The position numbers were made by a program, and so were the translations under genes. The notes beneath the pieces were generated by a model that ran no database searches, had not been told where the DNA came from, and was given only the letters and a program-made list of their open reading frames with translations. Below are positions 1 through 64,000 of a stretch of DNA of 64,000 nucleotides, in pieces; the stretch's first letter is position 1, and the number at the start of each line of letters is the position of its first letter. The stretch comes from Pirellula sp. (lineage in GTDB: Bacteria; Planctomycetota; Planctomycetia; Pirellulales; PNKZ01): the NCBI GenBank assembly GCA_013822735.1, contig PNKZ01000008.1, positions 124,001 to 188,000 on the forward strand. The letters are read 5' to 3'.

Positions 1-1074
1 CTGATACGCTCCGGCCACGTTCAAGTTCGTCGTGACGCTGAAGTCGCCGGCTTGGGCGGAAAATTGCGAGCCGATGGTTCGTAAGGCGCCACGCGTTAAG
101 CGAGCGATGCGAACCTTGAGAAGCACTTGATGCTCGCCAGGCACTTCCAGCATGCTGATGACTTCCGAGGCGGCCCAATCGTTGGCGCCAAAGCCGGCCA
201 GACGCGCTCCTCGCCCTCGTCCACCGAGCCCAAGGCCGCCGCCGCCGCCAAATCCGCCGCCAAATCCGTAACTGCCGGGCCCGAGCAATCCGCCGTTCTG
301 GTCGATCGACTCGCCGCGGACGATGTTCATAATCGCCGTGGCTTCTTGAGCGTCACGAGCTTGGCCCCGAACGACGAGCTTGTCGGCGACCGTGATCAAC
401 TGCACATGGCTATTCGGAAACAGCTCATTGATCCGTTTCGCGAGTTCGCCGTATTGGGTGCGAAGCACGTCTTCTTCCGTGAGGTCCGGGTGAACCTTCA
501 CGAGATAGCGAATGTTCGGATGCAACGGAGTCTTGCCCGGAGCGGGCTGCGCGTCGCCGAACCAGAGCGTCACGGTCGTTTCACCGACCTGACGACCGAT
601 GAGTTCGAACTCATTCGGCGAAAAGTTTACCGTCTCGACGACCCCCGGTTCCGCGATCGAGACGCGCACCACCGGAAGTTTCGTCGTGATGAGCTTCGAA
701 CGATGTTGAATCAGGTCGAGCCGGATGTCAGGCTCTTGCACGGATGCGATATTCGTGTCGAAGCGTTCTCGCACGGCCGGCTGCATATCTTCCGGACGTT
801 GCGGCAGGTTGCGATACTTCACGGCATCGGGCTGCGACGCCGGATCGTAATCTGTCGACGCCGAAATGTAGCCTTCAGGCACGTTCGGTGCTTGCTCGGC
901 CGGCCGTGGCCAGTTGTACGTGGGCACGCCGACTCCCGGCACGCCGACGCCCGGCATTTGCGCTTCTGCGGCTGTTGTGAAGCCGAGCGCCGCCACCAGC
1001 CCATAGCAAGTCGCTCGCCGCAACAAAGCCGCAGGCTTTGACCGAAGCGATTGACTCCACTTGAAAACGCTCAT
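1..1074 (-). CDS. CpaC-like Flp/Tad pilus secretin, 3' truncated by window edge
   Basis: The reading frame is open from an ATG at 1074 to the window edge (358 codons), so only the N-terminal part of the protein is present. The first 39 residues form a signal peptide with a basic start, a hydrophobic stretch and an AEA-Q cleavage site. Next comes a Gly/Pro-rich linker, then a pilus-assembly N-terminal domain at about residues 110-180 (segments such as NFSPNEFELIGRQVGETTVT). A BON-like segment follows at about 180-250 and a Gly-rich linker at about 258-290. The last residues (SMLEVPGEHQVLLKVRIARL) match the start of a secretin core. This order is that of CpaC/RcpA outer-membrane secretins of Flp (Tad) pili. 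The Flp-type pilin upstream on the same strand supports the call. The upstream sequence offers only a weak ribosome-binding site (GGTGG). Confidence 0.8.
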   Translation of the reverse strand, partial: MSVFKWSQSLRSKPAALLRRATCYGLVAALGFTTAAEAQMPGVGVPGVGVPTYNWPRPAEQAPNVPEGYISASTDYDPASQPDAVKYRNLPQRPEDMQPAVRERFDTNIASVQEPDIRLDLIQHRSKLITTKLPVVRVSIAEPGVVETVNFSPNEFELIGRQVGETTVTLWFGDAQPAPGKTPLHPNIRYLVKVHPDLTEEDVLRTQYGELAKRINELFPNSHVQLITVADKLVVRGQARDAQEATAIMNIVRGESIDQNGGLLGPGSYGFGGGFGGGGGLGLGGRGRGARLAGFGANDWAASEVISMLEVPGEHQVLLKVRIARLTRGALRTIGSQFSAQAGDFSVTTNLNVAGAYQ

Positions 1075-1564
1075 GAATCCACCGCTGTGTTTGTTAAAAA
1101 AACACGTCAGAACGATCGCGCCGACAGGCCGGATTCGGCTTGCCCCAATTGCTTCACCACACGCTCTCCTTAAAGTGAGAGCAAAGCGAAGAATCGGCGC
1201 AAGCCCGATATTCCGTCTCGGGTATCACTAGTTTCGACACGGACTGATTGGAAATTGAAGGGGATTTGACGGCGGGGCCTGATTTCACGACCGCAACAGC
1301 CGGCACACCCATGCCGATTAATCCGTTTGGGCTAGGGCGTTAATTGCCCACTGTCGCGGATTGCCGCAGATTCGCCGCATTTCCATCATGTTTCTTCCCT
1401 CCGCATTCGCAGGCCGCCGCCAATGCGCGCATTGCCTACATCTCCCTACGGCGATTCAATAGGAGCGGCCTGCGAATCTTGCGATTCGCAGGCCGTCGTG
1501 CTTCGTTCTGATTACGTTGGTTCGTTTGCCGTCGGTGAGGCATTACCACCGATGGCCTCGCAGG
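1075..1564. other. intergenic gap with a perfect 13-bp hairpin
   Basis: No plausible gene is seen on either strand. The one clear structure is a perfect inverted repeat with arms at 1466-1478 and 1483-1495 and a 4-nt loop. The arm sequence GATTCGCAGGCCG is largely repeated at about 1404-1416. The hairpin lies about 70 bases past the stop codon of the pilin gene on the minus strand and has no T-run, so it may stabilise the pilin mRNA rather than terminate it. That role is inference. Confidence 0.5.
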
Positions 1565-1894
1565 CTACTGTCCTTCGCCGCCCGACCAAGCCGCGACGTT
1601 CACGCACTTCGATTGGCTGCCGGAATCCGAGCCGTTGTCGCAGAAATCGGTCTGATCTTGAAAATGCCCGCCGCCGGACGAGGCGGCATGCCCGGTCGTG
1701 CCGCTATAGCAATACGATTGGTTGATGTTGGCAAAGGCCTGACCGACGTCGGCGAGTTCGGTCACGACGCTGTCACGAACGCTCTTTAAGCCGACGATGA
1801 CGCCGAGCACAAGGATCGTCGCAGCCAGCATGATTTCCGCGGAAACCACGGCGCCACATTCTTCGTTCCACAAGCGGATAATGGTCGCCTTCAT
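1565..1894 (-). CDS. Flp-type (type IVb) pilin-like protein
   Basis: A 109-residue protein with a short charged N-terminus (MKATIIRLWNEECGAVVSAE) followed by one hydrophobic helix at about residues 19-36. The Gly-Ala-Val-Val-Ser-Ala-Glu stretch just before the helix resembles the processing region of Flp/TadE-type prepilins, where a Glu follows the cleavage site closely. The C-terminal half is Gly/Ser-rich with four Cys, unlike minimal Flp pilins, so it could be a planctomycete-specific variant or a minor pilin. A GGGGAGA ribosome-binding site precedes the ATG. The CpaC-like secretin lies downstream on the same strand, which supports a role in Flp pilus assembly. The call rests on the helix and the context rather than on a full family match. 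Confidence 0.65.
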   Translation of the reverse strand: MKATIIRLWNEECGAVVSAEIMLAATILVLGVIVGLKSVRDSVVTELADVGQAFANINQSYCYSGTTGHAASSGGGHFQDQTDFCDNGSDSGSQSKCVNVAAWSGGEGQ

Positions 1895-2299
1895 CTCAGC
1901 GTCTCCCCGTTCATTAGTGATGTTGTAAACACGGGGTCGTTCGCTCGGTGTCTCTCACGCACCGCTCGTCCCGTAGTGATGGAACTACAACGCACTGCTT
2001 GTGCCGCAAGCACTGCGGCGGCTCGTTCGACGCATACGAGCCGCGCGTAAAACGTTAGCCGGCAATCGTTTCCAACTTCTCAAAACGAGAACGCGGAATC
2101 TATCGAGGGCCATCTGCGGAGAATAAGGTGATGCGGTAACGCAACGCTTGTTGCATGCACGCGTGGAGAAGAGGACATACCGAGGATACGTGCTCGACTG
2201 CACGACCGTTAAAGGCGGTAGAGTTTACTCAAGCCTCACGCTCGACGCATCCGATACCAACGACAGACGAGTCTTCTCGCCGTTCTCGAGGCCGGATCC
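1895..2299. other. divergent intergenic region
   Basis: This 405-base stretch separates the minus-strand pilin from the plus-strand gene at 2300 and must hold both promoters. I see no convincing promoter motif, structured RNA or small gene. Short open frames on both strands lack ribosome-binding sites and look like chance. Confidence 0.4.
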
Positions 2300-3736
2300 A
2301 TGCGCCGTCGTACTTTCCATCGCCTGCTCGCTATTCCGACGTTGCTTACCTGCGCTACATTCGCGCCGGCTGCGAACGCGCAGCAGTCGGAGGCGCTAGT
2401 AACGCGAGAGACGGCTTTCGCCATTCCGTTCGAGCTCGAAGCCGAGACGGGGCAAACGGCCGAGGCGCGACTCTTCGTTTCGACAGACCAAGGAAAATCG
2501 TGGAAGCTGTTCGGCCGCGCGCAGGCTCCTGTCGAAAGCTTCGATTTTCGCGCCGCGGTCGAGGGTGAATACTGGTTCGTCGTTCGCACCGACGGTACCA
2601 CGGCCGAATCCTTGACCACGGAACGACCGTCGGCGGAACTCCGCGTGATCGTCGACACGACGCCGCCGAAGCTCGACGTCGTCGCCGAACCGGCGCCCGA
2701 CGGCACCCTGAGCATCCGTTGGAAGACCGACGACGCTCAGCTGGCCGCCGAGCCTCTCAAAATCACTTACCAACTCGCAGGCAACGGCCCCGCCGAGCCG
2801 CCGCGCGAAGTCGAAGCCGCACGCACCAAACGGCAACTCGACAAACACTCAGGCTCGGGCGAATTTCAATGGCGGCCGATCGTAACCGATCGCCAAGTCG
2901 TGCTTCGCGCCGAAGCACGCGACGCCGCCGGGAACGTGGCCACGCAAGAGATCCCTCTGACGACGCTCGCCCAGGGCGCGATCCCGAAAATCGCAACGCC
3001 CGCGATTCCCTCGAACACGACCGTGCCCAACGTCGCGGGCATTGCGCCGCCGATGTCGGTACGCGATCCTGCAAAGCCGTTGATGGTCAATTCTCCTTCC
3101 TTCGAGCTCGACTATGACGTGCAGCGTGCGGCCGCCGCCAACGTCACCAGAGTCGAGGTCTGGGGCACGCGCGACGACGGACGCTCCTGGGTCTTGTTGG
3201 GAACCGACGAAGATCGACAGACTCCTTGTTCGGTAAACGTCGATGCCGCAGGCATGTACGGCTTTGCGATCGTCGTCGAAGCGGCCGGCGGACTCAAGGG
3301 AACGCCGCCGCAGCCCGGCGACGCCCCCGAAATCCGCGTCGGCGTCGATCTCGCCGCTCCGCTCGTGCGACTCACGACCGCGGAACCCGACGAACAGAAT
3401 CGTCCCTGTCGGCTCAAAATCAATTGGGAAGCACAAGAAGAACATCTCGGGCCGCAGGCGGTGACGTTGTCTTACTCCGCCGGCCCACAAGGTCCTTGGC
3501 TACCGCTCGCGGAAGGTATCCCGTCGACCGGTTCGCACGTTTGTGAGTTCTCGCCGCACGGACCTGACCAAGCGTATCTCAAGATCGACGTACGTGATGA
3601 GGCCGGGAACGTCGGCACGTTTGCGACGACGACTCCCATCCCGATCGAGAAGCGGAAAGTGCAGGTCTCGTTTGCGGGAGCCGTGAAGGACGACGGAACT
3701 ACGAAGAAGCCGAAATGGTTTCATGTCCTCCGCTAA
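2300..3736 (+). CDS. secreted protein with duplicated beta-sandwich-like modules
   Basis: A 478-residue protein with a signal peptide (RLLAIPTLLTCATFAPAANA-QQ). The mature part has an A-B-A'-B' layout. Modules A (about 33-112) and A' (about 262-340) share a pattern of the type F.L......V.V..S.D.G.SW.L.G followed by an A.EG.Y.F.V strand. Modules B (about 118-222) and B' (about 348-455) each begin near a D..(P/A)P turn and end in a (R/V)(D/E)A(A/G)N(V) strand with a conserved RDxAGNV turn. This resembles Ig-like or fibronectin-type beta-sandwich repeats of cell-surface proteins. I do not recognise a named family. It lies 76 bases upstream of the BBP7 gene on the same strand, so the two may be co-transcribed as envelope proteins. 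Confidence 0.7.
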   Translation: MRRRTFHRLLAIPTLLTCATFAPAANAQQSEALVTRETAFAIPFELEAETGQTAEARLFVSTDQGKSWKLFGRAQAPVESFDFRAAVEGEYWFVVRTDGTTAESLTTERPSAELRVIVDTTPPKLDVVAEPAPDGTLSIRWKTDDAQLAAEPLKITYQLAGNGPAEPPREVEAARTKRQLDKHSGSGEFQWRPIVTDRQVVLRAEARDAAGNVATQEIPLTTLAQGAIPKIATPAIPSNTTVPNVAGIAPPMSVRDPAKPLMVNSPSFELDYDVQRAAAANVTRVEVWGTRDDGRSWVLLGTDEDRQTPCSVNVDAAGMYGFAIVVEAAGGLKGTPPQPGDAPEIRVGVDLAAPLVRLTTAEPDEQNRPCRLKINWEAQEEHLGPQAVTLSYSAGPQGPWLPLAEGIPSTGSHVCEFSPHGPDQAYLKIDVRDEAGNVGTFATTTPIPIEKRKVQVSFAGAVKDDGTTKKPKWFHVLR

Positions 3737-3812
3737 CCGCGAGATGACAAGAGCAAGCAGGCCGGAATTTGCGTAATGGGGTCGGATGCGATTGTTTCGG
3801 GGGAGCGTGTGC

Positions 3813-5795
3813 ATGCGAGTTAGTATCCAACGCTGGTTGAGTGCGCCGGCAGTTTGCTTGATGGCAAGCTCCGCAATAGCGCAACAGTTCGCCGGGGGTT
3901 ATCCCGCCGCGAACCCGGCGGCTCCGCGCGGAAGCTACTATGCACAAGTCGCGAGCCAGGCCACGGGAAATGCCGGTCTCGTCAATCCTTATGCGACGGC
4001 GAACGTCGCCTACGCCGCACCCGCAGCACCCGCCGCAATTGCTCCTGCCGTCACCGCTGTTGCTCCAAACGCGGCAACACCCCCCTCGATGCCGCTGCGT
4101 TTTCCAACACGTCAAGCGGCGCCCGCCTATCTCCCGCAGCAAACTGCGGCTCCAACGCCGTCGACACCGAATACCGCGGGCGATCCGACCGCGTCGAAGA
4201 CTTACCGGACCGTCTCGCCGCTGAACGGCGTGCAATCGGTAACTTGGCGGAACCCGCGCTCGTTTGTTCAGGGGAACGCTTCTCCCGCGGCAGGATTTCC
4301 GGCTGCGGCAGGTGCGTGGGGTGCTCCCAATGCACCGCAGGCCGCGACCGCAGCACACATCGCGCCGACAACAGGCGCAGGCTATCATGCCGCGCTGCTC
4401 ACGGCGGCCAACCAGCCTACGCTTGCGCCGCCGAAACCGGGCAGTGCTTCATTTACGTCCGCACAACCCGGCGTTCCGATGACGACCTCGCCGGGATTTA
4501 GCGGATCCTACGGTGCTCCTGCGGCTTCGCAAGTAGTGCCGGGTATGAACTATCCCGCGACCATGTCGCCCGGCTTCACCGGCCAGGGAACGATGACACA
4601 AGAAATGGTTCCGTCCGGCACCATGCAAGGCACTATGCCCGGCGGTCCTCAATCATCGATGTGGCGTTCCCCCGTCGCCGATCCCGGCGCCTTCGCCGGC
4701 CCGCAGAGTGCGTACCCCGGCGCTCCTGCCGCGGGTCCTGCGCCGTACGCCGATCCCGGCATCTCTGGCGCGGTTTACGACGGCATGTTCGACGAAGGGG
4801 CCGCCTCGGCAACGTCGAACTGGTTTCAAGATCCCGGCATGTCGGGCATGGGAGCCGCTTGTCCCAACTGCGGCCCCTGGTTTGCTTCTCTCTCGGGTCT
4901 CTACATGACCCGGGATGCGCCGAACAACGTCGGCGTCGCCTACATGAATGCCGCCCCGCAGACGAGCGTGCTCAATTCCGAGCAGGCCGGCTTCGATTGG
5001 AAGGGGGGCTTTGAGCTCCGCATGGGCCGTATGATCGGCAGCAGTTGGGCACTCGAAGGGGACTACTGGTATCTCGATCCCTCGGGCTCGTCGATGGCGG
5101 TGCGCAGTGATGCCAACGACATCAGCTCACGGCTCGACATGCAGAACGTGTTCTACCAAGGCTCGCCGCTTAGCGACATCTACAACAACTCACACGAGCA
5201 GCGGATCTCGCGATCCAATGATTTCCAGAATGTCGAGATCAACCTTTGGCAGCAAGCGGCGAACGTCGACCCCGCAGGACGCTACGGCATGGCGTTCTTC
5301 AGCGGCTTTCGCTGGTTCCGCTATCGCGATACGTTTGAATACGGAGCCGTGGCGGCCGGCGCCGAGTTCGCCGATATGAACGACGCTACGCAGAGCTGGT
5401 ATCACATTCGCTTGAACAACAACCTGATCGGCTGGCAAGTCGGCGGCCGGCTCCAAGCGTACATCGGTCAACGGTTGCGGTTCTTCGCCGTCCCGCGAGC
5501 GGGCATCTTCGCGAACGTGCTCAGCCAGCAACAAGACCTGTGCATGGTCATCGATCTGCATTCGACGAAGACCGACGTCGCGCTGCTGGGCCAAATCGAA
5601 CTGGGAGCAGCGTATCAGATCTTCAACTGCTGCAGCATTTTTGCCAGCTACCGCGCGGTGGGAATCACCGGAGTGGCGAATGCCGACGACCAAGTAGCTC
5701 GAACGTTTACGTCGCTACCAGACATGGCGCAGATCAACTCGTCCGGCAGCATCATCCTGCATGGGCTCAATACAGGACTGCAATTCCAGTTCTAA
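3813..5795 (+). CDS. BBP7 family outer-membrane beta-barrel protein
   Basis: A protein of about 660 residues with a signal peptide ending near SSAIA-QQ. The first ~340 residues are an Ala/Pro/Gly-rich, low-complexity region. From CPNCGPWFASLSGLYMTRD onward, alternating short aromatic and hydrophobic strands (FELRMGRMIGSSWALEGDYWYLD, GMAFFSGFRWFRYRDTFEYG, ending LNTGLQFQF) mark a beta-barrel with a terminal aromatic residue. This is the layout of the planctomycete BBP7 outer-membrane family, whose function is not established. I place the start at the ATG at 3813 because it has a GGGGGA ribosome-binding site 8 bases upstream; an ATG nine codons earlier has none. A strong intrinsic terminator follows 78 bases after the stop. 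Confidence 0.8.
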   Translation: MRVSIQRWLSAPAVCLMASSAIAQQFAGGYPAANPAAPRGSYYAQVASQATGNAGLVNPYATANVAYAAPAAPAAIAPAVTAVAPNAATPPSMPLRFPTRQAAPAYLPQQTAAPTPSTPNTAGDPTASKTYRTVSPLNGVQSVTWRNPRSFVQGNASPAAGFPAAAGAWGAPNAPQAATAAHIAPTTGAGYHAALLTAANQPTLAPPKPGSASFTSAQPGVPMTTSPGFSGSYGAPAASQVVPGMNYPATMSPGFTGQGTMTQEMVPSGTMQGTMPGGPQSSMWRSPVADPGAFAGPQSAYPGAPAAGPAPYADPGISGAVYDGMFDEGAASATSNWFQDPGMSGMGAACPNCGPWFASLSGLYMTRDAPNNVGVAYMNAAPQTSVLNSEQAGFDWKGGFELRMGRMIGSSWALEGDYWYLDPSGSSMAVRSDANDISSRLDMQNVFYQGSPLSDIYNNSHEQRISRSNDFQNVEINLWQQAANVDPAGRYGMAFFSGFRWFRYRDTFEYGAVAAGAEFADMNDATQSWYHIRLNNNLIGWQVGGRLQAYIGQRLRFFAVPRAGIFANVLSQQQDLCMVIDLHSTKTDVALLGQIELGAAYQIFNCCSIFASYRAVGITGVANADDQVARTFTSLPDMAQINSSGSIILHGLNTGLQFQF

Positions 5796-5873
5796 ACGCA
5801 CAATTCGAACTCGGACGCTTTCGCACTGCACGGCTTCGGGGGAAGGACCGGGCAACCGCGAAACGTCGACCAG

Positions 5874-5917
5874 GCGCGAGCCGTGAACGGAAACGTTTGC
5901 GGCTCGCGCTTTTTTTT
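5874..5917 (+). terminator. intrinsic terminator after the BBP7 gene
   Basis: A perfect 10-bp stem (GCGCGAGCCG at 5874-5883, complement at 5900-5909) is followed at once by eight T residues (5910-5917). It ends the transcript of the BBP7 gene. Confidence 0.9.
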
Positions 5918-5924
5918 GCACTCG

Positions 5925-5986
5925 CCATTTAGCCGCGGAGTTCGTCTCCGCGTGTCCCCATTCTCGCGGAGACAATCTACGCGGCT
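5925..5986. repeat. inverted pair of AGCCGCG-type palindromic repeats
   Basis: The first copy (5925-5952) is CCATTTAGCC followed by a hairpin CGCGGAG-TTCGT-CTCCGCG. A second copy in reverse orientation at about 5964-5986 (on the minus strand AGCCGCG...TCTCCGCG) makes a REPIN-like doublet. A related single copy with a different but still complementary stem lies at 45133-45161. The doublet sits between the BBP7 terminator and the 3' end of guaA. Confidence 0.7.
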
Positions 5987-5995
5987 ACGTGGATA

Positions 5996-7582
5996 TTATT
6001 CCCACTCGATCGTCGCCGGCGGCTTCGAACTGATGTCGTAGACCACGCGATTGACCCCCTTCACTTCGTTGATGATCCGCGTCGAGATGCGGGCCAACAA
6101 ATCGAAGGGGAGTCGGCTCCAGTCGGCCGTCATGAAGTCTTCCGTGTTCACGCAACGAACGGCGATCGCTTCTTCGTACGTGCGGGCGTCACCCATGACG
6201 CCGACGCTTTGCACCGGCAGCAACACGGCGAACGCCTGCGACGTTTCCCGATAGAGCCCCGCCGCCTTGATTTCGCCGACGACGATCGCATCGGCATCGC
6301 GAAGCTTTTCCAACCGTGGGCGGGTAATTTCCCCGAGGCAGCGCACCGCAAGGCCGGGCCCCGGAAACGGATGACGCCAGACAATCTCTTCCGGCAACCC
6401 AAGTTCCAAGCCCAGGGCACGGACTTCGTCTTTAAACAGATCGCGTAGCGGCTCGACGAGCTGAAACTGCAGGTCTTCGGGCAAGCCGCCGACGTTGTGA
6501 TGCAGCTTAATCGTGGCGGCCGGGCCGTCGGCGGCGGCGCCGCTTTCGATCACGTCGGGGTAGAGCGTTCCCTGGGCGAGAAACACGGCGTCCTTGATCT
6601 TCGCCGCTTCGTCACCAAAGCAATCAATAAACATGTGCCCGATGCGGCGACGCTTTTCTTGGGGGTCGGTGATTCCCGCGAGCCGGTCAAGAAAGCGATC
6701 TTCGGCCTTCACAACGTGCAGGTCGGTCTTGAAGTGGCCGGAGAACTCGCGAACCACAGCCGCCTCTTCGTTCTTACGGAGCAATCCGTTATCGACGAGG
6801 ATGCAAGAAAGCTGTTCGCCGATCGCGCGCGACAATAAAGCCGCGACCACCGACGAATCGACGCCGCCGGAAAGCCCGCAGATGACGCGCTTATCGCCGA
6901 TCTTCTCGCGGAGCCGTTCGATGGTTTCCTTGGCGAAGTCTTCGATCTTCCAAGTGCCGCGGCAGCCGCAGATGCGTTTGAGGAAGTTGCCGAGAATCTG
7001 TTTGCCGAGCGGCGTGTGCGTCACTTCCGGATGAAACTGCAAACCGTAGAACGGCAATGTCGAATGCCGCACGGCCGCGATGGGGCAAGTCCCCGTGGCC
7101 GCCAACGGTTGGAAGTCGCCGGCCACGCGCGCCACCTGATCGCCGTGGCTCATCCAGACTTCGATCTCGCCCGGCACGCCGGCGAAGAGTTCGCTCGCCG
7201 CGTTGGTCACGCGAATTTGCGCTCGACCATACTCCCGGGCCGGAGCACTTTCGACTTTGCCGCCGAGCGATTCGCAGGCGAGTTGCATGCCGTAGCAGAT
7301 GCCGAGCACCGGAATGCCGAGTTGGAAGAGTCCGGCGTCGCACTTCGGCGCACCCTTCTCGTAAACGCTCGACGGTCCGCCGGAGAGAATGATTCCCTTG
7401 GGGTTGATCTCGCGCAACCGGTCGGCCGTGATGTCGTGCCGCACGATCTCGCAGAAGACGTTTTGCTCGCGAACGCGGCGGGCAATGAGTTGCGCGTATT
7501 GCGAACCAAAGTCGAGGACGACGACTTTCTCATCTACTAATCGCGACACGGCGGGAACTTTCTCGACGGTACCGGCTGCCAT
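5996..7582 (-). CDS. guaA: GMP synthase (glutamine-hydrolysing)
   Basis: A 528-residue cytoplasmic enzyme that converts XMP to GMP with glutamine-derived ammonia and ATP. The N-terminal class I glutamine amidotransferase domain has [19 protein letters not shown] and the nucleophile motif GICYGMQ, with the catalytic His and Glu in QFHPEVTHT. The ATP-pyrophosphatase P-loop GLSGGVDSS follows at about residue 240. The C-terminal dimerisation domain ends in the conserved [10 protein letters not shown] chose the ATG at 7582 because the protein from there (MAAGTVEKV...) has the family length and GGGAAG upstream; an in-frame start 20 codons earlier adds unrelated residues. It is divergent from surE. 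Confidence 0.97.
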
Positions 7583-7777
7583 GGGTCGTTCTTCCCTGAA
7601 AACAAAGAACCCGTCGGCTTGAAACAAGGCGACGGGAACCAAACCGGGATTATAGAATTCGCCGCCCCCGTGGGCTAGCGGCCCGTCGCAGCCAATTGCC
7701 GCTACGTAAGTGCATAAGTACGATACGGTTCGGAACCCATCGGCCGCCGGCCGCCACGCTTACCCCACGGACTTCTC

Positions 7778-8536
7778 GTGCTTATCCTGCTGACCAACGA
7801 CGACGGCATTTACGCCCCCGGAATTCGCGCCCTGGAGAAGGAATTGCGGCAGATTGCCGACGTTTGCGTAGTTTCTCCGGCCGTCGAGCAGAGCGGGGTA
7901 GGGCACTCCGTGACGTTTTTAAGCCCGATCGTGGTCCGGGAAGAGTTCGAAAACGACAAGCCGCGGGGCTGGGCCGTCGAAGGGAGTCCGGCCGATTGCG
8001 TGAAGCTCGGCCTCTTTGAATTCTGCCCGCGCAAGCCTGATTTGGTCGTCAGCGGCATCAACGGCGGGCTAAACGCCGGGATCAACGTGCTTTACTCCGG
8101 CACGGTCGCCGCCGCCATCGAGGGGGCATTCTTCGGCCTAACGAGCGTGGCTGTAAGTCTGGAATACACGGAACATGCGGAATTCTCGAAGGCAGCGGTA
8201 TTGGCGCGGAAGGTAATCCTGCAAATTCTGGAACAGAAGGGGCCGGAGCCGCAGTTGTTCAATGTGAACATCCCGACCGCGGCCCTCGTCGGAACGCCGG
8301 AAGTGAAGATCGTGCCGATGGGGCTCGATCGTTACGGCGAGGCTTACGAAAAACGAATCGATCCCCGCGGCCGCGCGTACTACTGGGCCACGAACGATCC
8401 GCCGCCGCAGCCGGGTGAAACGGAAACCGATCTCACCGCCTTGTCGAAGGGGGACGTCACCGTAACACCTTTAGATTTTGATCTAACGAAACACAAATAC
8501 TTTTCGCAGATGATGAGCTGGAAATTCCAACTCTGA
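7778..8536 (+). CDS. surE: 5'/3'-nucleotidase SurE
   Basis: A 252-residue cytoplasmic phosphatase that dephosphorylates nucleoside 5'- and 3'-monophosphates. The N-terminal metal-binding signature LLTNDDGIYAPGI is intact. The second conserved block SGINGGLNAGINVLYSGTVAAA carries the Asn and Gly residues of the active site. Length matches the family. The start is a GTG, since no ATG lies before the conserved LILLTNDDG, and the upstream ribosome-binding site is weak. It diverges from guaA across about 195 bases. An inverted repeat with 10-bp arms (8537-8546 and 8568-8577) follows the stop but lacks a T-run. Confidence 0.95.
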   Translation: MLILLTNDDGIYAPGIRALEKELRQIADVCVVSPAVEQSGVGHSVTFLSPIVVREEFENDKPRGWAVEGSPADCVKLGLFEFCPRKPDLVVSGINGGLNAGINVLYSGTVAAAIEGAFFGLTSVAVSLEYTEHAEFSKAAVLARKVILQILEQKGPEPQLFNVNIPTAALVGTPEVKIVPMGLDRYGEAYEKRIDPRGRAYYWATNDPPPQPGETETDLTALSKGDVTVTPLDFDLTKHKYFSQMMSWKFQL

Positions 8537-8577
8537 CCGCTGCGAATCGCCTGAACAATACGCCGAGTTCGCAGCGG
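8537..8577 (+). terminator. stem-loop after surE, possible weak terminator
   Basis: Perfect 10-bp arms CCGCTGCGAA and TTCGCAGCGG enclose a 21-base loop directly after the surE stop. No T-run follows, so it may protect the 3' end or act with Rho. Confidence 0.4.
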
Positions 8578-8607
8578 CCGTACCTTGCTTTGCAAAGGGA
8601 TGGAGCC

Positions 8608-9180
8608 ATGCGAACGAAGTTTGCTTTCACGATCGTCCTGTTAGCGCTGGTTTGCGGCTGCGAACCCCCTGCGGCAAAAACGCGAGGTGCGGCGCCCAAT
8701 CCGGAACAGACGCCGCCGGCCGCGGTTCCGCAGTTTGCTCCGCGCGTCGCGGCCGGAGGACCGGTGCCGCCGGCGACCAACAGCACGCCCGTCACGAACA
8801 ACATTCCGGACCATATTACGACCACGAAGACCGCCGCGCCCGGCATGGTGCGGGAAGAAGCGAACTCGGCTCTCACGGCCAAAGGCAAGTACTCCGTCGA
8901 CATCGTTACGACGCCGGTCACTGCGTACTTCACCGTGAAAGACCAAGTCGTTTTCAAGTTTCAAATTCCCAAAGCGCTGGAGTACTACGAGTTGGCCAAC
9001 GGCCGCAAGCCGCGAACCTATGAAGAGTTCAACCGCGAAGTGATCGAGAAGAATCGCATTCAGCTCCCCGAACTCCCGCCGCTGCATCGCTACTTCTACG
9101 ATCCTGAAACGGGCAGCTTGCTCGTTGAACATCCGACGTCGGAAATGCCTAAACCGTCCAACCCCCAACTATTCGACTGA
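8608..9180 (+). CDS. small lipoprotein of unknown function
   Basis: A 190-residue protein whose signal sequence (MRTKFAFTIVLLALVCGC-E) ends in a lipobox-like VCGC, so it is probably lipid-anchored. Residues 20-90 are Pro/Thr/Ala-rich and look disordered. The C-terminal ~100 residues form a compact segment (SVDIVTTPVTAYFTVKDQVVF ... YYELANGRKPRTYEEFNREV ... LPELPPLHRYFYDPETG) with a pattern I associate with planctomycete proteins of unknown role. The start at 8608 has GGATGGAG six bases upstream, better than an ATG six codons earlier. I do not recognise a function. Confidence 0.7.
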   Translation: MRTKFAFTIVLLALVCGCEPPAAKTRGAAPNPEQTPPAAVPQFAPRVAAGGPVPPATNSTPVTNNIPDHITTTKTAAPGMVREEANSALTAKGKYSVDIVTTPVTAYFTVKDQVVFKFQIPKALEYYELANGRKPRTYEEFNREVIEKNRIQLPELPPLHRYFYDPETGSLLVEHPTSEMPKPSNPQLFD

Positions 9181-9271
9181 GTTTTATTCGACTGTATTTG
9201 GATTGAACGGCTTCCTCCCCGAAGCCGTGGATTGATAACTCCCCTGATTGCGACAACTTGAGACTCCTCCG

Positions 9272-9571
9272 ATGAAACGCACTTTGCTCGCGGCGGCCTT
9301 GGCCGCTGCAGCCGTGCTTGGCGCGTCCCCCCGCGCCGAAGCCGGCAGCCCGATCTTCGAGCGCTCGTATTACAGTCATGCCCCGGCTAAGCCGGTGGAA
9401 ATCGGTCCACAAGCGCATCGCGCGCCGATGGGCCCGGCGTTCTCGCGTCCGCAGGGCTTCGCCGTCAACAGCGGCTACCGTTTGCAACGGAGCATCATGA
9501 CCGTCGGCGGCCAGATCGTCGACCAGACGTACAACTGGGACAGCTGGGTGCAAACGTCGGGGAAGTACTAA
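9272..9571 (+). CDS. small secreted protein
   Basis: A 99-residue protein with a typical signal peptide (MKRTLLAAALAAAAVLGASP, cleavage near AEA-G). The mature part of about 75 residues is rich in Ser, Gln and aromatic residues and ends DQTYNWDSWVQTSGKY. No family is recognised. A short hairpin (9207-9214 with 9221-9228) lies in front of it. A GC stem and T-run at 9635-9659, inside the opposite uvrB 3' end, looks like its terminator. Confidence 0.6.
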   Translation: MKRTLLAAALAAAAVLGASPRAEAGSPIFERSYYSHAPAKPVEIGPQAHRAPMGPAFSRPQGFAVNSGYRLQRSIMTVGGQIVDQTYNWDSWVQTSGKY

Positions 9572-9631
9572 TCGCTTCCTGACGCAAGGTCGGCGCGCCG
9601 AGTCGAACTCGGCCGCGAATTAGGGCGCAAG

Positions 9632-11701
9632 CTACCCGCGCTTCGGGCGCGGGATTTTTGCGCCGCCCCCTTTGCCTTTGCCGCGGCGTCCTTTTCCTTC
9701 CGACGACGACTCCGAGACCACGGTCGCCGGTTTGCCCATGTGCCCCTTCATCTTTTCGATCCGGTCGCGAATCCCCGCGGCTCGTTCGAATTCGAGCGCA
9801 TCGGCCGCAGCGAGCATCTCCGCTTCGAGCTCCGAGAGATACTCCTCCGTGATGTACTGCGTTTCGTCGGTTCGGCCGACTGCGGCATTCGCCTCGGCGT
9901 GCGCCATCGCCACCGATTCGATGCCCTGACGGATCGCCTTGCGCACGGTCTCCGGCGTAATGCCGTGCTTCTCGTTGTACTCCTGTTGGAGCTTACGACG
10001 TCGCCCCGTTTCCTCAATGGCCCGCTGCATGGAGTTCGTCACCTTGTCGCCGTAGAGCAGCACCTTCGCGTTGACGTTACGCGCGGCCCGGCCGATGGTC
10101 TGCATGAGGGAAGTTTCGCTCCGCAGAAAGCCTTCCTTGTCGGCATCGAGAATCGCCACCATCGACACTTCCGGCAAGTCGAGCCCTTCGCGCAACAGGT
10201 TCACGCCGACCAAGACGTCGAAGCGCCCTTCCCGCAGGTCGCGCAGATGCTCAACCCGTTCGAAGGCATCGAGCTCGCTGTGCAGCCATTTGCACTTTAC
10301 GCCTTGCTCGGTGAGATAATACGAAAGGTCTTCGGCTAGTCGCTTGGTGAGCGTCGTCACGAGCACACGTTCGCCGACGGCCGAGCGCAGCTTGATTTCG
10401 CTCAAGAGGTGCGGCACCTGCCCGCGGGCCGGCAACACTTCAATTTCCGGATCGAGCAAGCCGGTCGGGCGAATGACTTGTTCGACCACTTCGCCGCCGG
10501 TCTTTTCCAGTTCGTAGGGTCCCGGCGTAGCGGAAACGTATACGGCCTGCTTCCACTTCGTTTCCCACTCGCTGAACTTTAGCGGCCGGTTATCCAGCGC
10601 GCTAGGCAGTCGGAATCCATGCTCGACGAGCGTCGTCTTCCGGCTTTGGTCGCCGGCAAACATCCCGCGGATTTGCGGAATGGTGACGTGCGATTCGTCG
10701 ACCACGAGGAGGAAGTCGCTCGGAAAATAGTCGAACAGCGTTTCGGGAGACGCCCCCGGCGGCCGGCCGCTGAGCGGACGGCTATAGTTCTCGATGCCGG
10801 GACAGTAGCCGACTTCCATCATCATTTCGATGTCGAACCGCGTCCGCGCATTCAGCCGTTGCGCTTCGAGCAACTTGCCGGCATTGCGAAGGTTCTCGAG
10901 CCGGTCGGCCAACTCTTGCTTGATGGAGTCGATCGCCTGCTCGATGCGCGTTTCCGGCAACACGAAGTGTTTCGCCGGGTAGATAAAGAGCTCGTTCTGC
11001 GGCTGGATCGTCTCGCCGGTCGTCGGATTGATGTACGACAGCGACTCGACCTCATCTCCCCAAAACTCGATACGGTACGCAAACTCTTCATACGCGGGCC
11101 ATAGTTCGACGCAATCACCGCGGACCCGAAACTTCGTACGCTCGAAGGAATAGTCGTTGCGCTCGTACTGAATCTCGACCAGCTTCGCGAGCATCTCGTC
11201 GCGGTCGACCTGCTGGCCGCGCACGAGCGAGACCATCATCGCCTTGTAATCTTCCGGCGAACCGAGGCCGTAGATGCTCGATACGCTCGCAACGATGATC
11301 GTATCGCGACGGCTCACCAGCGCGCTCGTGGCCGCCAAACGCAAACGGTCGATCGCTTGATTGATCGACGCGTCTTTCTCGATGTAAATATCGCGCTGCG
11401 GAATGTACGCTTCCGGCTGGTAGTAGTCGTAATAGCTGACGAAGTAGTGCACCGCGTTATGCGGAAAAAACTCCTTGAACTCGCCGTAGAGCTGGGCGGC
11501 CAGCGTCTTATTGTGCGAGAGTACCAGTGTGGGGCGATCGACCTGCTGGATGACGTTCGCCATGGTGAACGTCTTGCCGGAACCGGTGACGCCCATGAGC
11601 ACCTGCTCACGGCGGTTCGCCCGGAGCCCTGCCACGAGCGATTCGATGGCCTGCGGCTGGTCGCCGGCCGGCGGAAACGGACTGACGAGATCAAACGGCA
11701 C
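9632..11701 (-). CDS. uvrB: excinuclease ABC subunit B
   Basis: A 689-residue DNA-repair helicase that receives damaged DNA from UvrA and recruits UvrC in nucleotide excision repair. Walker A is GVTGSGKTF; the beta-hairpin block is [20 protein letters not shown]. Helicase motifs include [14 protein letters not shown] and QTIGRAARN. The UVR domain ([20 protein letters not shown]) is near the C-terminus, followed by a Lys/Gly-rich tail. I chose a GTG start at 11701, which gives [19 protein letters not shown], because AAGGAG lies six bases upstream. An upstream in-frame ATG at 11764 would add 21 unrelated residues. Confidence 0.97.
9635..9659 (+). terminator. intrinsic terminator embedded in the uvrB 3' end
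   Basis: A 7-bp all-GC stem (9635-9641 with 9647-9653), a 5-nt loop and then ATTTTT read in the plus direction. It would end the transcript of the small secreted protein while overlapping the last codons of the convergent uvrB gene. Confidence 0.6.
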
Positions 11702-11846
11702 GCACGACTCCTTCGGGGAATTATCCCCGCTGCTCCCTAACGACGCCGGCGCCGACCGACGCAACCAGTAAGCATACGGGAAACGGCCGACTTGCGGAAA
11801 GGGGCGAATCCGTTCGCGGCGGCGTCCGGCAAGAGAGAACGCTGCG

Positions 11847-12263
11847 TTATTTCACGCGCACGTGCGGACGCAGGGCTTCCAAAGTTTTCGGGCCGATGCC
11901 GGTCACTTCCCGTAAATCGTCGACCGACTGAAACGGGCCATTTTGTTTTCGGTACTCGACGATTCGTTCTGCGATCGCCTGCCCGACTCCCGGCAACTCG
12001 ACGAGCTCGGCGACCTCCGCGTGGTTGACGTCGACGACAAAGTCGGCCTTGCGCTCGGGGACCGTTTTCGACGTCGTCTTAGATTCATGCGGAGCGGGGC
12101 GATCGTGCTCTTCGAGGGTTCCGTCGAGGCCTCCGTTGCGCACCCACCACACGGCCACAAGAATCAACACCGCGACGACGCATAAAGCGATAATCGTCTG
12201 ATTGGCCCGGCGCACGAGAAAGTAGTCGCCTAGCCGTTGCCAAATGCTCGGAGTGGGGTTCAT
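11847..12263 (-). CDS. ComEA-like helix-hairpin-helix membrane protein
   Basis: A 138-residue protein with one N-terminal membrane helix at about residues 22-40 ([19 protein letters not shown]), a charged linker and a C-terminal pair of helix-hairpin-helix motifs. These read [20 protein letters not shown] and [20 protein letters not shown]. This is the architecture of ComEA, the membrane DNA receptor of competence, but similar proteins occur in bacteria with no known competence, so the role is uncertain. It lies upstream of uvrB on the same strand, 145 bases apart. Confidence 0.85.
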
Positions 12264-12417
12264 ACGTGAAGGCGCGCCGGAAGCGAAACGGGGAAACGCG
12301 AGTTCTCGTCAGACGTGGGATCGATGCGTTATGATACCCGAAACGGCGGCGGGCGACGAAATGGCCTGAGCGTCGGAGAGTTTGCTTCGTTAACTATCGC
12401 GAGAGGCGTCACGCGCC

Positions 12418-13362
12418 GTGGCACGTAAAGATTATCGACCGGTGATGTGGGACGCCGCCCTGGAGGACGATTTACGCCAGTTGCTCCGGCTCGCGGTGCG
12501 CGAAGATTTGGATCGTCATCACGATTGGACCACGGGGATTCTCGTGGCCGACGGCGCCGAGGCGCGGGCCGTGGTGGCGGCGCGCGCGGCGGGGGTAGTT
12601 GCAGGGCTGCCCGGGGCGAAGCTGGCGCTGGAGGAATACGATCGACGAATCACGTGGACGCCGCTAGTCGAAGAAGGGTCCGTCGTTGCGAAGGGGACCA
12701 AGCTCGCTGAAATTTCCGGACCTGCAAGGAGCTTGTTAACCGCCGAGCGGCCGATGCTCAACTTGCTCGGCCGGCTCTCCGGCATCGCCACGCTCACGCG
12801 GCAATATGTGGATGCCGTAGCAGGCACAGGGGTGAGGATTTACGATACGCGCAAAACCATGCCCGGCTGGCGACGTATCGAAAAGTACGCCGTGCGCATG
12901 GGAGGCGGCTCGAATCATCGTCTCGGCCTCTTCGACGGCATCCTCATCAAAGACAATCACCTGGCCCAAGGTCTGGAACAATTGGGCATCGCGCGCACTA
13001 CGCCTGCCGAGGCCGTGCGCAAAGCAAAAGCGTTCACCGCGGAACGGGCCGCGGCCGAGCCGGCGCTGCGCGAGTTTTGGGACTCGATGCTCGTCGAAAT
13101 TGAAGTCGACACGCTGGCGCAACTCGATCAGATTCTGCCGGAAGGGCCCGACGTCGTACTGCTCGACAACATGCCGCCGACGGTACTGCGAGAAGCGGTA
13201 TACAAGCGCAACGCCGTAGCGCCCCACGTCGAGCTTGAAGCCTCCGGCGGCATCAACTTGCAAACGGTGCGCGCCGTGGCGGAGACCGGCGTGGAGCGCA
13301 TCAGTTCCGGCGCGCTCACGCACTCGGCCTTGTGGTGGGACGTCGGCCTCGACTGGTTGTAA
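12418..13362 (+). CDS. nadC: nicotinate-nucleotide pyrophosphorylase (carboxylating)
   Basis: A 314-residue enzyme of de novo NAD synthesis that makes nicotinate mononucleotide from quinolinate and PRPP. Key blocks are ERPMLNLLGRLSGIATLTR, IYDTRKTMPGWRRIEKYAV, GGGSNHRLGLFDGILIKDNH, and the C-terminal barrel strands VLLDNMPP and LEASGGINL. The GTG at 12418 gives an N-terminus slightly longer than the conserved start; an in-frame ATG at 12445 is an alternative. It stands alone, followed by a strong terminator before the secretion locus. Confidence 0.95.
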   Translation: MARKDYRPVMWDAALEDDLRQLLRLAVREDLDRHHDWTTGILVADGAEARAVVAARAAGVVAGLPGAKLALEEYDRRITWTPLVEEGSVVAKGTKLAEISGPARSLLTAERPMLNLLGRLSGIATLTRQYVDAVAGTGVRIYDTRKTMPGWRRIEKYAVRMGGGSNHRLGLFDGILIKDNHLAQGLEQLGIARTTPAEAVRKAKAFTAERAAAEPALREFWDSMLVEIEVDTLAQLDQILPEGPDVVLLDNMPPTVLREAVYKRNAVAPHVELEASGGINLQTVRAVAETGVERISSGALTHSALWWDVGLDWL

Positions 13363-13531
13363 CGATCGCACCGACGACACCCGTCTATTCTCGCTTCGTC
13401 TTCCGCGGATTGGCGCCGCTCCCCGCTCACGTGCCGTTGAACGAGCGGTTTTTGCCCAGGCCGTTTGACTCAGGCCGTGGACGACCTAGCTTTGCCTTGT
13501 AACGGCACCTTGGGGAGGGGAGCCGGTACAC

Positions 13532-13585
13532 GGCACGGCGAGGACAGGCATGATGCTTGAGGGGACCTCGCCGTGCCATTTTTTT
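13532..13585 (+). terminator. intrinsic terminator between nadC and the secretion locus
   Basis: A perfect 12-bp stem (13532-13543 with 13566-13577), a 22-nt loop and a run of seven T residues. It lies 41 bases before the first pseudopilin start, so it ends the nadC transcript or acts within the leader of the secretion operon. Confidence 0.85.
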
Positions 13586-13625
13586 CTTCACGCACCGAAC
13601 ACCCTCGGGCGCGGCGGAGTTTCCA

Positions 13626-14261
13626 ATGCTGCCAGCGACACTATTTACCAACGGTGAGCGAGTTCGCCCACGCATCGGCGAGCCGAGGTCGCGCCACGGC
13701 TTCACGTTGATTGAAACCATGACGGCCATGGCGATCCTGGCACTGGTCGGCGGCACCCTCATGGCCAACATGGCCGCCACGACGAACACCTCGCAAGACG
13801 CCGTGGATCGCGCCATCGCCCAGGGCATGGCGCAGCAACTGCTCGATGAAATCTGCGGCATGAAATACGCCGAATCGCTGGGCACGGAATACGACACCGG
13901 CATCGGCCCCGGCAGCCCGGAAACGAGTGCCGGTGCCCGCAAAGAGTTCGACGACATCGACGACTACCTCGGCGTCAACACGTCGGTCCCTACCGATCGC
14001 TGGGGCATCGCGCTGGGAACCGACAACGGTCGCCAAGGGTCGCGACTTGCCGCCTTCCGCGCACCTTCCACTTTCTTCACCGGCTGGCGGCAGCAGGTCG
14101 ACGTCTTCTACGTGAACGACACGAACCTGGCAACGAAGCTGACCAGCGGCACGTCGAGCCATCGCAAGATCGAAGTGCGGATCACGGCAGCGCAGGCCGA
14201 CGGACGGATTCGCGAACTTGCTTATATTTCCCGGGTGGTGGCATATGTACCCGGCAACTAA
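13626..14261 (+). CDS. type II secretion/type IV pilus minor prepilin (GspI-like position)
   Basis: A 211-residue prepilin-like protein. A 23-residue basic leader ends in RHG before FTLIETMTAMAILALVGGTL, with Glu at position +5 of the mature chain, the classic processing site and first helix. The rest is a variable globular domain. The start at 13626 has GGCGGAG six bases upstream and lies just after the terminator. It is the first gene of the long locus. The GspI label rests on its place before a GspJ-like and a GspK-like gene, not on a confident family match. Confidence 0.8.
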   Translation: MLPATLFTNGERVRPRIGEPRSRHGFTLIETMTAMAILALVGGTLMANMAATTNTSQDAVDRAIAQGMAQQLLDEICGMKYAESLGTEYDTGIGPGSPETSAGARKEFDDIDDYLGVNTSVPTDRWGIALGTDNGRQGSRLAAFRAPSTFFTGWRQQVDVFYVNDTNLATKLTSGTSSHRKIEVRITAAQADGRIRELAYISRVVAYVPGN

Positions 14262-15081
14262 CGCAAGATCGTCGCATCGTCGTCGTCACGGCCTCACGTT
14301 GCTCGAACTGATGCTCGCCATGGCCGTATCGACGATCCTCGTCGGCGCGCTCGCCGTGCTCGCTTCGGCCACGCGCCAAACCTCCGACTTCAACTCCGGT
14401 CGATCGGCTGCGGTGCAGCACGCCCGGGTCGTTCACGATCGATTGCAGCGGTTTGTCGGCGAGGCCTATGCCACGGAGACCTATCCCGGCGTCGTCGTGG
14501 TTGATGAAACGGTGAACTCCAATCGATACTGCGACACCGTCGTCATCTGGCACCCGACGGGCACTCCGACCAATGCCGCCGGGCCGCCGCTCGTGAAAGA
14601 GCTGGTCATCATCGGTCCCGATCCGAACGATCCGAAGCGATTGATGGAGTTCACCGCGCCGACAGACACACGGACAATCCAACTCAACGACGCCTCGCTC
14701 AACACGACGACCGGCCGGACACTCATCAGCTCAATCAAGACCGCTTCGACGACGATCAAGACCTTGCTCACGCCGCTCGTGCGAACCGCATCGACCGGCG
14801 CAGGCGGTTCGAATGCGACCCGCGCGGCGGTGCGTTTTGAATGTGAACTGCACCCCACGGCCGCGGAAATGACTTCGTATCGCGGCGGTTCGCTCGCGTG
14901 GGAAGACATCGCTTGGCCGCAAGGCTGGTTCAGTAGCTCTTGCGGCATGCGGCAGATCTGGCTTCGCAGCGAGTTGCAACTCGTGAGCGAAGACTACAAG
15001 GCCGACGGCACGCTCCCCACGACGGCCATCGGCCTGCCGTTTCTCGGTTCGGCGACAAACTATTACAACCTCTCGAAGTAA
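14245..15081 (+). CDS. minor prepilin (GspJ-like)
   Basis: A 278-residue prepilin-like protein with leader ...RRRHG followed by LTLLELMLAMAVSTILVGAL, Glu at +5. The body is a beta-rich domain of the size of GspJ-type minor pseudopilins. Its ATG at 14245 has GGTGG close upstream and overlaps the end of the preceding gene by 17 bases, which suggests translational coupling. It is followed by the larger GspK-like gene, which supports the assignment. Confidence 0.8.
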   Translation: MYPATNARSSHRRRHGLTLLELMLAMAVSTILVGALAVLASATRQTSDFNSGRSAAVQHARVVHDRLQRFVGEAYATETYPGVVVVDETVNSNRYCDTVVIWHPTGTPTNAAGPPLVKELVIIGPDPNDPKRLMEFTAPTDTRTIQLNDASLNTTTGRTLISSIKTASTTIKTLLTPLVRTASTGAGGSNATRAAVRFECELHPTAAEMTSYRGGSLAWEDIAWPQGWFSSSCGMRQIWLRSELQLVSEDYKADGTLPTTAIGLPFLGSATNYYNLSK

Positions 15082-15096
15082 ACCAAGGGCGCAACC

Positions 15097-16653
15097 TTGA
15101 TAGCACCGGCCCCCGACATGCCGCTTTGCCTTGCCTATGCCGCGCCGCGACTTCGGCCGGCATGCGCGCGGCCGACTTGCTCAAGGCAGGGCGTGGCCGT
15201 CGTGCTCGTGCTCGGCATGATCGCCATGACCTTGGCGGTTTCCTACGCTCTCTTACGTGCGCAGGCCGAGACGCTGCGGAGTTCTTCGAACGTCGAACTC
15301 CGTAGCGAGGCCCGCCAAGCCGCCTGGACCGGCCTTTCCGCGGCGCTGCGCCGCATGAATCAGTCGAGCAACTGGGCCGGCGCCGACTCGACGCTCACCG
15401 GCACGATCAACACCTATCAATCGTACACCGCGCTTTACACGACGGGCGACGCCGCGGCGACCGCCGACGGTCCCGACGCCGCCGACTGGCCCTATCGCGT
15501 CACCATCACGTCGACCGGCTATGCGGTGGATCCGAACGCCTCGACGACGACGACCACGTACAAGATCGAAGCGGTCGTCAAACTCGTGCCGCGTAGGTTG
15601 CAAGACAACCCGAGCCCGTGGGCTTCGATGCAGAACTACGTGGTTTATCAAACGAACACGGACGACGTGAACCTGCAACTTCCGTTTCGCATCGAAGGCC
15701 CGGTCCGCTTGCAAGGAAGCCTTTCCACGTTTAGCCAAACTTATCCTTCGCCGACCGGGGCCCGCAACCGCTACCTCAGCGACCTCAACGCCATGCGCAC
15801 CAACGGCTATCCGGATGCGCGCCCGTTTAACGGTCCCATCACTTTGCCTACAAATTCAACATCTTCATCAATTCGCTCGCTGTTTACGAGCAATTTGGGC
15901 GTCACGCTGATCAATGCTTCCGGAGCGGCCACGAGCGGCTGGAGCGCACCCGGCACTCTCAGCACGTACCAGCTTTATCCGGGCGGCAAAACCTACACGG
16001 TGCCGTCTTTACCGTCGTCGATCTCCGCGACGACCTATCAAGCCGATCCTCGCTTAAACCCCGCAGGGCTCTTCCGCGCAGGGGATGTAACACTCGGCAA
16101 TAACGCCGTAGTCGTCGGCACGATTATCAGCACCGGCAAGGTACAGATCAGCGGCACCGGCGTGAGCATCCAACCCGTCGCGATGCGCAATGTCGACGGC
16201 GCGAGCGCCATCGTGCAAATGCCCGCGATCGTCGCTTCCAACGACGTACAAATCAACTCCGGAGCCTCGGCGAGCGTTAGCGGCACCGTCGTCACATTCT
16301 CGACGCTCTCCGCGCCGACGGGAACGCAAGCGACTCAGTTCGACCTAAATGGCCGGCTCATTTGCCGTACGATGAATCTCGCCAACCGCTCGGAGTTCAA
16401 CGTCGGCAGCAGTTGGTGGTCGCTCATTTGGTCGTTTTTCGGCGACCAGGAGTTCGATTCCAACGGTACTCGCTACTTCCCGGCCTATTGCAACGCTTGG
16501 AGCATGCAATACACGCCGCGGATCACCATCGCCCCGGCGACCGGGCCCGCAACTATTCAGCAATGGTTCACTCCGGGCACTCCGGTTTATAACGTTCTTA
16601 ACGGTGATACCGGCTTGCGCTGGTCGGTGCTGCGATTCAAAGAACTCCCCTAA
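15097..16653 (+). CDS. GspK/PilX-like large minor prepilin
   Basis: A protein of about 518 residues. After a Cys/Pro/Arg-rich stretch comes a short basic segment and one N-terminal helix (GVAVVLVLGMIAMTLAVSYALL), as in GspK and PilX proteins that often lack the +5 Glu. The long Thr/Ser/Gly-rich C-terminal domain contains repeats of beta-helix type near residues 325-410 (AGDVTLGNNAVVVGTI). The start is uncertain: a TTG at 15097 or the ATG at 15118. Position directly after the GspJ-like gene supports a role at the pseudopilus tip, by analogy with GspI-J-K. Confidence 0.7.
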   Translation: MIAPAPDMPLCLAYAAPRLRPACARPTCSRQGVAVVLVLGMIAMTLAVSYALLRAQAETLRSSSNVELRSEARQAAWTGLSAALRRMNQSSNWAGADSTLTGTINTYQSYTALYTTGDAAATADGPDAADWPYRVTITSTGYAVDPNASTTTTTYKIEAVVKLVPRRLQDNPSPWASMQNYVVYQTNTDDVNLQLPFRIEGPVRLQGSLSTFSQTYPSPTGARNRYLSDLNAMRTNGYPDARPFNGPITLPTNSTSSSIRSLFTSNLGVTLINASGAATSGWSAPGTLSTYQLYPGGKTYTVPSLPSSISATTYQADPRLNPAGLFRAGDVTLGNNAVVVGTIISTGKVQISGTGVSIQPVAMRNVDGASAIVQMPAIVASNDVQINSGASASVSGTVVTFSTLSAPTGTQATQFDLNGRLICRTMNLANRSEFNVGSSWWSLIWSFFGDQEFDSNGTRYFPAYCNAWSMQYTPRITIAPATGPATIQQWFTPGTPVYNVLNGDTGLRWSVLRFKELP

Positions 16654-16672
16654 CGTCTCGGAGGCTCAGGTT

Positions 16673-16963
16673 ATGCGTACTTCTCCCTCTTTAGCGGCGG
16701 CAATGACGACGGCGGCCGTTGCGGCGCTGGTCTGCGTGCTAGGTTTCCATCAGACCGGCTCAGCCCAACCCAAACCGTCGCACGAGCCGTTCGCCAACAC
16801 AGTGGCCCAACAAGGCGAAATGATTCAGTTGCTGAAAGAGATCAATCAGGAACTGAAAGAGCAGAACAACTTACTGAAAAACGGCGTGCTCCGCGTCACG
16901 GTCGATCGACCGGCGCCCGCGCCCGCCGGCGGCGGCAACGTCGGCATCTTGAAGAAAAAATAA
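16673..16963 (+). CDS. small exported coiled-coil protein in the secretion locus
   Basis: A 96-residue protein with a signal peptide or anchor (MTTAAVAALVCVLGFHQTGSA), a short amphipathic coiled-coil (MIQLLKEINQELKEQNNLLK) and a Pro/Ala/Gly tail ending in lysines. GGAGG precedes the ATG. It lies 19 bases after the GspK-like gene and 3 bases before the GspH-like gene, so it is part of the operon. I do not recognise it; the coiled coil suggests it oligomerises or pairs with another component. Confidence 0.7.
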   Translation: MRTSPSLAAAMTTAAVAALVCVLGFHQTGSAQPKPSHEPFANTVAQQGEMIQLLKEINQELKEQNNLLKNGVLRVTVDRPAPAPAGGGNVGILKKK

Positions 16964-16966
16964 ACG

Positions 16967-17551
16967 ATGAACGTTCGAGGCGGCCTGAAACGATGCGGTT
17001 ACACGTTGGTCGAGATCATGATCTCGATCGCGGTGATCGGCATTATGGCCGCCGCCGCGGCGCCTCTCTTTCAGCCCGACGTCGCCGCGCAGTTGGATTC
17101 GTTCGCGCAAATCGTCGCCTCCGACCTGATGCACGCTCGCGATTTGGCAGTTACGAACAACAGCAAGTACCGGCTGACGTTTGACAAGTCGAACAACTGC
17201 TACTATCTCGAACACAGCGGCACCAACGCTGCGCTTAACACGCTGCCGACATCGATCTTTCGCAACACGGCCAATACTGCAACGCGGCAGTACACCGACC
17301 TGGACGACGTGCCGCAACTCGGCGCCAGCGCGTTTATAGAAGGGGTCGTTGCGCCGGAATCGCCGCCGACGGCGGTCACGACGATTGAATTCGGTCCGCT
17401 CGGCGCCACGACGCAAGCCGCCGCCACGGTCGTTTGGCTCTCCAGCGGAGCGGGCGACGGCCTACGGCACATCGCCATTCGCCTCAACCCCACGACCGGC
17501 CTGCCCGACGTCGACGACGTCACGGCCGTTACTCCGGTCACCGGTTCGTAG
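16967..17551 (+). CDS. minor prepilin (GspH/FimT-like)
   Basis: A 194-residue prepilin-like protein with a short leader MNVRGGLKRCG before YTLVEIMISIAVIGIMAAAA, with Glu at +5 and a well-formed first helix. The following ~30 residues (FAQIVASDLMHARDLAVTNN) match the pattern of GspH/FimT proteins, where a long helix precedes a beta domain. It is packed 3 bases after the small coiled-coil gene. A low-complexity AACT-rich stretch (17552-17582) separates it from pilM. Confidence 0.8.
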   Translation: MNVRGGLKRCGYTLVEIMISIAVIGIMAAAAAPLFQPDVAAQLDSFAQIVASDLMHARDLAVTNNSKYRLTFDKSNNCYYLEHSGTNAALNTLPTSIFRNTANTATRQYTDLDDVPQLGASAFIEGVVAPESPPTAVTTIEFGPLGATTQAAATVVWLSSGAGDGLRHIAIRLNPTTGLPDVDDVTAVTPVTGS

Positions 17552-17587
17552 TTCATAACTCCTAACTCGCAACTCACAACTTCCTCC

Positions 17588-18646
17588 ATGGTCGCTTGGC
17601 CTACATTTCGACGCGCGGGACCGATCGCCATCGACTTCGGCAGCCGCTCCGTGAAGTTGGTGCAGATGAACGGCGATCGCACGCGCATCGTCGAATCGGT
17701 GCGGCGCGACCTGCCGGGCGAACCTGCGACCGATACCGAAGCGCTCTGTCAAGCGTGGACCAAAGCTCTCGTCGAAGCGCGCGAAGAGCGCAAGTTCACG
17801 GGGCGCGACGCCATCGTCTGCCTCGGAGCCCGCGAGTTGGCCATCCAAAACATTCGCGTGACGAAGCCGTCGACGGGCGAACTCGAGCCGGTCATTCTCC
17901 GCGAACTCGGCGACCGCTTTGCCTACCCGATTCCCGAAAGCGAACTGCGATTCCTCGAAGCGGCCGACGTGCGGCAAGGAGACGCGATTCGCCGTGAGGT
18001 GATCGTCCTCGGCTGTCACCGCCCGCAACTCGATCGCTTCCTCAAGGTGCTCGACGACGCCGGACTGAAGCCCGTGGCCGTCGAAGCGGAGCCGCAGGCC
18101 TTACTGCGTTGCTACTCGGCCCAATACCGGCGCGATGAGGATCGCGACCAGCGATCGATCGTCGTACATGTGGGCAACACGAGCACGGCGGTCATCATCG
18201 CGCAAGGGGATGAAATCCTCTTCATCAAATACATCGAACTCGGCGGCCGACATTTCGACGAAGCCGTGGCCAAGCATTTGCGTATGGAGATGCCCGCCGC
18301 CTGGGCGCTGCGTCGCAACAACGGCGATCGTCGGGCCGAACTGCAAGATCCGGAGATCTCGCGCAGCGTCAACGAATCGATTCGCCCGGTCGTCGACCGT
18401 TTGGCGAACGAGGTGTCGCTCTGCATTCGGTACCACAGCGTGACGTTTCGCGGCAAGCCGCTCGTGCGGATGGTACTCGGCGGCGGCGAAGCGACCCAAA
18501 ATTTAGTCGAGCGCCTCGCGGCACGGCTTGATCTGAAGTGCGAACTTGGCGATCCGTTTCGGGCCTACAACGCCGGCCCCACCGTGGGTCGCCGCTCTCA
18601 ATGGGACGTCGCCGTCGGTATGGCGATGCGTCGTTTCGACGAATAA
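17588..18646 (+). CDS. pilM: PilM-like actin-fold assembly protein
   Basis: A 352-residue cytoplasmic protein with an actin-like ATPase fold: IAIDFGSRSVKLVQM (phosphate 1), SIVVHVGNTSTAVIIAQGDE (phosphate 2) and LVRMVLGGGEATQNLVERLA (adenosine motif). PilM binds the N-terminal tail of PilN and forms the inner-membrane platform of type IV pili; GspL plays the matching role in type II secretion. Here the partner genes pilN, pilO and a PilP-like gene follow in the standard order. Confidence 0.88.
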   Translation: MVAWPTFRRAGPIAIDFGSRSVKLVQMNGDRTRIVESVRRDLPGEPATDTEALCQAWTKALVEAREERKFTGRDAIVCLGARELAIQNIRVTKPSTGELEPVILRELGDRFAYPIPESELRFLEAADVRQGDAIRREVIVLGCHRPQLDRFLKVLDDAGLKPVAVEAEPQALLRCYSAQYRRDEDRDQRSIVVHVGNTSTAVIIAQGDEILFIKYIELGGRHFDEAVAKHLRMEMPAAWALRRNNGDRRAELQDPEISRSVNESIRPVVDRLANEVSLCIRYHSVTFRGKPLVRMVLGGGEATQNLVERLAARLDLKCELGDPFRAYNAGPTVGRRSQWDVAVGMAMRRFDE

Positions 18647-18661
18647 AGCGGCGACGCACCC

Positions 18662-19438
18662 ATGAAACCCATCGACTTTTTACCGGAACGGTACCGTCAG
18701 GCCAAGAAGCGGCGTCACACGTCGTTCTTTCGCCTCGGCGTCACGCTGCTGTTCGTCGCCGCTTTCGCCGCAGCGGCCGGCGGGCTGCACTTCAAGCAAC
18801 TCGACGTCCGTCGGCAAAGCGAAAACATCAACAAGCAATACGCCGCGGCACAGTCGCAATCGGCGCTCTTGGCGAACAAGCAAGCAGAACTCGCGAAGCT
18901 CAACGTCTACGCCGCGCTGGTTACGCATTTGCGGCACCCCTGGCCGAAGTCGCGTCTGATCGATGAACTCGTGGCGCCGCTTCCGCCGGAAGTCGTGCTG
19001 GCGAAGGTCGAGATCACGGCCGTACCGCGCCCCATGATTGCGACCGGAGAGGCCGCCGCTGCGTCCACCGATTCGGCGGAAGCGAAGAAGCCGACCGTCG
19101 AGACCGATCTCGCGACCCTCCGGACGCAAGCGGAGCAGGAAGACATTCTCATCCATATTGAAGGGACGACGCACGACCAAACATCGCTGCATCTTTACTT
19201 GCAAGCGCTGTTGGCATCGCGACTGTTCGTCGCCGCCGAACTAACGGCCGTCGAAGCCGCCCCGACTAATGGCCCGGTCGAACAAGCAACTCCTGCCGTC
19301 CGACGCGATCGCTTTACGGCGGTCGTGAAAGTACGGCCGGCCTACGGACTGCCCGGCGGCCCGTCGCTCGACGCTCCGCCGGCGAAACCTGTTCATGCGG
19401 CCCTCTCGCTCGCGCCGCAAGGAGCAGCAGGTCCATGA
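18662..19438 (+). CDS. pilN: PilN-like inner-membrane protein
   Basis: A 258-residue protein that starts MKPIDFLPERYRQAKKRRH, the conserved cytoplasmic PilN tail that docks to PilM. One membrane helix follows at about residues 25-45. A periplasmic coiled-coil and a ferredoxin-like domain (LTHLRHPWPKSRLIDELVAP; ILIHIEGTTHDQTSLHLYLQ) complete it. The gene ends 4 bases inside pilO (ATGA overlap), which points to coupled translation of the PilN-PilO pair. Confidence 0.85.
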   Translation: MKPIDFLPERYRQAKKRRHTSFFRLGVTLLFVAAFAAAAGGLHFKQLDVRRQSENINKQYAAAQSQSALLANKQAELAKLNVYAALVTHLRHPWPKSRLIDELVAPLPPEVVLAKVEITAVPRPMIATGEAAAASTDSAEAKKPTVETDLATLRTQAEQEDILIHIEGTTHDQTSLHLYLQALLASRLFVAAELTAVEAAPTNGPVEQATPAVRRDRFTAVVKVRPAYGLPGGPSLDAPPAKPVHAALSLAPQGAAGP

Positions 19439-19983
19439 AAACCAACTTACTTGGCGGCGCTTGGGCCGCAATCGTGCCGCTGACCGCCGCGATCGGCGCC
19501 TATTTGTTCTTCGTCTTCTTTCCCGGCATGCGCGAGATTCGCGACCTGCGGGCCGACATCGCGCTGAAAGAAACGGCGGCGATGGCCGCGGCCACGATCC
19601 CGACGCGGCTGAAGAACCTTGATGCCGAAGCGATCGCGGCGCGCGAGTATCTAGCGAAGTTTCGCGCCGTGCCGGCCGACGCCGCAGCCATGAGTCGGCT
19701 CTTCGGAGAACTCTCGCAAGACGTCAAGCAATCGGGCGCGATAACCACCGCGTTTCGCCCCGAGGCCAAGATTAGTTTGGCGGAACTCGAACGAACGCCC
19801 GTCACCATCGGCTGCCGCGGTACGTTCGATCAAGTGCAAACATTGCTAGCATCCATCGAGGCGATGCCGCATCGCATCTGGATTGAGCATGCGAAGCTCG
19901 AAGGGGGACGTGAAACTGCGGAACTTATCGAGTGCGAGATAAGGCTGGCAATCTTTGCCGATAAATTTGAGATTTCCAATTAG
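19435..19983 (+). CDS. pilO: PilO-like inner-membrane protein
   Basis: A 182-residue protein with an N-terminal membrane helix (AAIVPLTAAIGAYLFFVFFP), a coiled-coil stretch with heptad-spaced hydrophobics and a C-terminal periplasmic domain (PVTIGCRGTFDQVQTLLASI). Size and layout fit PilO/GspM, which heterodimerises with PilN. The start overlaps the pilN stop by 4 bases. Confidence 0.8.
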   Translation: MKTNLLGGAWAAIVPLTAAIGAYLFFVFFPGMREIRDLRADIALKETAAMAAATIPTRLKNLDAEAIAAREYLAKFRAVPADAAAMSRLFGELSQDVKQSGAITTAFRPEAKISLAELERTPVTIGCRGTFDQVQTLLASIEAMPHRIWIEHAKLEGGRETAELIECEIRLAIFADKFEISN

Positions 19984-20062
19984 GTCGAGTCTACGAATTA
20001 CCGATACAGGAGGAGCCGGAATCGACGGGTCGCGAGTGACCTGACGATGCCGGCATGCAAGC

Positions 20063-20857
20063 GTGGCAAGTTTAGCGAAACAACTTCAACGAGACCTGCA
20101 GAAGAACCCCAAAAAAGCGGGCATGCTGCTGCTGCTTTGTGCGGTCTGTGCTTGGTTTTGGGGACCGCTGATCTTCCCGAACGACGAATCGAAAGTGAAG
20201 CCGGGCAAAGCAGGCGCTGCCTCACCTGTGGCGGCCGCGGCCGTGCCCGACGTGATGAAGCCTGTAGCCGCCGCACCTGCGATCGACTGGAAACTCCTGG
20301 CAGAACGATTGATTAGCGACTCTCACATGACCGGCGCCCCACCTCGCAAGCCCAAGCCGGGCGAGATGGCGCGTAACCCGTTCGCCGCGTCGGTTTCGGC
20401 TCCCGCCGATTCGACGGCTGAAGAACTGGAATTGCTGGCCGCGGAACTGGCGGCGGAAGAATTACGAGCGGAAGCAGCAGCGAAACAAATGAACGAGCAA
20501 GCAGCTGCGGGGGACGTGGCGGCTTGGCAAAACATGCCGCTGGAACTGTCGAGCACGCTGGTCGGCCCGCGGGGTCGCAAGGCCGTGATCAACGGTCGGG
20601 CATTCACCGCAGGCACGGCGATCGGAAAGTTGGGAACGTCGGAGATTCGCTTGGAAAGCGTAACGCCGCGCAGCGCCGTGCTGGTTTGGAACGGAACTCG
20701 TCGCGAGTTGCGCATTCCCAAGCCGGGAGAAATGCCGCCGGCGGAGACAAGCGCGGCCGCCGCGCGGGAAAGTTCGTCGGAACTCGAAAGTCTTGAGCAA
20801 GAATCAGAAGCAGTCGGTACCAATGGATTGGAACCCGCCGCCGCGAACGCGCTGTGA
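20063..20857 (+). CDS. PilP/GspC-like periplasmic linker protein
   Basis: A 264-residue protein with an N-terminal membrane helix (AGMLLLLCAVCAWFWGPLIF), an Ala/Pro-rich linker, a Glu/Ala-rich helical stretch at about 115-145 and a small beta domain at about 155-225 (LELSSTLVGPRGRKAVINGR ... GTRRELRIPKPGE). That final domain resembles the homology region of GspC and PilP, which links the inner platform to the secretin. The gene starts with GTG; the reading frame is closed just upstream, so no longer form is possible. It lies between pilO and the secretin gene. Confidence 0.72.
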   Translation: MASLAKQLQRDLQKNPKKAGMLLLLCAVCAWFWGPLIFPNDESKVKPGKAGAASPVAAAAVPDVMKPVAAAPAIDWKLLAERLISDSHMTGAPPRKPKPGEMARNPFAASVSAPADSTAEELELLAAELAAEELRAEAAAKQMNEQAAAGDVAAWQNMPLELSSTLVGPRGRKAVINGRAFTAGTAIGKLGTSEIRLESVTPRSAVLVWNGTRRELRIPKPGEMPPAETSAAAARESSSELESLEQESEAVGTNGLEPAAANAL

Positions 20858-20909
20858 AGCGCGAAGCTTCGCAGTCGGCTGAGCAACGTGCATTCGTCAG
20901 GGACGACGT

Positions 20910-23357
20910 ATGAAGATTCTCTTTCGCCTCGCTGGCTTAAGCTTGTGTGCGGCCCTCGGCATTCTGCTGGCCGTGCAACTCGCACGCCCGACGGCCGATG
21001 CAATTGCCGCCTCGGTGCAACCGAGCGGACCTTCGAACGAAGCGGAACTCCCTAAGCCCGCTCCGGTGGCGCATGTGCCGCGTTCGGCGAGCAACTACGA
21101 ACGGACGTTGCCGAAACCGAGTCCGATCCAGCCTCGTATCGCGGCGGATGGTTCACGCCCATCGCCGGCAGCGGCAGCCCGCGCCGGGTTCGAGCCGCTC
21201 TACGTGGCGCAAGCCCCGGCCTCCGGCGGCAATCTCGACGCTGCCGTCGAAGAAGCGCTCGGCAACATCTTGCGCAATCAAGGGGGGCTGCCGATCGCGC
21301 AACCCGGCAATTCGCAAACAGTGCCGGTCGATCTGATGATGAAGGTGCTCAGCCAAAACGAGCAGACCACGAAGGCGCTGCAGATGCTGCAAACGCAGAT
21401 GCAAGGGGCCAATGCCGGCTCGGCACAAGCGCCCACTGCGGGAGGTCCGGCACTCGCTCCCCCTGCGGCAGCTCCCGCGCTGAACAACCTCGTGCAGGCA
21501 CCGATCGTCCCCCAACCACCCGCCGCACAACCGCCGGCGTTGCAGGGACCGGCTCCCGCAAAGCTAGAAGCCGGCGAGATGCCTGCTCCGGAACTTGCAC
21601 CGTCGACCGCACCGGCTCCGGCCGCGGAGCTCGTCGACATGCCGGGCGCCGTCGCCTCGGAAGGAGACGGGCACTTGGCGATCAACGCCCGCGACGTCGA
21701 CGTGCGCGTGCTGCTCGAACAACTGGCGGAGCAAGCCGGTCTCAACATTTTGGCCGGCGCCAGCGTCACCGGCACGATCAGCCTCAATATGCAACATGTC
21801 GGCGTGGAAGAAGCGCTTGACGCGATTCTGAAAGCCACGGGATTCACGGCCCGTTACGACGGCGGCTTCGTCTACATCGGCACCACGGCCGACTTCGCGA
21901 CGATGGAACGGGCCCAAGACACGATCGGCACGCGGGTATATCGCCCGAACTACATCAGCGCCAAAGACCTTTCGCTGGTGCTGACGCCGCTGCTCACCCC
22001 GCAAACCGGCAAGATCAGCGTGACCAGTCCGGCCGGGCAGGGGATTGCCGTCGACAACACCGCGGCCGGAGGCGACAGCATGTCGCAACAGGATGCGGTC
22101 GTCGTTCAGGACTTCCACAGCGTGCTCACTCAGATCGACATGGTGATCAAAGATCTCGATCGCCGGCCGGCGCAGGTCTCGATCGAAGCCATGATCGTCA
22201 GCGTCATTCTGAACGACATGAACAGCTTCGGCGTCGACTTCCAAGTGTTGCGCGATAAGAACAACGTGCGCTTCGGCTGGGGGACCCCGCGGCAAGCGCC
22301 GCTCGGCGGCGGCGGCAACGTCGACCCGATCACGGGCGCCGCTATCGGCCAATTCCCCTTCGACACGGGAGGCCTGAAATTCGCGTTTCTCGACGATAGC
22401 CTCGGCGTGTTCATCAACGCTCTGGAAACCGTCGGCGACGCCAATGTCATCGCTTCCCCGAAACTCCTGTGTTTGAACAAGCAGAAGGCCGAAATCCTCA
22501 TCGGCCAGAAGCTCGGCTACATTAGCACCACGGTGACGCAGAACTTTTCGACACAGAACGTCGAGTTCCTGGACGTCGGCGCACAACTTCGGCTCCGTCC
22601 GTTTATCTCCAGCGACGGCATGATCCGCCTCGAGGTCCATCCGGAGCTTTCGGAAGGTCAGGTCGTGGTCAACGGCGGCTTCACGCTGCCGAACAAAACG
22701 CTGACGGAAGTTACCACGAACGTCATGTGCCCCGACGGTTGCACCGTGATTCTCGGCGGCCTGATGCGCGAGAACCTCCGCTCCAATAGCACGCAGGTTC
22801 CGCTGTTGGGAAGCTTGCCGGGCGTCGGTCCGCTGTTTCGCACGAAGACGGAAAACGTCGAGCGCACGGAAATCTTGATCTTGCTGACGCCGCGCATTGT
22901 GTACGACGCCGACAACGCCGCCGAAGGGGCTCTCTATCAAGCCGACGCCAAGAACATGGAAGCGGCCAAATTTCACCGCATGAGCCCGCTCGGCAAGGCG
23001 CATTTGGCACGCGATTACAACGACCGTGCCCGCGCTGCGGCCGCCCGAGGCAACCGCGTGCTCGCGCTTCGCAATGCTCGGTTGGCCGTGCATTACGATC
23101 CGCTCAATCGCGACGCGGTGCGAACGTTGCACGAACTCGGCTCGCAAGACGGGGCCCCGGTGGCGCAAGGCTTGGCCGTGGAGACGGTGATGGGCGAAGA
23201 CGGCCAACCGGTGCTCGACGGCGACTTGCCTCCGTGGATGCTCGACGAACTCGGGCGTGAAGCGCTGCCGCCGCAGCCCGATCATCCGCGCGAACTCGGC
23301 GTGCCGGGACGAAGTTTCGACGCCGCCCGCCCGGAGGTGTTCCGCCATGAGAAATAG
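20910..23357 (+). CDS. PilQ/GspD-type secretin
   Basis: An 815-residue outer-membrane channel. It has an N-terminal signal or anchor, a long Pro/Ala-rich linker, and an N-domain at about 255-330 (VRVLLEQLAEQAGLNILAGA ... YDGGFVYIG) of the STN/N0 type. A NolW-like segment follows (YRPNYISAKDLSLVLTPLLT), and the secretin core includes IASPKLLCLNKQKAEILIGQ and VPLLGSLPGVGPLFRT before TEILILLTPRIV. The C-terminal ~150 residues after the core include a TPR-like helical repeat (LARDYNDRARAAAARGNRVL) and a tail unusual for secretins, perhaps binding a pilotin or the TPR lipoprotein encoded next. Confidence 0.92.
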   Translation: MKILFRLAGLSLCAALGILLAVQLARPTADAIAASVQPSGPSNEAELPKPAPVAHVPRSASNYERTLPKPSPIQPRIAADGSRPSPAAAARAGFEPLYVAQAPASGGNLDAAVEEALGNILRNQGGLPIAQPGNSQTVPVDLMMKVLSQNEQTTKALQMLQTQMQGANAGSAQAPTAGGPALAPPAAAPALNNLVQAPIVPQPPAAQPPALQGPAPAKLEAGEMPAPELAPSTAPAPAAELVDMPGAVASEGDGHLAINARDVDVRVLLEQLAEQAGLNILAGASVTGTISLNMQHVGVEEALDAILKATGFTARYDGGFVYIGTTADFATMERAQDTIGTRVYRPNYISAKDLSLVLTPLLTPQTGKISVTSPAGQGIAVDNTAAGGDSMSQQDAVVVQDFHSVLTQIDMVIKDLDRRPAQVSIEAMIVSVILNDMNSFGVDFQVLRDKNNVRFGWGTPRQAPLGGGGNVDPITGAAIGQFPFDTGGLKFAFLDDSLGVFINALETVGDANVIASPKLLCLNKQKAEILIGQKLGYISTTVTQNFSTQNVEFLDVGAQLRLRPFISSDGMIRLEVHPELSEGQVVVNGGFTLPNKTLTEVTTNVMCPDGCTVILGGLMRENLRSNSTQVPLLGSLPGVGPLFRTKTENVERTEILILLTPRIVYDADNAAEGALYQADAKNMEAAKFHRMSPLGKAHLARDYNDRARAAAARGNRVLALRNARLAVHYDPLNRDAVRTLHELGSQDGAPVAQGLAVETVMGEDGQPVLDGDLPPWMLDELGREALPPQPDHPRELGVPGRSFDAARPEVFRHEK

Positions 23358-24981
23358 TCGAACCTGGGCACGGCGTTGGAGTTCCCTTGGTGCGCTGTCG
23401 CTGGCGCTCTGCGCCGGCTGCGCGCAGTGGAACACCGCGAAGCTGAAGATTCCCGAAATGCCGGGAGCGCCGAACATTCACCCGATGCGCAAGGATCGAG
23501 CCGAGCAAGCGGTCAAAGACTTCGACCGCCAACGCGACGACGCCCAATACCAGGCCGCAGCAACCTCTTGGCGACAAGGGGACTATGTCGCCTGCAACGA
23601 AGCGCTGGACAAAATCCTCACGCGCAATCCGAAGCATCGCAACTCGCTGCTGCTGTCGGCCGACGTCGACTTGGAAAACGATCGGCCGACCGAAGCGGTC
23701 GACACGTTGCGCAAGGCCGTGGAAGCGCATCCGCAGGATGCCGAAGTCGCCTACAAACTAGCGCTCGCACTCGAGGCCGATCACCAGCTCTCGGAATCGC
23801 TGCACTTCTTCCAAATTGCCTCGCAACTAGCGCCGACGGAAGCGAAGTACGCCGAGGCCTTTAAGTTTGCCAATGGCGCGGTGACCGAAGGCGCCATTCC
23901 GATCATTGCTGCAACGCCGGAAGCTACGGCTACTGACGACGCGCAGCCTGTCGTTCTTAACGAAACATCGACGACGCCGACGCCTTTTGCAACGACGGCG
24001 GCGAAGAGTGACGAAGCTTCCATCGTCGCCGCTTCGGGAGACGCCGGGTTCGCACAATTGCTCGCTTCGCGCTCCACCTCCGACGCGCCGGCTTTCCAAC
24101 GTGCGCTCAACAAGTTTCTCGCGAAGGAGCCGAGGCACATCGAGGCGGGAATCTTGCAGGCGGAAATCGATCTCGAAAACGGCAAAGATGCCGCGGCCCG
24201 CGATCGCATGGAACGGATGGTCATCCGCTATCCGGACGATGCACAGGTCCGCCGGGCCTGTGGATTGGTCTATCAAGCCATCGGAGCCGAAGAGCGCGCC
24301 GCAGAGTGCTTGGCACGGGCCGACGCGCTGGAGCGCGGCGAAATGCAAAGTACGGCGACGTCGGTGCCGACGTCTTACGATACGGAACTACAAGAAGTCG
24401 CGCCGGTCGCGAGTGAGGCGTCCGCAACCGTCGCCATTTCCGACGAGGAAGTTCTGACTGCCGCACCGGTCGTCCTCGAAGCCAATGAACTTTCGCTCGT
24501 CGAGAAAATCGAAACGGCTCCTCGAGAGGTGAAACAGGTGCTCACGGCCGAGCTTACTTCGCAGCAGTACTTCGAGCGTGGGGTCGCGGAGCTCAAACTG
24601 AACCAAGTGGATGCGGCCCGTGCAAGTTTCGACGCCGCATTTGCCGCCGATGGGGAGAATTCTCGGATTCGCTCCGACGCCGCGGTGCAAGCGCTACAAT
24701 CGGAACAACCGGAACTAGCTCGTTCGATTGCGCGCGATGGAGCACGCAAATTCCCTCAATCGGCGGGGCTTCATCGCCTTCACGGAATGGCGGCCTTGCG
24801 TCAGGGGTATAACCAAGAGGCTGAGGCGGCGTTGCGACAGTCGTTGTCTTTGGACAACTCGCAAGCTCTGACCTACTTTTTGCTGGGCTCCGTACTGGAC
24901 CGTCTCGGCAAAACCGATTCGGCCCAGTGGCATCTACGGCAAGCCGCGCAGCTCGACGGCCGCTACGCCGCCCGACGCTAA
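23347..24981 (+). CDS. TPR protein, probable lipoprotein
   Basis: A 544-residue protein whose start (MRNSRTWARR...LALCAGC-A) looks like an export signal with a weak lipobox (CAGC). TPR-like repeats occur at about residues 60-160 (YQAAATSWRQGDYVACNEAL, and PTEAVDTLRKAVEAHPQDAE) and again near 410-540. The middle is low in structure. GGAGGTG stands before the ATG at 23347, which overlaps the secretin stop by 11 bases, so the two are probably co-translated. TPR lipoproteins often act as pilotins or assembly factors for secretins (compare PilF/PilW), which is the likely role here by inference. Confidence 0.78.
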   Translation: MRNSRTWARRWSSLGALSLALCAGCAQWNTAKLKIPEMPGAPNIHPMRKDRAEQAVKDFDRQRDDAQYQAAATSWRQGDYVACNEALDKILTRNPKHRNSLLLSADVDLENDRPTEAVDTLRKAVEAHPQDAEVAYKLALALEADHQLSESLHFFQIASQLAPTEAKYAEAFKFANGAVTEGAIPIIAATPEATATDDAQPVVLNETSTTPTPFATTAAKSDEASIVAASGDAGFAQLLASRSTSDAPAFQRALNKFLAKEPRHIEAGILQAEIDLENGKDAAARDRMERMVIRYPDDAQVRRACGLVYQAIGAEERAAECLARADALERGEMQSTATSVPTSYDTELQEVAPVASEASATVAISDEEVLTAAPVVLEANELSLVEKIETAPREVKQVLTAELTSQQYFERGVAELKLNQVDAARASFDAAFAADGENSRIRSDAAVQALQSEQPELARSIARDGARKFPQSAGLHRLHGMAALRQGYNQEAEAALRQSLSLDNSQALTYFLLGSVLDRLGKTDSAQWHLRQAAQLDGRYAARR

Positions 24982-25067
24982 GCGACTTTGCGGAGCTCCG
25001 GCTACCGAACGACGCCCCTTAGGCGTCGAGGCGACGGTAGGCGAGGAACTTCGCATCGTTTGCGTCC

Positions 25068-26537
25068 ATGACCTTATTAAGGCAACTCACGCTCGGCTTC
25101 TTTTTGCTGGCGATCGGCGTCACGTGCGGCACCGGCTGGCTCGCACTGCGCGCCGCGGAGCAACACGGCGCCGTTACTTTTGCCGCGATCGTGGCCGGCA
25201 TCACGCTCGGAGCGGCGACTTGGCAGATGTTCGTCGTCGAGCGTGATCGTCGCGAACATCTCGCTGCCCGACGTTTTCTCGAACATCTTCTCCGATACGG
25301 GGAACCCGGCTGCGGAGCAGCGGTGAGCCTCGATACGCTGCCGGCCATCACCGCCGGATCCGTGTGGGAAGAACCGCTCAAAAAGACCTTCGACTACTTC
25401 TCGAGTTTCCAAGACCGGCGATTGATGCTGGAAAACGCTCGCGCGGCGGCCGACATCCGCCTGCAGCGGCTCACGTCGCAAGTCGAGTGGATGGAATCGG
25501 TGCTCTCGAACCTCGGCGATCCGGTCTTGGCGGTGAACGCGTACGACGAAATCATCCTCGCCAATCGCGACGCCGAATCGCTGCTTCGCCTGAGGCCGAT
25601 GGTGACCGACAAGCGGCGACTGCCGCCGATCGTCGGCTGCGAACGGCTTACTAACATGATTCACGAAGTTCGCCGTCGCACCTCCGCGACGCTGCGTCAC
25701 GAAGAACTCGAGCTCGAAGATGCAACCGGCCATAAACGCTGGTACCGCGCCTCGGCCGGCAAGCTTCCTTTGGCCAACGACGTGTCACAAGATTCCGGCG
25801 CCGTACTCGTGCTGCGTGATATCACTACCCAACGCTCGATGCAGAAGCAGCACGCCGAATTTGTTTCTTCGGCGAGCCATGAAATGAAAGCGCCGCTCGC
25901 CGGCATCAAGGCCTACGTCGAGCTCTTGGCCGACGGCGACGCCGCCGACGAAGCCGAACGGGAAGAATTCCTCGGGGTCATCAACGGTCAAGCCGATCGC
26001 CTCCAACGCCTCATCGACAACCTCCTCAACATCGCGCGGATCGAGGCCGGCGTGGTGAAGGTGAGCAAGCAGAGCCGCAGCATCAACGAAATCCTCGTGG
26101 AAGCCGCGCAAGTGGCCCAACCGGCGGCCGAAGCCAAGCACATTACGCTCGTGTCGGACTTGAGCCCGCTGTATCTCGGCGCGCTCGTCGACCGCGACAT
26201 GCTGCTGCAAGCGGCGATCAATCTCCTGTCGAACGCCGTGAAATACACCCCCGATGGCGGCCGCGTGACGCTTCGCAGCCGGCTGGCCGATCAAGAACTA
26301 TTGATCGAAGTGGAAGACACGGGGGTCGGCCTGAGCGAAGAAGACTGCCGCCTGATTTTCGAAAAGTTCTACCGCGTGGACAAAGACAAGAACATGGCCG
26401 CCGGCACCGGACTGGGGCTCGCTCTGGCCAAGCACATCGCCGAAGACGTGCACGGCGGCAAGCTTACCGTACGCAGCAAGCTCGGCGTCGGCAGCACCTT
26501 CTCGATCTCGATTCCCCACGTAGCTCGCACCAACTAA
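25068..26537 (+). CDS. membrane sensor histidine kinase (PhoR-like)
   Basis: A 489-residue kinase with two N-terminal membrane helices (about 5-27 and 36-57), a linker, a PAS-like domain at about 140-245 (VLSNLGDPVLAVNAYDEIIL) and a HisKA domain with the phospho-acceptor His271 in SASHEMKAPLAGIKAYVELL. The ATP-binding domain has N (AINLLSNAVKYTPDGG), G1 (VEDTGVGLSEED), F (FEKFYR) and G2 (GTGLGLALAKHIAEDVHGG) boxes. The periplasmic part is very short. It starts 86 bases after the TPR gene and is followed by a receiver protein, forming a sensory module inside the secretion locus. Confidence 0.9.
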   Translation: MTLLRQLTLGFFLLAIGVTCGTGWLALRAAEQHGAVTFAAIVAGITLGAATWQMFVVERDRREHLAARRFLEHLLRYGEPGCGAAVSLDTLPAITAGSVWEEPLKKTFDYFSSFQDRRLMLENARAAADIRLQRLTSQVEWMESVLSNLGDPVLAVNAYDEIILANRDAESLLRLRPMVTDKRRLPPIVGCERLTNMIHEVRRRTSATLRHEELELEDATGHKRWYRASAGKLPLANDVSQDSGAVLVLRDITTQRSMQKQHAEFVSSASHEMKAPLAGIKAYVELLADGDAADEAEREEFLGVINGQADRLQRLIDNLLNIARIEAGVVKVSKQSRSINEILVEAAQVAQPAAEAKHITLVSDLSPLYLGALVDRDMLLQAAINLLSNAVKYTPDGGRVTLRSRLADQELLIEVEDTGVGLSEEDCRLIFEKFYRVDKDKNMAAGTGLGLALAKHIAEDVHGGKLTVRSKLGVGSTFSISIPHVARTN

Positions 26538-26550
26538 CGCGACGACTCTG

Positions 26551-26928
26551 ATGAAGCACATCCTACTTTGCGACGACGACGTGACGATCCTCCGCGCCGT
26601 GGAAATCAAACTCACGCGCGCCGGCTACCGCGTCACCTGTTGCGGCGACGGGCAGGCCGCCTACGACTCGATTCAGCGCGAGTTGCCCGACATGATCATC
26701 TCCGATTGCCAAATGCCGCGACTCGGAGGGCTCGAACTGGTTCGCAAGCTGCGATCGGAGGAAGCCACGTGCCTCGTGCCGTTTCTCATGCTTACCGGCA
26801 AGGGCTTTGAGCTGCCGCTCGAAGACCTGCGCCGCGACTATGCCGTGCTCGACGTGATGGCCAAGCCGTTCAGTCCGCGCGAAATCCTGCACATCGTCGA
26901 AACCACTCTCACCGCGAGCGTGACATGA
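26551..26928 (+). CDS. single-domain response regulator
   Basis: A 125-residue stand-alone receiver domain. The acidic pocket is Asp8-Asp9-Asp10, the phospho-acceptor is Asp52 in MIISDCQMP, and the conserved Lys is in the MAKPFSP motif. There is no output domain, so it acts by protein contact, as CheY-like proteins do. It is 13 bases after the kinase gene and its stop overlaps the start of the STAS gene (ATGA). Confidence 0.9.
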   Translation: MKHILLCDDDVTILRAVEIKLTRAGYRVTCCGDGQAAYDSIQRELPDMIISDCQMPRLGGLELVRKLRSEEATCLVPFLMLTGKGFELPLEDLRRDYAVLDVMAKPFSPREILHIVETTLTASVT

Positions 26929-27251
26929 ACGTAACGACGGAAACCTTCGGCGACTGCATGGTAGTGCATGCTCCGCAAGACATGGGACGCGAGCAGGCCG
27001 ATCGGCTGGAGAACTTCCTCCACACGGTCGAGCGCATTCAAATCGTCCTCGATATCGACGACGTCGAGCAGATCGACAGCGCCGGTCTTACGGCGTTAGT
27101 CAATGCCCAAGAAAACCTACGCGCTCTCGGCGGCGACCTCAAGATTTCGACCGACAGCGCCGTGAATCGCAAGATCCTGGAGATTACCCGTCTCGACCAA
27201 CAGTTGGAAGTGTTTGACAGCGTCATCGACGCCGTAAAGAGCTTCCGCTAA
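26925..27251 (+). CDS. STAS-domain (anti-sigma factor antagonist-like) protein
   Basis: A 108-residue single STAS domain of the SpoIIAA/RsbV type, with the signature IDSAGLTALVNAQENLRALG around Ser52. Proteins of this family are regulated by Ser phosphorylation and release partners such as sigma or anti-sigma factors, but many act in other switches. No serine kinase or phosphatase is encoded nearby, so the partner is not evident. The 4-base overlap with the response regulator and the 37-base gap to gspE suggest it modulates the secretion ATPase or the kinase pathway; that is inference. Confidence 0.85.
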   Translation: MNVTTETFGDCMVVHAPQDMGREQADRLENFLHTVERIQIVLDIDDVEQIDSAGLTALVNAQENLRALGGDLKISTDSAVNRKILEITRLDQQLEVFDSVIDAVKSFR

Positions 27252-27288
27252 CGCGCCCGCGGCCCACAAGTCCTGACGAGTCACCAGC

Positions 27289-29070
27289 ATGTCCAGCGCA
27301 TCGTTTCCTTCGAACTCCGGCCCGATTAAGCTCGGCGACTTGCTCGTGCGGCAGGGCTACCTGACGGAAGACGGCCTACGCGCGGCCCTCGAGCAGCAGA
27401 AGAAAGACGGCCGAGGGAAGCTGCTCGGCGAAATCCTGATCGACATCGCGGCCTGCAGCGAAGACCAAATCGCGGAATGCATCGCCTCGGAATTCGGCGT
27501 GCCGTTCGCCCGCCTAGAACTCCGGCTCTGCGATCAGAAGGTCGCCGAACTCCTGCCGCGCGAGTTCATTGAAAACAACCTCGTGATGCCGCTGTTCTCC
27601 ATCCGCGGCGTGCTCACGCTGGCGATGTCGGAACCGTCGAACCTGTTCCTCATCGAGGAAGTCGAGAAGCTCACGAAGCTCCGCGTGCAAACCGTGGTGG
27701 CGACGGCGAAAGACATTCGCCGGATGATCACGTCGTTGCCGAACTCGAAGGTGTTCGTCATCGACGACATCATCGAAGATTCGAAGACCGGCGACGTCAC
27801 GCTGATCGAAGAAGCGGTCGAAGACATCGGCGATATCGAGGAAGTGGCCGGCCAGTCGCCGGTGATTCGCCTCGTCAACTACGTGCTCTACAACGCCGTG
27901 AAGGAAGGGGCGAGCGATATCCATATCGAGCCCGCCGAAAAGTGCGTGCGGGTCCGCTATCGCATCGACGGCCGGTTGTACAAGTCGCTCGAAGTCCCCA
28001 CGACGCTTCTCAGCGCGCTGACCAGCCGTATCAAGATCATGGCCGGGCTCGACATTAGCGAACGCCGATTGCCGCAAGACGGCCGCATTCATGTGATGCT
28101 CGACGGGCGCAAGATCGACTTGCGTTGCAGCACGTTCCCCATGGCACGCGGCGAAAAGACGGTCATTCGCGTGCTCGATACGCGAAGCGTGTCGCTGGTG
28201 CTCGAAGACCTCGGCTTCTCGGAAGACATCTTGGCCGGCCTGTCGCAGATGATCAAAGCCCCCAACGGCATCGGCTTGGTCACCGGCCCGACCGGTAGCG
28301 GTAAATCGACGACGCTCTACGCGATGCTCAACAGCATTAGCTCGATGGAGAACAACGTCTGCACCGTCGAAGACCCGATCGAATACAACCTGCCGCTGAT
28401 CAATCAGTTCCAGATCCAAGAACGGGTCGGCCTCACGTTCTCCAAAGCCCTGCGCACGCTCCTGCGACAAGACCCCGACGTCATCATGGTCGGCGAAGTG
28501 CGCGACGAAGAAACGGCTCGCACCGCCATTCAAGCGGCGCTCACGGGCCACTCGGTGCTCACCACCTTGCACACGAACGACGCCTGCTCGGCCATCACGC
28601 GCATGATCAACATGGGCGTGGAACCGTACCTAATCGGCGCGGCGCTCAATATGGTGCTGGCCCAGCGCCTGGTACGCCGCATCTGCCCGAAGTGCAAAGC
28701 CGCCTACGAACCGCCGCGCACGGTGCGCAAAGCGATCGAGAAGATGGGCTTTGCAATCGACGAGTTCCATCGCGGCGTCGGCTGCAAGAATTGCCGCAAC
28801 ACCGGGTACAGCGGCCGTATCGGCGTCCACGAACTCTTGATTCTCGACGACGACATTCGCGACATCGTCGTCAACAACCCGACCGTCGCCTCGGTGCAGG
28901 CCGCCGCGCTCGCTAAGGGGATGATCACCCTCCGCCAAGACGGCTTCCGCAAAGTGCGCGAGGGGATTACCACGATTGAAGAGATTCTCCACATCACCGG
29001 CGACATCCGTGATACCGGCGAAACGCACGCTCCGGCGACTACTCCGCCAGCTCCGCAAACCACGGCTTAA
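27289..29070 (+). CDS. gspE: GspE/PilB-type assembly ATPase
   Basis: A 593-residue hexameric ATPase that powers pilin or pseudopilin polymerisation. The N-terminal MshEN-like region (GDLLVRQGYLTEDGLRAALE; FGVPFARLELRLCDQKVAEL) precedes the core. Walker A is GPTGSGKST at about residue 334, the Asp box is VEDPIEYNL, Walker B is RQDPDVIMVGEVRDEETA, and the His box is TTLHTNDACSA. The zinc-binding four-Cys motif is present (CPKCKAAYEP ... GCKNCRNTGYSGR), as in GspE and PilB but not PilT retraction ATPases. Product and GspF form the motor at the base of the locus. Confidence 0.95.
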   Translation: MSSASFPSNSGPIKLGDLLVRQGYLTEDGLRAALEQQKKDGRGKLLGEILIDIAACSEDQIAECIASEFGVPFARLELRLCDQKVAELLPREFIENNLVMPLFSIRGVLTLAMSEPSNLFLIEEVEKLTKLRVQTVVATAKDIRRMITSLPNSKVFVIDDIIEDSKTGDVTLIEEAVEDIGDIEEVAGQSPVIRLVNYVLYNAVKEGASDIHIEPAEKCVRVRYRIDGRLYKSLEVPTTLLSALTSRIKIMAGLDISERRLPQDGRIHVMLDGRKIDLRCSTFPMARGEKTVIRVLDTRSVSLVLEDLGFSEDILAGLSQMIKAPNGIGLVTGPTGSGKSTTLYAMLNSISSMENNVCTVEDPIEYNLPLINQFQIQERVGLTFSKALRTLLRQDPDVIMVGEVRDEETARTAIQAALTGHSVLTTLHTNDACSAITRMINMGVEPYLIGAALNMVLAQRLVRRICPKCKAAYEPPRTVRKAIEKMGFAIDEFHRGVGCKNCRNTGYSGRIGVHELLILDDDIRDIVVNNPTVASVQAAALAKGMITLRQDGFRKVREGITTIEEILHITGDIRDTGETHAPATTPPAPQTTA

Positions 29071-29092
29071 TCGCCGGTCTTAGAGTTCACCC

Positions 29093-30283
29093 ATGTCGGC
29101 CGTCTTCCAATATCGGGCTCGCGACGCGCTCGGCAAAGAACTTGCCGGCGTGCTGGAAGCGCCGTCGCAGGAAGACGCCGTGCAGCAGCTCCGCCGCGAC
29201 GGCTTCCAGGTCATCGAAATTGACGAAGACACGGGCGTCAGCTTTCTCGCGCCGGGAATCAAGCGCACCGACATCATCTACCTGACGAACCAGTTGGCCA
29301 TCATGGTCGACACCGGTATCACGCTCTCGGCGGCCCTGCAAGGCATTCTGGAGCAAGAAGCCAACTTGAAGTTGCGCCGCATCCTCACCGAGATGCGCAC
29401 CGCCGTGGAATCGGGCGGCGACTTCTCCGCGGCCCTGTCGCAGCATCCTAAATATTTCGACAAAACCTACATCTCGATGATCAAAGTGGGCGAGGCGACC
29501 GGCACGCTCAGCGAGATGCTGGAGCGGGTCGCTTTATACCTCCGCAAAGAGATGGAAATGCGGAGCAAGGTGAAAGCCGCGCTCGCTTATCCGGCCGTCA
29601 TGGCGACCGTGGCGATCGGCGTCACGATCTTCCTACTCACGTTCATTCTACCGAAGTTCACGCCGCTCTTTGCAAAGAAGGGGATCAAGCTCCCAGCGCC
29701 GACGCGCTGGAGCATGGCGATCAGCGAGCAACTGCTGACGCACGGGCATTGGTGGCTCCTGGGCCTCGCCGCCGCCATCGCCGCTTTCATCTATGCGAAG
29801 CGCACCCCGCAGGGTCGGCAAGCCATCGACGGCTTCATCATCAACGCGCCGATCGTCGGCAACGTAGCCCGCAAGGTCGTGATCAGCCGCTCGCTGCGGA
29901 CGCTCGGCACCATGCTCAACTCCGGCCTTCAAGTGCTGGAAGCCATTAAGCTCACGGCGGAAGTTTCCAACAACTACCTGTACGAGAAGCTCTGGCTCCA
30001 CGTGCATGAGCAGGTCATGCAAGGCAACGAGATCTGCGAATCGCTGCGCGGCAACGATCTCTTTCCGCCGACGATCATTCAAATGATCTCGGCCGGCGAA
30101 CAAACGGCGCGGCTCGGCGGCGTGCTCGAGAAGGTGAGCAACTACTACGACCAAGAAGTCGAGTCGTCGATCAAAACGGCGACCGGCATGATCGAGCCGA
30201 TCTTGATTTGCTTGATGGGCGTGATCGTCGGCACGATCGGACTGGCGCTCTTGCTACCGGTGTTCTCGCTCAGCAAGCAGTAG
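29093..30283 (+). CDS. gspF: GspF/PilC-type inner-membrane platform protein
   Basis: A 396-residue polytopic protein with two repeated T2SSF domains: one around YLTNQLAIMVDTGITLSAAL and one around ISRSLRTLGTMLNSGLQVLE. It has three membrane helices at about residues 165-185, 215-235 and 365-390. It starts 22 bases after gspE. It is the last gene of the locus; the next gene, rpsU, is on the opposite strand. No prepilin peptidase and no recognisable major pseudopilin (GspG) is in the window. Confidence 0.95.
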   Translation: MSAVFQYRARDALGKELAGVLEAPSQEDAVQQLRRDGFQVIEIDEDTGVSFLAPGIKRTDIIYLTNQLAIMVDTGITLSAALQGILEQEANLKLRRILTEMRTAVESGGDFSAALSQHPKYFDKTYISMIKVGEATGTLSEMLERVALYLRKEMEMRSKVKAALAYPAVMATVAIGVTIFLLTFILPKFTPLFAKKGIKLPAPTRWSMAISEQLLTHGHWWLLGLAAAIAAFIYAKRTPQGRQAIDGFIINAPIVGNVARKVVISRSLRTLGTMLNSGLQVLEAIKLTAEVSNNYLYEKLWLHVHEQVMQGNEICESLRGNDLFPPTIIQMISAGEQTARLGGVLEKVSNYYDQEVESSIKTATGMIEPILICLMGVIVGTIGLALLLPVFSLSKQ

Positions 30284-30415
30284 AACTCGCGCAACGGAGT
30301 CCGGCGTTTCGCATAGCCGCAGCCACCACGCGGCGCAGCAATATGCGCTGCGCCGGCGATGCCGGTCGTGGCCGACCGGGCTAAGCATTAGATTCACGCG
30401 CCAGAGTCGGCGACT

Positions 30416-30604
30416 TTAGGCTAGGAACGAGCGACGAGCGCGGCGTTCCGAACGGAGGCGGGCGCGACGGCGGGTCTCGCTCGGCTTCTCATAATATTCT
30501 TTGCGACGCATCTCTTTCTTGATGCCGCTACGCTCCACGAGCTTGCGAAAACGACGAACTGCTTCCTGAATCGATTCTTTGTCTCGAACGGTCAGCTTTA
30601 CCAC
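30416..30604 (-). CDS. rpsU: 30S ribosomal protein S21
   Basis: A 62-residue, strongly basic protein. The sequence [20 protein letters not shown] followed by [20 protein letters not shown] is diagnostic for S21. The start is a GTG with a full GGAGGA ribosome-binding site three bases upstream, rather than an in-frame ATG 13 codons earlier. It is a single gene, convergent with the end of the secretion locus. A stem with 8-bp arms lies at 30332-30354 in the space between them. Confidence 0.95.
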
Positions 30605-31029
30605 AAATCCTCCTTTGCCGCGGATCGTATCCCATCGCCACAAACGGTTCGGGCAACGTTGAAACTTGGCCGGTGCAACACCTTATAAAGACGCGAGTTA
30701 CCTCAAAAGCGAACGAACAGCTTAACGCATCGGCAAAACCATGTCCACCTCTTCGGGCAAAGCGAGAGTAGTCCGCCGCTCCGCGGCGGAAATGAGCGTT
30801 CGGCAAGTATGTATTTGCCATCGTTTAGGGCGTCGCGGCGTCGTTTTCCGCCGCGGAGCGGCGGACTACTATGCCGGCAGCCGGACTTTTTACGGGTTTG
30901 CCCCAGCTTAACCCTGTTTCGCCCCGTCCTGAGAAACGCTCGATTGGCCGGGCAGGGGCGTCCGATGGTGAAGTTAGTCGGGCCGCCGCAGCCCAACGCT
31001 TCGCATGCCCTCGCCCCAGGACTTGCCCC
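30605..31029. other. intergenic region between rpsU and a small plus-strand ORF
   Basis: Apart from the rpsU upstream region and the paired repeat at 30767-30870, nothing was recognised. Open frames here lack ribosome-binding sites. Confidence 0.4.
30767..30870. repeat. REPIN-like doublet of a 24-bp palindromic repeat
   Basis: Two perfect 24-base copies in opposite orientation (30767-30790 and 30847-30870) are separated by 56 bases. Each copy has AGTAGT next to a near-palindrome CCGCCG-CTCCG-CGGCGG. A divergent further copy (GTAGTCCGCCG then GGCGG) spans the aroF stop at 45061-45083. The layout matches REP doublets spread by a RAYT-type transposase elsewhere; no such gene is in the window. 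Confidence 0.8.
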
Positions 31030-31263
31030 GTGTCGACCGAATTCAATAAGTCGGATCTTTTGGCCGATCTCGAGTCGCGACAGGACGAAGTGCTACGACT
31101 CTTGGGGGAACTGGAAGAGCGCACCGCACAAGCGCTGGCCCAACTCGGCGCTGCCGCGAGCAAAGCTTCGGCACCTGCCGACGCGGCGTCACCTGCTCCG
31201 GCCGAAGCTTCGCCGATTGCTCCGGCTGCGGCGCCGCGCCCCGCACGCAAACGGGCCGCGTAA
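31030..31263 (+). CDS. small hypothetical protein with coiled-coil and Ala/Pro tail
   Basis: A possible 77-residue protein starting at a GTG: a helical stretch (FNKSDLLADLESRQDEVLRL and then LGELEERTAQALAQLG) followed by an Ala/Pro/Ser-rich tail ending RPARKRAA. The regular helix and high third-position GC speak for coding, but the ribosome-binding site is weak and no family is recognised. It may be a short regulator or a histone-like tail protein; this is open. Confidence 0.45.
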   Translation: MSTEFNKSDLLADLESRQDEVLRLLGELEERTAQALAQLGAAASKASAPADAASPAPAEASPIAPAAAPRPARKRAA

Positions 31264-31277
31264 TTATTGACGCGTCG

Positions 31278-31309
31278 GGCGGAACGCCACAGAGGGCGTT
31301 CCCTACAGA
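31278..31309. repeat. 32-nt palindromic repeat, copy 1
   Basis: A hairpin-forming element with arms GGAACGCC and GGCGTTCC. An identical 32-base copy lies inside the ABC permease gene at 47954-47985. Here it is intergenic, 14 bases after a stop codon. Confidence 0.85.
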
Positions 31310-31325
31310 GACAGAACGCGAGCGC

Positions 31326-31368
31326 AAAAACAAGCGGGCGGGCGATTCACGAGGAATCACCCGCCCGC
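31326..31368 (-). terminator. strong intrinsic terminator for the small lipoprotein gene
   Basis: Read on the minus strand, a 15-bp stem (31354-31368 with 31334-31348, one G-U pair) and a 5-nt loop are followed by TTGTTTTTG. It lies 100 bases past the stop of the 39-residue lipoprotein gene. Confidence 0.85.
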
Positions 31369-31468
31369 CGTTATTTCGCATTCTTAGCAATAGCATCGTC
31401 GGCCACACTGATCCGGCGAACCCGAAAGCTCGCAACAAATCAACGCGTCACGACGACGCTAAGCCGAA

Positions 31469-31588
31469 CTACTTGGTGGCCGTGGCCGTCGGGGCCGAGC
31501 CGGAACCGCTGCCGGTGCCAGGCTTCTTGTCTTCGCAACCAACAACACCGACGCAGATCAACAGGGCCAGCAAAGCAAGCTTCTTCAT
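31469..31588 (-). CDS. 39-residue lipoprotein
   Basis: A very short gene with a clear lipoprotein signal: MKKLALLALLICVGVVGC-E with lipobox VVGC, then a mature part of about 22 residues, EDKKPGTGSGSGSAPTATAT plus Lys. GAAAGG lies nine bases before this ATG; another ATG two codons upstream (31594) is also possible. A strong terminator follows, so this is a complete single-gene transcript. Small lipoproteins of this type are frequent in planctomycete genomes but have no known role. Confidence 0.75.
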   Translation of the reverse strand: MKKLALLALLICVGVVGCEDKKPGTGSGSGSAPTATATK

Positions 31589-31594
31589 ATTCAT

Positions 31595-31979
31595 ATACCT
31601 TTCAACTGATCAACCACACCGGCCGACGTAGCGTCACAGGTCCATCCTGCAACGGTCGGCCGTATAAGTAGTCCCCGACGACCGGGGATTTATTCCACGC
31701 CTTCCGCAAAAAACTCCGCAATTTCAAACGGTGTCCGAAGTTTGCGGCTGCCGGACCCAAGTTTTCTCGGGCCGCGACGAATAACTCTTCGTGCAAATAA
31801 CCCGGCGTCGCTTCATGCGGTAAGCCAGGCTATTTAGCTCGCTAGTCTAAGCATGCCGGCTAACCATGACTAGGGTCCGATTCGTTTTATTTCCCCCTGG
31901 CACGGGGGTTGTAACGGCTGGCAAAGAGATTCGGTCTGTTCTGACATATTTCTAGGCGTTTCATCGTAATTCGGGAATA
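31595..31979. other. divergent intergenic region before the sigma factor
   Basis: This holds the promoters of the small lipoprotein (minus) and the sigma factor (plus). Two small inverted repeats are visible (arms 31621-31627/31655-31661 and 31672-31677/31683-31688, the latter followed by TTTATT). I could not define a promoter. Confidence 0.4.
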
Positions 31980-32573
31980 ATGGGGCCGCGTCGGGGCTCT
32001 ATCTCATTGGGGAACGTTGCATTGGACCGCTCGAACGCGGACATCACGCGTCTGGTCGCGGAGCATCACGACTCCGTCTACCGCGTCGCCTACCGGCTAT
32101 GCGGCGGCGTGGCGGATGCCGAAGACCTGACGCAGCAAACGTTTCTCGCGGCTCATCGGGGCCTCGCACAACTGCGCGAGCCCGACGCCGCCCGCGGCTG
32201 GTTGCTGTCGATCTTACGGCATTGCTTTTGGAAGCATTGTCGCAAGAAGCGGCCTCTGGCTGCGGAAAGCCTGGAGCTCGATCTGAACGAAGTCCCCGCG
32301 CTGCCGCCGATCGAGCCGATCGTCGACGGCGAGCAACTGCAAAGGGCACTCGACCAACTACCGGCCGAGGCTCGCGAGGTGCTGACGATGTTCTACTTCG
32401 AGAGCTTGGCGTATCGAGACATTGCGACGAGTTTGGAGATTCCGATCGGCACGGTGATGAGCCGGCTGGCCCGCGCGAAGCGACGCTTACGCGAGCTGCT
32501 GGGTCCGCAACTGGAAGAGAACGCCGTTTCGGAAACTCCCAAGAAGGCTGTGCGAACCACGGCAACGTTTTAG
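31980..32573 (+). CDS. ECF-type RNA polymerase sigma factor
   Basis: A protein of about 197 residues with sigma region 2 (LVAEHHDSVYRVAYRLCGGV then DAEDLTQQTFLAAHRGLAQL) and region 4 (LPAEAREVLTMFYFESLAYR then IATSLEIPIGTVMSRLARAK). This is the two-domain layout of group IV (ECF) factors. The exact start is uncertain: an ATG at 31980 or a TTG at 32019 closer to the conserved part. The next gene on the strand encodes a membrane-anchored partner and may be its anti-sigma factor. Confidence 0.88.
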   Translation: MGPRRGSISLGNVALDRSNADITRLVAEHHDSVYRVAYRLCGGVADAEDLTQQTFLAAHRGLAQLREPDAARGWLLSILRHCFWKHCRKKRPLAAESLELDLNEVPALPPIEPIVDGEQLQRALDQLPAEAREVLTMFYFESLAYRDIATSLEIPIGTVMSRLARAKRRLRELLGPQLEENAVSETPKKAVRTTATF

Positions 32574-32713
32574 ACGTTGGTGTTTGAAGCTTAGTGATCG
32601 TAGTCTGAGTGATCGTAGTCTGGATGATGTGACCGCGGCAGTTTTGGCGGGCTGCCTTAACCAGCGACCTTTCGATTGCAGAAGTTCGCCTGAAGTGAGT
32701 AACGTTGAGCGTG

Positions 32714-33619
32714 ATGGAACCCCGCAACCCGCCGACCGACGCGAAGCTCTTTTTTGCCGCCGATCTTTGCCGCCCCGATCCCACAACTTTGGCCGACGAC
32801 TTGGCCGGCTTGGGATCGTCCGGCTTGCTCGGATCGGCCGGCCCTGAAGCGCTGCGCGGCAATGCCGCCGCGCGCGAATACCTCGAACGTTCACAGGCCT
32901 TCGACGGGGCGGTCGCCAAGGCGTTTGCCGATGTGCCCGTTCCGGTCGGTTCGTTGGAGCGCGTGCTCGCGGCCGTTGCCAAGCAAGAAGCGGAACTTCG
33001 GGAACACGAAAGCGTCACCACGCCGGCCGCCGCAACGTTGGTTCCGGCCTCGCGCACGCCCGATGCCTCGCCGCGGGGCGAACCGTTTAGCCGCCGCCGC
33101 TGGCTTGCCGCTTGCGGCTCGGCCGCGGCGACGACGGCCGCCGGCTTCGGGGTCTTCTTCTGGTGGCAAAGCCGGCAGCGCGCGGAACTGACGCACGACG
33201 AACTGCTGCAGCAAGCGCTCGCCTTTTACGGATCGCCCGAGGCCCTAAAATCGCCGGCGGTTCCGGTCAACCAAACACCTCCGCCCGCCGAATACCCGCT
33301 GAGTCGGGCCATCGTGGCAATGCGCGACGTCCCGCGTTGGCGCATGCTTGAAGGTCAATTCTTGGGTCGCTCGGGTGTGGCCTACGAACTCGCGGCGCCG
33401 CAAGAGAAGCGCGCGGTCATGTACGTCGTCGCCGCCGACGGTTCGCACCGTTCGCCGATCATCACGTCGCTTCCGGCGGAGCCGGTGCACACGCCGGATA
33501 CCACGGGCGGGGTCGCGATCGGCGCTTGGCGCGAGGAGTCTCGGATCGTGGTGTTCCTCGTCGAAGGGGACGCCGGACGCTATCGCGGCTTCCTCACGGC
33601 CCAACGTGATATTGCCTAA
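32714..33619 (+). CDS. membrane protein, candidate anti-sigma factor
   Basis: A protein of about 301 residues. The N-terminal ~135 residues are presumably cytoplasmic. A single helix follows a twin-Arg stretch (SRRRWLAACGSAAATTAAGF), then an extracytoplasmic domain of about 140 residues (SRAIVAMRDVPRWRMLEGQF; AYELAAPQEKRAVMYVVAAD). One-helix proteins encoded right after an ECF sigma gene are commonly anti-sigma factors, and the distal domain is of a kind often seen there. No zinc-binding HxxxCxxC motif is seen. The gap to the sigma gene is 140 bases and contains a 15-nt direct repeat (32593-32622). Confidence 0.65.
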   Translation: MEPRNPPTDAKLFFAADLCRPDPTTLADDLAGLGSSGLLGSAGPEALRGNAAAREYLERSQAFDGAVAKAFADVPVPVGSLERVLAAVAKQEAELREHESVTTPAAATLVPASRTPDASPRGEPFSRRRWLAACGSAAATTAAGFGVFFWWQSRQRAELTHDELLQQALAFYGSPEALKSPAVPVNQTPPPAEYPLSRAIVAMRDVPRWRMLEGQFLGRSGVAYELAAPQEKRAVMYVVAADGSHRSPIITSLPAEPVHTPDTTGGVAIGAWREESRIVVFLVEGDAGRYRGFLTAQRDIA

Positions 33620-33964
33620 TCGCGCAAGTCATTCAACCCGATTCTCGGGTGGCTGGGGCAGAACGAAGTGATGCCCTAGTAGCCTAGTTTCACGACTGGG
33701 GCTTCGGCCGCGGCTCCAGCCACCGGCACCCGTAATCGTGCGCCCGTCTCGCGGCGGCCGGCTGCCGGCTGCTATCTGTGCCGGTCCGGCATCCTTGTTG
33801 TAAACGGGAAACTCACTCATCCCCACGCGGTCGGCCGGCCGAATGTTCTTCGATAGAAGCGCGTCTCATGGCGATCGTTCGCGAGCGCTCCGGAGCGGTC
33901 TTCGTCCATCGATCAATTCACGCCGCGGGTCGCGGCGTTTTTGCAAGTCGTCCACGGGGGAGTT
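33620..33964. other. intergenic leader region with terminator-like hairpin
   Basis: No gene is seen. The last 45 bases hold the hairpin at 33920-33942 described separately; the rest shows no clear structure. Confidence 0.4.
33920..33942 (+). terminator. terminator-like hairpin just upstream of a start codon
   Basis: An 8-bp perfect stem (ACGCCGCG, loop GGT, complement) is followed by TTTT, only 22 bases before the ATG at 33965. It could end the upstream transcript or act as an attenuator of the following gene. Confidence 0.55.
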
Positions 33965-34588
33965 ATGAAGGTGTTCATCCGCTCGCTGCCGGCGCTACTT
34001 CTCTGCTGCTCGTTCGCGGCCGTGGCTTCGGCCGACGATCGCTACAAGACCGGCGTGCCGACGGTCGCACAACCGCGGGCCGTGCTGCAAGCTCCGTCCG
34101 CTCCGACGTACCGCACCGCCGACAGCGGTCGGGCCGTTCCTTCCGCTTCAGGTACCGCTCCTCTCTCCGTGCCGTCGTCGCGCAACAGCGCCACGCTCCG
34201 CACCGAGCCGAAGGCGCCAGTTATTGACGACGTCGGCCCGAGCACCGATCCTACCGAACCGACCGCGGCTGCCCAACACGTACCGCTTTCGCTCGGCGCT
34301 CTCAACCCGACGCCCGAGATGTGGTTCTACGAGCAAATGCGTCAGGACTACAACAATCCGTCGCTGCAGGTTCGTCGCAACGCGGAAGAAGCCGCGCAGC
34401 AGCGTCGTGCACGGATGGCCGCCGCCGCTTGGTACGGCGTGTATCACGACCGTCCGTCGTACTCGACGACGCCGCACATGTCGTCGTTCAATCCGTACGC
34501 TCGCTACCCGTACCTATGGGGCCAAGTGCCGGCTTCGCGCGTCTATCTGAATTCGCGTCGCAACTACCTGGGCGTCGACTCCTGGTAG
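33965..34588 (+). CDS. secreted protein of unknown function
   Basis: A 207-residue protein with a signal peptide (MKVFIRSLPALLLCCSFAAVASA-D). Residues 25-110 are Ser/Pro/Ala-rich and probably disordered. The C-terminal half has a helical segment (PEMWFYEQMRQDYNNPSLQV ... EEAAQQRRARMAAAAWYGVY) and an aromatic tail (PYARYPYLWGQVPASRVYLN). A GGGGGAG site lies immediately before the ATG. No family or function is recognised; it appears to be a cell-envelope protein. Confidence 0.65.
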   Translation: MKVFIRSLPALLLCCSFAAVASADDRYKTGVPTVAQPRAVLQAPSAPTYRTADSGRAVPSASGTAPLSVPSSRNSATLRTEPKAPVIDDVGPSTDPTEPTAAAQHVPLSLGALNPTPEMWFYEQMRQDYNNPSLQVRRNAEEAAQQRRARMAAAAWYGVYHDRPSYSTTPHMSSFNPYARYPYLWGQVPASRVYLNSRRNYLGVDSW

Positions 34589-34747
34589 TCGCCGCCGGTA
34601 GGCACGGCCGTCGCGCAAGCTAGTGGTTGCCCGACGGCCCCGGCTAGGGTGTAATCGAGGCGCAGCGTCACACGACGCCGCGCCTCGTTTCGTTGGCTCA
34701 CCTCCGCTCTAGCTTCCACGCCCGGCACACCACCGAGCCCTCCCGCC

Positions 34748-35935
34748 ATGCCGCTTGAATTCCTTGCTCGACGTTACGACACCCAAGATGTGGCCCGTGT
34801 CCAGATCGCCGGCGACCGTGTCGAACGGGTCACCTTGCTCACGGCCGACGAACTCGCCGCGCTCGGCCCTCGCGTCGCAGCGCTCCCGTGGGTTGCGCCC
34901 GGCTTCGTCGACGTGCAGGTCAACGGCTGGGGAGGCCAAGAGTTTAGTTCGCTGGAGATCACGCCGGAGCAGGTCGCGCAAGTGACGCGCGAGCACTATC
35001 CGTTCGGCGTCACCGGTTACTGCCCCACGCTCACGACGCAAAGTTACGAATGCCTCGCGCACGGGCTCGCGGCAATTCACCAGGCCTGCGAGACGATGCC
35101 AGAGGTAACGCATTACGTGCCGGGCATCCATCTGGAAGGTCCGTTCTTCTCGACGGAAGACGGCCCGCGCGGGGCGCACCCGAAGGAACATTGCAAGCGG
35201 CCCGACTGGGACGGCTTCCAACGCCTGCAAGCCGCGGCCGGCGGGCGCATTCGCATTCTCACCATGTCTTGCGAGTTCGACGAGTCGGCCGAGTTCATTG
35301 CCCGTGCGACGGCCTCGGGCGTGTGCGTGGCGATCGGTCACACGGGCGCAGACGGACCGCACATCCGGGCCGCCGTCGATGCCGGGGCGCAGCTTAGTAC
35401 GCATCTCGGCAACGGCGCCCATCGCATGCTCCGTCGCCATCCGAATTATCTCTGGGATCAACTCGCCGAAGATCGCCTCACGGCGAGTCTCATCGTCGAC
35501 GGCCATCACCTGCCGCCGGAAGTGGTGAAGAGTATGGTCCGCGCGAAGACGCCCGAGCGCGTGATCCTCGTCAGCGACGTTTCCGGCTTGGCCGGCAAAC
35601 CGGTCGGGCGTTATACGATGACGAGCGGCTTGGAACTCGAAATCCTGCCCGACGGCCGGCTCGTGATCGCCGGGCAAGATCAATTGCTCGCCGGGGCATC
35701 GCTACCCATCCAATACGGCATCGCCAACGTCATGCGTTTCGCCGGGGTCAGTCTGGCGACGGCCGTAGCGATGGCCTCGACCACGCCTGCTCGCCTCATT
35801 GGCGCACCGTGCGGCGGTTTGCGTCCCGGCGATCTTGCCGACTTGGCGCTCTTCCACTGGGCTCCCGGCGCACGCACGCTGGAAATTGCCGCCACGGTGA
35901 GCCACGGCAAGGTCTTGTTCGGCAAGTTGCCGTAG
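34748..35935 (+). CDS. nagA: N-acetylglucosamine-6-phosphate deacetylase
   Basis: A 395-residue amidohydrolase that removes acetate from GlcNAc-6-phosphate in amino-sugar recycling. Metal and substrate residues sit in APGFVDVQVNGWGG, GIHLEGPFFS (metal Glu), AIGHTGAD (metal His), LSTHLGNGAHRML (metal His) and the catalytic Asp in LVSDVSGLAG. The C-terminal motif GLRPGDLADLALF is typical. No nagB or transporter is next to it. A bidirectional terminator follows. Confidence 0.93.
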   Translation: MPLEFLARRYDTQDVARVQIAGDRVERVTLLTADELAALGPRVAALPWVAPGFVDVQVNGWGGQEFSSLEITPEQVAQVTREHYPFGVTGYCPTLTTQSYECLAHGLAAIHQACETMPEVTHYVPGIHLEGPFFSTEDGPRGAHPKEHCKRPDWDGFQRLQAAAGGRIRILTMSCEFDESAEFIARATASGVCVAIGHTGADGPHIRAAVDAGAQLSTHLGNGAHRMLRRHPNYLWDQLAEDRLTASLIVDGHHLPPEVVKSMVRAKTPERVILVSDVSGLAGKPVGRYTMTSGLELEILPDGRLVIAGQDQLLAGASLPIQYGIANVMRFAGVSLATAVAMASTTPARLIGAPCGGLRPGDLADLALFHWAPGARTLEIAATVSHGKVLFGKLP

Positions 35936-35954
35936 AGCTACGTCGTACCAAACG

Positions 35955-35988
35955 AAAAAAGGGAACGCCGTAATCGGCGTTCCCTTTT
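35955..35988. terminator. bidirectional intrinsic terminator between nagA and the BON gene
   Basis: A perfect 10-bp stem GGGAACGCCG-TAAT-CGGCGTTCCC (35961-35984) with AAAAAA before and TTTT after, so it can end both the plus-strand nagA and the minus-strand BON transcript. Confidence 0.9.
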
Positions 35989-36021
35989 CATTGACTGGGT
36001 TCGAACGCGCCGTGCTCGGCG

Positions 36022-36291
36022 CTAGTTCGAAACTTCGATCTGGTCGACCATACGAACAACGCCCGCCACGCGCTTGCAGCGCTGTTGCGAAAGTTGCTTT
36101 TCGTAATAGGTGCGAACCGTACCGCGAAGGGTCACGGTGCCGTCGACGGCATCCACGCGCAGCTGACGCAGGCCGGGCATGTTGGCGTCGGCCAAGAACG
36201 AAACGACGCGGCGCTGCAGGTCCAGGTCGGGTCCTTCCGACGCTCCACGCTCGACCGCAGACACGTTCAAGTTTTGCAAAGTCGAAACCAC
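36022..36291 (-). CDS. BON domain protein
   Basis: An 89-residue protein almost entirely made of one BON domain: RRVVSFLADANMPGLRQLRV followed by DAVDGTVTLRGTVRTYYEKQ and ending VVRMVDQIEV. BON domains bind phospholipids or act as small periplasmic adaptors in secretins and OsmY. No signal peptide is visible, so it may be cytoplasmic. The GTG start has GGAG nine bases upstream. It ends at the shared terminator with nagA. Confidence 0.85.
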   Translation of the reverse strand: MVSTLQNLNVSAVERGASEGPDLDLQRRVVSFLADANMPGLRQLRVDAVDGTVTLRGTVRTYYEKQLSQQRCKRVAGVVRMVDQIEVSN

Positions 36292-36589
36292 AGGAAACTC
36301 CGTCTAGCTATGGGGCGAAAACATTCAGAACTGCTATCAACCCGGAACCATCTAAAAGCAGCAAAGGCTATACCGATCTCCGGAAAACGAGCTGCTGCCG
36401 GCAGGGGGCCACGGGCTCGGCGCGCTGCCAGACTCGCGTTTTCCGATAATACGGCCGCCACGTTCGAATTGTTTGAGGATTCAAAGATTTCCCGATGACA
36501 CTTTTCTTGCCGCGACCGAGCGCACGAATGGCCTAGCTGCGCGGCACGTTTTGGCGCGTTTCCGTGCGTTGCGCGCAACTGTGCGACAG
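36292..36589. other. intergenic stretch of about 300 bases
   Basis: This lies between the BON gene and the end of the nuclease gene, both on the minus strand. No hairpin with a T-run and no small gene was found. Confidence 0.35.
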
Positions 36590-37153
36590 CTAAGGGCTCA
36601 CAGTCGCCGCCGGCGGCGACTGCTGGAAATCCGACCAAATCCCCCGGCGTTCCCTTTTCGCCAGTCGCTGCGCCGCGAGAAAGCGATCTTTCATCGTGCG
36701 CGAATACGGAAAGATCGTCACTGCCTCGGAAAGGCCGGCTCGAATGAGTTCTTCGTTGAGGAGCGTATCGCCGCGCCAGGCGTAGGCCAGATGCCTGCCG
36801 TACCGATCGTGCCGTTCTTGGTCGAACGTGAGCCGCACCGGTCCAGCCGCAACGAACGCCTGCGAAAACGCCGCGGCCTCGGGTCCCCACGGCTCGACCG
36901 GCCTGTTCGGAGCGACGGTCTCCGGCGTGTTGACGCCGAGCAGCCGGATGCGCTCGCCGGAAACGAGCTCGAGCGTGTCGCCGTCGACGGCGCGTGCCGC
37001 GGTGTATTCTCCCGCGCTCAAAAGGGGCGGGCCCGGCGAAGGCGTCGCGGTCTGAAAAGTCGACCACCAACGAAAACCGACGAGCAGCAGCACGGCGACA
37101 AGCGCCGCGGGCCCATACCAGCGCGGCGCCGCTCGATAAGGACGAGCTCCCAT
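36590..37153 (-). CDS. membrane-anchored thermonuclease-like (SNase) protein
   Basis: A 187-residue protein with one N-terminal membrane helix (WYGPAALVAVLLLVGFRWWS) and a staphylococcal-nuclease fold: AARAVDGDTLELVSGERIRL, then LLGVNTPETVAP and DQERHDRYGRHLAYAW. The conserved catalytic Arg, Glu and second Arg positions appear filled (ERIRLLGV, TPE, RYGR). It is likely a surface-exposed nuclease that degrades DNA or RNA with calcium. It may act in nutrient capture; this is inference. Confidence 0.85.
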   Translation of the reverse strand: MGARPYRAAPRWYGPAALVAVLLLVGFRWWSTFQTATPSPGPPLLSAGEYTAARAVDGDTLELVSGERIRLLGVNTPETVAPNRPVEPWGPEAAAFSQAFVAAGPVRLTFDQERHDRYGRHLAYAWRGDTLLNEELIRAGLSEAVTIFPYSRTMKDRFLAAQRLAKRERRGIWSDFQQSPPAATVSP

Positions 37154-37199
37154 GGAATACGGAACCTGTTACGGAGTTCCGCGATGCGAATCGCCGCGT

Positions 37200-37508
37200 T
37201 TAGTTGCGGCTAAAGTCGTGCTTCTCGGTGGGCTTCCGGCCCAGCGGATTCTTCAACAGCTTCTGGCGACATTCGGGGCAAACGTCGAACCGGAGTTGTT
37301 GATACACGTCGTCTCCCACCGCATCGTCGGCGGCGTCATCGACGCGTTCGAGGATTTCGTGCAACTCTTGAAGACAATCGCGATCGTCGTCGGCGTCGTC
37401 CGACGAGAGCGGATCGAAGGCCGCATACACCTCGAGCTTCACGACGTAACGCAGATCGTTCTCGGGGTCCATCGGACGCTTGCACATATCGCACGAGTAA
37501 TGAATCAT
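37200..37508 (-). CDS. small protein with paired Cys-x2-Cys motifs (zinc-ribbon-like)
   Basis: A 102-residue protein starting MIHYSCDMCKRPMDPENDLR. The CxxC at the start and a second CxxC near the end (FDVCPECRQKLLKNPLG) can bind one zinc ion. The centre is very acidic (SSDDADDDRDC, RVDDAADDAVGDD). The start is fixed by GGGAGAG upstream. The pattern resembles planctomycete zinc-ribbon proteins of unknown role. It is 46 bases upstream of the nuclease gene on the same strand. Confidence 0.7.
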   Translation of the reverse strand: MIHYSCDMCKRPMDPENDLRYVVKLEVYAAFDPLSSDDADDDRDCLQELHEILERVDDAADDAVGDDVYQQLRFDVCPECRQKLLKNPLGRKPTEKHDFSRN

Positions 37509-38173
37509 CGCACGACTCTCCCTCATTGGCCGGCCCGAGAGAGGTGCTCGGGCATTGCCAAAAAATGCTGCTTCGTCGCCGACGCGTTTCACGATTCGCG
37601 AGGCCCCGCGGCTTCCTCCCGCAGCGTCTCGTGCGCTTCATTTCCACAACGAAGCACGCGCCATCACGACGAGTTTCATCCTAATACCACTTTTAGAAGC
37701 GTAGCAAGTCGTGTTGTTCGAAAATCTCAAACGGAGAATTCGTGCGCGAATTCGGATAGTTCAGAAGCGAATCAAGCTTGACAAGCGCACGGCCGTTGCC
37801 TGACGCGCAATTTCGCACGGTGCGCGAGCCTGCATCTTCATGCCTGCGACGCCCCGTACGCGGCGTGTGATAAGACCGGAAAAACGGCGGTGCCGGCGTG
37901 TCGAGCGCGAACTGTTTGCGTTCTATTTTGTCCTGAATTGCATGAGCGATTCGTAAGTATCCAAGCAGCCGGGCGACTGAAGTCAAGCACGAGTCTTCGC
38001 CAAATCCCGGGCTGCCGACGCCGCTACCGATTCCAGATTTGTCAAAATATCTGCGCGTCCGGCGCTTGGTAGATTCGGAACTGCTCGCATTTTTTACGGA
38101 GTTCGCCTAGAATAAAGAGGCTCCGCAGAGCCCTGGTAGCACGCCGCGATTTTCATATCGAGGGAGAAGCTGC
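37509..38173. other. divergent intergenic region of 665 bases
   Basis: I see no supported gene. The last 75 bases contain a possible -10 box TAGAAT (about 38109-38114) and the GAGGGAG ribosome-binding site of the HNH gene. The composition is less GC-rich than the flanking genes. A 97-codon open frame on the minus strand has no ribosome-binding site and no recognisable domain. Confidence 0.4.
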
Positions 38174-38815
38174 ATGACGAGTTGGGCGGTCGGCGAATCG
38201 TTAGGTTCGAGCGTTCTCGTTTTGAATCGAACGTACCTCGCCGTACATGTGGTCGGCGTCAAGCGGGCGTTCTCTCTGCTTTGTCGTGAGTTGGCCGAAG
38301 TCATCCACATCGAAGACGGCCAGTACGCCAATTACGATTTCGCCTCTTGGCGCGAAATCAGCGATCTCCGCGCGCAATTCAAAGAGCGCGAACCGCATCA
38401 AGATTGGATCCGCTCGGTCAACTTCGAGATCCAAGTGCCGCGCGTGATTCGGCTCTTGTTCTACGATCGTATGCCGAAGCAAACCATTCGCTTCAATCGG
38501 CGCAACATCTTCGCGCGGGACGGCAACCGCTGCCAATATTGCGGCAAGCGGTTCCCGCTCGGCGAGTTGAGCCTCGACCACGTTTCGCCGCGCAGCCAAG
38601 GGGGCGAAACCACTTGGGACAACATTGTTTGTTGTTGCGTGAAGTGCAACGTGAAGAAGGGGGGCCGTACCCCCGAGCAGGCGCACATGCACTTGATCAA
38701 GGTCCCCGTGAAGCCGAAGCGCAGCCCGATGCTTGCCGTAAAGCTCGGCAACCCGAAGTACGAAAGCTGGAAGAGCTTCCTCGATCATGCGTATTGGTCG
38801 GTCGACCTGAAGTAA
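38174..38815 (+). CDS. HNH endonuclease family protein
   Basis: A 213-residue protein. The N-terminal half (SSVLVLNRTYLAVHVVGVKR; AFSLLCRELAEVIHIEDGQY) is the segment common in small HNH proteins of this type. The nuclease core has a zinc-binding CQYCGKRF and then LSLDHVSPRSQGG with the catalytic Asp-His, followed by WDNIVCCCVKCNVKKGGRTP, which supplies the Asn and the second Cys pair. Such proteins occur widely as single-copy genes of uncertain function. No restriction or phage genes are nearby. Confidence 0.9.
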   Translation: MTSWAVGESLGSSVLVLNRTYLAVHVVGVKRAFSLLCRELAEVIHIEDGQYANYDFASWREISDLRAQFKEREPHQDWIRSVNFEIQVPRVIRLLFYDRMPKQTIRFNRRNIFARDGNRCQYCGKRFPLGELSLDHVSPRSQGGETTWDNIVCCCVKCNVKKGGRTPEQAHMHLIKVPVKPKRSPMLAVKLGNPKYESWKSFLDHAYWSVDLK

Positions 38816-38843
38816 GACGAATTCCGATTTTGACGAATCATCC

Positions 38844-38885
38844 GAGCCGGTGCGACACGTTGTCGCTCCGGCTCGTTTGCTTTCC
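38844..38885 (+). terminator. intrinsic terminator after the HNH gene
   Basis: A 13-bp stem with one mismatch (38844-38856 with 38862-38874) is followed by GTTTGCTTTCC. Confidence 0.75.
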
Positions 38886-38984
38886 GGAGTCACGAATTAC
38901 ATGTTTGTTACGCTCGTCAACTTGCGTGGACGTCGTCGTCTGAGCGGCGGAATATGACTCCTATCGCCACGCAGGAGCCCCGCC

Positions 38985-39440
38985 GTGTCGCACTACGAAG
39001 TTGCCTCCGCTCCCCCGGGAGGTTTTTCAGTTCCGCTCCCGCCGGCAATCGAACATCCGACGGAGTTTCCGCCGCCGAGCCGCGCTGCCGTCGATCAGCG
39101 CGTCGCCACTTCGACCGACGTCGCCTCGCAACTCCGCCGAGCCTCGTGCACGGCCGTTTCGCGTCTGACGCTCTTCGGTACGCTCCTCGTCGTTCGCATC
39201 TTTTCCTCCGTCTTCGGCATCGTCCGACGTCATGCGCCTGCGACGGACAAGATTGCCCGACGCGGTGCCGCGACCGACGGCACGCGGAGCGTGCCTACTA
39301 CATTGCAAAGGCCCGCACGCTTCGAAACCCCGCAGGGGTTTCATTACAGAGCCCGGAGTCGCGTAGCGCACTCCGGGTCGGCGACACTCGCTTCTCGTCT
39401 GTATAACCCCGACGGGGTTCCACAGATCATTGAGTTGTGA
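38985..39440 (+). CDS. hypothetical membrane-anchored protein with repeat-derived C-terminus
   Basis: A reading frame of 151 codons that starts with GTG behind AGGAG seven bases upstream, which argues that translation begins here. The N-terminal ~105 residues look coding (MSHYEVASAPPGGFSVPLPP; LTLFGTLLVVRIFSSVFGIV as a possible membrane helix). The last ~40 codons, from about 39324, run through a cassette of hairpins that looks like a mobile repeat, so the original C-terminus was probably lost or replaced. It may be a broken gene. No family is recognised. Confidence 0.45.
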   Translation: MSHYEVASAPPGGFSVPLPPAIEHPTEFPPPSRAAVDQRVATSTDVASQLRRASCTAVSRLTLFGTLLVVRIFSSVFGIVRRHAPATDKIARRGAATDGTRSVPTTLQRPARFETPQGFHYRARSRVAHSGSATLASRLYNPDGVPQIIEL

Positions 39441-39503
39441 TTGTGTCACCCAGGGTGCGCTAAAGCGACCCTGGGCTTTGATGTGAAACGCCGTTCGCGT
39501 TTC
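39324..39503. repeat. cassette of five consecutive hairpins
   Basis: Five perfect or near-perfect stem-loops follow each other. They are GAAACCCC-GCA-GGGGTTTC (39324-39342), CCCGGAGT/ACTCCGGG (39352-39377), AACCCC-GAC-GGGGTT (39405-39419), CCCAGGGT/ACCCTGGG (39449-39475) and GAAACGC/GCGTTTC (39485-39503). The first and last stems start with GAAAC and the third resembles the first. Such arrays are known as interspersed repeats in several phyla, but their origin and function are unclear. Confidence 0.8.
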
Positions 39504-39814
39504 CGTCGGCGATGTCAACACAGTTTTTGGCCGGCCTCAATTTGAATGAAGTCTCAAGTTCCGGTCGCTCACGCTCCGGCTCGCCTCCAGAATTCATCTC
39601 CCACATCCCCTCCGATCCCCCTCATCTCCCTTTCTTCTTGGCGTCTTTGCGTCTTGGCGCGCACTACGAAAACAAAATCTCAGCCGGCCAAAAATCGCCT
39701 GGATTTTGGGCCGGCAGTTCTTGGATGATGGGTTTGTTTTCGCGTCGGCGCGCCGGCGGAAATTCGAGCGCCCGATGCGATTCATGCCCACTTCACAGAA
39801 CGGGAGAGACGGCC
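39441..39814. other. repeat-rich intergenic region
   Basis: It holds the end of the hairpin cassette and an imperfect inverted repeat (39683-39696 with 39702-39715; one mismatch) carrying GCCGGCC arms. An open frame runs through it in phase with the HTH gene, but its content (Ser/Pro/Arg) looks non-coding. Confidence 0.5.
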
Positions 39815-40435
39815 ATGGCGAAAAAGCGGAAGAAGTTCGATTTGGCGACGCAGGAGCGGCTCTGTGCGATGGTGAGCGTCGGCACTTCGGTGCGGTCGGC
39901 GGCGCTTCTCTGCGACACGACGGAGGCCACGGTACGGCAGCGGCAGTTGCGTGATCCGGCGTTTCGCCAGCGGCTGACCGAAGCGAAGCAATTGCGAGAA
40001 ATCATGCCGCTGAAGCGTCTGCGGGAGGCGGCCGCCACGAATTGGCGGGCCGCGGCGTGGCTGCTGCAGCGCATTCGGCCGGAATACTACGCCGGTCCTA
40101 AGCCCGACCTGTGGCGTACCGAGGACGTGTCGGCGATGATGTGCGACTTCGCCGACATGCTGGTGAAAGCCTTGAAACGGGAAGTCGGCCCCGGCGAAGC
40201 TCTCTCGCGCGTCTGCCAAGAACTTCGGGCGGCGGTTCGCAACGTCGATGATGTGCAGAGAAGCGGGTCCGATCTCGTTGCGAGGAATTGGCCGAAGGTG
40301 CGGCAAGGAAGGAAGAGTTCGCAACGCGGGCCGGCGAAAGCCGCGGGAGTCGACGGCGCGTCGCGTCCGGTCGACACGGCCGAGGAGGATAAAGCGCGCG
40401 ACCGCGACTTCCCCGGACACGGAGCACACCGATGA
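39815..40435 (+). CDS. helix-turn-helix protein, terminase small subunit-like
   Basis: A 206-residue protein starting MAKKRKKFDLATQERLCAMV. A helix-turn-helix is predicted at about residues 10-45 (VSVGTSVRSAALLCDTTEAT), followed by a helical segment (LREIMPLKRLREAAATNWRA then AAWLLQRIRPEYYAG). This arrangement resembles terminase small subunits or transposon-associated HTH proteins, but no phage gene is near. The C-terminal ~60 residues are basic and low in structure. The start is fixed by GGGAGAG. It may be an orphan remnant of a mobile element; this is not shown. Confidence 0.6.
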   Translation: MAKKRKKFDLATQERLCAMVSVGTSVRSAALLCDTTEATVRQRQLRDPAFRQRLTEAKQLREIMPLKRLREAAATNWRAAAWLLQRIRPEYYAGPKPDLWRTEDVSAMMCDFADMLVKALKREVGPGEALSRVCQELRAAVRNVDDVQRSGSDLVARNWPKVRQGRKSSQRGPAKAAGVDGASRPVDTAEEDKARDRDFPGHGAHR

Positions 40436-40884
40436 ATCGACGTAAGTCCCGCGCACTAAGTCGACGGAATGCGCACTACCGGGGGTCGGGAGTGCGCGTC
40501 GGAGCGCTTACCAACAAGGCCGCGCACGACGCGCTCCGCGCTGTACGCACGGGGCACGGATCGGTGCGACGACTTACGTCGATTTCCGGCGCGGCGACCG
40601 ACGACATTTGCCGTGCGCGGCGCGGGGCGACCGGTGCGCGGCGTTGCCAAGTGCGCGATTTGGTCGAGCGTGCGCACTTCGCGGAATTTCAAACCGGGCG
40701 CAGCGCGCAGCATCTCGACGGTTCGGCGCATGAAAATGCGAGCTCCGCGCATGTTCGGCGCATGAAAAAAGCGGAGTCGAATGATTTCGACTCCGCTTTC
40801 GTTGGTCGTAGTTTTCGCAACGCCGCCAAACACGTCGGCCTTACGGCTCGACGCTCGCCCCGAGCAGCAAGCAAGCAGCCGAAG
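40436..40884. other. intergenic region between the HTH gene and fdxA
   Basis: Apart from the terminator at 40765-40799 nothing is recognised. A long plus-strand frame crosses this region and the ferredoxin gene, but it is antisense to fdxA and has no coding features. Confidence 0.45.
40765..40799 (-). terminator. intrinsic terminator after fdxA
   Basis: A perfect 13-bp stem AAAGCGGAGTCGA/TCGACTCCGCTTT (40768-40780 with 40787-40799). Read on the minus strand it is followed by TTTTTT, so it ends the ferredoxin transcript. Confidence 0.85.
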
Positions 40885-41163
40885 CTAGTCCTGCTTCAGC
40901 GGCGCCTTCTTTTCGGTAATCGAAGGGCAGGTCGGCGCCATTTCGGCGTTCAGCGCGGTGAAGTCTTTCCATTCTTCCGGCACGTTGTCTTGATGGAAGA
41001 TGGCTTCGACCGGGCACTCCGGAACGCAAGCTTCGCAGTCGATGCATTCTTCGGCGTGGATGTAGAGGATCTTATCCCCTTCATAGAAGCACTCGACCGG
41101 ACAGACGACGACGCAGTCGGTGTACTTGCATCCGAAACACGGTTCGCAAACAACGTGGGCCAT
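40885..41163 (-). CDS. fdxA: 7Fe ferredoxin (FdxA type)
   Basis: A 92-residue electron carrier. The N-terminal cluster region is CFGCKYTDCVVVCPVECFYE, the pattern of the [3Fe-4S] plus [4Fe-4S] ferredoxins of the Azotobacter FdI type. The second cluster block is CIDCEACVPECPVEAIF. The C-terminal part NVPEEWKDFTALNAEMAPTC and ITEKKAPLKQD also match FdI. AGGAGAA stands nine bases before the ATG. It is a single gene with its own promoter and terminator. Confidence 0.95.
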   Translation of the reverse strand: MAHVVCEPCFGCKYTDCVVVCPVECFYEGDKILYIHAEECIDCEACVPECPVEAIFHQDNVPEEWKDFTALNAEMAPTCPSITEKKAPLKQD

Positions 41164-41204
41164 GGCAGCTATTCTCCTGAAGCAGTTGCGCTTCTCATAG
41201 GGGC

Positions 41205-41233
41205 ATTCAACATCCGTCGACCAAGCGTGTCAA
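41205..41233 (-). promoter_or_regulatory. candidate sigma-70 promoter of fdxA
   Basis: On the minus strand a perfect TTGACA (41233-41228) is followed after 17 bases by TTGAAT (41210-41205), a 4 of 6 match to the -10 consensus. Transcription would start about 35 bases before the fdxA ATG. Confidence 0.5.
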
Positions 41234-41940
41234 GCAAACCGGCGGAATGCGGCTTCGTCGAAGGACTAGCGAATCGTAAAAACGCCCCTCATTATCGTCA
41301 AGCGGATATGGAACATCGAATCGACGACGAGCAAAAAAAGCATGAGAAAATCCTCGCGAAAGGGCCGCAAATGAGAACGCGTTTCACCAACGACCCGCGC
41401 GCGACGTTTCTTACGCCACGTACAGCCCCGGCATAAGCAACGCTAATGCCGGCCCTATGCTCCGAGGCTCGTAAGCTGCCATGCAACGCGCGCCGCTTCG
41501 GCCGCAATGGTTGCGTGGAGGTGGACCGCAGGCGAATGACGGCGGCTAAGCGTGGACGCGGGCCGCGACTCCTTCGGCCGTGTCCGATGGACGTGCGAAC
41601 CGCCTTACTACGACGACGCGGCGTAAAGTTGCGAGGAAATTAACGATGATTTCAGACAAATACCCGGCCTATTGCCGTGCCTGGCGCATTCGTAGACCAA
41701 ATCTGCCTTGTTTTGATTTTTTCGCCCAAATACAATGAAAATCATGAACTGCCGGCACCGCTCGTGCGTCTACCATCCAGGTCGGCTTCGATCGGTCGCC
41801 ATGCCCGTCCGGTTCGTTTCTCATCGTTTGCAATCGCGCTTTAGCAAGTGACCTTCGGGCAACTTGAAGTAGCCGGTGCGCTTCGAGTTGCTACCCGCTA
41901 GGCAGTGCTAGACAGACACCGTGGTTCACTAGGTAAACAC
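41234..41940. other. intergenic region of about 700 bases
   Basis: I found no supported gene. A short plus-strand frame (ATG at 41310, 42 codons, charged) has no ribosome-binding site. From about 41645 the DNA becomes visibly more AT-rich, including the sequence before the sigma gene. Confidence 0.4.
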
Positions 41941-42513
41941 GTGGCGCTCTCGGAGATCGACAAAAACCTGCTGGACCGCTGCCTGGCTCGCAAGCCCGGC
42001 TCGTGGGAGGATTTCGTCGACCGATTTCTTGGGCTGGTCACGCATGTTGTGAACCATACGGCCCAATCGCGGAGCATGAAGCTTTCGCCCCAAGACCGCG
42101 AAGACCTTTGTGCGGACGTGTTTCTGTCGATCGTGCGCGACGAGTTCGCCGTGCTCAAGCACTTCCGAGCACAGTGCAGCCTCTCGACCTATCTCACCGT
42201 GGTGGCGCGCCGCGTCGCCGTACGCGAGCTCTTGCAGAAGAAGACGCTCGGTCGACTGTCGCTCGGCGGCAGCGATTCGAACGTGATGGAGCCTGCGACA
42301 AACGGTTCGCACGAGCAACGCGTGAGCAATCGCGAAGAAGTCGATCGCTTGCTCGACGGCCTGCAAGACAGCGAAGCCCGGGTCGTACGACTCTATCACT
42401 TGGAAGGGCTGAGCTACCAAGAGATCAGCGCCGCGGTGGGGATGCCGGAAAACAGCATCGGCCCCACGCTTACGCGCGCCCGGGAACGAATGCGCACGAA
42501 GGCCAACGCGTGA
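41941..42513 (+). CDS. sigma-70 family (ECF-like) sigma factor, planctomycete type
   Basis: A 190-residue protein. It begins at a GTG (MALSEIDKNLLDRCLARKPG), an N-terminus I recall as conserved in planctomycete factors of this group. Region 2 covers WEDFVDRFLGLVTHVVNHTA and LSPQDREDLCADVFLSIVRD; region 4 covers LLDGLQDSEARVVRLYHLEG and LSYQEISAAVGMPENSIGPT. An upstream in-frame start at 41905 would add 12 unrelated residues. The stop codon overlaps the start of the VOC gene (GTGA), so the two are translationally coupled. Confidence 0.85.
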   Translation: MALSEIDKNLLDRCLARKPGSWEDFVDRFLGLVTHVVNHTAQSRSMKLSPQDREDLCADVFLSIVRDEFAVLKHFRAQCSLSTYLTVVARRVAVRELLQKKTLGRLSLGGSDSNVMEPATNGSHEQRVSNREEVDRLLDGLQDSEARVVRLYHLEGLSYQEISAAVGMPENSIGPTLTRARERMRTKANA

Positions 42514-42971
42514 CGGACGATTCGGTTTCGTCGTCGCCGAGCAACGTGTCTCCTTCGCTCAACGTGTCTCCTTCGCTCAACGTGTCTCCTTCGCTCAACG
42601 TGTCTCCTTCGCTCAACTTGCTCGTGCTCCGCGCCGCCGAACTGCGTGCGACGGCGGCCTTCTACGAAGCGCTCGGCTTCACGTTCACCACGGAGCGACA
42701 CGGCCAAGGGCCGGAGCACTTGGCAAGCATCGCAACCGACGCGTCGCCGCTGGTGATCGAACTCTATCCGGCGAGCTGCTCCGTCGACACGCAAGCCGTG
42801 CGGCTCGGCTTCACCGTGCCGAACCTCGCGGCGGTGCTCGAGCGCGTCACGGCGGCCGGAGGTTCGATCGTCACGGCCCCGCGCACGAGCCCGCGCGGCC
42901 GGAAAGCAGTCGTCGCCGACCCCGACGGCCGGCGCGTGGAATTGCTTGAATCTGGCCGGCAGGCCAGCTAA
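42510..42971 (+). CDS. VOC (glyoxalase-like) protein with repetitive N-terminus
   Basis: A 153-residue protein with one VOC module from about residue 37: LLVLRAAELRATAAFYEALG, FTFTTERHGQG, and the second half VRLGFTVPNLAAVLERVTAA ending VVADPDGRRVELLES. VOC folds bind metals and act as dioxygenases, glyoxalases or antibiotic-binding proteins; the activity here is not known. The first ~36 residues include four copies of NVSPSL encoded by an 18-nt tandem repeat. The GTG start overlaps the sigma gene stop by 4 bases. Confidence 0.78.
   Translation: MTDDSVSSSPSNVSPSLNVSPSLNVSPSLNVSPSLNLLVLRAAELRATAAFYEALGFTFTTERHGQGPEHLASIATDASPLVIELYPASCSVDTQAVRLGFTVPNLAAVLERVTAAGGSIVTAPRTSPRGRKAVVADPDGRRVELLESGRQAS
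42543..42614 (+). repeat. four perfect 18-nt tandem repeats in a coding region
   Basis: The unit AACGTGTCTCCTTCGCTC is repeated four times without change (42543-42560, 42561-42578, 42579-42596, 42597-42614). Each unit adds six residues (NVSPSL) to the N-terminus of the VOC protein, so copy-number change keeps the frame. Confidence 0.95.
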
Positions 42972-43045
42972 TCTGGCCGCACTTCGAAGACACCGTCGAC
43001 TTTCCCGGTGTCGCGCGCCTCGAAAACCTTTGATGGGCACAACCA

Positions 43046-43723
43046 GTGAATATTATCGGCAATGAGGGGGCGTCGGAGAGTCCGCCTACCCCAAGCGCAA
43101 CCCCGATGGACCGTAATAACGTCCGCGACGGGGCGCGAATTATGCTCGTCGGCCTGGGCATCATGGCTGTCGTGATGATCGCCGGCTACTTTTGGTTGAG
43201 TTCGTCCGGGACATCACTAACGCCTTCCGAATCTCAAGGACGCTTACAAACCGTTCTGTCCCTGATGATGGTCGGCGAAGCCTTCTACTTCTTGGGAAAG
43301 CTTAAGCTGCTTCGCAAGGGGGACAGCTACGGCAATTCGTTGATCGCTGCGGGCATGGCCATTGAGGCCTTGGGAGTTTTTGTCCGTATGTCGTTGCTCA
43401 CCCTCGGCAATGTGCCGGCAGCCGCGATGGTACGAGCGGCGAGTTCCATAATCAACGCAGCCCAGGTTCTGCCGTTGATCCATTATTTTCGGCGAGTAGC
43501 CGGACGCCATGGCGATCAAAGAGGCAAGGACTTGTGTAAGTTCTTGCTTTTTATCGGCTACGCTATGCTGGCCATGACGTTGGTTTTCTTTGCACAATTG
43601 CCGCGTCCGTTCGGAGCGTTGGTCCCGCTGATGATGTTCGGCGGGGTCGTAGAATTCGCAATGTTCGTGGTTTTGCTGATTCGAATTGCTCGTGACTCAC
43701 CACGGGGTATTGACGAGAAATGA
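43046..43723 (+). CDS. polytopic membrane protein of unknown function
   Basis: A 225-residue protein with a Ser/Pro-rich N-terminus and about six hydrophobic helices, starting at IMLVGLGIMAVVMIAGYFWL and including LLFIGYAMLAMTLVFFAQLP and MFGGVVEFAMFVVLLIRIAR. The start is a GTG; no strong ribosome-binding site is seen. Its codon use is somewhat less GC-rich than that of its neighbours. No family is recognised. It ends 87 bases before the leader peptide of aroF. Confidence 0.65.
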   Translation: MNIIGNEGASESPPTPSATPMDRNNVRDGARIMLVGLGIMAVVMIAGYFWLSSSGTSLTPSESQGRLQTVLSLMMVGEAFYFLGKLKLLRKGDSYGNSLIAAGMAIEALGVFVRMSLLTLGNVPAAAMVRAASSIINAAQVLPLIHYFRRVAGRHGDQRGKDLCKFLLFIGYAMLAMTLVFFAQLPRPFGALVPLMMFGGVVEFAMFVVLLIRIARDSPRGIDEK

Positions 43724-43809
43724 TCCTGACCGAAAGCCGGCGGAGTTCACGAAGCGAAAATTGTCGTGCCGCTCTTGCTTCTCGTTTCAGGGCTCGTCAC
43801 AATACTTGC

Positions 43810-43890
43810 ATGGCTCGCTACTTCCTCGCGTATTATCGCTTTTGGTTTTACTTTACCCCGCCGGTTCGCGGCGTCGTGGGAGGTATGTAG
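43810..43890 (+). CDS. candidate aromatic leader peptide of DAHP synthase attenuator
   Basis: A 26-codon open frame from ATG to TAG. Residues 4-15 are Tyr, Phe, Leu, Ala, Tyr, Tyr, Arg, Phe, Trp, Phe, Tyr, Phe, so nine of twelve are aromatic and all three aromatic amino acids occur. The codons (TAC, TTC, TAT, TTT, TGG) stand out in this GC-rich genome. An intrinsic terminator (43927-43977) follows 36 bases after the stop codon, and the gene for the first enzyme of aromatic amino-acid synthesis starts 73 bases after that. This is the layout of trp- and pheA-type leaders, where ribosome stalling at scarce charged tRNA prevents termination. A weak point is the lack of a clear ribosome-binding site. 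A possible antiterminator pair is GGTTC (43863-43867) with GAACC (43934-43938). Confidence 0.72.
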   Translation: MARYFLAYYRFWFYFTPPVRGVVGGM

Positions 43891-43926
43891 CCGTCCGTCC
43901 GACTTCATTGTCGACACGATACACCA

Positions 43927-43977
43927 GCCCCGAGAACCCGCGAGTCGGCAAGACTCCTGAGTTCTCGGGGCTTTTTT
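43927..43977 (+). terminator. intrinsic terminator in the aroF leader (attenuator)
   Basis: A perfect 11-bp stem GCCCCGAGAAC (43927-43937) with its complement at 43961-43971, followed by TTTTTT (43972-43977). A second small stem GAGTC/GACTC (43942-43946 with 43952-43956) sits in its loop. Confidence 0.88.
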
Positions 43978-44050
43978 CGTTTCTAGTTTCTTCTTCTCCG
44001 CACCAGCAACTAGCTACCAGCTACCAGCAACTTCCTCCGAAGGAGTTCCC

Positions 44051-45064
44051 GTGATCATCGTCATGCTCCCCCAGGTCGCCGATGCCGACCTGCAAGAATC
44101 GGTCCGCCTCGTCGAATCGCTCGGTATGAAGCCGCACGTGTTGTACGGCGTCGAACGCACCGTCATCGCCGCCGTCGGGCCCGAACGCGATGGGCTGAAA
44201 GAAGCGCTCGAGGCGGGCCCCGGCGTCGCCGAAGTGCTGCCGATCCTTGCACCGTATAAGATCGCCAGCCGCGAAGTGAAGAAGGAGACGTCCGTCGTCA
44301 CGGCGGGAAGCCTCTCGGTCGGCGGCAAGCAAATCGGCGTGATCGCCGGACCTTGCTCGGTCGAAAACGAAGAGCAAATCCTCAAGGCCGCGCACGGCGT
44401 GAAAGCCGCCGGCGCGACGGCCCTCCGCGGCGGAGCGTACAAGCCGCGCACCAGCCCCTATAGCTTCCAAGGTCTGAAAGAAGCCGGCCTGAAGCTGCTG
44501 GCCAAGGCCCGCGAAGCCACCGGCCTGGCGATCGTCACCGAAGTGCTCGCGACCGAAGACGTCGGCCTCGTGGCCGAATACGCCGACGTGCTGCAGATCG
44601 GCGCTCGCAACATGCAAAACTACCGGCTCTTGGAGGCGGTCGGCAAAACCGATCGCGCGGTCCTGCTGAAGCGCGGCCCGAGCGCGACGATGGAAGAGTT
44701 CCTCCTTGCCGCGGAATACGTGCTCGATGGCGGCAACTCGCAGGTGATGCTCTGCGAGCGCGGCATCCGCACGTTTGAAACGCACACTCGCTTCACGCTG
44801 CCGCTCGCGTCGGTGCCGTACTTGCAAACCAAGACGCATCTGCCGATCGTCGTCGACCCGAGCCACGGGACGGGCCACACCTACATGGTGCCGAGCATGA
44901 CGCTGGCGTCGATCGCGGCAGGCTGCGACGGCCTAATCCTGGAAGTGCATCACGACCCGGCCCACGCGGCGAGCGACGGCTACCAAACGTTGAGCCTCAC
45001 GCAATTCGCCGACGTCATGCAACGCGGCCGCAAAGTGGCGGAAGCGGTCGGCAAAACGATGTAG
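44051..45064 (+). CDS. aroF: 3-deoxy-7-phosphoheptulonate synthase (DAHP synthase, type I-beta)
   Basis: A 337-residue enzyme that joins phosphoenolpyruvate and erythrose 4-phosphate, the first step of aromatic amino-acid synthesis. An N-terminal ferredoxin-like regulatory domain (residues 1-70, [20 protein letters not shown]) is followed by the TIM barrel: [20 protein letters not shown] (metal Cys), [39 protein letters not shown] and [19 protein letters not shown]. This is the Thermotoga/Bacillus AroA(beta) layout. The GTG start has AAGGAG five bases upstream. The leader peptide and terminator in front point to attenuation by aromatic amino acids. No other aromatic pathway gene is adjacent. 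Confidence 0.95.
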
Positions 45065-45083
45065 TCCGCCGCACGGTTGGCGG
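45061..45083. repeat. degenerate copy of the AGTAGTCCGCCG repeat over the aroF stop
   Basis: GTAGTCCGCC-GCACGGTT-GGCGG forms a 5-bp stem and shares its first 11 bases with the repeats at 30767 and 30847. The aroF stop codon (45062-45064) lies inside it. Confidence 0.55.
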
Positions 45084-45084
45084 C

Positions 45085-45161
45085 ACAAGCAACGCGGCAT
45101 ACAATTCGACGCAAGTTCCCGTTTGACTACGTCCATTTAGCCGCGTTGCTTGTCAACGCGT
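45085..45161. repeat. 14-bp inverted repeat with an AGCCGCG-type palindrome
   Basis: Perfect arms ACAAGCAACGCGGC (45085-45098) and its complement (45140-45153) are separated by 41 bases. The right arm is part of CCATTTAGCC followed by the hairpin CGCGTTG-CTTGT-CAACGCG (45133-45161), a relative of the element at 5925-5952. It lies between aroF and the ABC gene. Confidence 0.7.
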
Positions 45162-45189
45162 GAAACGCACCCCACCGACGACTCGCACC

Positions 45190-45882
45190 ATGACGCAACT
45201 CGCCGTCGACAACGTCACGAAAGAATACCCGACGCGCGATCGGCCGCTGTCGGTACTGCGCGGCTGTTCGCTCGCGCTCGCCGCGGGTCAGAACGCCGCG
45301 ATTCTCGGCCCGAGCGGTTCCGGCAAAAGCACGCTGCTCTACATCATCGGCACGCTCGACTCGCCGACCGCCGGCCGCGTGACGCTCGACGGCGTCGATC
45401 CTTTCGGTCTCGGCGAAAAGGAACTGGCCGCGTTCCGCAACCGCCGCCTGGGCTTCGTGTTCCAAGACCATCACTTGCTGCCGCAATGCAGCGTGCTGGA
45501 AAACGTGCTGGTGCCGACCTTGGCCGATCCGCCGGCGGCGAAGGCTTCTGGTGACGCAAACGCCGCAGCCGATCGTGCCCGCGACTTGCTTAAGCGGGTC
45601 GGCCTCGGCGACCGGATGGACCACCGGCCGGCGGAAATCTCCGGCGGCGAACGGCAACGCGTGGCCATCGCCCGGGCGTTGATCCACAAGCCGGCGCTGC
45701 TGCTGGCGGACGAACCGACCGGCAATCTCGACCGGACCACCGCGACGCAAATCGGCGACCTGCTGCTGGAACTCCAGCGCGACGAAGGGACGATGCTGCT
45801 CGTGGTCACGCATAGCCTAGAACTCGCGGCCCGCTTCGAGCGCCGCTTCGAACTCGACGACGGCCACCTCAAGACGACTTAA
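45190..45882 (+). CDS. ABC transporter ATP-binding protein (LolD/MacB-like)
   Basis: A 230-residue ATPase. Walker A is GPSGSGKST, the Q-loop is in FVFQDHHLLPQ, the signature is SGGERQRVAIARAL, Walker B is LLLADEPTGNLD and the H-loop is VVTHS. The P-T-G-N-L-D stretch and the short length are typical of the LolD/MacB/FtsE group that works with FtsX-like permeases. The start at 45190 gives MTQLAVDNVTKEYPTR; a GTG ten codons earlier is possible. The permease gene follows after 11 bases, so the two form an operon. Confidence 0.93.
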   Translation: MTQLAVDNVTKEYPTRDRPLSVLRGCSLALAAGQNAAILGPSGSGKSTLLYIIGTLDSPTAGRVTLDGVDPFGLGEKELAAFRNRRLGFVFQDHHLLPQCSVLENVLVPTLADPPAAKASGDANAAADRARDLLKRVGLGDRMDHRPAEISGGERQRVAIARALIHKPALLLADEPTGNLDRTTATQIGDLLLELQRDEGTMLLVVTHSLELAARFERRFELDDGHLKTT

Positions 45883-45893
45883 GAGCTAGACGC

Positions 45894-48800
45894 ATGGAAA
45901 AGTCGTTCACCACCGGCCGTCTCATTCGCGATTCGTTGCGGCACCATCGCCGCATCCACATCGCCGTCGCGCTGGGCACCGCCGCGGCCACCGCGGTACT
46001 CACCGGCGCACTGCTCGTCGGCGACTCGATGCGCGGCAGCTTGAAGCACACGGCCCTCAGCCGGCTCGGCCCGTTCGATGAGGTACTCGTCTCCGACAAG
46101 CTCTTCCGTGCCGCCTTAGCCGACGATCTCATGCAAGCCCGAGCCGACGGGCACGAACTCGGCCAAGTCGAGCCCGCCATGATCCTCGACGGCAGCGTCA
46201 CCGCTCCCAACGCGAAAATGCACGCGGCGCATGTGACGCTGATCGGCTTGGTATCGCCTGGCGACTTTATGCCTAGTTTACAGAAAGGATATATCGTAAA
46301 GCCTGTTCATTGGCCCCTTGAAGACAATGAGATATTCCTTAACGAGCCGTTAGCGGAAGAACTCAGTGTCAAAGCAGGCGACGATGTCATCGTGCGACTG
46401 CCTGCGGTACAAAATGTTCCGGAAGAAAGCCCGTTGGGCCGCAAAACAGATACTGTAGCGAATACTTCACGATTGAAAGTGAAGTTTGTCTTCCCGGCCC
46501 GCGAATTCGGGGCCTTCAGTCTCCGTCCGAATCAACAAGTCACGAAGAACGCCTATCTCACTCTCAACGCGCTGAACAAGTTCCTCGACAAGACCGGCCG
46601 CGCTAATGCGCTGTTGGCCGTCGACTACCGCAAAATAGGTCAGGACTACGATTACGACGACGTCGACCTCCTGCGTCGATCTCATGAGAATTGGGTGAAG
46701 GCTCTCCATCCCAAGCTCAGCGACTACGGCCTTGCGTGGACCCAAACGAAGCCTGGCTATTTCAATCTCACCAGCGAACGCATGCTCTTCGATCCCGCGC
46801 TCGAAGCGGCTGTGCTGTCGACCTACAAAGAATACAAGCCGCAACTCGTCTTCACGTATCTGGCAAACACGATCGCGGCCGACGCGAAAGAGATTCCCTA
46901 TAGCACGATCGCGGCGCTCGACATGTCGGACGTCCTGCCGCTGGGGCCGTTTCGTACGCCCGACGGTGCCGCAATCGGCAAAATCGACGACGACGAAATC
47001 GTGCTCAGCCGCTGGGCATCGGAAGATCTCGGCGCAAAGGTCGGCGACGAGATTCGCATTGTTTATTTCCAGCCCGAGAGTACGCACTCGGAAGTCAAAG
47101 AGGCCGAAGCGAAGTTCAAGCTCAAGGCGATCGTAGACCTGAAGCCGAAGGACGACCCGTTCCTCACCCCCGACCTCACGCCGGAACTTCCCGGCGTTAC
47201 CGACAAGCTGAAAATGGGGGATTGGGATCCGCCGTTCCCCTACGACGGCAAACGCGTTCGCGAAAAAGACGAAAAGTATTGGGACGACTACCGCGCCACT
47301 CCCAAAGCCTTCGTCTCCTACGCCACCGGCAAGAAGCTCTGGGGAAGCCGGTTTGGCGACCTGACGTCGATTCGCATCGCCCCGCAGAGCGGCGTCACGG
47401 TCGAGTCGCTCTCGGCAAAGTTCCAGCCCGACCCCGCTTCGCTCGGCTTCGCGTTCCAACCGATTCGACTCCGCGCGATCGAGGCCTCGAGCGGCACCAC
47501 GCCGTTTGAGGGGCTCTTCCTCGGGTTCAGCTTCTTCATCATCGCCGCCGCCGTGATGCTCACGATGCTGCTCTTCAAGCTCGGCGTGGAACAACGGGCA
47601 GCAGAAGTCGGTCTCATGTTGGCCCTGGGGCTGGGGCTCAAGCGCGTTTCGCGATTGCTGCTCGTCGAGGGAACCATCGTCGCGGCGATCGGTGCGGCCG
47701 TCGGCACGGCACTCGGAGTCGGCTACGCTTGGCTCATGCTCGCCGGGCTGCGTACGCTCTGGCTCGACGCCGTCACCGTGCCGTTCCTTACGCTTTACGT
47801 CACCCCCAAGAGCCTGGCCATCGGCTACGTCACCGGCGTCATTGTGTCGCTCGTCGCCATTTGGTGGTCGCTCCGCTCGCTGCGGCGTTTGTCGGTCCGG
47901 CGGTTGCTGGCAAACCAAGCGGCCGAGAGCGATCTCGTGCCGGTCGCCGCGTCGGCGGAACGCCACAGAGGGCGTTCCCTACAGATGGGCGCGATTCTCC
48001 AATGGGGTTCGCTCACCCTGGCCGCGTGCGTGGCCGGCATGGCAATGTCCCTCCAAGACCAAGCCCAAGTCGGCGCCTTCTTCGGCTCGGCGGCTCTGGT
48101 GCTCACCGGCTTGCTCACGCTCTTGCGCCGTCGCTTGGCCGCCGCTCGATTCGGGTCGCTCGTCAATCCCGGCCCGGGCCGCATCGCACTCTTGGCCGTT
48201 CGCAACGCCGGGCGCAATCCCGGCCGGAGCACGCTCACGATCGGCCTCGTCGCCTCGGCGGCTTTCCTCATCGTCGGTGTCAGTGCGTTTCGCCTCGCGC
48301 CGCCGAGCAGTTACCTCGAAAAGTCGAGCGGCACCGGCGGCTTCGCGCTCGTCGCACAAAGCGACCTTTCGATCCTGCCCGACTTGAACACCGAAGCCGG
48401 TCAGATCGACTTGAACCTTTCCGACGCCGACATCGCCGCAATGGCGGGCACGAAGACCTATCCGTTTCGCTTCCGCGCCGGCGATGATGCGAGTTGCTTG
48501 AACCTCTACCAAACCGAACAACCGCGCGTGCTCGGCGCGAGCGACAAGTTCGTCGAACGTGGCGGCTTCAGCTGGGCCGGCACCGACGCCAACAACGACG
48601 CCGAACGCGCGAACCCTTGGCTCATGCTGCGTCGCAAAACGGCGATCAACTCCAACGCCCGCGAAATGATTCCCTACCAAGACTTCCCGGACGAAGTCCC
48701 CGTGGTGCTCGACCAAGCGACGGCGATTTACAGCCTGCACCTCTCCGGCGTCGGCGCCACGTTCTCCATGCAGAACGGCTTGAATCAAACCGTGCGGATG

Positions 48801-49412
48801 CGCGTCGTCGGACTCTTGAGCAACAGCATCCTGCAAGGAAGCCTCGTCATTCACGACGATCACTTCAAGCGCCATTTTCCCGAAGTCGGCGGCTATCGCT
48901 ACTTCCTCATCGAAACCACGCCGGAGCACGAAGCGGCCGTCACGAAAACTTTAGAGAGCGCCCTTGGCGATTTCGGTTTCGACGCGCAGCGCACCGATCA
49001 AATCCTCACCGCGTTCCTCGCCGTGCAGAATACGTATCTTTCCACCTTTCAAAGCCTCGGCGGTCTCGGGCTCTTGCTGGGCACGTTCGGTTTGGCCGTC
49101 GTGCAACTGCGCAACGTACTCGAGCGGCGCGGCGAGATGGCGTTGCTCCGCGCCGTCGGTTTGCGGAACTCTCTTCTCGGACGGCTGGTGTTTTGGGAGA
49201 ACCTGGCGTTGCTCGTCGGCGGCCTCGGCTGCGGCACGTTGGCGGCGGCGACGGCCGTGTTGCCGCACGCCTTGCTCGGCGGCGCAAGCGTCCCCTGGTT
49301 GGAACTTGGCGCGACGCTCGGCGTCGTGCTCATCGTCGGCCTGTTGGCCGGCGCCGTCGTCGTGCGATCGGTGCTGCGCATGCCGATCCTCGGTACGTTG
49401 CGGGGCGACTGA
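45894..49412 (+). CDS. large FtsX-like ABC transporter permease
   Basis: A 1172-residue permease, large for the family. One membrane helix is near the N-terminus (IHIAVALGTAAATAVLTGAL), followed by a long periplasmic domain of about 490 residues. The first FtsX domain covers about residues 545-670 (LFLGFSFFIIAAAVMLTMLL, LMLALGLGLKRVSRLLLVEG). A second helix bundle, a second periplasmic part, and a C-terminal FtsX domain (FQSLGGLGLLLGTFGLAVVQ, LERRGEMALLRAVGLRNSLL) follow. This is a fused, duplicated MacB/LolCE-like layout. It probably exports lipoproteins, peptides or envelope parts. A 32-nt interspersed repeat is read in frame at about residues 688-698, and about 46250-46490 is visibly less GC-rich than the rest. 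Confidence 0.88.
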   Translation: MEKSFTTGRLIRDSLRHHRRIHIAVALGTAAATAVLTGALLVGDSMRGSLKHTALSRLGPFDEVLVSDKLFRAALADDLMQARADGHELGQVEPAMILDGSVTAPNAKMHAAHVTLIGLVSPGDFMPSLQKGYIVKPVHWPLEDNEIFLNEPLAEELSVKAGDDVIVRLPAVQNVPEESPLGRKTDTVANTSRLKVKFVFPAREFGAFSLRPNQQVTKNAYLTLNALNKFLDKTGRANALLAVDYRKIGQDYDYDDVDLLRRSHENWVKALHPKLSDYGLAWTQTKPGYFNLTSERMLFDPALEAAVLSTYKEYKPQLVFTYLANTIAADAKEIPYSTIAALDMSDVLPLGPFRTPDGAAIGKIDDDEIVLSRWASEDLGAKVGDEIRIVYFQPESTHSEVKEAEAKFKLKAIVDLKPKDDPFLTPDLTPELPGVTDKLKMGDWDPPFPYDGKRVREKDEKYWDDYRATPKAFVSYATGKKLWGSRFGDLTSIRIAPQSGVTVESLSAKFQPDPASLGFAFQPIRLRAIEASSGTTPFEGLFLGFSFFIIAAAVMLTMLLFKLGVEQRAAEVGLMLALGLGLKRVSRLLLVEGTIVAAIGAAVGTALGVGYAWLMLAGLRTLWLDAVTVPFLTLYVTPKSLAIGYVTGVIVSLVAIWWSLRSLRRLSVRRLLANQAAESDLVPVAASAERHRGRSLQMGAILQWGSLTLAACVAGMAMSLQDQAQVGAFFGSAALVLTGLLTLLRRRLAAARFGSLVNPGPGRIALLAVRNAGRNPGRSTLTIGLVASAAFLIVGVSAFRLAPPSSYLEKSSGTGGFALVAQSDLSILPDLNTEAGQIDLNLSDADIAAMAGTKTYPFRFRAGDDASCLNLYQTEQPRVLGASDKFVERGGFSWAGTDANNDAERANPWLMLRRKTAINSNAREMIPYQDFPDEVPVVLDQATAIYSLHLSGVGATFSMQNGLNQTVRMRVVGLLSNSILQGSLVIHDDHFKRHFPEVGGYRYFLIETTPEHEAAVTKTLESALGDFGFDAQRTDQILTAFLAVQNTYLSTFQSLGGLGLLLGTFGLAVVQLRNVLERRGEMALLRAVGLRNSLLGRLVFWENLALLVGGLGCGTLAAATAVLPHALLGGASVPWLELGATLGVVLIVGLLAGAVVVRSVLRMPILGTLRGD
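47954..47985. repeat. 32-nt palindromic repeat, copy 2, inside a coding region
   Basis: Identical over 32 bases to 31278-31309. Here it encodes AERHRGRSLQ in the cytoplasmic or loop segment between the two permease halves. Confidence 0.9.
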
Positions 49413-49515
49413 GCCGGCCAAAACCGGCACTTCACGCACCCCGCGTTTCGAGTAAACTGTACCGCTCTCGATTCGCTTATTGCCCGTACAACTTGCACCT
49501 GCCCGAGGCTCGTCG

Positions 49516-50517
49516 ATGCGTGAAATTATCATGGTTCTTGGTTCGATCGCGCTCACGGCCGTTTGCTGGGGCGTTTACGGGCCGATCATGCGCAACGGCC
49601 AGGCCGCGATGTCGGGCAGTCACTTGTTGCCGTTCATTTGGGTCGGCTTGGCCTATTGCGTGATCGCGGTCGTCGCACCGGCGATTCTCATGCGGCTCTG
49701 GGGCGAAAAAGGAAGCTGGACCGTCACCGGCTTCGTCTGGAGTTTCGTCGCCGGCGTAGCGGGAGCACTCGGCGCGCTCGGCATCATTCTGGCCTTCACC
49801 TACGGCGGCAGTCCGATCTACGTAATGCCGCTCGTGTTCGGCGGTGCGCCCGTTGTGAACACGTTCACGTCGATGTACATGTCGAAGTCATACAAGAATG
49901 CGAGCCCGCTCTTCTTCGCGGGGCTGATCCTCGTCGTGGTCGGCGCCCTCTGCGTGCTGATCTTTAAGCCGTCGACCGGCCCGGCGCCGGGAGGACAAGG
50001 CGTAGTGAGCCACGCGGTGCGCATGCTCGAAGTGGGCCTATCGATCGGGCTCACCGTCATCTCCTGGGGCGTCTACGGCCCGATTTTGCACAAAGGGCAG
50101 ATGCTCATGCAAGGGAGCCGGCTCCGGCCGCTCATTTGCGTCGGCTTGGCGTACTTCGCAGTGGCCGTCGTCGTTACCGCGGGAATCATTCAAGTCATCG
50201 AAGGTTCCGACCATTGGGACCTGATGTCGACGACCGGTTCGCTCTGGAGCTTCGCCGGCGGCGCGGCCGGCGCCGTCGGGGCGCTCGGCATCATCTTGGC
50301 GTTCACCTTCGGCGGGAAGCCGACCTACGTCATGCCGTTGGTGTTCGGCGGCGCGCCGGTCATTAATACGCTGGTGACCATCGGCCCGGGCGTAGCGAAC
50401 GGCACAATCGGCGCGATCAGCCCGCTCTTTTTCGCGGGGCTCATCATCGTGATCGCCGGCGCGGCAACGGTCCTCGTGTTCGCCCCCAAGGGAGCGCCGC
50501 ACGGCGCAGCCAAATGA
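49516..50517 (+). CDS. membrane transporter with internal duplication (EamA/DMT-like)
   Basis: A 333-residue protein with about ten membrane helices in two homologous halves. Half 1 (about 6-165) has TAVCWGVYGPIMRNGQAAMS and GALGALGIILAFTYGGSPIY then VMPLVFGGAPVVNTFTS. Half 2 (about 172-325) repeats TVISWGVYGPILHKGQMLMQ and GAVGALGIILAFTFGGKPTY then VMPLVFGGAPVINTLVT. The WGVYGP and VMPLVFGGAPV motifs are nearly identical in both halves. The fold suggests a drug/metabolite-type carrier, but the substrate is unknown. The stop overlaps the sulfatase start (ATGA). Confidence 0.75.
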   Translation: MREIIMVLGSIALTAVCWGVYGPIMRNGQAAMSGSHLLPFIWVGLAYCVIAVVAPAILMRLWGEKGSWTVTGFVWSFVAGVAGALGALGIILAFTYGGSPIYVMPLVFGGAPVVNTFTSMYMSKSYKNASPLFFAGLILVVVGALCVLIFKPSTGPAPGGQGVVSHAVRMLEVGLSIGLTVISWGVYGPILHKGQMLMQGSRLRPLICVGLAYFAVAVVVTAGIIQVIEGSDHWDLMSTTGSLWSFAGGAAGAVGALGIILAFTFGGKPTYVMPLVFGGAPVINTLVTIGPGVANGTIGAISPLFFAGLIIVIAGAATVLVFAPKGAPHGAAK

Positions 50518-51986
50518 CCGCGGATTCTCACCACAGAGGCACGGAGACCCAGAGGAGGAGCCCGAGAACGAGCCCCGTTTCTCGCCTTTTCCTTCTTTTC
50601 TCCGCGACTCTGTGCCTCTGTGGTGAAGCCTTTGGAAGAGATCGGCCGAACGTCGTCCTGATTCTTTGCGATAATCTCGGCTACGGCGACATCGGCTGCT
50701 ACGGCTCGAAGCTCCATCGCACGCCGGCCCTCGACAAGATGGCGGCGGAAGGACGCAAGTTCACGCACTTTTATTCCGCCTCGGGCGTTTGCTCGCCGTC
50801 GCGTGCGGCGTTGATGACCGGTTGTTACCCGCTCCGTATCGGCCTGCATCACAACGATATCGATGGCGCCGTTCTGCGACCGCTCGATCACCTCGGCATC
50901 TCCGCCGACGAGTTCACGCTGGCGGAAGTCTTCAAAGCTCAAGGGTATGCGACCAAGGCAATAGGCAAATGGCACCTCGGCGACCAACCGCCGTTTCTGC
51001 CGACGCGGCATGGCTTCGACGACTACTTCGGCATCCCGTACAGCGAAGACATGACGGCCGACAAAGTGCCCGGCTGGCCGGAGTTGCCGCTGTTGCGCGG
51101 CGAGCGCGTCGTTGAGGCGCCGCCCGATCGCGACTTACTTACGCAGCGTTACACGCAGGAAGCGGTCGAATTTATCACCGCGCACCGCGAGAAGCCGTTC
51201 TTCCTTTACTTCCCGGAAGCTACGCCCGGCAGCGAAAAGCAATCTTTCGCCTCGCCGGCGTTCAAAGGCAAATCGAAGAACGGACTCTTCGGCGACGCCG
51301 TAGAAGAGCTCGATTGGTCCGCCGATCAGATTCTTCAAACTCTGCAGAAGCTGGGGCTCGACGAACGGACACTGGTCATCTGGACGAGCGATAACGGCGC
51401 CGTGCTGCGCAATCCGCCGCAAGGCTCCAACGCGCCGCTCGGCGGCTGGGGGTACTCGACCAACGAAGGAGGCCAGCGGATGCCGTGCCTCATGCGTTGG
51501 ACGGGCCGTATCGCGCCGGGCACGGAGTGCGCGGAACTTGCCACGATGATGGATCTGCTGCCGACTCTGGCGAAGCTCATCGGCACGGAGCTTCCGAGCG
51601 ACCGCACAATCGACGGCCGCGACATCGGCTCGCTCATGCTGGGCGACGGCACGGCGCGCTCGCCGCACGAGTTCTTCTACTTCTACCAGCGCGATCAGCT
51701 GCAGGCCGTACGCTCGGGCCGCTGGAAGCTGCACTTGGCCCTAGAGAAGCCGCTTCGAGCAAAGCAGGGGACCAAGCCGCGCGCGGCGGCCTTGTACGAC
51801 GTCGTCGCCGACCCGAGCGAAACGACCGACCGCATTGCCGAACATCCGGATGTCGTTGCTCGGCTCGAAGCCGCGGCCGCGCGGGCTCGCGACGATCTCG
51901 GCGACCAAGGTCGCACGGGCCGGAACGTGCGCAAGCCGGGCTTCGTTGAAAGCCCCACGCCGCGCGTGCTTGGGGCAAGCCGATGA
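50514..51986 (+). CDS. exported sulfatase (formylglycine type)
   Basis: A 490-residue sulfatase. The metal and substrate residues are in RPNVVLILCDNLGYGDIGCY. The formylglycine motif is Cys93-Ser-Pro-Ser-Arg in GVCSPSRAALMTG, so maturation needs an FGE-type enzyme. Further conserved blocks are IGKWHLG, WTSDNGA and the C-terminal RSGRWKLHL. A signal peptide lies at about 23-40 (SRLFLLFSATLCLCGEAFG), but both this and the preceding residues are encoded by an interspersed inverted repeat. The gene starts inside the stop of the upstream permease gene. Likely role: desulfation of algal polysaccharides, by analogy with other planctomycetes. Confidence 0.92.
   Translation: MTADSHHRGTETQRRSPRTSPVSRLFLLFSATLCLCGEAFGRDRPNVVLILCDNLGYGDIGCYGSKLHRTPALDKMAAEGRKFTHFYSASGVCSPSRAALMTGCYPLRIGLHHNDIDGAVLRPLDHLGISADEFTLAEVFKAQGYATKAIGKWHLGDQPPFLPTRHGFDDYFGIPYSEDMTADKVPGWPELPLLRGERVVEAPPDRDLLTQRYTQEAVEFITAHREKPFFLYFPEATPGSEKQSFASPAFKGKSKNGLFGDAVEELDWSADQILQTLQKLGLDERTLVIWTSDNGAVLRNPPQGSNAPLGGWGYSTNEGGQRMPCLMRWTGRIAPGTECAELATMMDLLPTLAKLIGTELPSDRTIDGRDIGSLMLGDGTARSPHEFFYFYQRDQLQAVRSGRWKLHLALEKPLRAKQGTKPRAAALYDVVADPSETTDRIAEHPDVVARLEAAAARARDDLGDQGRTGRNVRKPGFVESPTPRVLGASR
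50528..50627. repeat. inverted repeat encoding the sulfatase signal peptide
   Basis: The left arm TCACCACAGAGGCACGGAG (50528-50546) pairs with 50608-50626, 18 of 19 bases. A third related copy is at 52355-52386. The element type (CACCACRGAGGCACRGAG) recurs in many bacteria as a dispersed repeat. It covers codons 5-38 of the sulfatase gene. Confidence 0.8.
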
Positions 51987-52330
51987 CGCCCGACGAAGCG
52001 ATGCATCGCGTCGATGAACTGCTGAGCCACGTCTGGATGGTACGGACGTTCCTCAAGCACAGCGAAGAGGCCGAAGAGGACGACGAACTGATGGAAATCG
52101 TGCGCGACCTCTACGACTACACGCTCGCGCTCGGCGCACCCTGGAACGAAAAGAACTCGGCCGAGTATCTGAGGCAGGCCCGCAAGAAACTTGCCAAGCT
52201 CCGCGCGGCGACGGAGCGCTTCGAAAAGCTCCAACCGGAGATTTCGACGCACACAAACTTCCAGATGGCGGCAAGGTCGTTAAGAGCGGCGGTTCGCGAG
52301 GCTGAGATGATCTTGAGTAGTGCAAACTAA
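51983..52330 (+). CDS. small conserved-looking helical protein
   Basis: A 115-residue all-helical protein: MTPDEAMHRVDELLSHVWMV then RTFLKHSEEAEEDDELMEIV and RQARKKLAKLRAATERFEKL. No membrane helix or signal. The start overlaps the sulfatase stop by 4 bases (ATGA), so it is translated in the same operon. I recall similar small proteins in planctomycetes but no function. Confidence 0.7.
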   Translation: MTPDEAMHRVDELLSHVWMVRTFLKHSEEAEEDDELMEIVRDLYDYTLALGAPWNEKNSAEYLRQARKKLAKLRAATERFEKLQPEISTHTNFQMAARSLRAAVREAEMILSSAN

Positions 52331-52354
52331 AGATTGCAAATTGCAATCATCCGC

Positions 52355-52386
52355 CTTCTCCGCGTCCTCCGTGCCTCCGTGGTGAA
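52355..52386. repeat. half copy of the CACCACGGAGGCACGGAG repeat
   Basis: CTTCTCCGCGTCCTCCGTGC and the following CTCCGTGGTGAA match 50595-50627 with a few changes. It lies between the small helical gene and the 3' end of queE. Confidence 0.75.
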
Positions 52387-52401
52387 TGACCGCTTTCGAA
52401 A

Positions 52402-53088
52402 TCAAGTGCCGCGGACAGCGCCAAACCATTCGACATGCCGGCGCGGGCAATAGCGGTAGCCGTGGGCCGTGCAATAAGGCTTCAGCCAGACGGAGCGCTC
52501 CATGAGTTGCTCGACCTCGGTCCCTTGCGGCATCAACCAAACATGTTCGCGCTCAACCTGCGGAAATTCTTTCAGATAGGCTTCGATCTCGGCGAGGTCG
52601 ATTGCCGTGTCGACGACGAACTTCAGTTGGTATTCGTATTCGTCGGTGAGGCGCCGGATCACCTTCGGCACGTGACGCGACCGCTCATGCCGCTCGGCCC
52701 AGCGGGGATGCTTCTCGGCCGACGGCGTCGAGTTGGCGAGCTTCGGGCTGATCGACATCAAATCGCAGGCGACCGGCAGATAGAGGGTACCGGCCGTTTC
52801 GATGGTGATGTGCTTCCCGAGTGCGCGTAGCGCCGCGGCCAGCGGAACGAGTTCGGCGAAGAGCATCGGTTCGCCCCCGGTGAGGACGACATGCTTGCAG
52901 GCATGCCGCGCGACTTCGGCGACGATCTCCTCGACCGAAAGATCCTCCCCCTCGGGCGACCACGACGTATACGGCGTATCGCAGAACCAGCAACGCAGGT
53001 TGCAGCCGCTTGCGCGCACGAAGACGCTCTCGACGCCGGTCAGGCGACCTTCTCCTTGGATCGATAAAAAAATCTCGGCGATGCGCAT
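52402..53088 (-). CDS. queE: 7-carboxy-7-deazaguanine synthase
   Basis: A 228-residue radical SAM enzyme of queuosine/preQ0 synthesis that contracts the ring of carboxytetrahydropterin. The cluster motif is CNLRCWFC (Cx3CxxC) in VFVRASGCNLRCWFCDTPYT, preceded by EIFLSIQGEG, and followed by LTGGEPML. The C-terminal WLMPQGTEVEQL block is typical. It lies 10 bases after queC on the same strand, so both are one operon. No queD was seen nearby. Confidence 0.95.
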   Translation of the reverse strand: MRIAEIFLSIQGEGRLTGVESVFVRASGCNLRCWFCDTPYTSWSPEGEDLSVEEIVAEVARHACKHVVLTGGEPMLFAELVPLAAALRALGKHITIETAGTLYLPVACDLMSISPKLANSTPSAEKHPRWAERHERSRHVPKVIRRLTDEYEYQLKFVVDTAIDLAEIEAYLKEFPQVEREHVWLMPQGTEVEQLMERSVWLKPYCTAHGYRYCPRRHVEWFGAVRGT

Positions 53089-53098
53089 CGTTCGGAAT

Positions 53099-53791
53099 CT
53101 AAGAACTTTTCATATACTGCACCGGGTCGGGAAAGCCCGCCTCGGCGAAGCCTTTAAGCCGCAGCGTGCAGGCGTCGCAGTTTCCGCAGGCCCGGCCTTC
53201 CAGGTCGGGGTCGTAGCAGGTGTGCGTCAGGCCGTAGTCGACCCCCAGCGAGACGCCGGTGCGAATAATTTCCGCTTTGGTCAGGCGCACGAGCGGAGCG
53301 TGGATCTTGAACGCCAACGATCCTTCGACCCCCGCCTTGGTCGCCAGGTTCGCCAACCGCTCGAATGCCTCAAGGTATTCCGGCCGGCAATCGGGGTAGC
53401 CGCTGTAGTCGACCGCGTTCACGCCGACGAACAAATCTGCCGCGCCGAGCACTTCGGCATAGCCGAGCGCCAGCGACAGGAGCACCGTATTGCGGGCCGG
53501 CACGTAGGTGACCGGAATGCCGGTCGACATAGTCGCCTCGTCACGATTCTTGGGCACGGCGATATCGGCCGTCAATGCGCTGCCGCCGATTCGCGAGAGG
53601 TCGACGTCGACTTGGATATGGTCGCGGGCTCCCAGCGCCTTGGCGACTTGCCGGCTCGCTTCGAGCTCGAAGCGGTGCCGCTGCCCGTAGTCGACGGAAA
53701 GGCCGAACCACTCGAAGCCTTGGCTCCGGGCAATGGCGGCCGTGGTCGCGGAATCGAGACCACCGGAAAGGAGAACGACGGCGCGAGGCAT
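53099..53791 (-). CDS. queC: 7-cyano-7-deazaguanine synthase
   Basis: A 230-residue ATP-dependent enzyme that turns carboxydeazaguanine into preQ0. The PP-loop is [17 protein letters not shown] near the N-terminus; [20 protein letters not shown] and [20 protein letters not shown] follow. A zinc site is formed by Cys residues in [21 protein letters not shown] chose the ATG at 53791, because upstream codons ([12 protein letters not shown]...) come from a dispersed repeat. First gene of the queC-queE operon, divergent from queF. Confidence 0.95.
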
Positions 53792-53824
53792 AAAGATTCG
53801 ACGGGAAAAGGGAACTCGATCCGC

Positions 53825-53854
53825 GTGGGCCTCGCTACGCTCGACCCACCCTAC
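53825..53854. repeat. dispersed imperfect palindrome upstream of queC and queF
   Basis: GTGGG-CCTCGCTACGCTCGA-CCCAC with CCTAC after it. This type (on the minus strand GTAGGGTGGGTCGAGCGTAG) is a common dispersed repeat of GC-rich environmental genomes. It is read as coding only if the queC start is placed too far upstream. Confidence 0.55.
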
Positions 53855-53925
53855 GACGGAAGCGACCACTGGTCACTTTCACCCCATAATGCCACAATCA
53901 GAGACTCGATGAAAGGAGCTTGCCC

Positions 53926-54321
53926 GTGCCTGCTGAAACGTCGCCGCTTGCTAATTTGCCCGGCCCCGAACTTTTGGAAACGTTCGATAATCAATTCCCC
54001 GACCGGGAATATGAGATTGAGATCGTCTGCCCGGAGTTCACCTCGGTTTGTCCGAAGACGGGGCACCCCGATTTCGGCACGCTGACCATCACGTACGTGC
54101 CGCACTTGAAATGCGTGGAGCTCAAGAGCTTGAAGCTCTATCTCCAGCAATTCCGCAACGCGGGCATCTTCTACGAGCACGTGACCAACTACATCTTGGA
54201 AGCGCTCACGGCGAAGCTCAACCCGCGCTGGATGCAACTCAAAGCGGCCTTCACGCCGCGCGGCGGCATCGGCACCACGGTGACCGCGGAGTTTGAAATC
54301 GAAGAAGGGAAGCGCCGCTAG
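53926..54321 (+). CDS. queF: preQ1 synthase (NADPH-dependent nitrile reductase)
   Basis: A 131-residue enzyme of the short (unimodular) QueF type that reduces preQ0 to preQ1. The catalytic Cys lies in FTSVCPKTGHPDFGTLTI with the conserved Asp after it. ECVELKSLKLYLQQFRN-like (here CVELKSLKLYLQQFRNAGIF) and TNYILEALTAKLNPRWMQLK follow. The GTG at 53926 has AAAGGAG seven bases upstream; a TTG two codons earlier is too close to that site. Its stop codon shares CTAG with the stop of the convergent TPR gene. Confidence 0.95.
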   Translation: MPAETSPLANLPGPELLETFDNQFPDREYEIEIVCPEFTSVCPKTGHPDFGTLTITYVPHLKCVELKSLKLYLQQFRNAGIFYEHVTNYILEALTAKLNPRWMQLKAAFTPRGGIGTTVTAEFEIEEGKRR

Positions 54322-55313
54322 CGCTTGCTCGCCGTGCGGAACGACTTGCCCGCTTGGAACATCGTTTGCCGATCGCGCAGCCAGGCGTGTTCGCCGACCG
54401 GCGCGGCTTCCAGGGCCTTGGCCGTCATTTGTCCGGCGTTCGCAAAGTCGCCTGCTTCCGCATAGGCGTCGGCCAGCGCTGCCAGCGCCGTCCAATCGGT
54501 CCAGTTGGTCGCTTCGCCGGCGCGCTTGGCATAGTCGAACGCTTTGGCGGCGTTGCGAAATGCGGGGTCGGCGCAGGTCGAATGAAACGACGCCGCCGTC
54601 AGAAGAAACTGCGGCTTGGCGGGCTCGAGCGTCAGTGCCGCTTCGTAATCGGCCTGGGCTTCGGCGTTGTGCCCGAGCTGCCAATGGGCGTTGCCGCGAT
54701 TCCAGTGGAGCGTCGCATCCTTCGGGCTGCGGCGAAGCGCCTCGGTGTAATCGGCCAGCGCTCGCGACTCGTCGCCCAAGGCGCGATGCGCGTTACCGCG
54801 CATCACATACGCGGCCAACGTTTCCGGCTCGAGTTCGAGAGCCTTATCCAAATCGCGAACGGTCTGCTGATGCATGCCGCGCTTTGACCAAACCATCGCG
54901 CGCAGTAAATAGGCGTCGGCCACTTGTGGACGGAGGGTCATCACCATTTCGGCGTCGCGGACGGCGTCGTCATAATCGCCTTCTAGGCGATGCACTTGGC
55001 TGCGGAAGAGATAGTAGACGTGCGTATTGATCGGATCGAGACGCATCGCTTCGGAGAGTTCCGCCTTTGATTCGTCCCACTTCTTCTGCGCGGCCAACGT
55101 TTGTGCGCGGCGATAATGTTCCGTCGCCGGAGCGCTTGATGCAGGCGCGGTATGCGGCACTTGCAGCGGCGCGCCGTATGTCGTTTGTTGCACAGATTGC
55201 TGAACAGCGGTGGGCGGCGGCGTTTCCGACGCGGGCGATTGCGCGGAGCAGGGGAGCGCCGCGGCGAGGAATAGCCCGAGGATCGCGATGATACAAATGC
55301 TCGAATGGGGCAT
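54318..55313 (-). CDS. periplasmic TPR protein
   Basis: A 331-residue protein with a signal peptide (CIIAILGLFLAAALPCSA-QS), a Pro/Thr-rich linker and at least five TPR repeats from about residue 66 (HYRRAQTLAAQKKWDESKAE, HVYYLFRSQVHRLEGDYDDA, ADAYLLRAMVWSKRGMHQQT, AAYVMRGNAHRALGDESRAL, and LHWNRGNAHWQLGHNAEAQA). A further helical region follows. TPR proteins scaffold protein contacts; the partner is unknown. The gene ends against queF with overlapping stop codons. Confidence 0.85.
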   Translation of the reverse strand: MPHSSICIIAILGLFLAAALPCSAQSPASETPPPTAVQQSVQQTTYGAPLQVPHTAPASSAPATEHYRRAQTLAAQKKWDESKAELSEAMRLDPINTHVYYLFRSQVHRLEGDYDDAVRDAEMVMTLRPQVADAYLLRAMVWSKRGMHQQTVRDLDKALELEPETLAAYVMRGNAHRALGDESRALADYTEALRRSPKDATLHWNRGNAHWQLGHNAEAQADYEAALTLEPAKPQFLLTAASFHSTCADPAFRNAAKAFDYAKRAGEATNWTDWTALAALADAYAEAGDFANAGQMTAKALEAAPVGEHAWLRDRQTMFQAGKSFRTASKR

Positions 55314-55424
55314 GGCCGGCTCCGCTACGACGTGACGCCCGCCTTAACTTCGGCGGGCTACCTCGGGCGGGGAGTTTAGAAGCCTCGGCCGGCGGCGGCA
55401 AGGCGAGCGCATTGGTCCAAAGGA

Positions 55425-55454
55425 AAAGCCCAGGGAGAGTTTTCCCTGGGCTTT
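55425..55454. terminator. intrinsic terminator of the aminotransferase gene (bidirectional)
   Basis: A perfect 12-bp stem AAAGCCCAGGGA/TCCCTGGGCTTT (55425-55436 with 55443-55454). On the minus strand it is followed by TTCCTTTGG. It lies 27 bases past the aminotransferase stop. Confidence 0.8.
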
Positions 55455-55480
55455 GTGAGGATGGCGGGCAATAGGCTGTG

Positions 55481-56905
55481 CTAGCTAAGATCTCGACCGA
55501 CCATTGCGAAGATTTCGTACATGGCGTCAAGATAATCGCGGCATTCGTCAAGCGGCATGGTCAACGGAGGGCTGACGCGCAGTACTTTGCCGGCCAAAGG
55601 GCCGAGCAAGTGGATCGCACGGCCCCGGTCGTCGCCGAGGTAGCAAGCCTTCACGCACGCGTTGGCCGTGTCGGACGGCGTGCCGCCGCCGATCGCCGCA
55701 CATTCAATGCCCCACACCACTCCTTCGCCGCGCACATGTGCGACGGCCGGAAGCGTGGCGAGCCGCAGCAAGCCGGCCTCGATCACCTTTGCCAATTGTT
55801 GCCCTTGCTCGACGACGTCCGTCGCTTCGTACTCGTCTAAAGTGGCGAGCACGGCGGCGCTCGAAAGCGGATTGCCGCTCCAGGTGTCGCTCGCCGCACC
55901 GTAATGCATCGCGGCAAAAAGATCGGCTCGACCGACTGCGGCGCTCACCGCCACGCCGTTCCCGAGGCCCTTGCCGAGCACGGTAATGTCGGGCTCGATG
56001 CCGTAGTGCGTGAAGGCGAAGAGCTGCCCTGTACGGCCGAAGTTGGCCTGCACTTCGTCGAAGATCAACAAAATGTCGTGCTCGCGACAGAAGCGTTCGA
56101 GCAATTGCATGTATTCCTTCTGCGGATGGAACGAACCGCCGCCGCCGAGATACGGCTCGGTGATTAAGCAGCAAATTTTGCTGCCAAGTTCGCGCCACAA
56201 GTTTTCGAGCTCTTGCTCGTACTTCTTCAGGTCGAGCGGTTGCTTGCGTCGCTCGAGCGACAGGCACTCTTCGCGCGGGAAATCGATGAAGCGGACGCGC
56301 GGATCGCGATCGCGATCTTTCTCGCTTCCGGTGACGGCGCCGGCCAAGCCCTTTTTGCCGTGGAATCCAAATCGCGTAGCGAGGATCACGTCTTGGCCCG
56401 GGCGACGTTCGAGCGCGCACCACAGCGCCTTCTGCACGGCCTCGCTGCCGCTGGCGGCCCAAATCACCTGCTCGCAACGGGCGCCGCCGGATTGGCGACG
56501 CATCAGATTGACGAGCCGTTCGGACGCTTCGACTTCAATCTCCGTGAGGCCGTTGTAGGCCGTGAGCGGAACGCCCGGAAGATACTCATGCGCGCCGTCG
56601 TCCGATTCATCGACCTCGTCGGAGAGGGTAGCGGCGCTCAAGTTCAAGTAACCGAGCATGCGCTGCCACCAGCGCTTCGGATTGTGTCCGAGGTTGGCTA
56701 CGAGCACGCCGGAAGTGAAGTCGGCGAGCTTTCGCCCTTCCGGAGTGTAGTGGTAGCTCCCTTCACTCCGCGCGAACACGGCTAAGCTCGGCGTGTAGGT
56801 GCGCAAGCAGAGGGGTTCGATCGTCTGCATACGACGACGCAGATCGTTCGAATTCTCTTCGCCCGGATGTTCGATCGGCGGCACGGAGTCGACGGCTTGG
56901 GCCAT
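55481..56905 (-). CDS. class III PLP-dependent aminotransferase
   Basis: A 474-residue aminotransferase of the acetylornithine/GABA/ornithine group. The start has SEGSYHYTPEGRKLADFTSG, then VIWAASGSEAVQKALWCALE, the PLP Asp in LLIFDEVQANFGRTGQLFAF, the PLP-binding Lys in DITVLGKGLGNGVAVSAAVG and the C-terminal LRVSPPLTMPLDECRDYLDA. The substrate cannot be told from sequence. It is on the same strand as the oxidoreductase gene that lies 101 bases upstream, so it may be part of the same catabolic operon. Confidence 0.9.
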   Translation of the reverse strand: MAQAVDSVPPIEHPGEENSNDLRRRMQTIEPLCLRTYTPSLAVFARSEGSYHYTPEGRKLADFTSGVLVANLGHNPKRWWQRMLGYLNLSAATLSDEVDESDDGAHEYLPGVPLTAYNGLTEIEVEASERLVNLMRRQSGGARCEQVIWAASGSEAVQKALWCALERRPGQDVILATRFGFHGKKGLAGAVTGSEKDRDRDPRVRFIDFPREECLSLERRKQPLDLKKYEQELENLWRELGSKICCLITEPYLGGGGSFHPQKEYMQLLERFCREHDILLIFDEVQANFGRTGQLFAFTHYGIEPDITVLGKGLGNGVAVSAAVGRADLFAAMHYGAASDTWSGNPLSSAAVLATLDEYEATDVVEQGQQLAKVIEAGLLRLATLPAVAHVRGEGVVWGIECAAIGGGTPSDTANACVKACYLGDDRGRAIHLLGPLAGKVLRVSPPLTMPLDECRDYLDAMYEIFAMVGRDLS

Positions 56906-57006
56906 GGCTAATGCTTTCGGTTTTCAAAATGCCAAGGAGTGGGATGCGTGGTTCAACAACACCGACAGGTTCCAACTACGAACTCGTTCGATCTGAATTC
57001 ACGTCG

Positions 57007-58335
57007 CTAGCGGGCCGCATTCACACGGCCGGAATACAACACCTCGGGCTTGCTACTTCCCGGCGCCAGCAACACGAGTCCGCCGGCTTCGTGATCGATT
57101 TCGACGACGCAATTCGGCTGACCTTTTACATGACGTTCGAGAATCGCTTCCATCGCTTGCACCGCGGCGACGGTCTGCCGATCGGCCGACACATCGTTAT
57201 AAGCGAAGTTCCTCATCTGATCCAAACGTTCCGATCGTTGAGTAGCCGGTCCGCCGTGCTCTACGTAAGCCAATTCTCGCGCAAATCTTTCAATGACCTC
57301 GATACCGTAGCCGCGTTGCGACCTGACGCCCCACGGCTCGGCAAACGTGCCGTTGTAGTGGTTGTTCATGGTCGTCTTCCGCTTAAAGGGGGTGCTTCCC
57401 TCGATGGTGCATTCGACGCCCCGCTTCCGACTGTGGGCGTTCCAGACGCCGTTGTCGAAGCGGAACTGCACTTCCTGTTCGACGTAGCCGGGGAAATTGT
57501 CGGGCGTCACCCAACTCGTGTGAATGTCGAAGGCCGCCTCGCGACCGTCGGCGTATTCATAAATCATTCGCAGTTGCGTCGAGTCCCACGTCGGGCCGTC
57601 GGCCGGTCCGACAAGCCCGCGCTGTCCGGTACATTGCACGCTTTTCAAGCGCCCGCCGAACGTGAAGTCGATGAGCTTGATGTAGTGCACGGCGACGTAC
57701 GTGCCCGGATTGCGGCCGACGATCCACTCGGCAAACTGCCCGCCGGAAATGGACTTCGGCTCAAGCAACGTGCAGTAGCCGTTGTTGACGTGCTTCAGTT
57801 CGCCGTCGACGACGAGCGTGCGAAGCTTTTTATGATCGGGATCGAGCAACTTGTGGTAGACCACTTTCGCGAGCACCTTGTGCTCCACGGCAAGGCGCTG
57901 AAGTTCATCGAGCTCAGCGAGCGACAATACCGACGGCTTCTCGATCAACAGATGTTTGCCGGCTTTGAGCACCGCCGAGGCCGCTTCGAAGTGGCGATTG
58001 TCGGGCGTGGCGACGCAGACGAAATCCACGTCGGTCTTCAGCAACTGCGCGGCGGAGTCGGCGCCGGAGAAACTAGAGAGCTGCGCGAGCTTGCCGGGGG
58101 CCGCCTTGCGATAGGCTTCGGCGCGCGTGCCGGTGCGGCTTGCGACGCCGGTGAGTTCGACGGCGCAAAGCCCGAAGCGCGGATCGTAAATTCCGCCCTC
58201 GGCTTGGGCCTGTTCGAAGAACGGGCGATAGGTCTCATCGAAAATCATTCCGATGCCGATCATGCCCGCTCGCAGCGCGCAAACGGGAACGTTTTGTCGA
58301 CCGGAAGTATCTACAGTTGCAGAGTTTGCGTTCAT
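57007..58335 (-). CDS. Gfo/Idh/MocA family oxidoreductase
   Basis: A 442-residue dehydrogenase. The N-terminal Rossmann fold has RAGMIGIGMIFDETYRPFFE, VDFVCVATPDNRHFEAASAV and the family motif LLIEKPSVLSLAELDELQR. The catalytic domain follows (KVVYHKLLDPDHKKLRTLVV; GGQFAEWIVGRNPGTYVAVH). The substrate is likely a sugar or cyclitol. The upstream region contains a candidate GntR operator (58388-58401) 53 bases before the start, which points to control by the divergent regulator. Confidence 0.88.
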   Translation of the reverse strand: MNANSATVDTSGRQNVPVCALRAGMIGIGMIFDETYRPFFEQAQAEGGIYDPRFGLCAVELTGVASRTGTRAEAYRKAAPGKLAQLSSFSGADSAAQLLKTDVDFVCVATPDNRHFEAASAVLKAGKHLLIEKPSVLSLAELDELQRLAVEHKVLAKVVYHKLLDPDHKKLRTLVVDGELKHVNNGYCTLLEPKSISGGQFAEWIVGRNPGTYVAVHYIKLIDFTFGGRLKSVQCTGQRGLVGPADGPTWDSTQLRMIYEYADGREAAFDIHTSWVTPDNFPGYVEQEVQFRFDNGVWNAHSRKRGVECTIEGSTPFKRKTTMNNHYNGTFAEPWGVRSQRGYGIEVIERFARELAYVEHGGPATQRSERLDQMRNFAYNDVSADRQTVAAVQAMEAILERHVKGQPNCVVEIDHEAGGLVLLAPGSSKPEVLYSGRVNAAR

Positions 58336-58387
58336 AGTGTTTTCTATTACCTAGCGGCCGCGGCGTTGGTCAACTGTTCGCAGCCCG

Positions 58388-58401
58388 TGATGAATTCACT
58401 T
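58388..58401. promoter_or_regulatory. candidate operator half-matched to the GntR palindrome
   Basis: TGATGAATTCACTT matches the palindrome at 58533-58546 in 11 of 14 positions, including the whole TGAATTCACTT part. It lies before the oxidoreductase start. Confidence 0.5.
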
Positions 58402-58532
58402 CAGGGCGAATCGACGATCTCACTCCGTCGGGCGCACCCTCGTGAAATGCCGATGAAAGTGGCTTAAACCGCCCACGATCACGGCTTTTTTCGCGAAGGA
58501 AAGCTGCCTTCCTCGTCCCGTATCGGCCATTC

Positions 58533-58546
58533 AAGTGAATTCACTT
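58533..58546. promoter_or_regulatory. candidate GntR operator (14-bp perfect palindrome)
   Basis: AAGTGAATTCACTT is a perfect palindrome 14 bases before the GntR start codon. Its place suggests autorepression. FadR-type GntR regulators bind short palindromes of this size. Confidence 0.6.
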
Positions 58547-58560
58547 TAAAGCTTCTTCTT

Positions 58561-59331
58561 ATGGCTGTCAACCGAAAAAACAAAAAGTCGAAGAGTTCTT
58601 CTACCGCCGCAGGCCGCTCCGGGGCCAAACTTCCGACCGACGACTTGGCCGGGATCGCGCACGCCGCCGACCACGACGGATCGACCGGCAACGGCGAACA
58701 AACGCTGGTCGACGGCGTTTACGAACGCATCCTGCTGCGGATCATCCAGGGAAAACTCCATAGCGGGCAAGAGCTCAAGAGCACGATCTTGGCTCAAGAG
58801 CTCGGCGTCAGCCGCACGCCGGTCGTGCAGGCCCTGCAACGCTTGGCGGCCGACGGCATCGTCAACCTGGAGCTCAACAAAAGGGCCGTGGTGCGGCCAG
58901 GTGCGGAGAATTGGCTCGTCGAGATTCATCAACTCCGCGAACTCTTGGAACCTCCGGCCGCAGCGCTCGCGGCGCAGAATATGCCCGACGACCAACTGGC
59001 GCGGCTCCGCGAGTTGGCGGAGGCGGCCTCCGATCGCAACAAGGCCGGCTGGAACGACACCGTACGTCGCTTCGATTTCGCCTTGCACTTGGCCATTGCC
59101 GACCACACCGGCAACATGGCGCTGCGCGAAGCCATTCGCAAGTGCTGGAGCTACAAACGGCTCTCGTATATGGCGGTGGAAGACCATCCTGACCAGTTCG
59201 CCAAAGCGTATGACGAACATCTTGCAATCGTCCGCGCGCTCGAATCGCGTGATTCGCAAACGGCCAGCGCGGCGATGCTGTTCCACCTCCGCTCGGCGGC
59301 GGTGATGCGCACGGAACGACGGATCGTCTAG
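58561..59331 (+). CDS. GntR family transcriptional regulator (FadR/FCD subfamily)
   Basis: A 256-residue regulator. After a charged N-terminus comes a winged helix-turn-helix at about residues 50-115 (GVYERILLRIIQGKLHSGQE, LAQELGVSRTPVVQALQRLA). The effector domain is all-helical FCD type (HQLRELLEPPAAALAAQNMP; RRFDFALHLAIADHTGNMAL; AYDEHLAIVRALESRDSQTA) with His/Asp residues that may bind a metal. It is divergent from the oxidoreductase gene and upstream of the TIM-barrel gene, so it probably senses the sugar acid or related ligand of this module. Confidence 0.92.
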   Translation: MAVNRKNKKSKSSSTAAGRSGAKLPTDDLAGIAHAADHDGSTGNGEQTLVDGVYERILLRIIQGKLHSGQELKSTILAQELGVSRTPVVQALQRLAADGIVNLELNKRAVVRPGAENWLVEIHQLRELLEPPAAALAAQNMPDDQLARLRELAEAASDRNKAGWNDTVRRFDFALHLAIADHTGNMALREAIRKCWSYKRLSYMAVEDHPDQFAKAYDEHLAIVRALESRDSQTASAAMLFHLRSAAVMRTERRIV

Positions 59332-59474
59332 CCGGGAGAATACGGCAGTTCCCACCCTGGCGGCCACTTGCGAAGCACGCGAATCGCAAGCACAATGACC
59401 GCTCGTTTTCCACGGCGTCGCACGCTTTCGACGCCCGTCTCTTCATCCATCGCAGCCTCCGCGACGAGCACAAC

Positions 59475-60488
<1,014 letters not shown>

Positions 60489-60511
60489 GAGAAGCCGCTT
60501 ACGGCAACGAA

Positions 60512-63500
60512 CTAGTCGTTCGACTTCTCGGCCCCGTCGCGTAGCTTCGCAGCCGAGCGTTGGAGAACGTCGTCGAGCGAGCGCGTGGTCTTCTTGGCCG
60601 AACTCCTCAGCCGAAGCGACTTGGACGCGAAGAACAGCATCGTCGCCAACCCGCCGACGGCGACCGGTAGCGCATGCGGGTAGCCAAGCAAGGTCGCCCC
60701 GCAAGCCGCGAGACTGATCAGTCCGGTGCCGGCGGCCACGAAGCCTTTCCAACGCGACGCTTTTTCGCTCGTCTTGATTTGATGGTTCGCCACAGCCGCC
60801 CGAGCGTTGACGTTGCACAACTCACGCAGGGCGGAAAGATCGGTGGTCCGTTCCGCCGCGACGCTGCGGGCTTTGAATTCGGCGGCCTGCAGCGGTGCTT
60901 GCGGAGCCTTCTCCACCGGCTTCGGCGCGGGTGCGGCCATGGTCGGCCGAGTCGGCGTGGAAATATGGCCGATCGACGACGAGGGAGGCGGCGTGGAGTT
61001 CGCCGCCATCTCGCTATTGCGCACGCCGAGGCGTTGGAATAGTTGGGCCATGTAATCGTTCAAGCCATCTTCTTCGCTGTGTTCTCCGTGCGCGGCGGCC
61101 GCGGGAACGGGCGCGGGCTTGGCAACCGGAGCAGGGGCCGGCATAGGCGACGACACCTGGCTCGGCACAGCAGACGGGGCGTCGTCATCAAGCACCGCAG
61201 CCAATCCCAGCCGACGCAGAACGTCGGCGGCGCTCTCACTGCCGGCGGAGGTTGCCGACGGAACAACTTCCGCTTCCTCTTCGTGTTCGGCTTCCACTTC
61301 TTCGGCGACTAACGTAGTTTCGTCGGCCTCACAGCTCGAATCCGTTGCGTCGTCGCCAAGAATCGACGTCGATTCGTTCCGCGATTCGTCCTGTTCGTCA
61401 GCCATGTCGCCGGCGTCATCACTTGCCGCGTCTTCCGACTCCACCAGACTAGGTACGGCGGCAGACGGCTCGATCATGAGCGGTTCTTCCGCTGCGAGCA
61501 GCTCCGACTTCGGCGCTTCGGGACCGGGGGATGCGTCGACAATCGCGGGCCGCGTTGCCAATTCTTCGCTACGGCGATCCAACACCTGTTCGCGAGCGAT
61601 CAGTTCGTTCCAGTGTCGCTTCAGCGCTTCGCAACGCTCGGCGGCTTCGGCGGCCCGTTGTTCGATTTCGGTCCGGCGCGCGGCCAAAGCGTTCTGTTGT
61701 TCCGCGATCTTGGCGGCGTTCTCGGCCAGTTGCGACGACTTGGCGTCGACGTCGCCGGCGCGGCGGTCGAGCAATTCCGCCTGGGCGGCAAGCTCCGCAG
61801 CCCGAGCCTCCGCGGCGGCGGCCCGTTCCTCTGCAGCGGCGGCTTGGGCGGCGATCGCCGCGGCGGCGGCATGCACTTCCGCTTCTTGCGTTTGCAACGC
61901 GACGGTCCGGCTTTCGAGTTCTGCGGCCAGCGCTTCGATTTCTTGACGGCGCGTTTCCAGCAATGCATCCGTCGCCGAATCGGTCGACGCCGAAGTCTCG
62001 GGAGACGCTGCCACCATCGCGGCAGCCGCTTCCGCGGCCTTCTGCATTTCCACTTCCCAAGCGGCACGTTTCGCCGCGAGCGATTGCCCCTGAACGGCCA
62101 ACTCTTGTTTCTGCGTCAGCAGTTCTTGCTTTTGGGCCTGAAGCTCTTGCTTCTGGGTTTGGAGCTCTTGCTTTTGGGCCTGCAACTCTTGCTCGCGTGC
62201 GGCAAGTTCCTGATTCCGCTTCGACAACAATTGTTCGCCGGCCTCGACCTCCGCTGAACGTTCAACCAAGGCACGTTCTGCAGCGAGGCGCGTCGCATCA
62301 TGTCGGGCCAGGGCCTCTTCGCGGCCGGTCCAAGCTTGCTCGCGCTCGTTTAGGAGCGCCCGGCGACGTTCCAAGTCGGCGGCCTCGCGCGCTAACGCGG
62401 CTTCACGATCGGCCGCGCTTTGATCGCGGGCCGTGATCGTCGAAGCTTGTTGCGTCGACATCCGGGCGATATTGGCCTCGCGCACGGTCAGTTCGGCGGC
62501 CAACGCGCCCAGTTCGGCGGTGCGGCCGGTGATTTCGTTACGGCTCTGTTGCAACTCGGCCAGGGCCTGCGTCAGTTGTTCCTCGCGCGATTCCAAATCG
62601 CAGATGCGGGCCGCATCGCGCGCCATCCGCTCGGCATGCGCTTGCGATTGTTGTTCGAGTTCCGCGGCGCGGCGAGTCAGGTCGGCATCGACCGCTTGAA
62701 GCCGCGCAGCTTCCGTTTGAGCGTTCGCGACTTGAGCCGCCGCTGATGCCAATTGTTCTTGGAGCCGCGCTTCGGCGGCGGCGAGTTCGGCGCGGCGTTG
62801 CGCGAGCGCTTCTTGAGCCGCTTCGCGGTCTTGGCTCGATTGCTTGGCGAGCGTGCGCATGCGCTCCGCTTGCTCCAGGAGCAGCTTTTCTTCCGCAGCC
62901 AGCGTCCCGCGACGGCGATCGCTTTCCTCCAAGCGGGTCTGCACTTCGCGCTGGAGCGTCTCTAAACGAGCGCGTTCGAGCGAGAGTTGGGCCTGTTCTT
63001 CGGTTTGCAGCCGTCGGCGCCCTTCGGCCTCGGCCAGCCGCATCTGATACTTGCGGAGCTTCGCCACGGCGGCGCGCAACCGGCGGCGTCCTTGGCGGTT
63101 GGCTAAATCGAGTCGCCCCTTCAAATCGCCGACACGGTCTCGATCGGCTTGCAGTTCCTTGCCGAATCGCTTGAACGCGCCCAACGCTTCCTGCAGCTTC
63201 TTGCCGGGGAGTTCGACGACTTGCAATTCGATGGGACCGACCGACAGCCGGTCGCCGGCGGCCAACGGCAGGTCGTCGAACGTGCGATCGTTGAGCAGCG
63301 TGGCATCGCTCCAACGTCGCACCACCGAACGTCCGCGACCGTGCAGAATCACGCAATGCACCGGTTGCACTTCCGGCCCATGCAGCCGCAATGTGCAAAA
63401 CGGAGCGGAGCCGATCGTGCACTTGGCCGACGACAACCGCACGAGGCGACCGCATTGCGGGCCGGCGGTAATGCGCAGCACAAACTCGCCGTCGAGTCGC

Positions 63501-63604
63501 CCCAAGAGCGAGAGATCGTCGTCGCGCGTCGGCGACATGGCCGCGGCCGACGTCGTCGTCGCGGTCTCGCCGGACGTCCACAGAGTTTTCAGGTCAGTGG
63601 TCAC
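60512..63604 (-). CDS. FHA-domain, long coiled-coil membrane protein
   Basis: A 1030-residue protein. The N-terminal part (about 35-135) is an FHA-like domain (GRLVRLSSAKCTIGSAPFCT; PVHCVILHGRG; LLNDRTFDDLPLAAGDRLSV) with Ser and His positions of the phosphothreonine pocket. About residues 135-710 form a near-continuous coiled coil, including five heptads of the QELQAQK type near residues 467-502. An acidic Ser/Glu-rich region (about 720-830) and a Pro/Ala-rich linker follow. Near the C-terminus two membrane helices (GFVAAGTGLISLAACGATLL and LPVAVGGLATMLFFASKSL) are seen. It may link phospho-signalling to the membrane. No kinase gene is beside it. Confidence 0.82.
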   Translation of the reverse strand: MTTDLKTLWTSGETATTTSAAAMSPTRDDDLSLLGRLDGEFVLRITAGPQCGRLVRLSSAKCTIGSAPFCTLRLHGPEVQPVHCVILHGRGRSVVRRWSDATLLNDRTFDDLPLAAGDRLSVGPIELQVVELPGKKLQEALGAFKRFGKELQADRDRVGDLKGRLDLANRQGRRRLRAAVAKLRKYQMRLAEAEGRRRLQTEEQAQLSLERARLETLQREVQTRLEESDRRRGTLAAEEKLLLEQAERMRTLAKQSSQDREAAQEALAQRRAELAAAEARLQEQLASAAAQVANAQTEAARLQAVDADLTRRAAELEQQSQAHAERMARDAARICDLESREEQLTQALAELQQSRNEITGRTAELGALAAELTVREANIARMSTQQASTITARDQSAADREAALAREAADLERRRALLNEREQAWTGREEALARHDATRLAAERALVERSAEVEAGEQLLSKRNQELAAREQELQAQKQELQTQKQELQAQKQELLTQKQELAVQGQSLAAKRAAWEVEMQKAAEAAAAMVAASPETSASTDSATDALLETRRQEIEALAAELESRTVALQTQEAEVHAAAAAIAAQAAAAEERAAAAEARAAELAAQAELLDRRAGDVDAKSSQLAENAAKIAEQQNALAARRTEIEQRAAEAAERCEALKRHWNELIAREQVLDRRSEELATRPAIVDASPGPEAPKSELLAAEEPLMIEPSAAVPSLVESEDAASDDAGDMADEQDESRNESTSILGDDATDSSCEADETTLVAEEVEAEHEEEAEVVPSATSAGSESAADVLRRLGLAAVLDDDAPSAVPSQVSSPMPAPAPVAKPAPVPAAAAHGEHSEEDGLNDYMAQLFQRLGVRNSEMAANSTPPPSSSIGHISTPTRPTMAAPAPKPVEKAPQAPLQAAEFKARSVAAERTTDLSALRELCNVNARAAVANHQIKTSEKASRWKGFVAAGTGLISLAACGATLLGYPHALPVAVGGLATMLFFASKSLRLRSSAKKTTRSLDDVLQRSAAKLRDGAEKSND
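62100..62204 (-). repeat. 21-nt tandem repeats encoding QELQAQK heptads
   Basis: About five units of 21 bases, such as AGCTCTTGCTTTTGGGCCTGC on the plus strand, run from 62100 to 62204. Units 2 to 4 differ by a few bases; units 1 and 5 are more diverged. Each unit is one coiled-coil heptad. Confidence 0.85.
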
Positions 63605-63947
63605 GTTGTCTACCTAGGGAAAGAGCTGCGTAGTGAAAGCATCTGGTCCGCTCGGAGCATGGGGTGCGCGCAGAACAGGCCAGGAGCATCTACCTCACAG
63701 TTGGGAGGGAGTCAAAATCGCTACAGCGCTTCTATTTCGCCCCAAACGAAGACTTTTGGCCTGCAGCGGCCGGTTATGACGTGTGGTCGCCCGAAGACAT
63801 GCCGGCGAACCTTTCACACGGCTCGCCGTCGTTAAGCGGGGCAATATTTCCCGCTTGTGACAGTCGTAACGAACATTCCTTACAAAAAGGACTGCACCTT
63901 TGCGACGGTTATGACGATTTACGGAACTATCGCTCGCTGTGTACCAC
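63605..63947. other. intergenic region at the right edge
   Basis: This region lies upstream of the FHA gene. A plus-strand frame at 63664-63963 has no ribosome-binding site or recognisable motif and is not counted. The AT content is somewhat raised, as expected for a promoter region. Confidence 0.4.
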
Positions 63948-64000
63948 TCAGCTTGCGGTGTAGGCCACGAAGTAGTGCGTGCCGCGCTCCGATTTGCGCC
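63948..64000 (-). CDS. possible 3' end of a minus-strand gene
   Basis: The frame that enters from the right edge encodes RKSERGTHYFVAYTAS and a TGA stop at 63948-63950. The third-position GC is high, as in the true genes here. Seventeen codons are too few for a firm call. Confidence 0.3.
   Translation of the reverse strand, partial: RKSERGTHYFVAYTAS

What the first reader, a model, noticed from the sequence alone, without database searches (positions are those of the whole stretch)
39324..39503. Five-hairpin cassette forming the 3' end of an open frame
Five consecutive stem-loops with short loops, two of them sharing GAAAC starts, occupy 180 bases. The first part lies in frame at the end of the hypothetical protein that starts at 38985 with a good ribosome-binding site, so about 40 codons at its C-terminus are repeat-derived. 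This suggests insertion of a structured mobile cassette into a gene, or a non-coding RNA element of unknown function.
Basis: partly seen in the sequence, partly recalled or inferred. Interest (0 to 1): 0.6.

Follow-up and report, generated by a model that had tools for sequence, protein, structure and literature searches.

The report
Miniature mobile element with inverted hairpins
The five hairpins are the two mirrored ends of a tiny DNA element that appears to be moved by a single-strand-cutting transposase coded elsewhere in the same planctomycete genome, and its ends link a poorly understood transposase class to a repeat type it was thought to lack.

Summary
The five stem-loops at 39324-39503 are real and far beyond chance (fold z = -10.7, none of 200 shuffles as good). 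They form one symmetric A-B-C-B'-A' element: two inverted copies of one 58-nt double-hairpin unit. The genome holds 14 such units at eight places, the window included. One place surrounds a 151-aa Y1 (HUH) transposase. The unit lies near 27 of 30 homologues of this transposase in the order, and inverted matching flanks occur in 56 of 64 loci from at least eight phyla. The stems covary strongly (16 of 18 pairs). The cassette is best read as a non-autonomous, REPIN/MITE-like element of that transposase. Movement itself is inferred: I found no clean empty site. The enzyme carries the Y---Q--HH signature of TnpA-Y1 subclass 1.2, which the literature describes as generally lacking terminal structures; here it systematically has them. 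That is the new point. The open frame at 38985 has no credible ortholog in 296 other genomes of the order, so "insertion into a gene" is unsupported; the frame merely runs into the element.

The parts
39323..39379 (-). left end: double-hairpin unit (B then A read on the - strand)
   Evidence: model R1, 73.5 bits, E 3.9e-14; the window's arms were in the training set
39447..39504 (+). right end: double-hairpin unit (B' then A')
   Evidence: model R1, 74.2 bits, E 2.8e-14; same caveat
39324..39342 (.). hairpin A, GAAACCCCGCAGGGGTTTC
   Evidence: perfect 8-bp stem, 3-nt loop
39352..39377 (.). hairpin B, CCCGGAGT...ACTCCGGG
   Evidence: perfect 8-bp stem; covaries with other copies
39405..39419 (.). 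central hairpin C, AACCCCGACGGGGTT
   Evidence: 6-bp stem, extendable to 39398-39426; present once or twice in other copies
39449..39475 (.). hairpin B', CCCAGGGT...ACCCTGGG
   Evidence: perfect 8-bp stem
39485..39503 (.). hairpin A', GAAACGCCGTTCGCGTTTC
   Evidence: 7-bp stem
38985..39440 (+). open frame of 151 codons that runs into the element; probably not a conserved gene
   Evidence: open frame, no credible homologue, weak codon signal

Best explanation
The cassette is a non-autonomous, REPIN/MITE-like mobile element. It is made of two inverted copies of a double-hairpin end unit around a short spacer with a third hairpin. It is the end-only form of an element whose complete form carries a 151-aa HUH Y1 transposase of the TnpA-Y1 subclass 1.2 type (one complete copy in this genome, contig C18:56675-57592). 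Shown: the shared unit, its inverted arrangement, its dispersed copies, its tight association with this transposase, and covariation of the stems. Inferred: the transposase, supplied in trans, binds the folded hairpins in single-stranded DNA during replication, cleaves next to them with its tyrosine, and carries the element to new, mostly intergenic sites. The open frame at 38985 reads into the element by chance or is an orphan gene extended by it.
For: Eight composite or partial copies align in the own genome; 14 units in own, 16 in G001, 11 in G003, 0 in G002. The C18 copies flank a PF01797 / NF033573 transposase. R1 hits lie close to 27 of 30 transposase homologues (21 at E <= 0.01), typically 50-110 bp outside the gene and in inverted orientation, and in none of seven loci of other Y1 genes of the same genome. 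The upstream flank matches the reverse complement of the downstream flank beyond 20 shuffles in 56 of 64 loci; 0 of 8 loci of ordinary IS200-like (class 1.1) enzymes do. Covariation: 96.6% of cells paired, 16 of 18 pairs with double changes, slid controls collapse.
Against: No empty site or excision event was found; flanks are not conserved enough among relatives. Only 14 units in the genome, diverged from each other, so it may no longer move. G016 holds 17 units and no Y1 transposase, so units persist without the enzyme. Alignment A3 was fitted to the model's structure, which inflates pair counts.
Confidence: 0.85

Rival explanations
1. A structured RNA or transcription terminator/attenuator at the end of a gene; the hairpins act in the transcript.
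For: Very stable RNA fold; palindromic repeats elsewhere can terminate transcription or stabilise mRNA (PMC6006769).
Against: No Rfam match. Units sit in inverted orientation at both ends of transposase genes in many genomes, which an RNA role does not predict. It could be a secondary effect.
Confidence: 0.06
2. A static palindromic repeat family that serves the host (for example as a protein binding site) and merely happens to lie beside transposases, or is used by them as an insertion target.
For: G016 has 17 units without any Y1 transposase; insertion of IS elements into REP sequences is known (PMC1525189, abstract only).
Against: An insertion target would be split by the transposon; here two inverted units frame the gene at a similar short distance in many unrelated loci, and complete elements such as L054 have single units at each end.
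Confidence: 0.07
3. The frame 38985-39440 is a true gene whose C-terminus was replaced by insertion of the element.
For: Start codon with an upstream AGGAG; weak coding-like codon signal in the part before the element.
Against: No orthologue in 296 other genomes of the order; the frame already crosses another dispersed repeat before the element; the region is not conserved in same-genus genomes.
Confidence: 0.12

Closest known systems
REPINs / BIMEs with RAYT (TnpA-REP) transposases (PMC3116915, PMC2817692)
   Same: Inverted pair of palindromic repeats folding into a long hairpin; dispersed; a Y1 HUH transposase gene flanked by the same repeats.
   Different: Transposase is class 1 (Y---Q--HH), not class 2 (Y---NP); no GT[AG]G tag; each unit is two hairpins; few copies.
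TIRtrons / TIRYT (PMC3733652)
   Same: Y1 transposase framed by inverted, partly double-palindromic repeats that also occur as dimers elsewhere in the genome.
   Different: TIRYTs are mostly class 2.1 enzymes with a C-terminal HTH-like extension (PMC6006769); here a 151-aa class 1 enzyme without it.
IS200/IS605 insertion sequences and their palindrome-associated non-autonomous copies
   Same: Enzyme family (NF033573 above cut-off); subterminal hairpins at both ends; end-only copies.
   Different: Ends are inverted double hairpins; in IS608-type elements both end hairpins are read on the same strand (own knowledge).
TnpA-Y1 subclass 1.2 (Quentin et al. 2018, PMC6006769)
   Same: Y---Q--HH signature, low copy number.
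   Different: Published as generally without terminal secondary structures and mostly Cyanobacteria/Bacteroidetes; here with such structures and common in Planctomycetota.

Membership tests
REPIN/REP with RAYT | two inverted palindromic repeats with spacer, able to form one long hairpin | tested here: met
REPIN/REP with RAYT | class 2 RAYT enzyme (Y---NP; NF047646 above cut-off) | tested here: not met
   YVSRQMEHH; NF047646 24.3 bits against cut-off 80
REPIN/REP with RAYT | GT[AG]G tetranucleotide at the foot of the hairpin | tested here: not met
   foot of A is mostly TGTG/TATG and no GT[AG]G precedes either hairpin in the 13 arms
REPIN/REP with RAYT | high copy number (over 100) | tested here: not met
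   14 units
TnpA-Y1 subclass 1.2 | Y---Q--HH motif | tested here: met
   own enzyme and 63 of 66 homologues
TnpA-Y1 subclass 1.2 | low genomic copy number | tested here: met
   one copy in own genome, 1-5 in others
TnpA-Y1 subclass 1.2 | generally no terminal secondary structures | tested here: not met
   the published wording is a generality, so this amends the description rather than excludes membership
TnpA-Y1 subclass 1.2 | position in the authors' phylogeny or subclass profile | not tested
   their sequences and profiles were not at hand; my tree separates class 1.1 on a long branch but does not show the Y---Q--HH set as one clade
IS200/IS605 | single-domain HUH Y1 transposase | tested here: met
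   PF01797 86.8 bits, NF033573 62.4 bits over cut-off 55
IS200/IS605 | insertion without target duplication next to a short target motif | tested here: inconclusive
   no duplication seen beside copies, but exact ends are unknown
TIRtron | inverted, self-complementary terminal repeats framing a Y1 gene | tested here: met
TIRtron | class 2.1 transposase with C-terminal HTH-like domain | tested here: not met
   151 aa, only Y1_Tnp matched
Rfam RNA family | match above gathering score | tested here: not met
   0 matches in the window

The most novel reading that the evidence does not exclude
TnpA-Y1 subclass 1.2 transposases are not structure-less orphans but the enzymes of a separate, widespread REPtron-like lineage: they recognise inverted double-hairpin ends and spawn end-only elements in many phyla, independently of class 2 RAYTs and without a GTAG tag.
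Probability: 0.6. Interest if true: 0.6.

Novelty: new variant of a known kind. Interest (0 to 1): 0.45.

Why it matters
REP/REPIN biology rests almost entirely on class 2 RAYTs. A class 1 enzyme with inverted double-hairpin ends and end-only copies would show that the REPIN way of life arose more than once, or earlier, in the Y1 superfamily. It gives a concrete enzyme-substrate pair to test and a likely explanation for some unannotated hairpin repeats and repeat-derived protein tails in planctomycete annotations.

Tried and rejected
Rfam and tRNA: nothing. Solved structures by sequence: none at E 0.001. Empty site via the HNH locus in relatives: the stretch in between is not homologous. Empty site via C1:233k: only repeats matched, flanks not conserved. 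Orthologues of the 38985 frame: none credible. Control flaw: the seven control Y1 loci used Pfam-domain edges instead of gene ends; with gene-based flanks three of the four that could be scored (L033, L036, L037) also have inverted flanks. I therefore rely on class 1.1 loci (0 of 8, some near-identical copies) and on the unit-specific R1 search (0 of 7) as controls. Structure prediction was not run, because the enzyme family is already clear by profile.

Full report
Observation. Their order is a mirror image: the reverse complement of the left pair (A, B) aligns with the right pair (B', A') over the whole 58-nt unit, including the unpaired linker GGGCT(T/C)TG..(A/G)TG between the hairpins. In the best fold the two B arms pair with each other in one long arm with C near the tip; with DNA energies this long form is favoured over five separate hairpins, -54.9 against -36.1 kcal/mol.

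Copies. BLAST of the cassette against the own genome and 39 relatives gave ten matches in the own genome and matches in eight of the 40 genomes. Reading the own copies shows A-B-C-B'-A' or A-B-C-C'-B'-A' forms, with truncated versions at C1:571k and C33. Sequence differs between copies but pairing is kept: stem B alternates CCCAGGGT/ACCCTGGG and CCCGGAGT/ACTCCGGG, stem A alternates GAAACCCC, GAAACGCC and AAACCGC with matching partners. A covariance model of the unit (R1) finds 14 units at eight places in the own genome, 16 and 11 units in two same-genus genomes and none in a third, and matches in 21 of 58 genomes sampled from the order.

Transposase. At C18 the units surround a 151-aa gene, C18:56951-57403: A-B-C-C'-B'-A', then the gene, then C-B'-A'. 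It is a Y1 HUH transposase (PF01797 86.8 bits; NF033573 transpos_IS200 62.4 over cut-off 55; the REP transposase equivalog only 24.3 against cut-off 80). Homologues occur in 55 of 118 genomes of the order and, among named records, in Planctomycetota, Bacteroidota, Ignavibacteriota, Acidobacteriota, Sumerlaeota, Fibrobacterota, Thermodesulfobacteriota and Nitrospirota. R1 finds the unit close to 27 of 30 of the order's homologues (21 at E <= 0.01), typically 50-110 bp outside the gene on either side in inverted orientation, and in none of seven loci of other Y1 genes of this genome. Independently of the model, the upstream flank matches the reverse complement of the downstream flank beyond all 20 shuffles in 56 of 64 loci. 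Loci of ordinary class 1.1 IS200-like enzymes show this in 0 of 8; class 2 loci in 2 of 4, as expected for RAYT/TIRYT elements. A minimal complete form is readable at L054: A-B-C-gene-B'-A'. The window cassette is this form without the gene.

Covariation. Over 127 units from own and related loci (A3), 96.6% of cells are paired, 16 of 18 pairs show double changes, and sliding partners by one column drops pairing to about 50%. The alignment was fitted to the structure, so the size of the effect is inflated, but the 13-arm MAFFT alignment, whose structure was predicted rather than imposed, already shows double changes in five pairs.

Class. The tyrosine motif is YVSRQMEHH; 63 of 66 homologues have Y---Q--HH. 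Quentin et al. [quoted passage not shown] The present loci depart from the last two points. I could not place the enzyme with the authors' own profiles; my tree separates class 1.1 and class 2 sequences on long branches but does not prove that the Y---Q--HH set is one clade. The literature searches found no paper linking subclass 1.2 to such repeats; the library holds only open-licence papers, and the Bertels 2017 paper did not turn up in it.

The open frame. The frame 38985-39440 reads through A, B and C and stops in the spacer; 38 residues are element-derived. It also crosses a second dispersed palindrome at 39279-39295 (43 sites genome-wide against 2 for the reversed control). It has no homologue in six same-family genomes, and only repeat-derived matches elsewhere in its own genome; there is one marginal match in 296 other genomes of the order. 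The upstream HNH gene is conserved in all seven genomes, but the stretch after it is not: in G001 it is different sequence, and in G002, G003 and G006 the ferredoxin gene follows. Codon statistics are weakly coding-like. So the insertion-into-a-gene reading cannot be shown; the interval is a variable intergenic region rich in repeats.

Mechanism. By analogy with IS608 and TnpA-REP enzymes (established knowledge; PMC8266576, PMC3116915), the transposase probably acts on the single-stranded, folded ends, for instance on the lagging strand. The paired stems are under selection (supported by covariation). The unpaired, nearly invariant CT after stem B and the TRTG before stem A are the best candidates for guide or cleavage positions (inference). 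Movement has not been observed here.

Verdict. A new variant of a known kind: REPIN/TIRtron-like architecture on a subclass 1.2-type enzyme.

Noticed in passing
window 39279-39295: Another dispersed palindromic repeat (GGCACRCGGAGYGTGCC), 43 sites in the genome, several as inverted pairs about 100-250 bp apart; it lies inside the same open frame.
   Followed up: partly
window 39524-39535 and 39683-39694: A third repeat with GGCCGGC arms directly 3' of the cassette; similar GGCCGGCC stretches sit beside cassette copies at C33 (L020 about 2694-2745) and C9 (L019 about 2380), and at the syntenic place in G001 without the cassette (L080 2629-2664).
   Followed up: partly
window 39815-40435: Small gene that only weakly resembles a phage terminase small subunit (E 0.067), kept at the same place in G001 (66% DNA identity).
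   Followed up: no
genome G016: 17 units of the repeat but no Y1 transposase at all in a 94% complete genome: orphan repeats, or the gene is in the missing part.
   Followed up: no
L015 2197-3699: A 500-aa open frame upstream of the C18 transposase also runs into the cassette end and takes its last residues and stop from it, apparently after a frameshift near its natural end.
   Followed up: no
L017 2340-2458: A different inverted repeat (CCCAGGTTGC) abuts the left end of the cassette at C1:233k; a 93% identical copy stands at C6:2262-2374.
   Followed up: no
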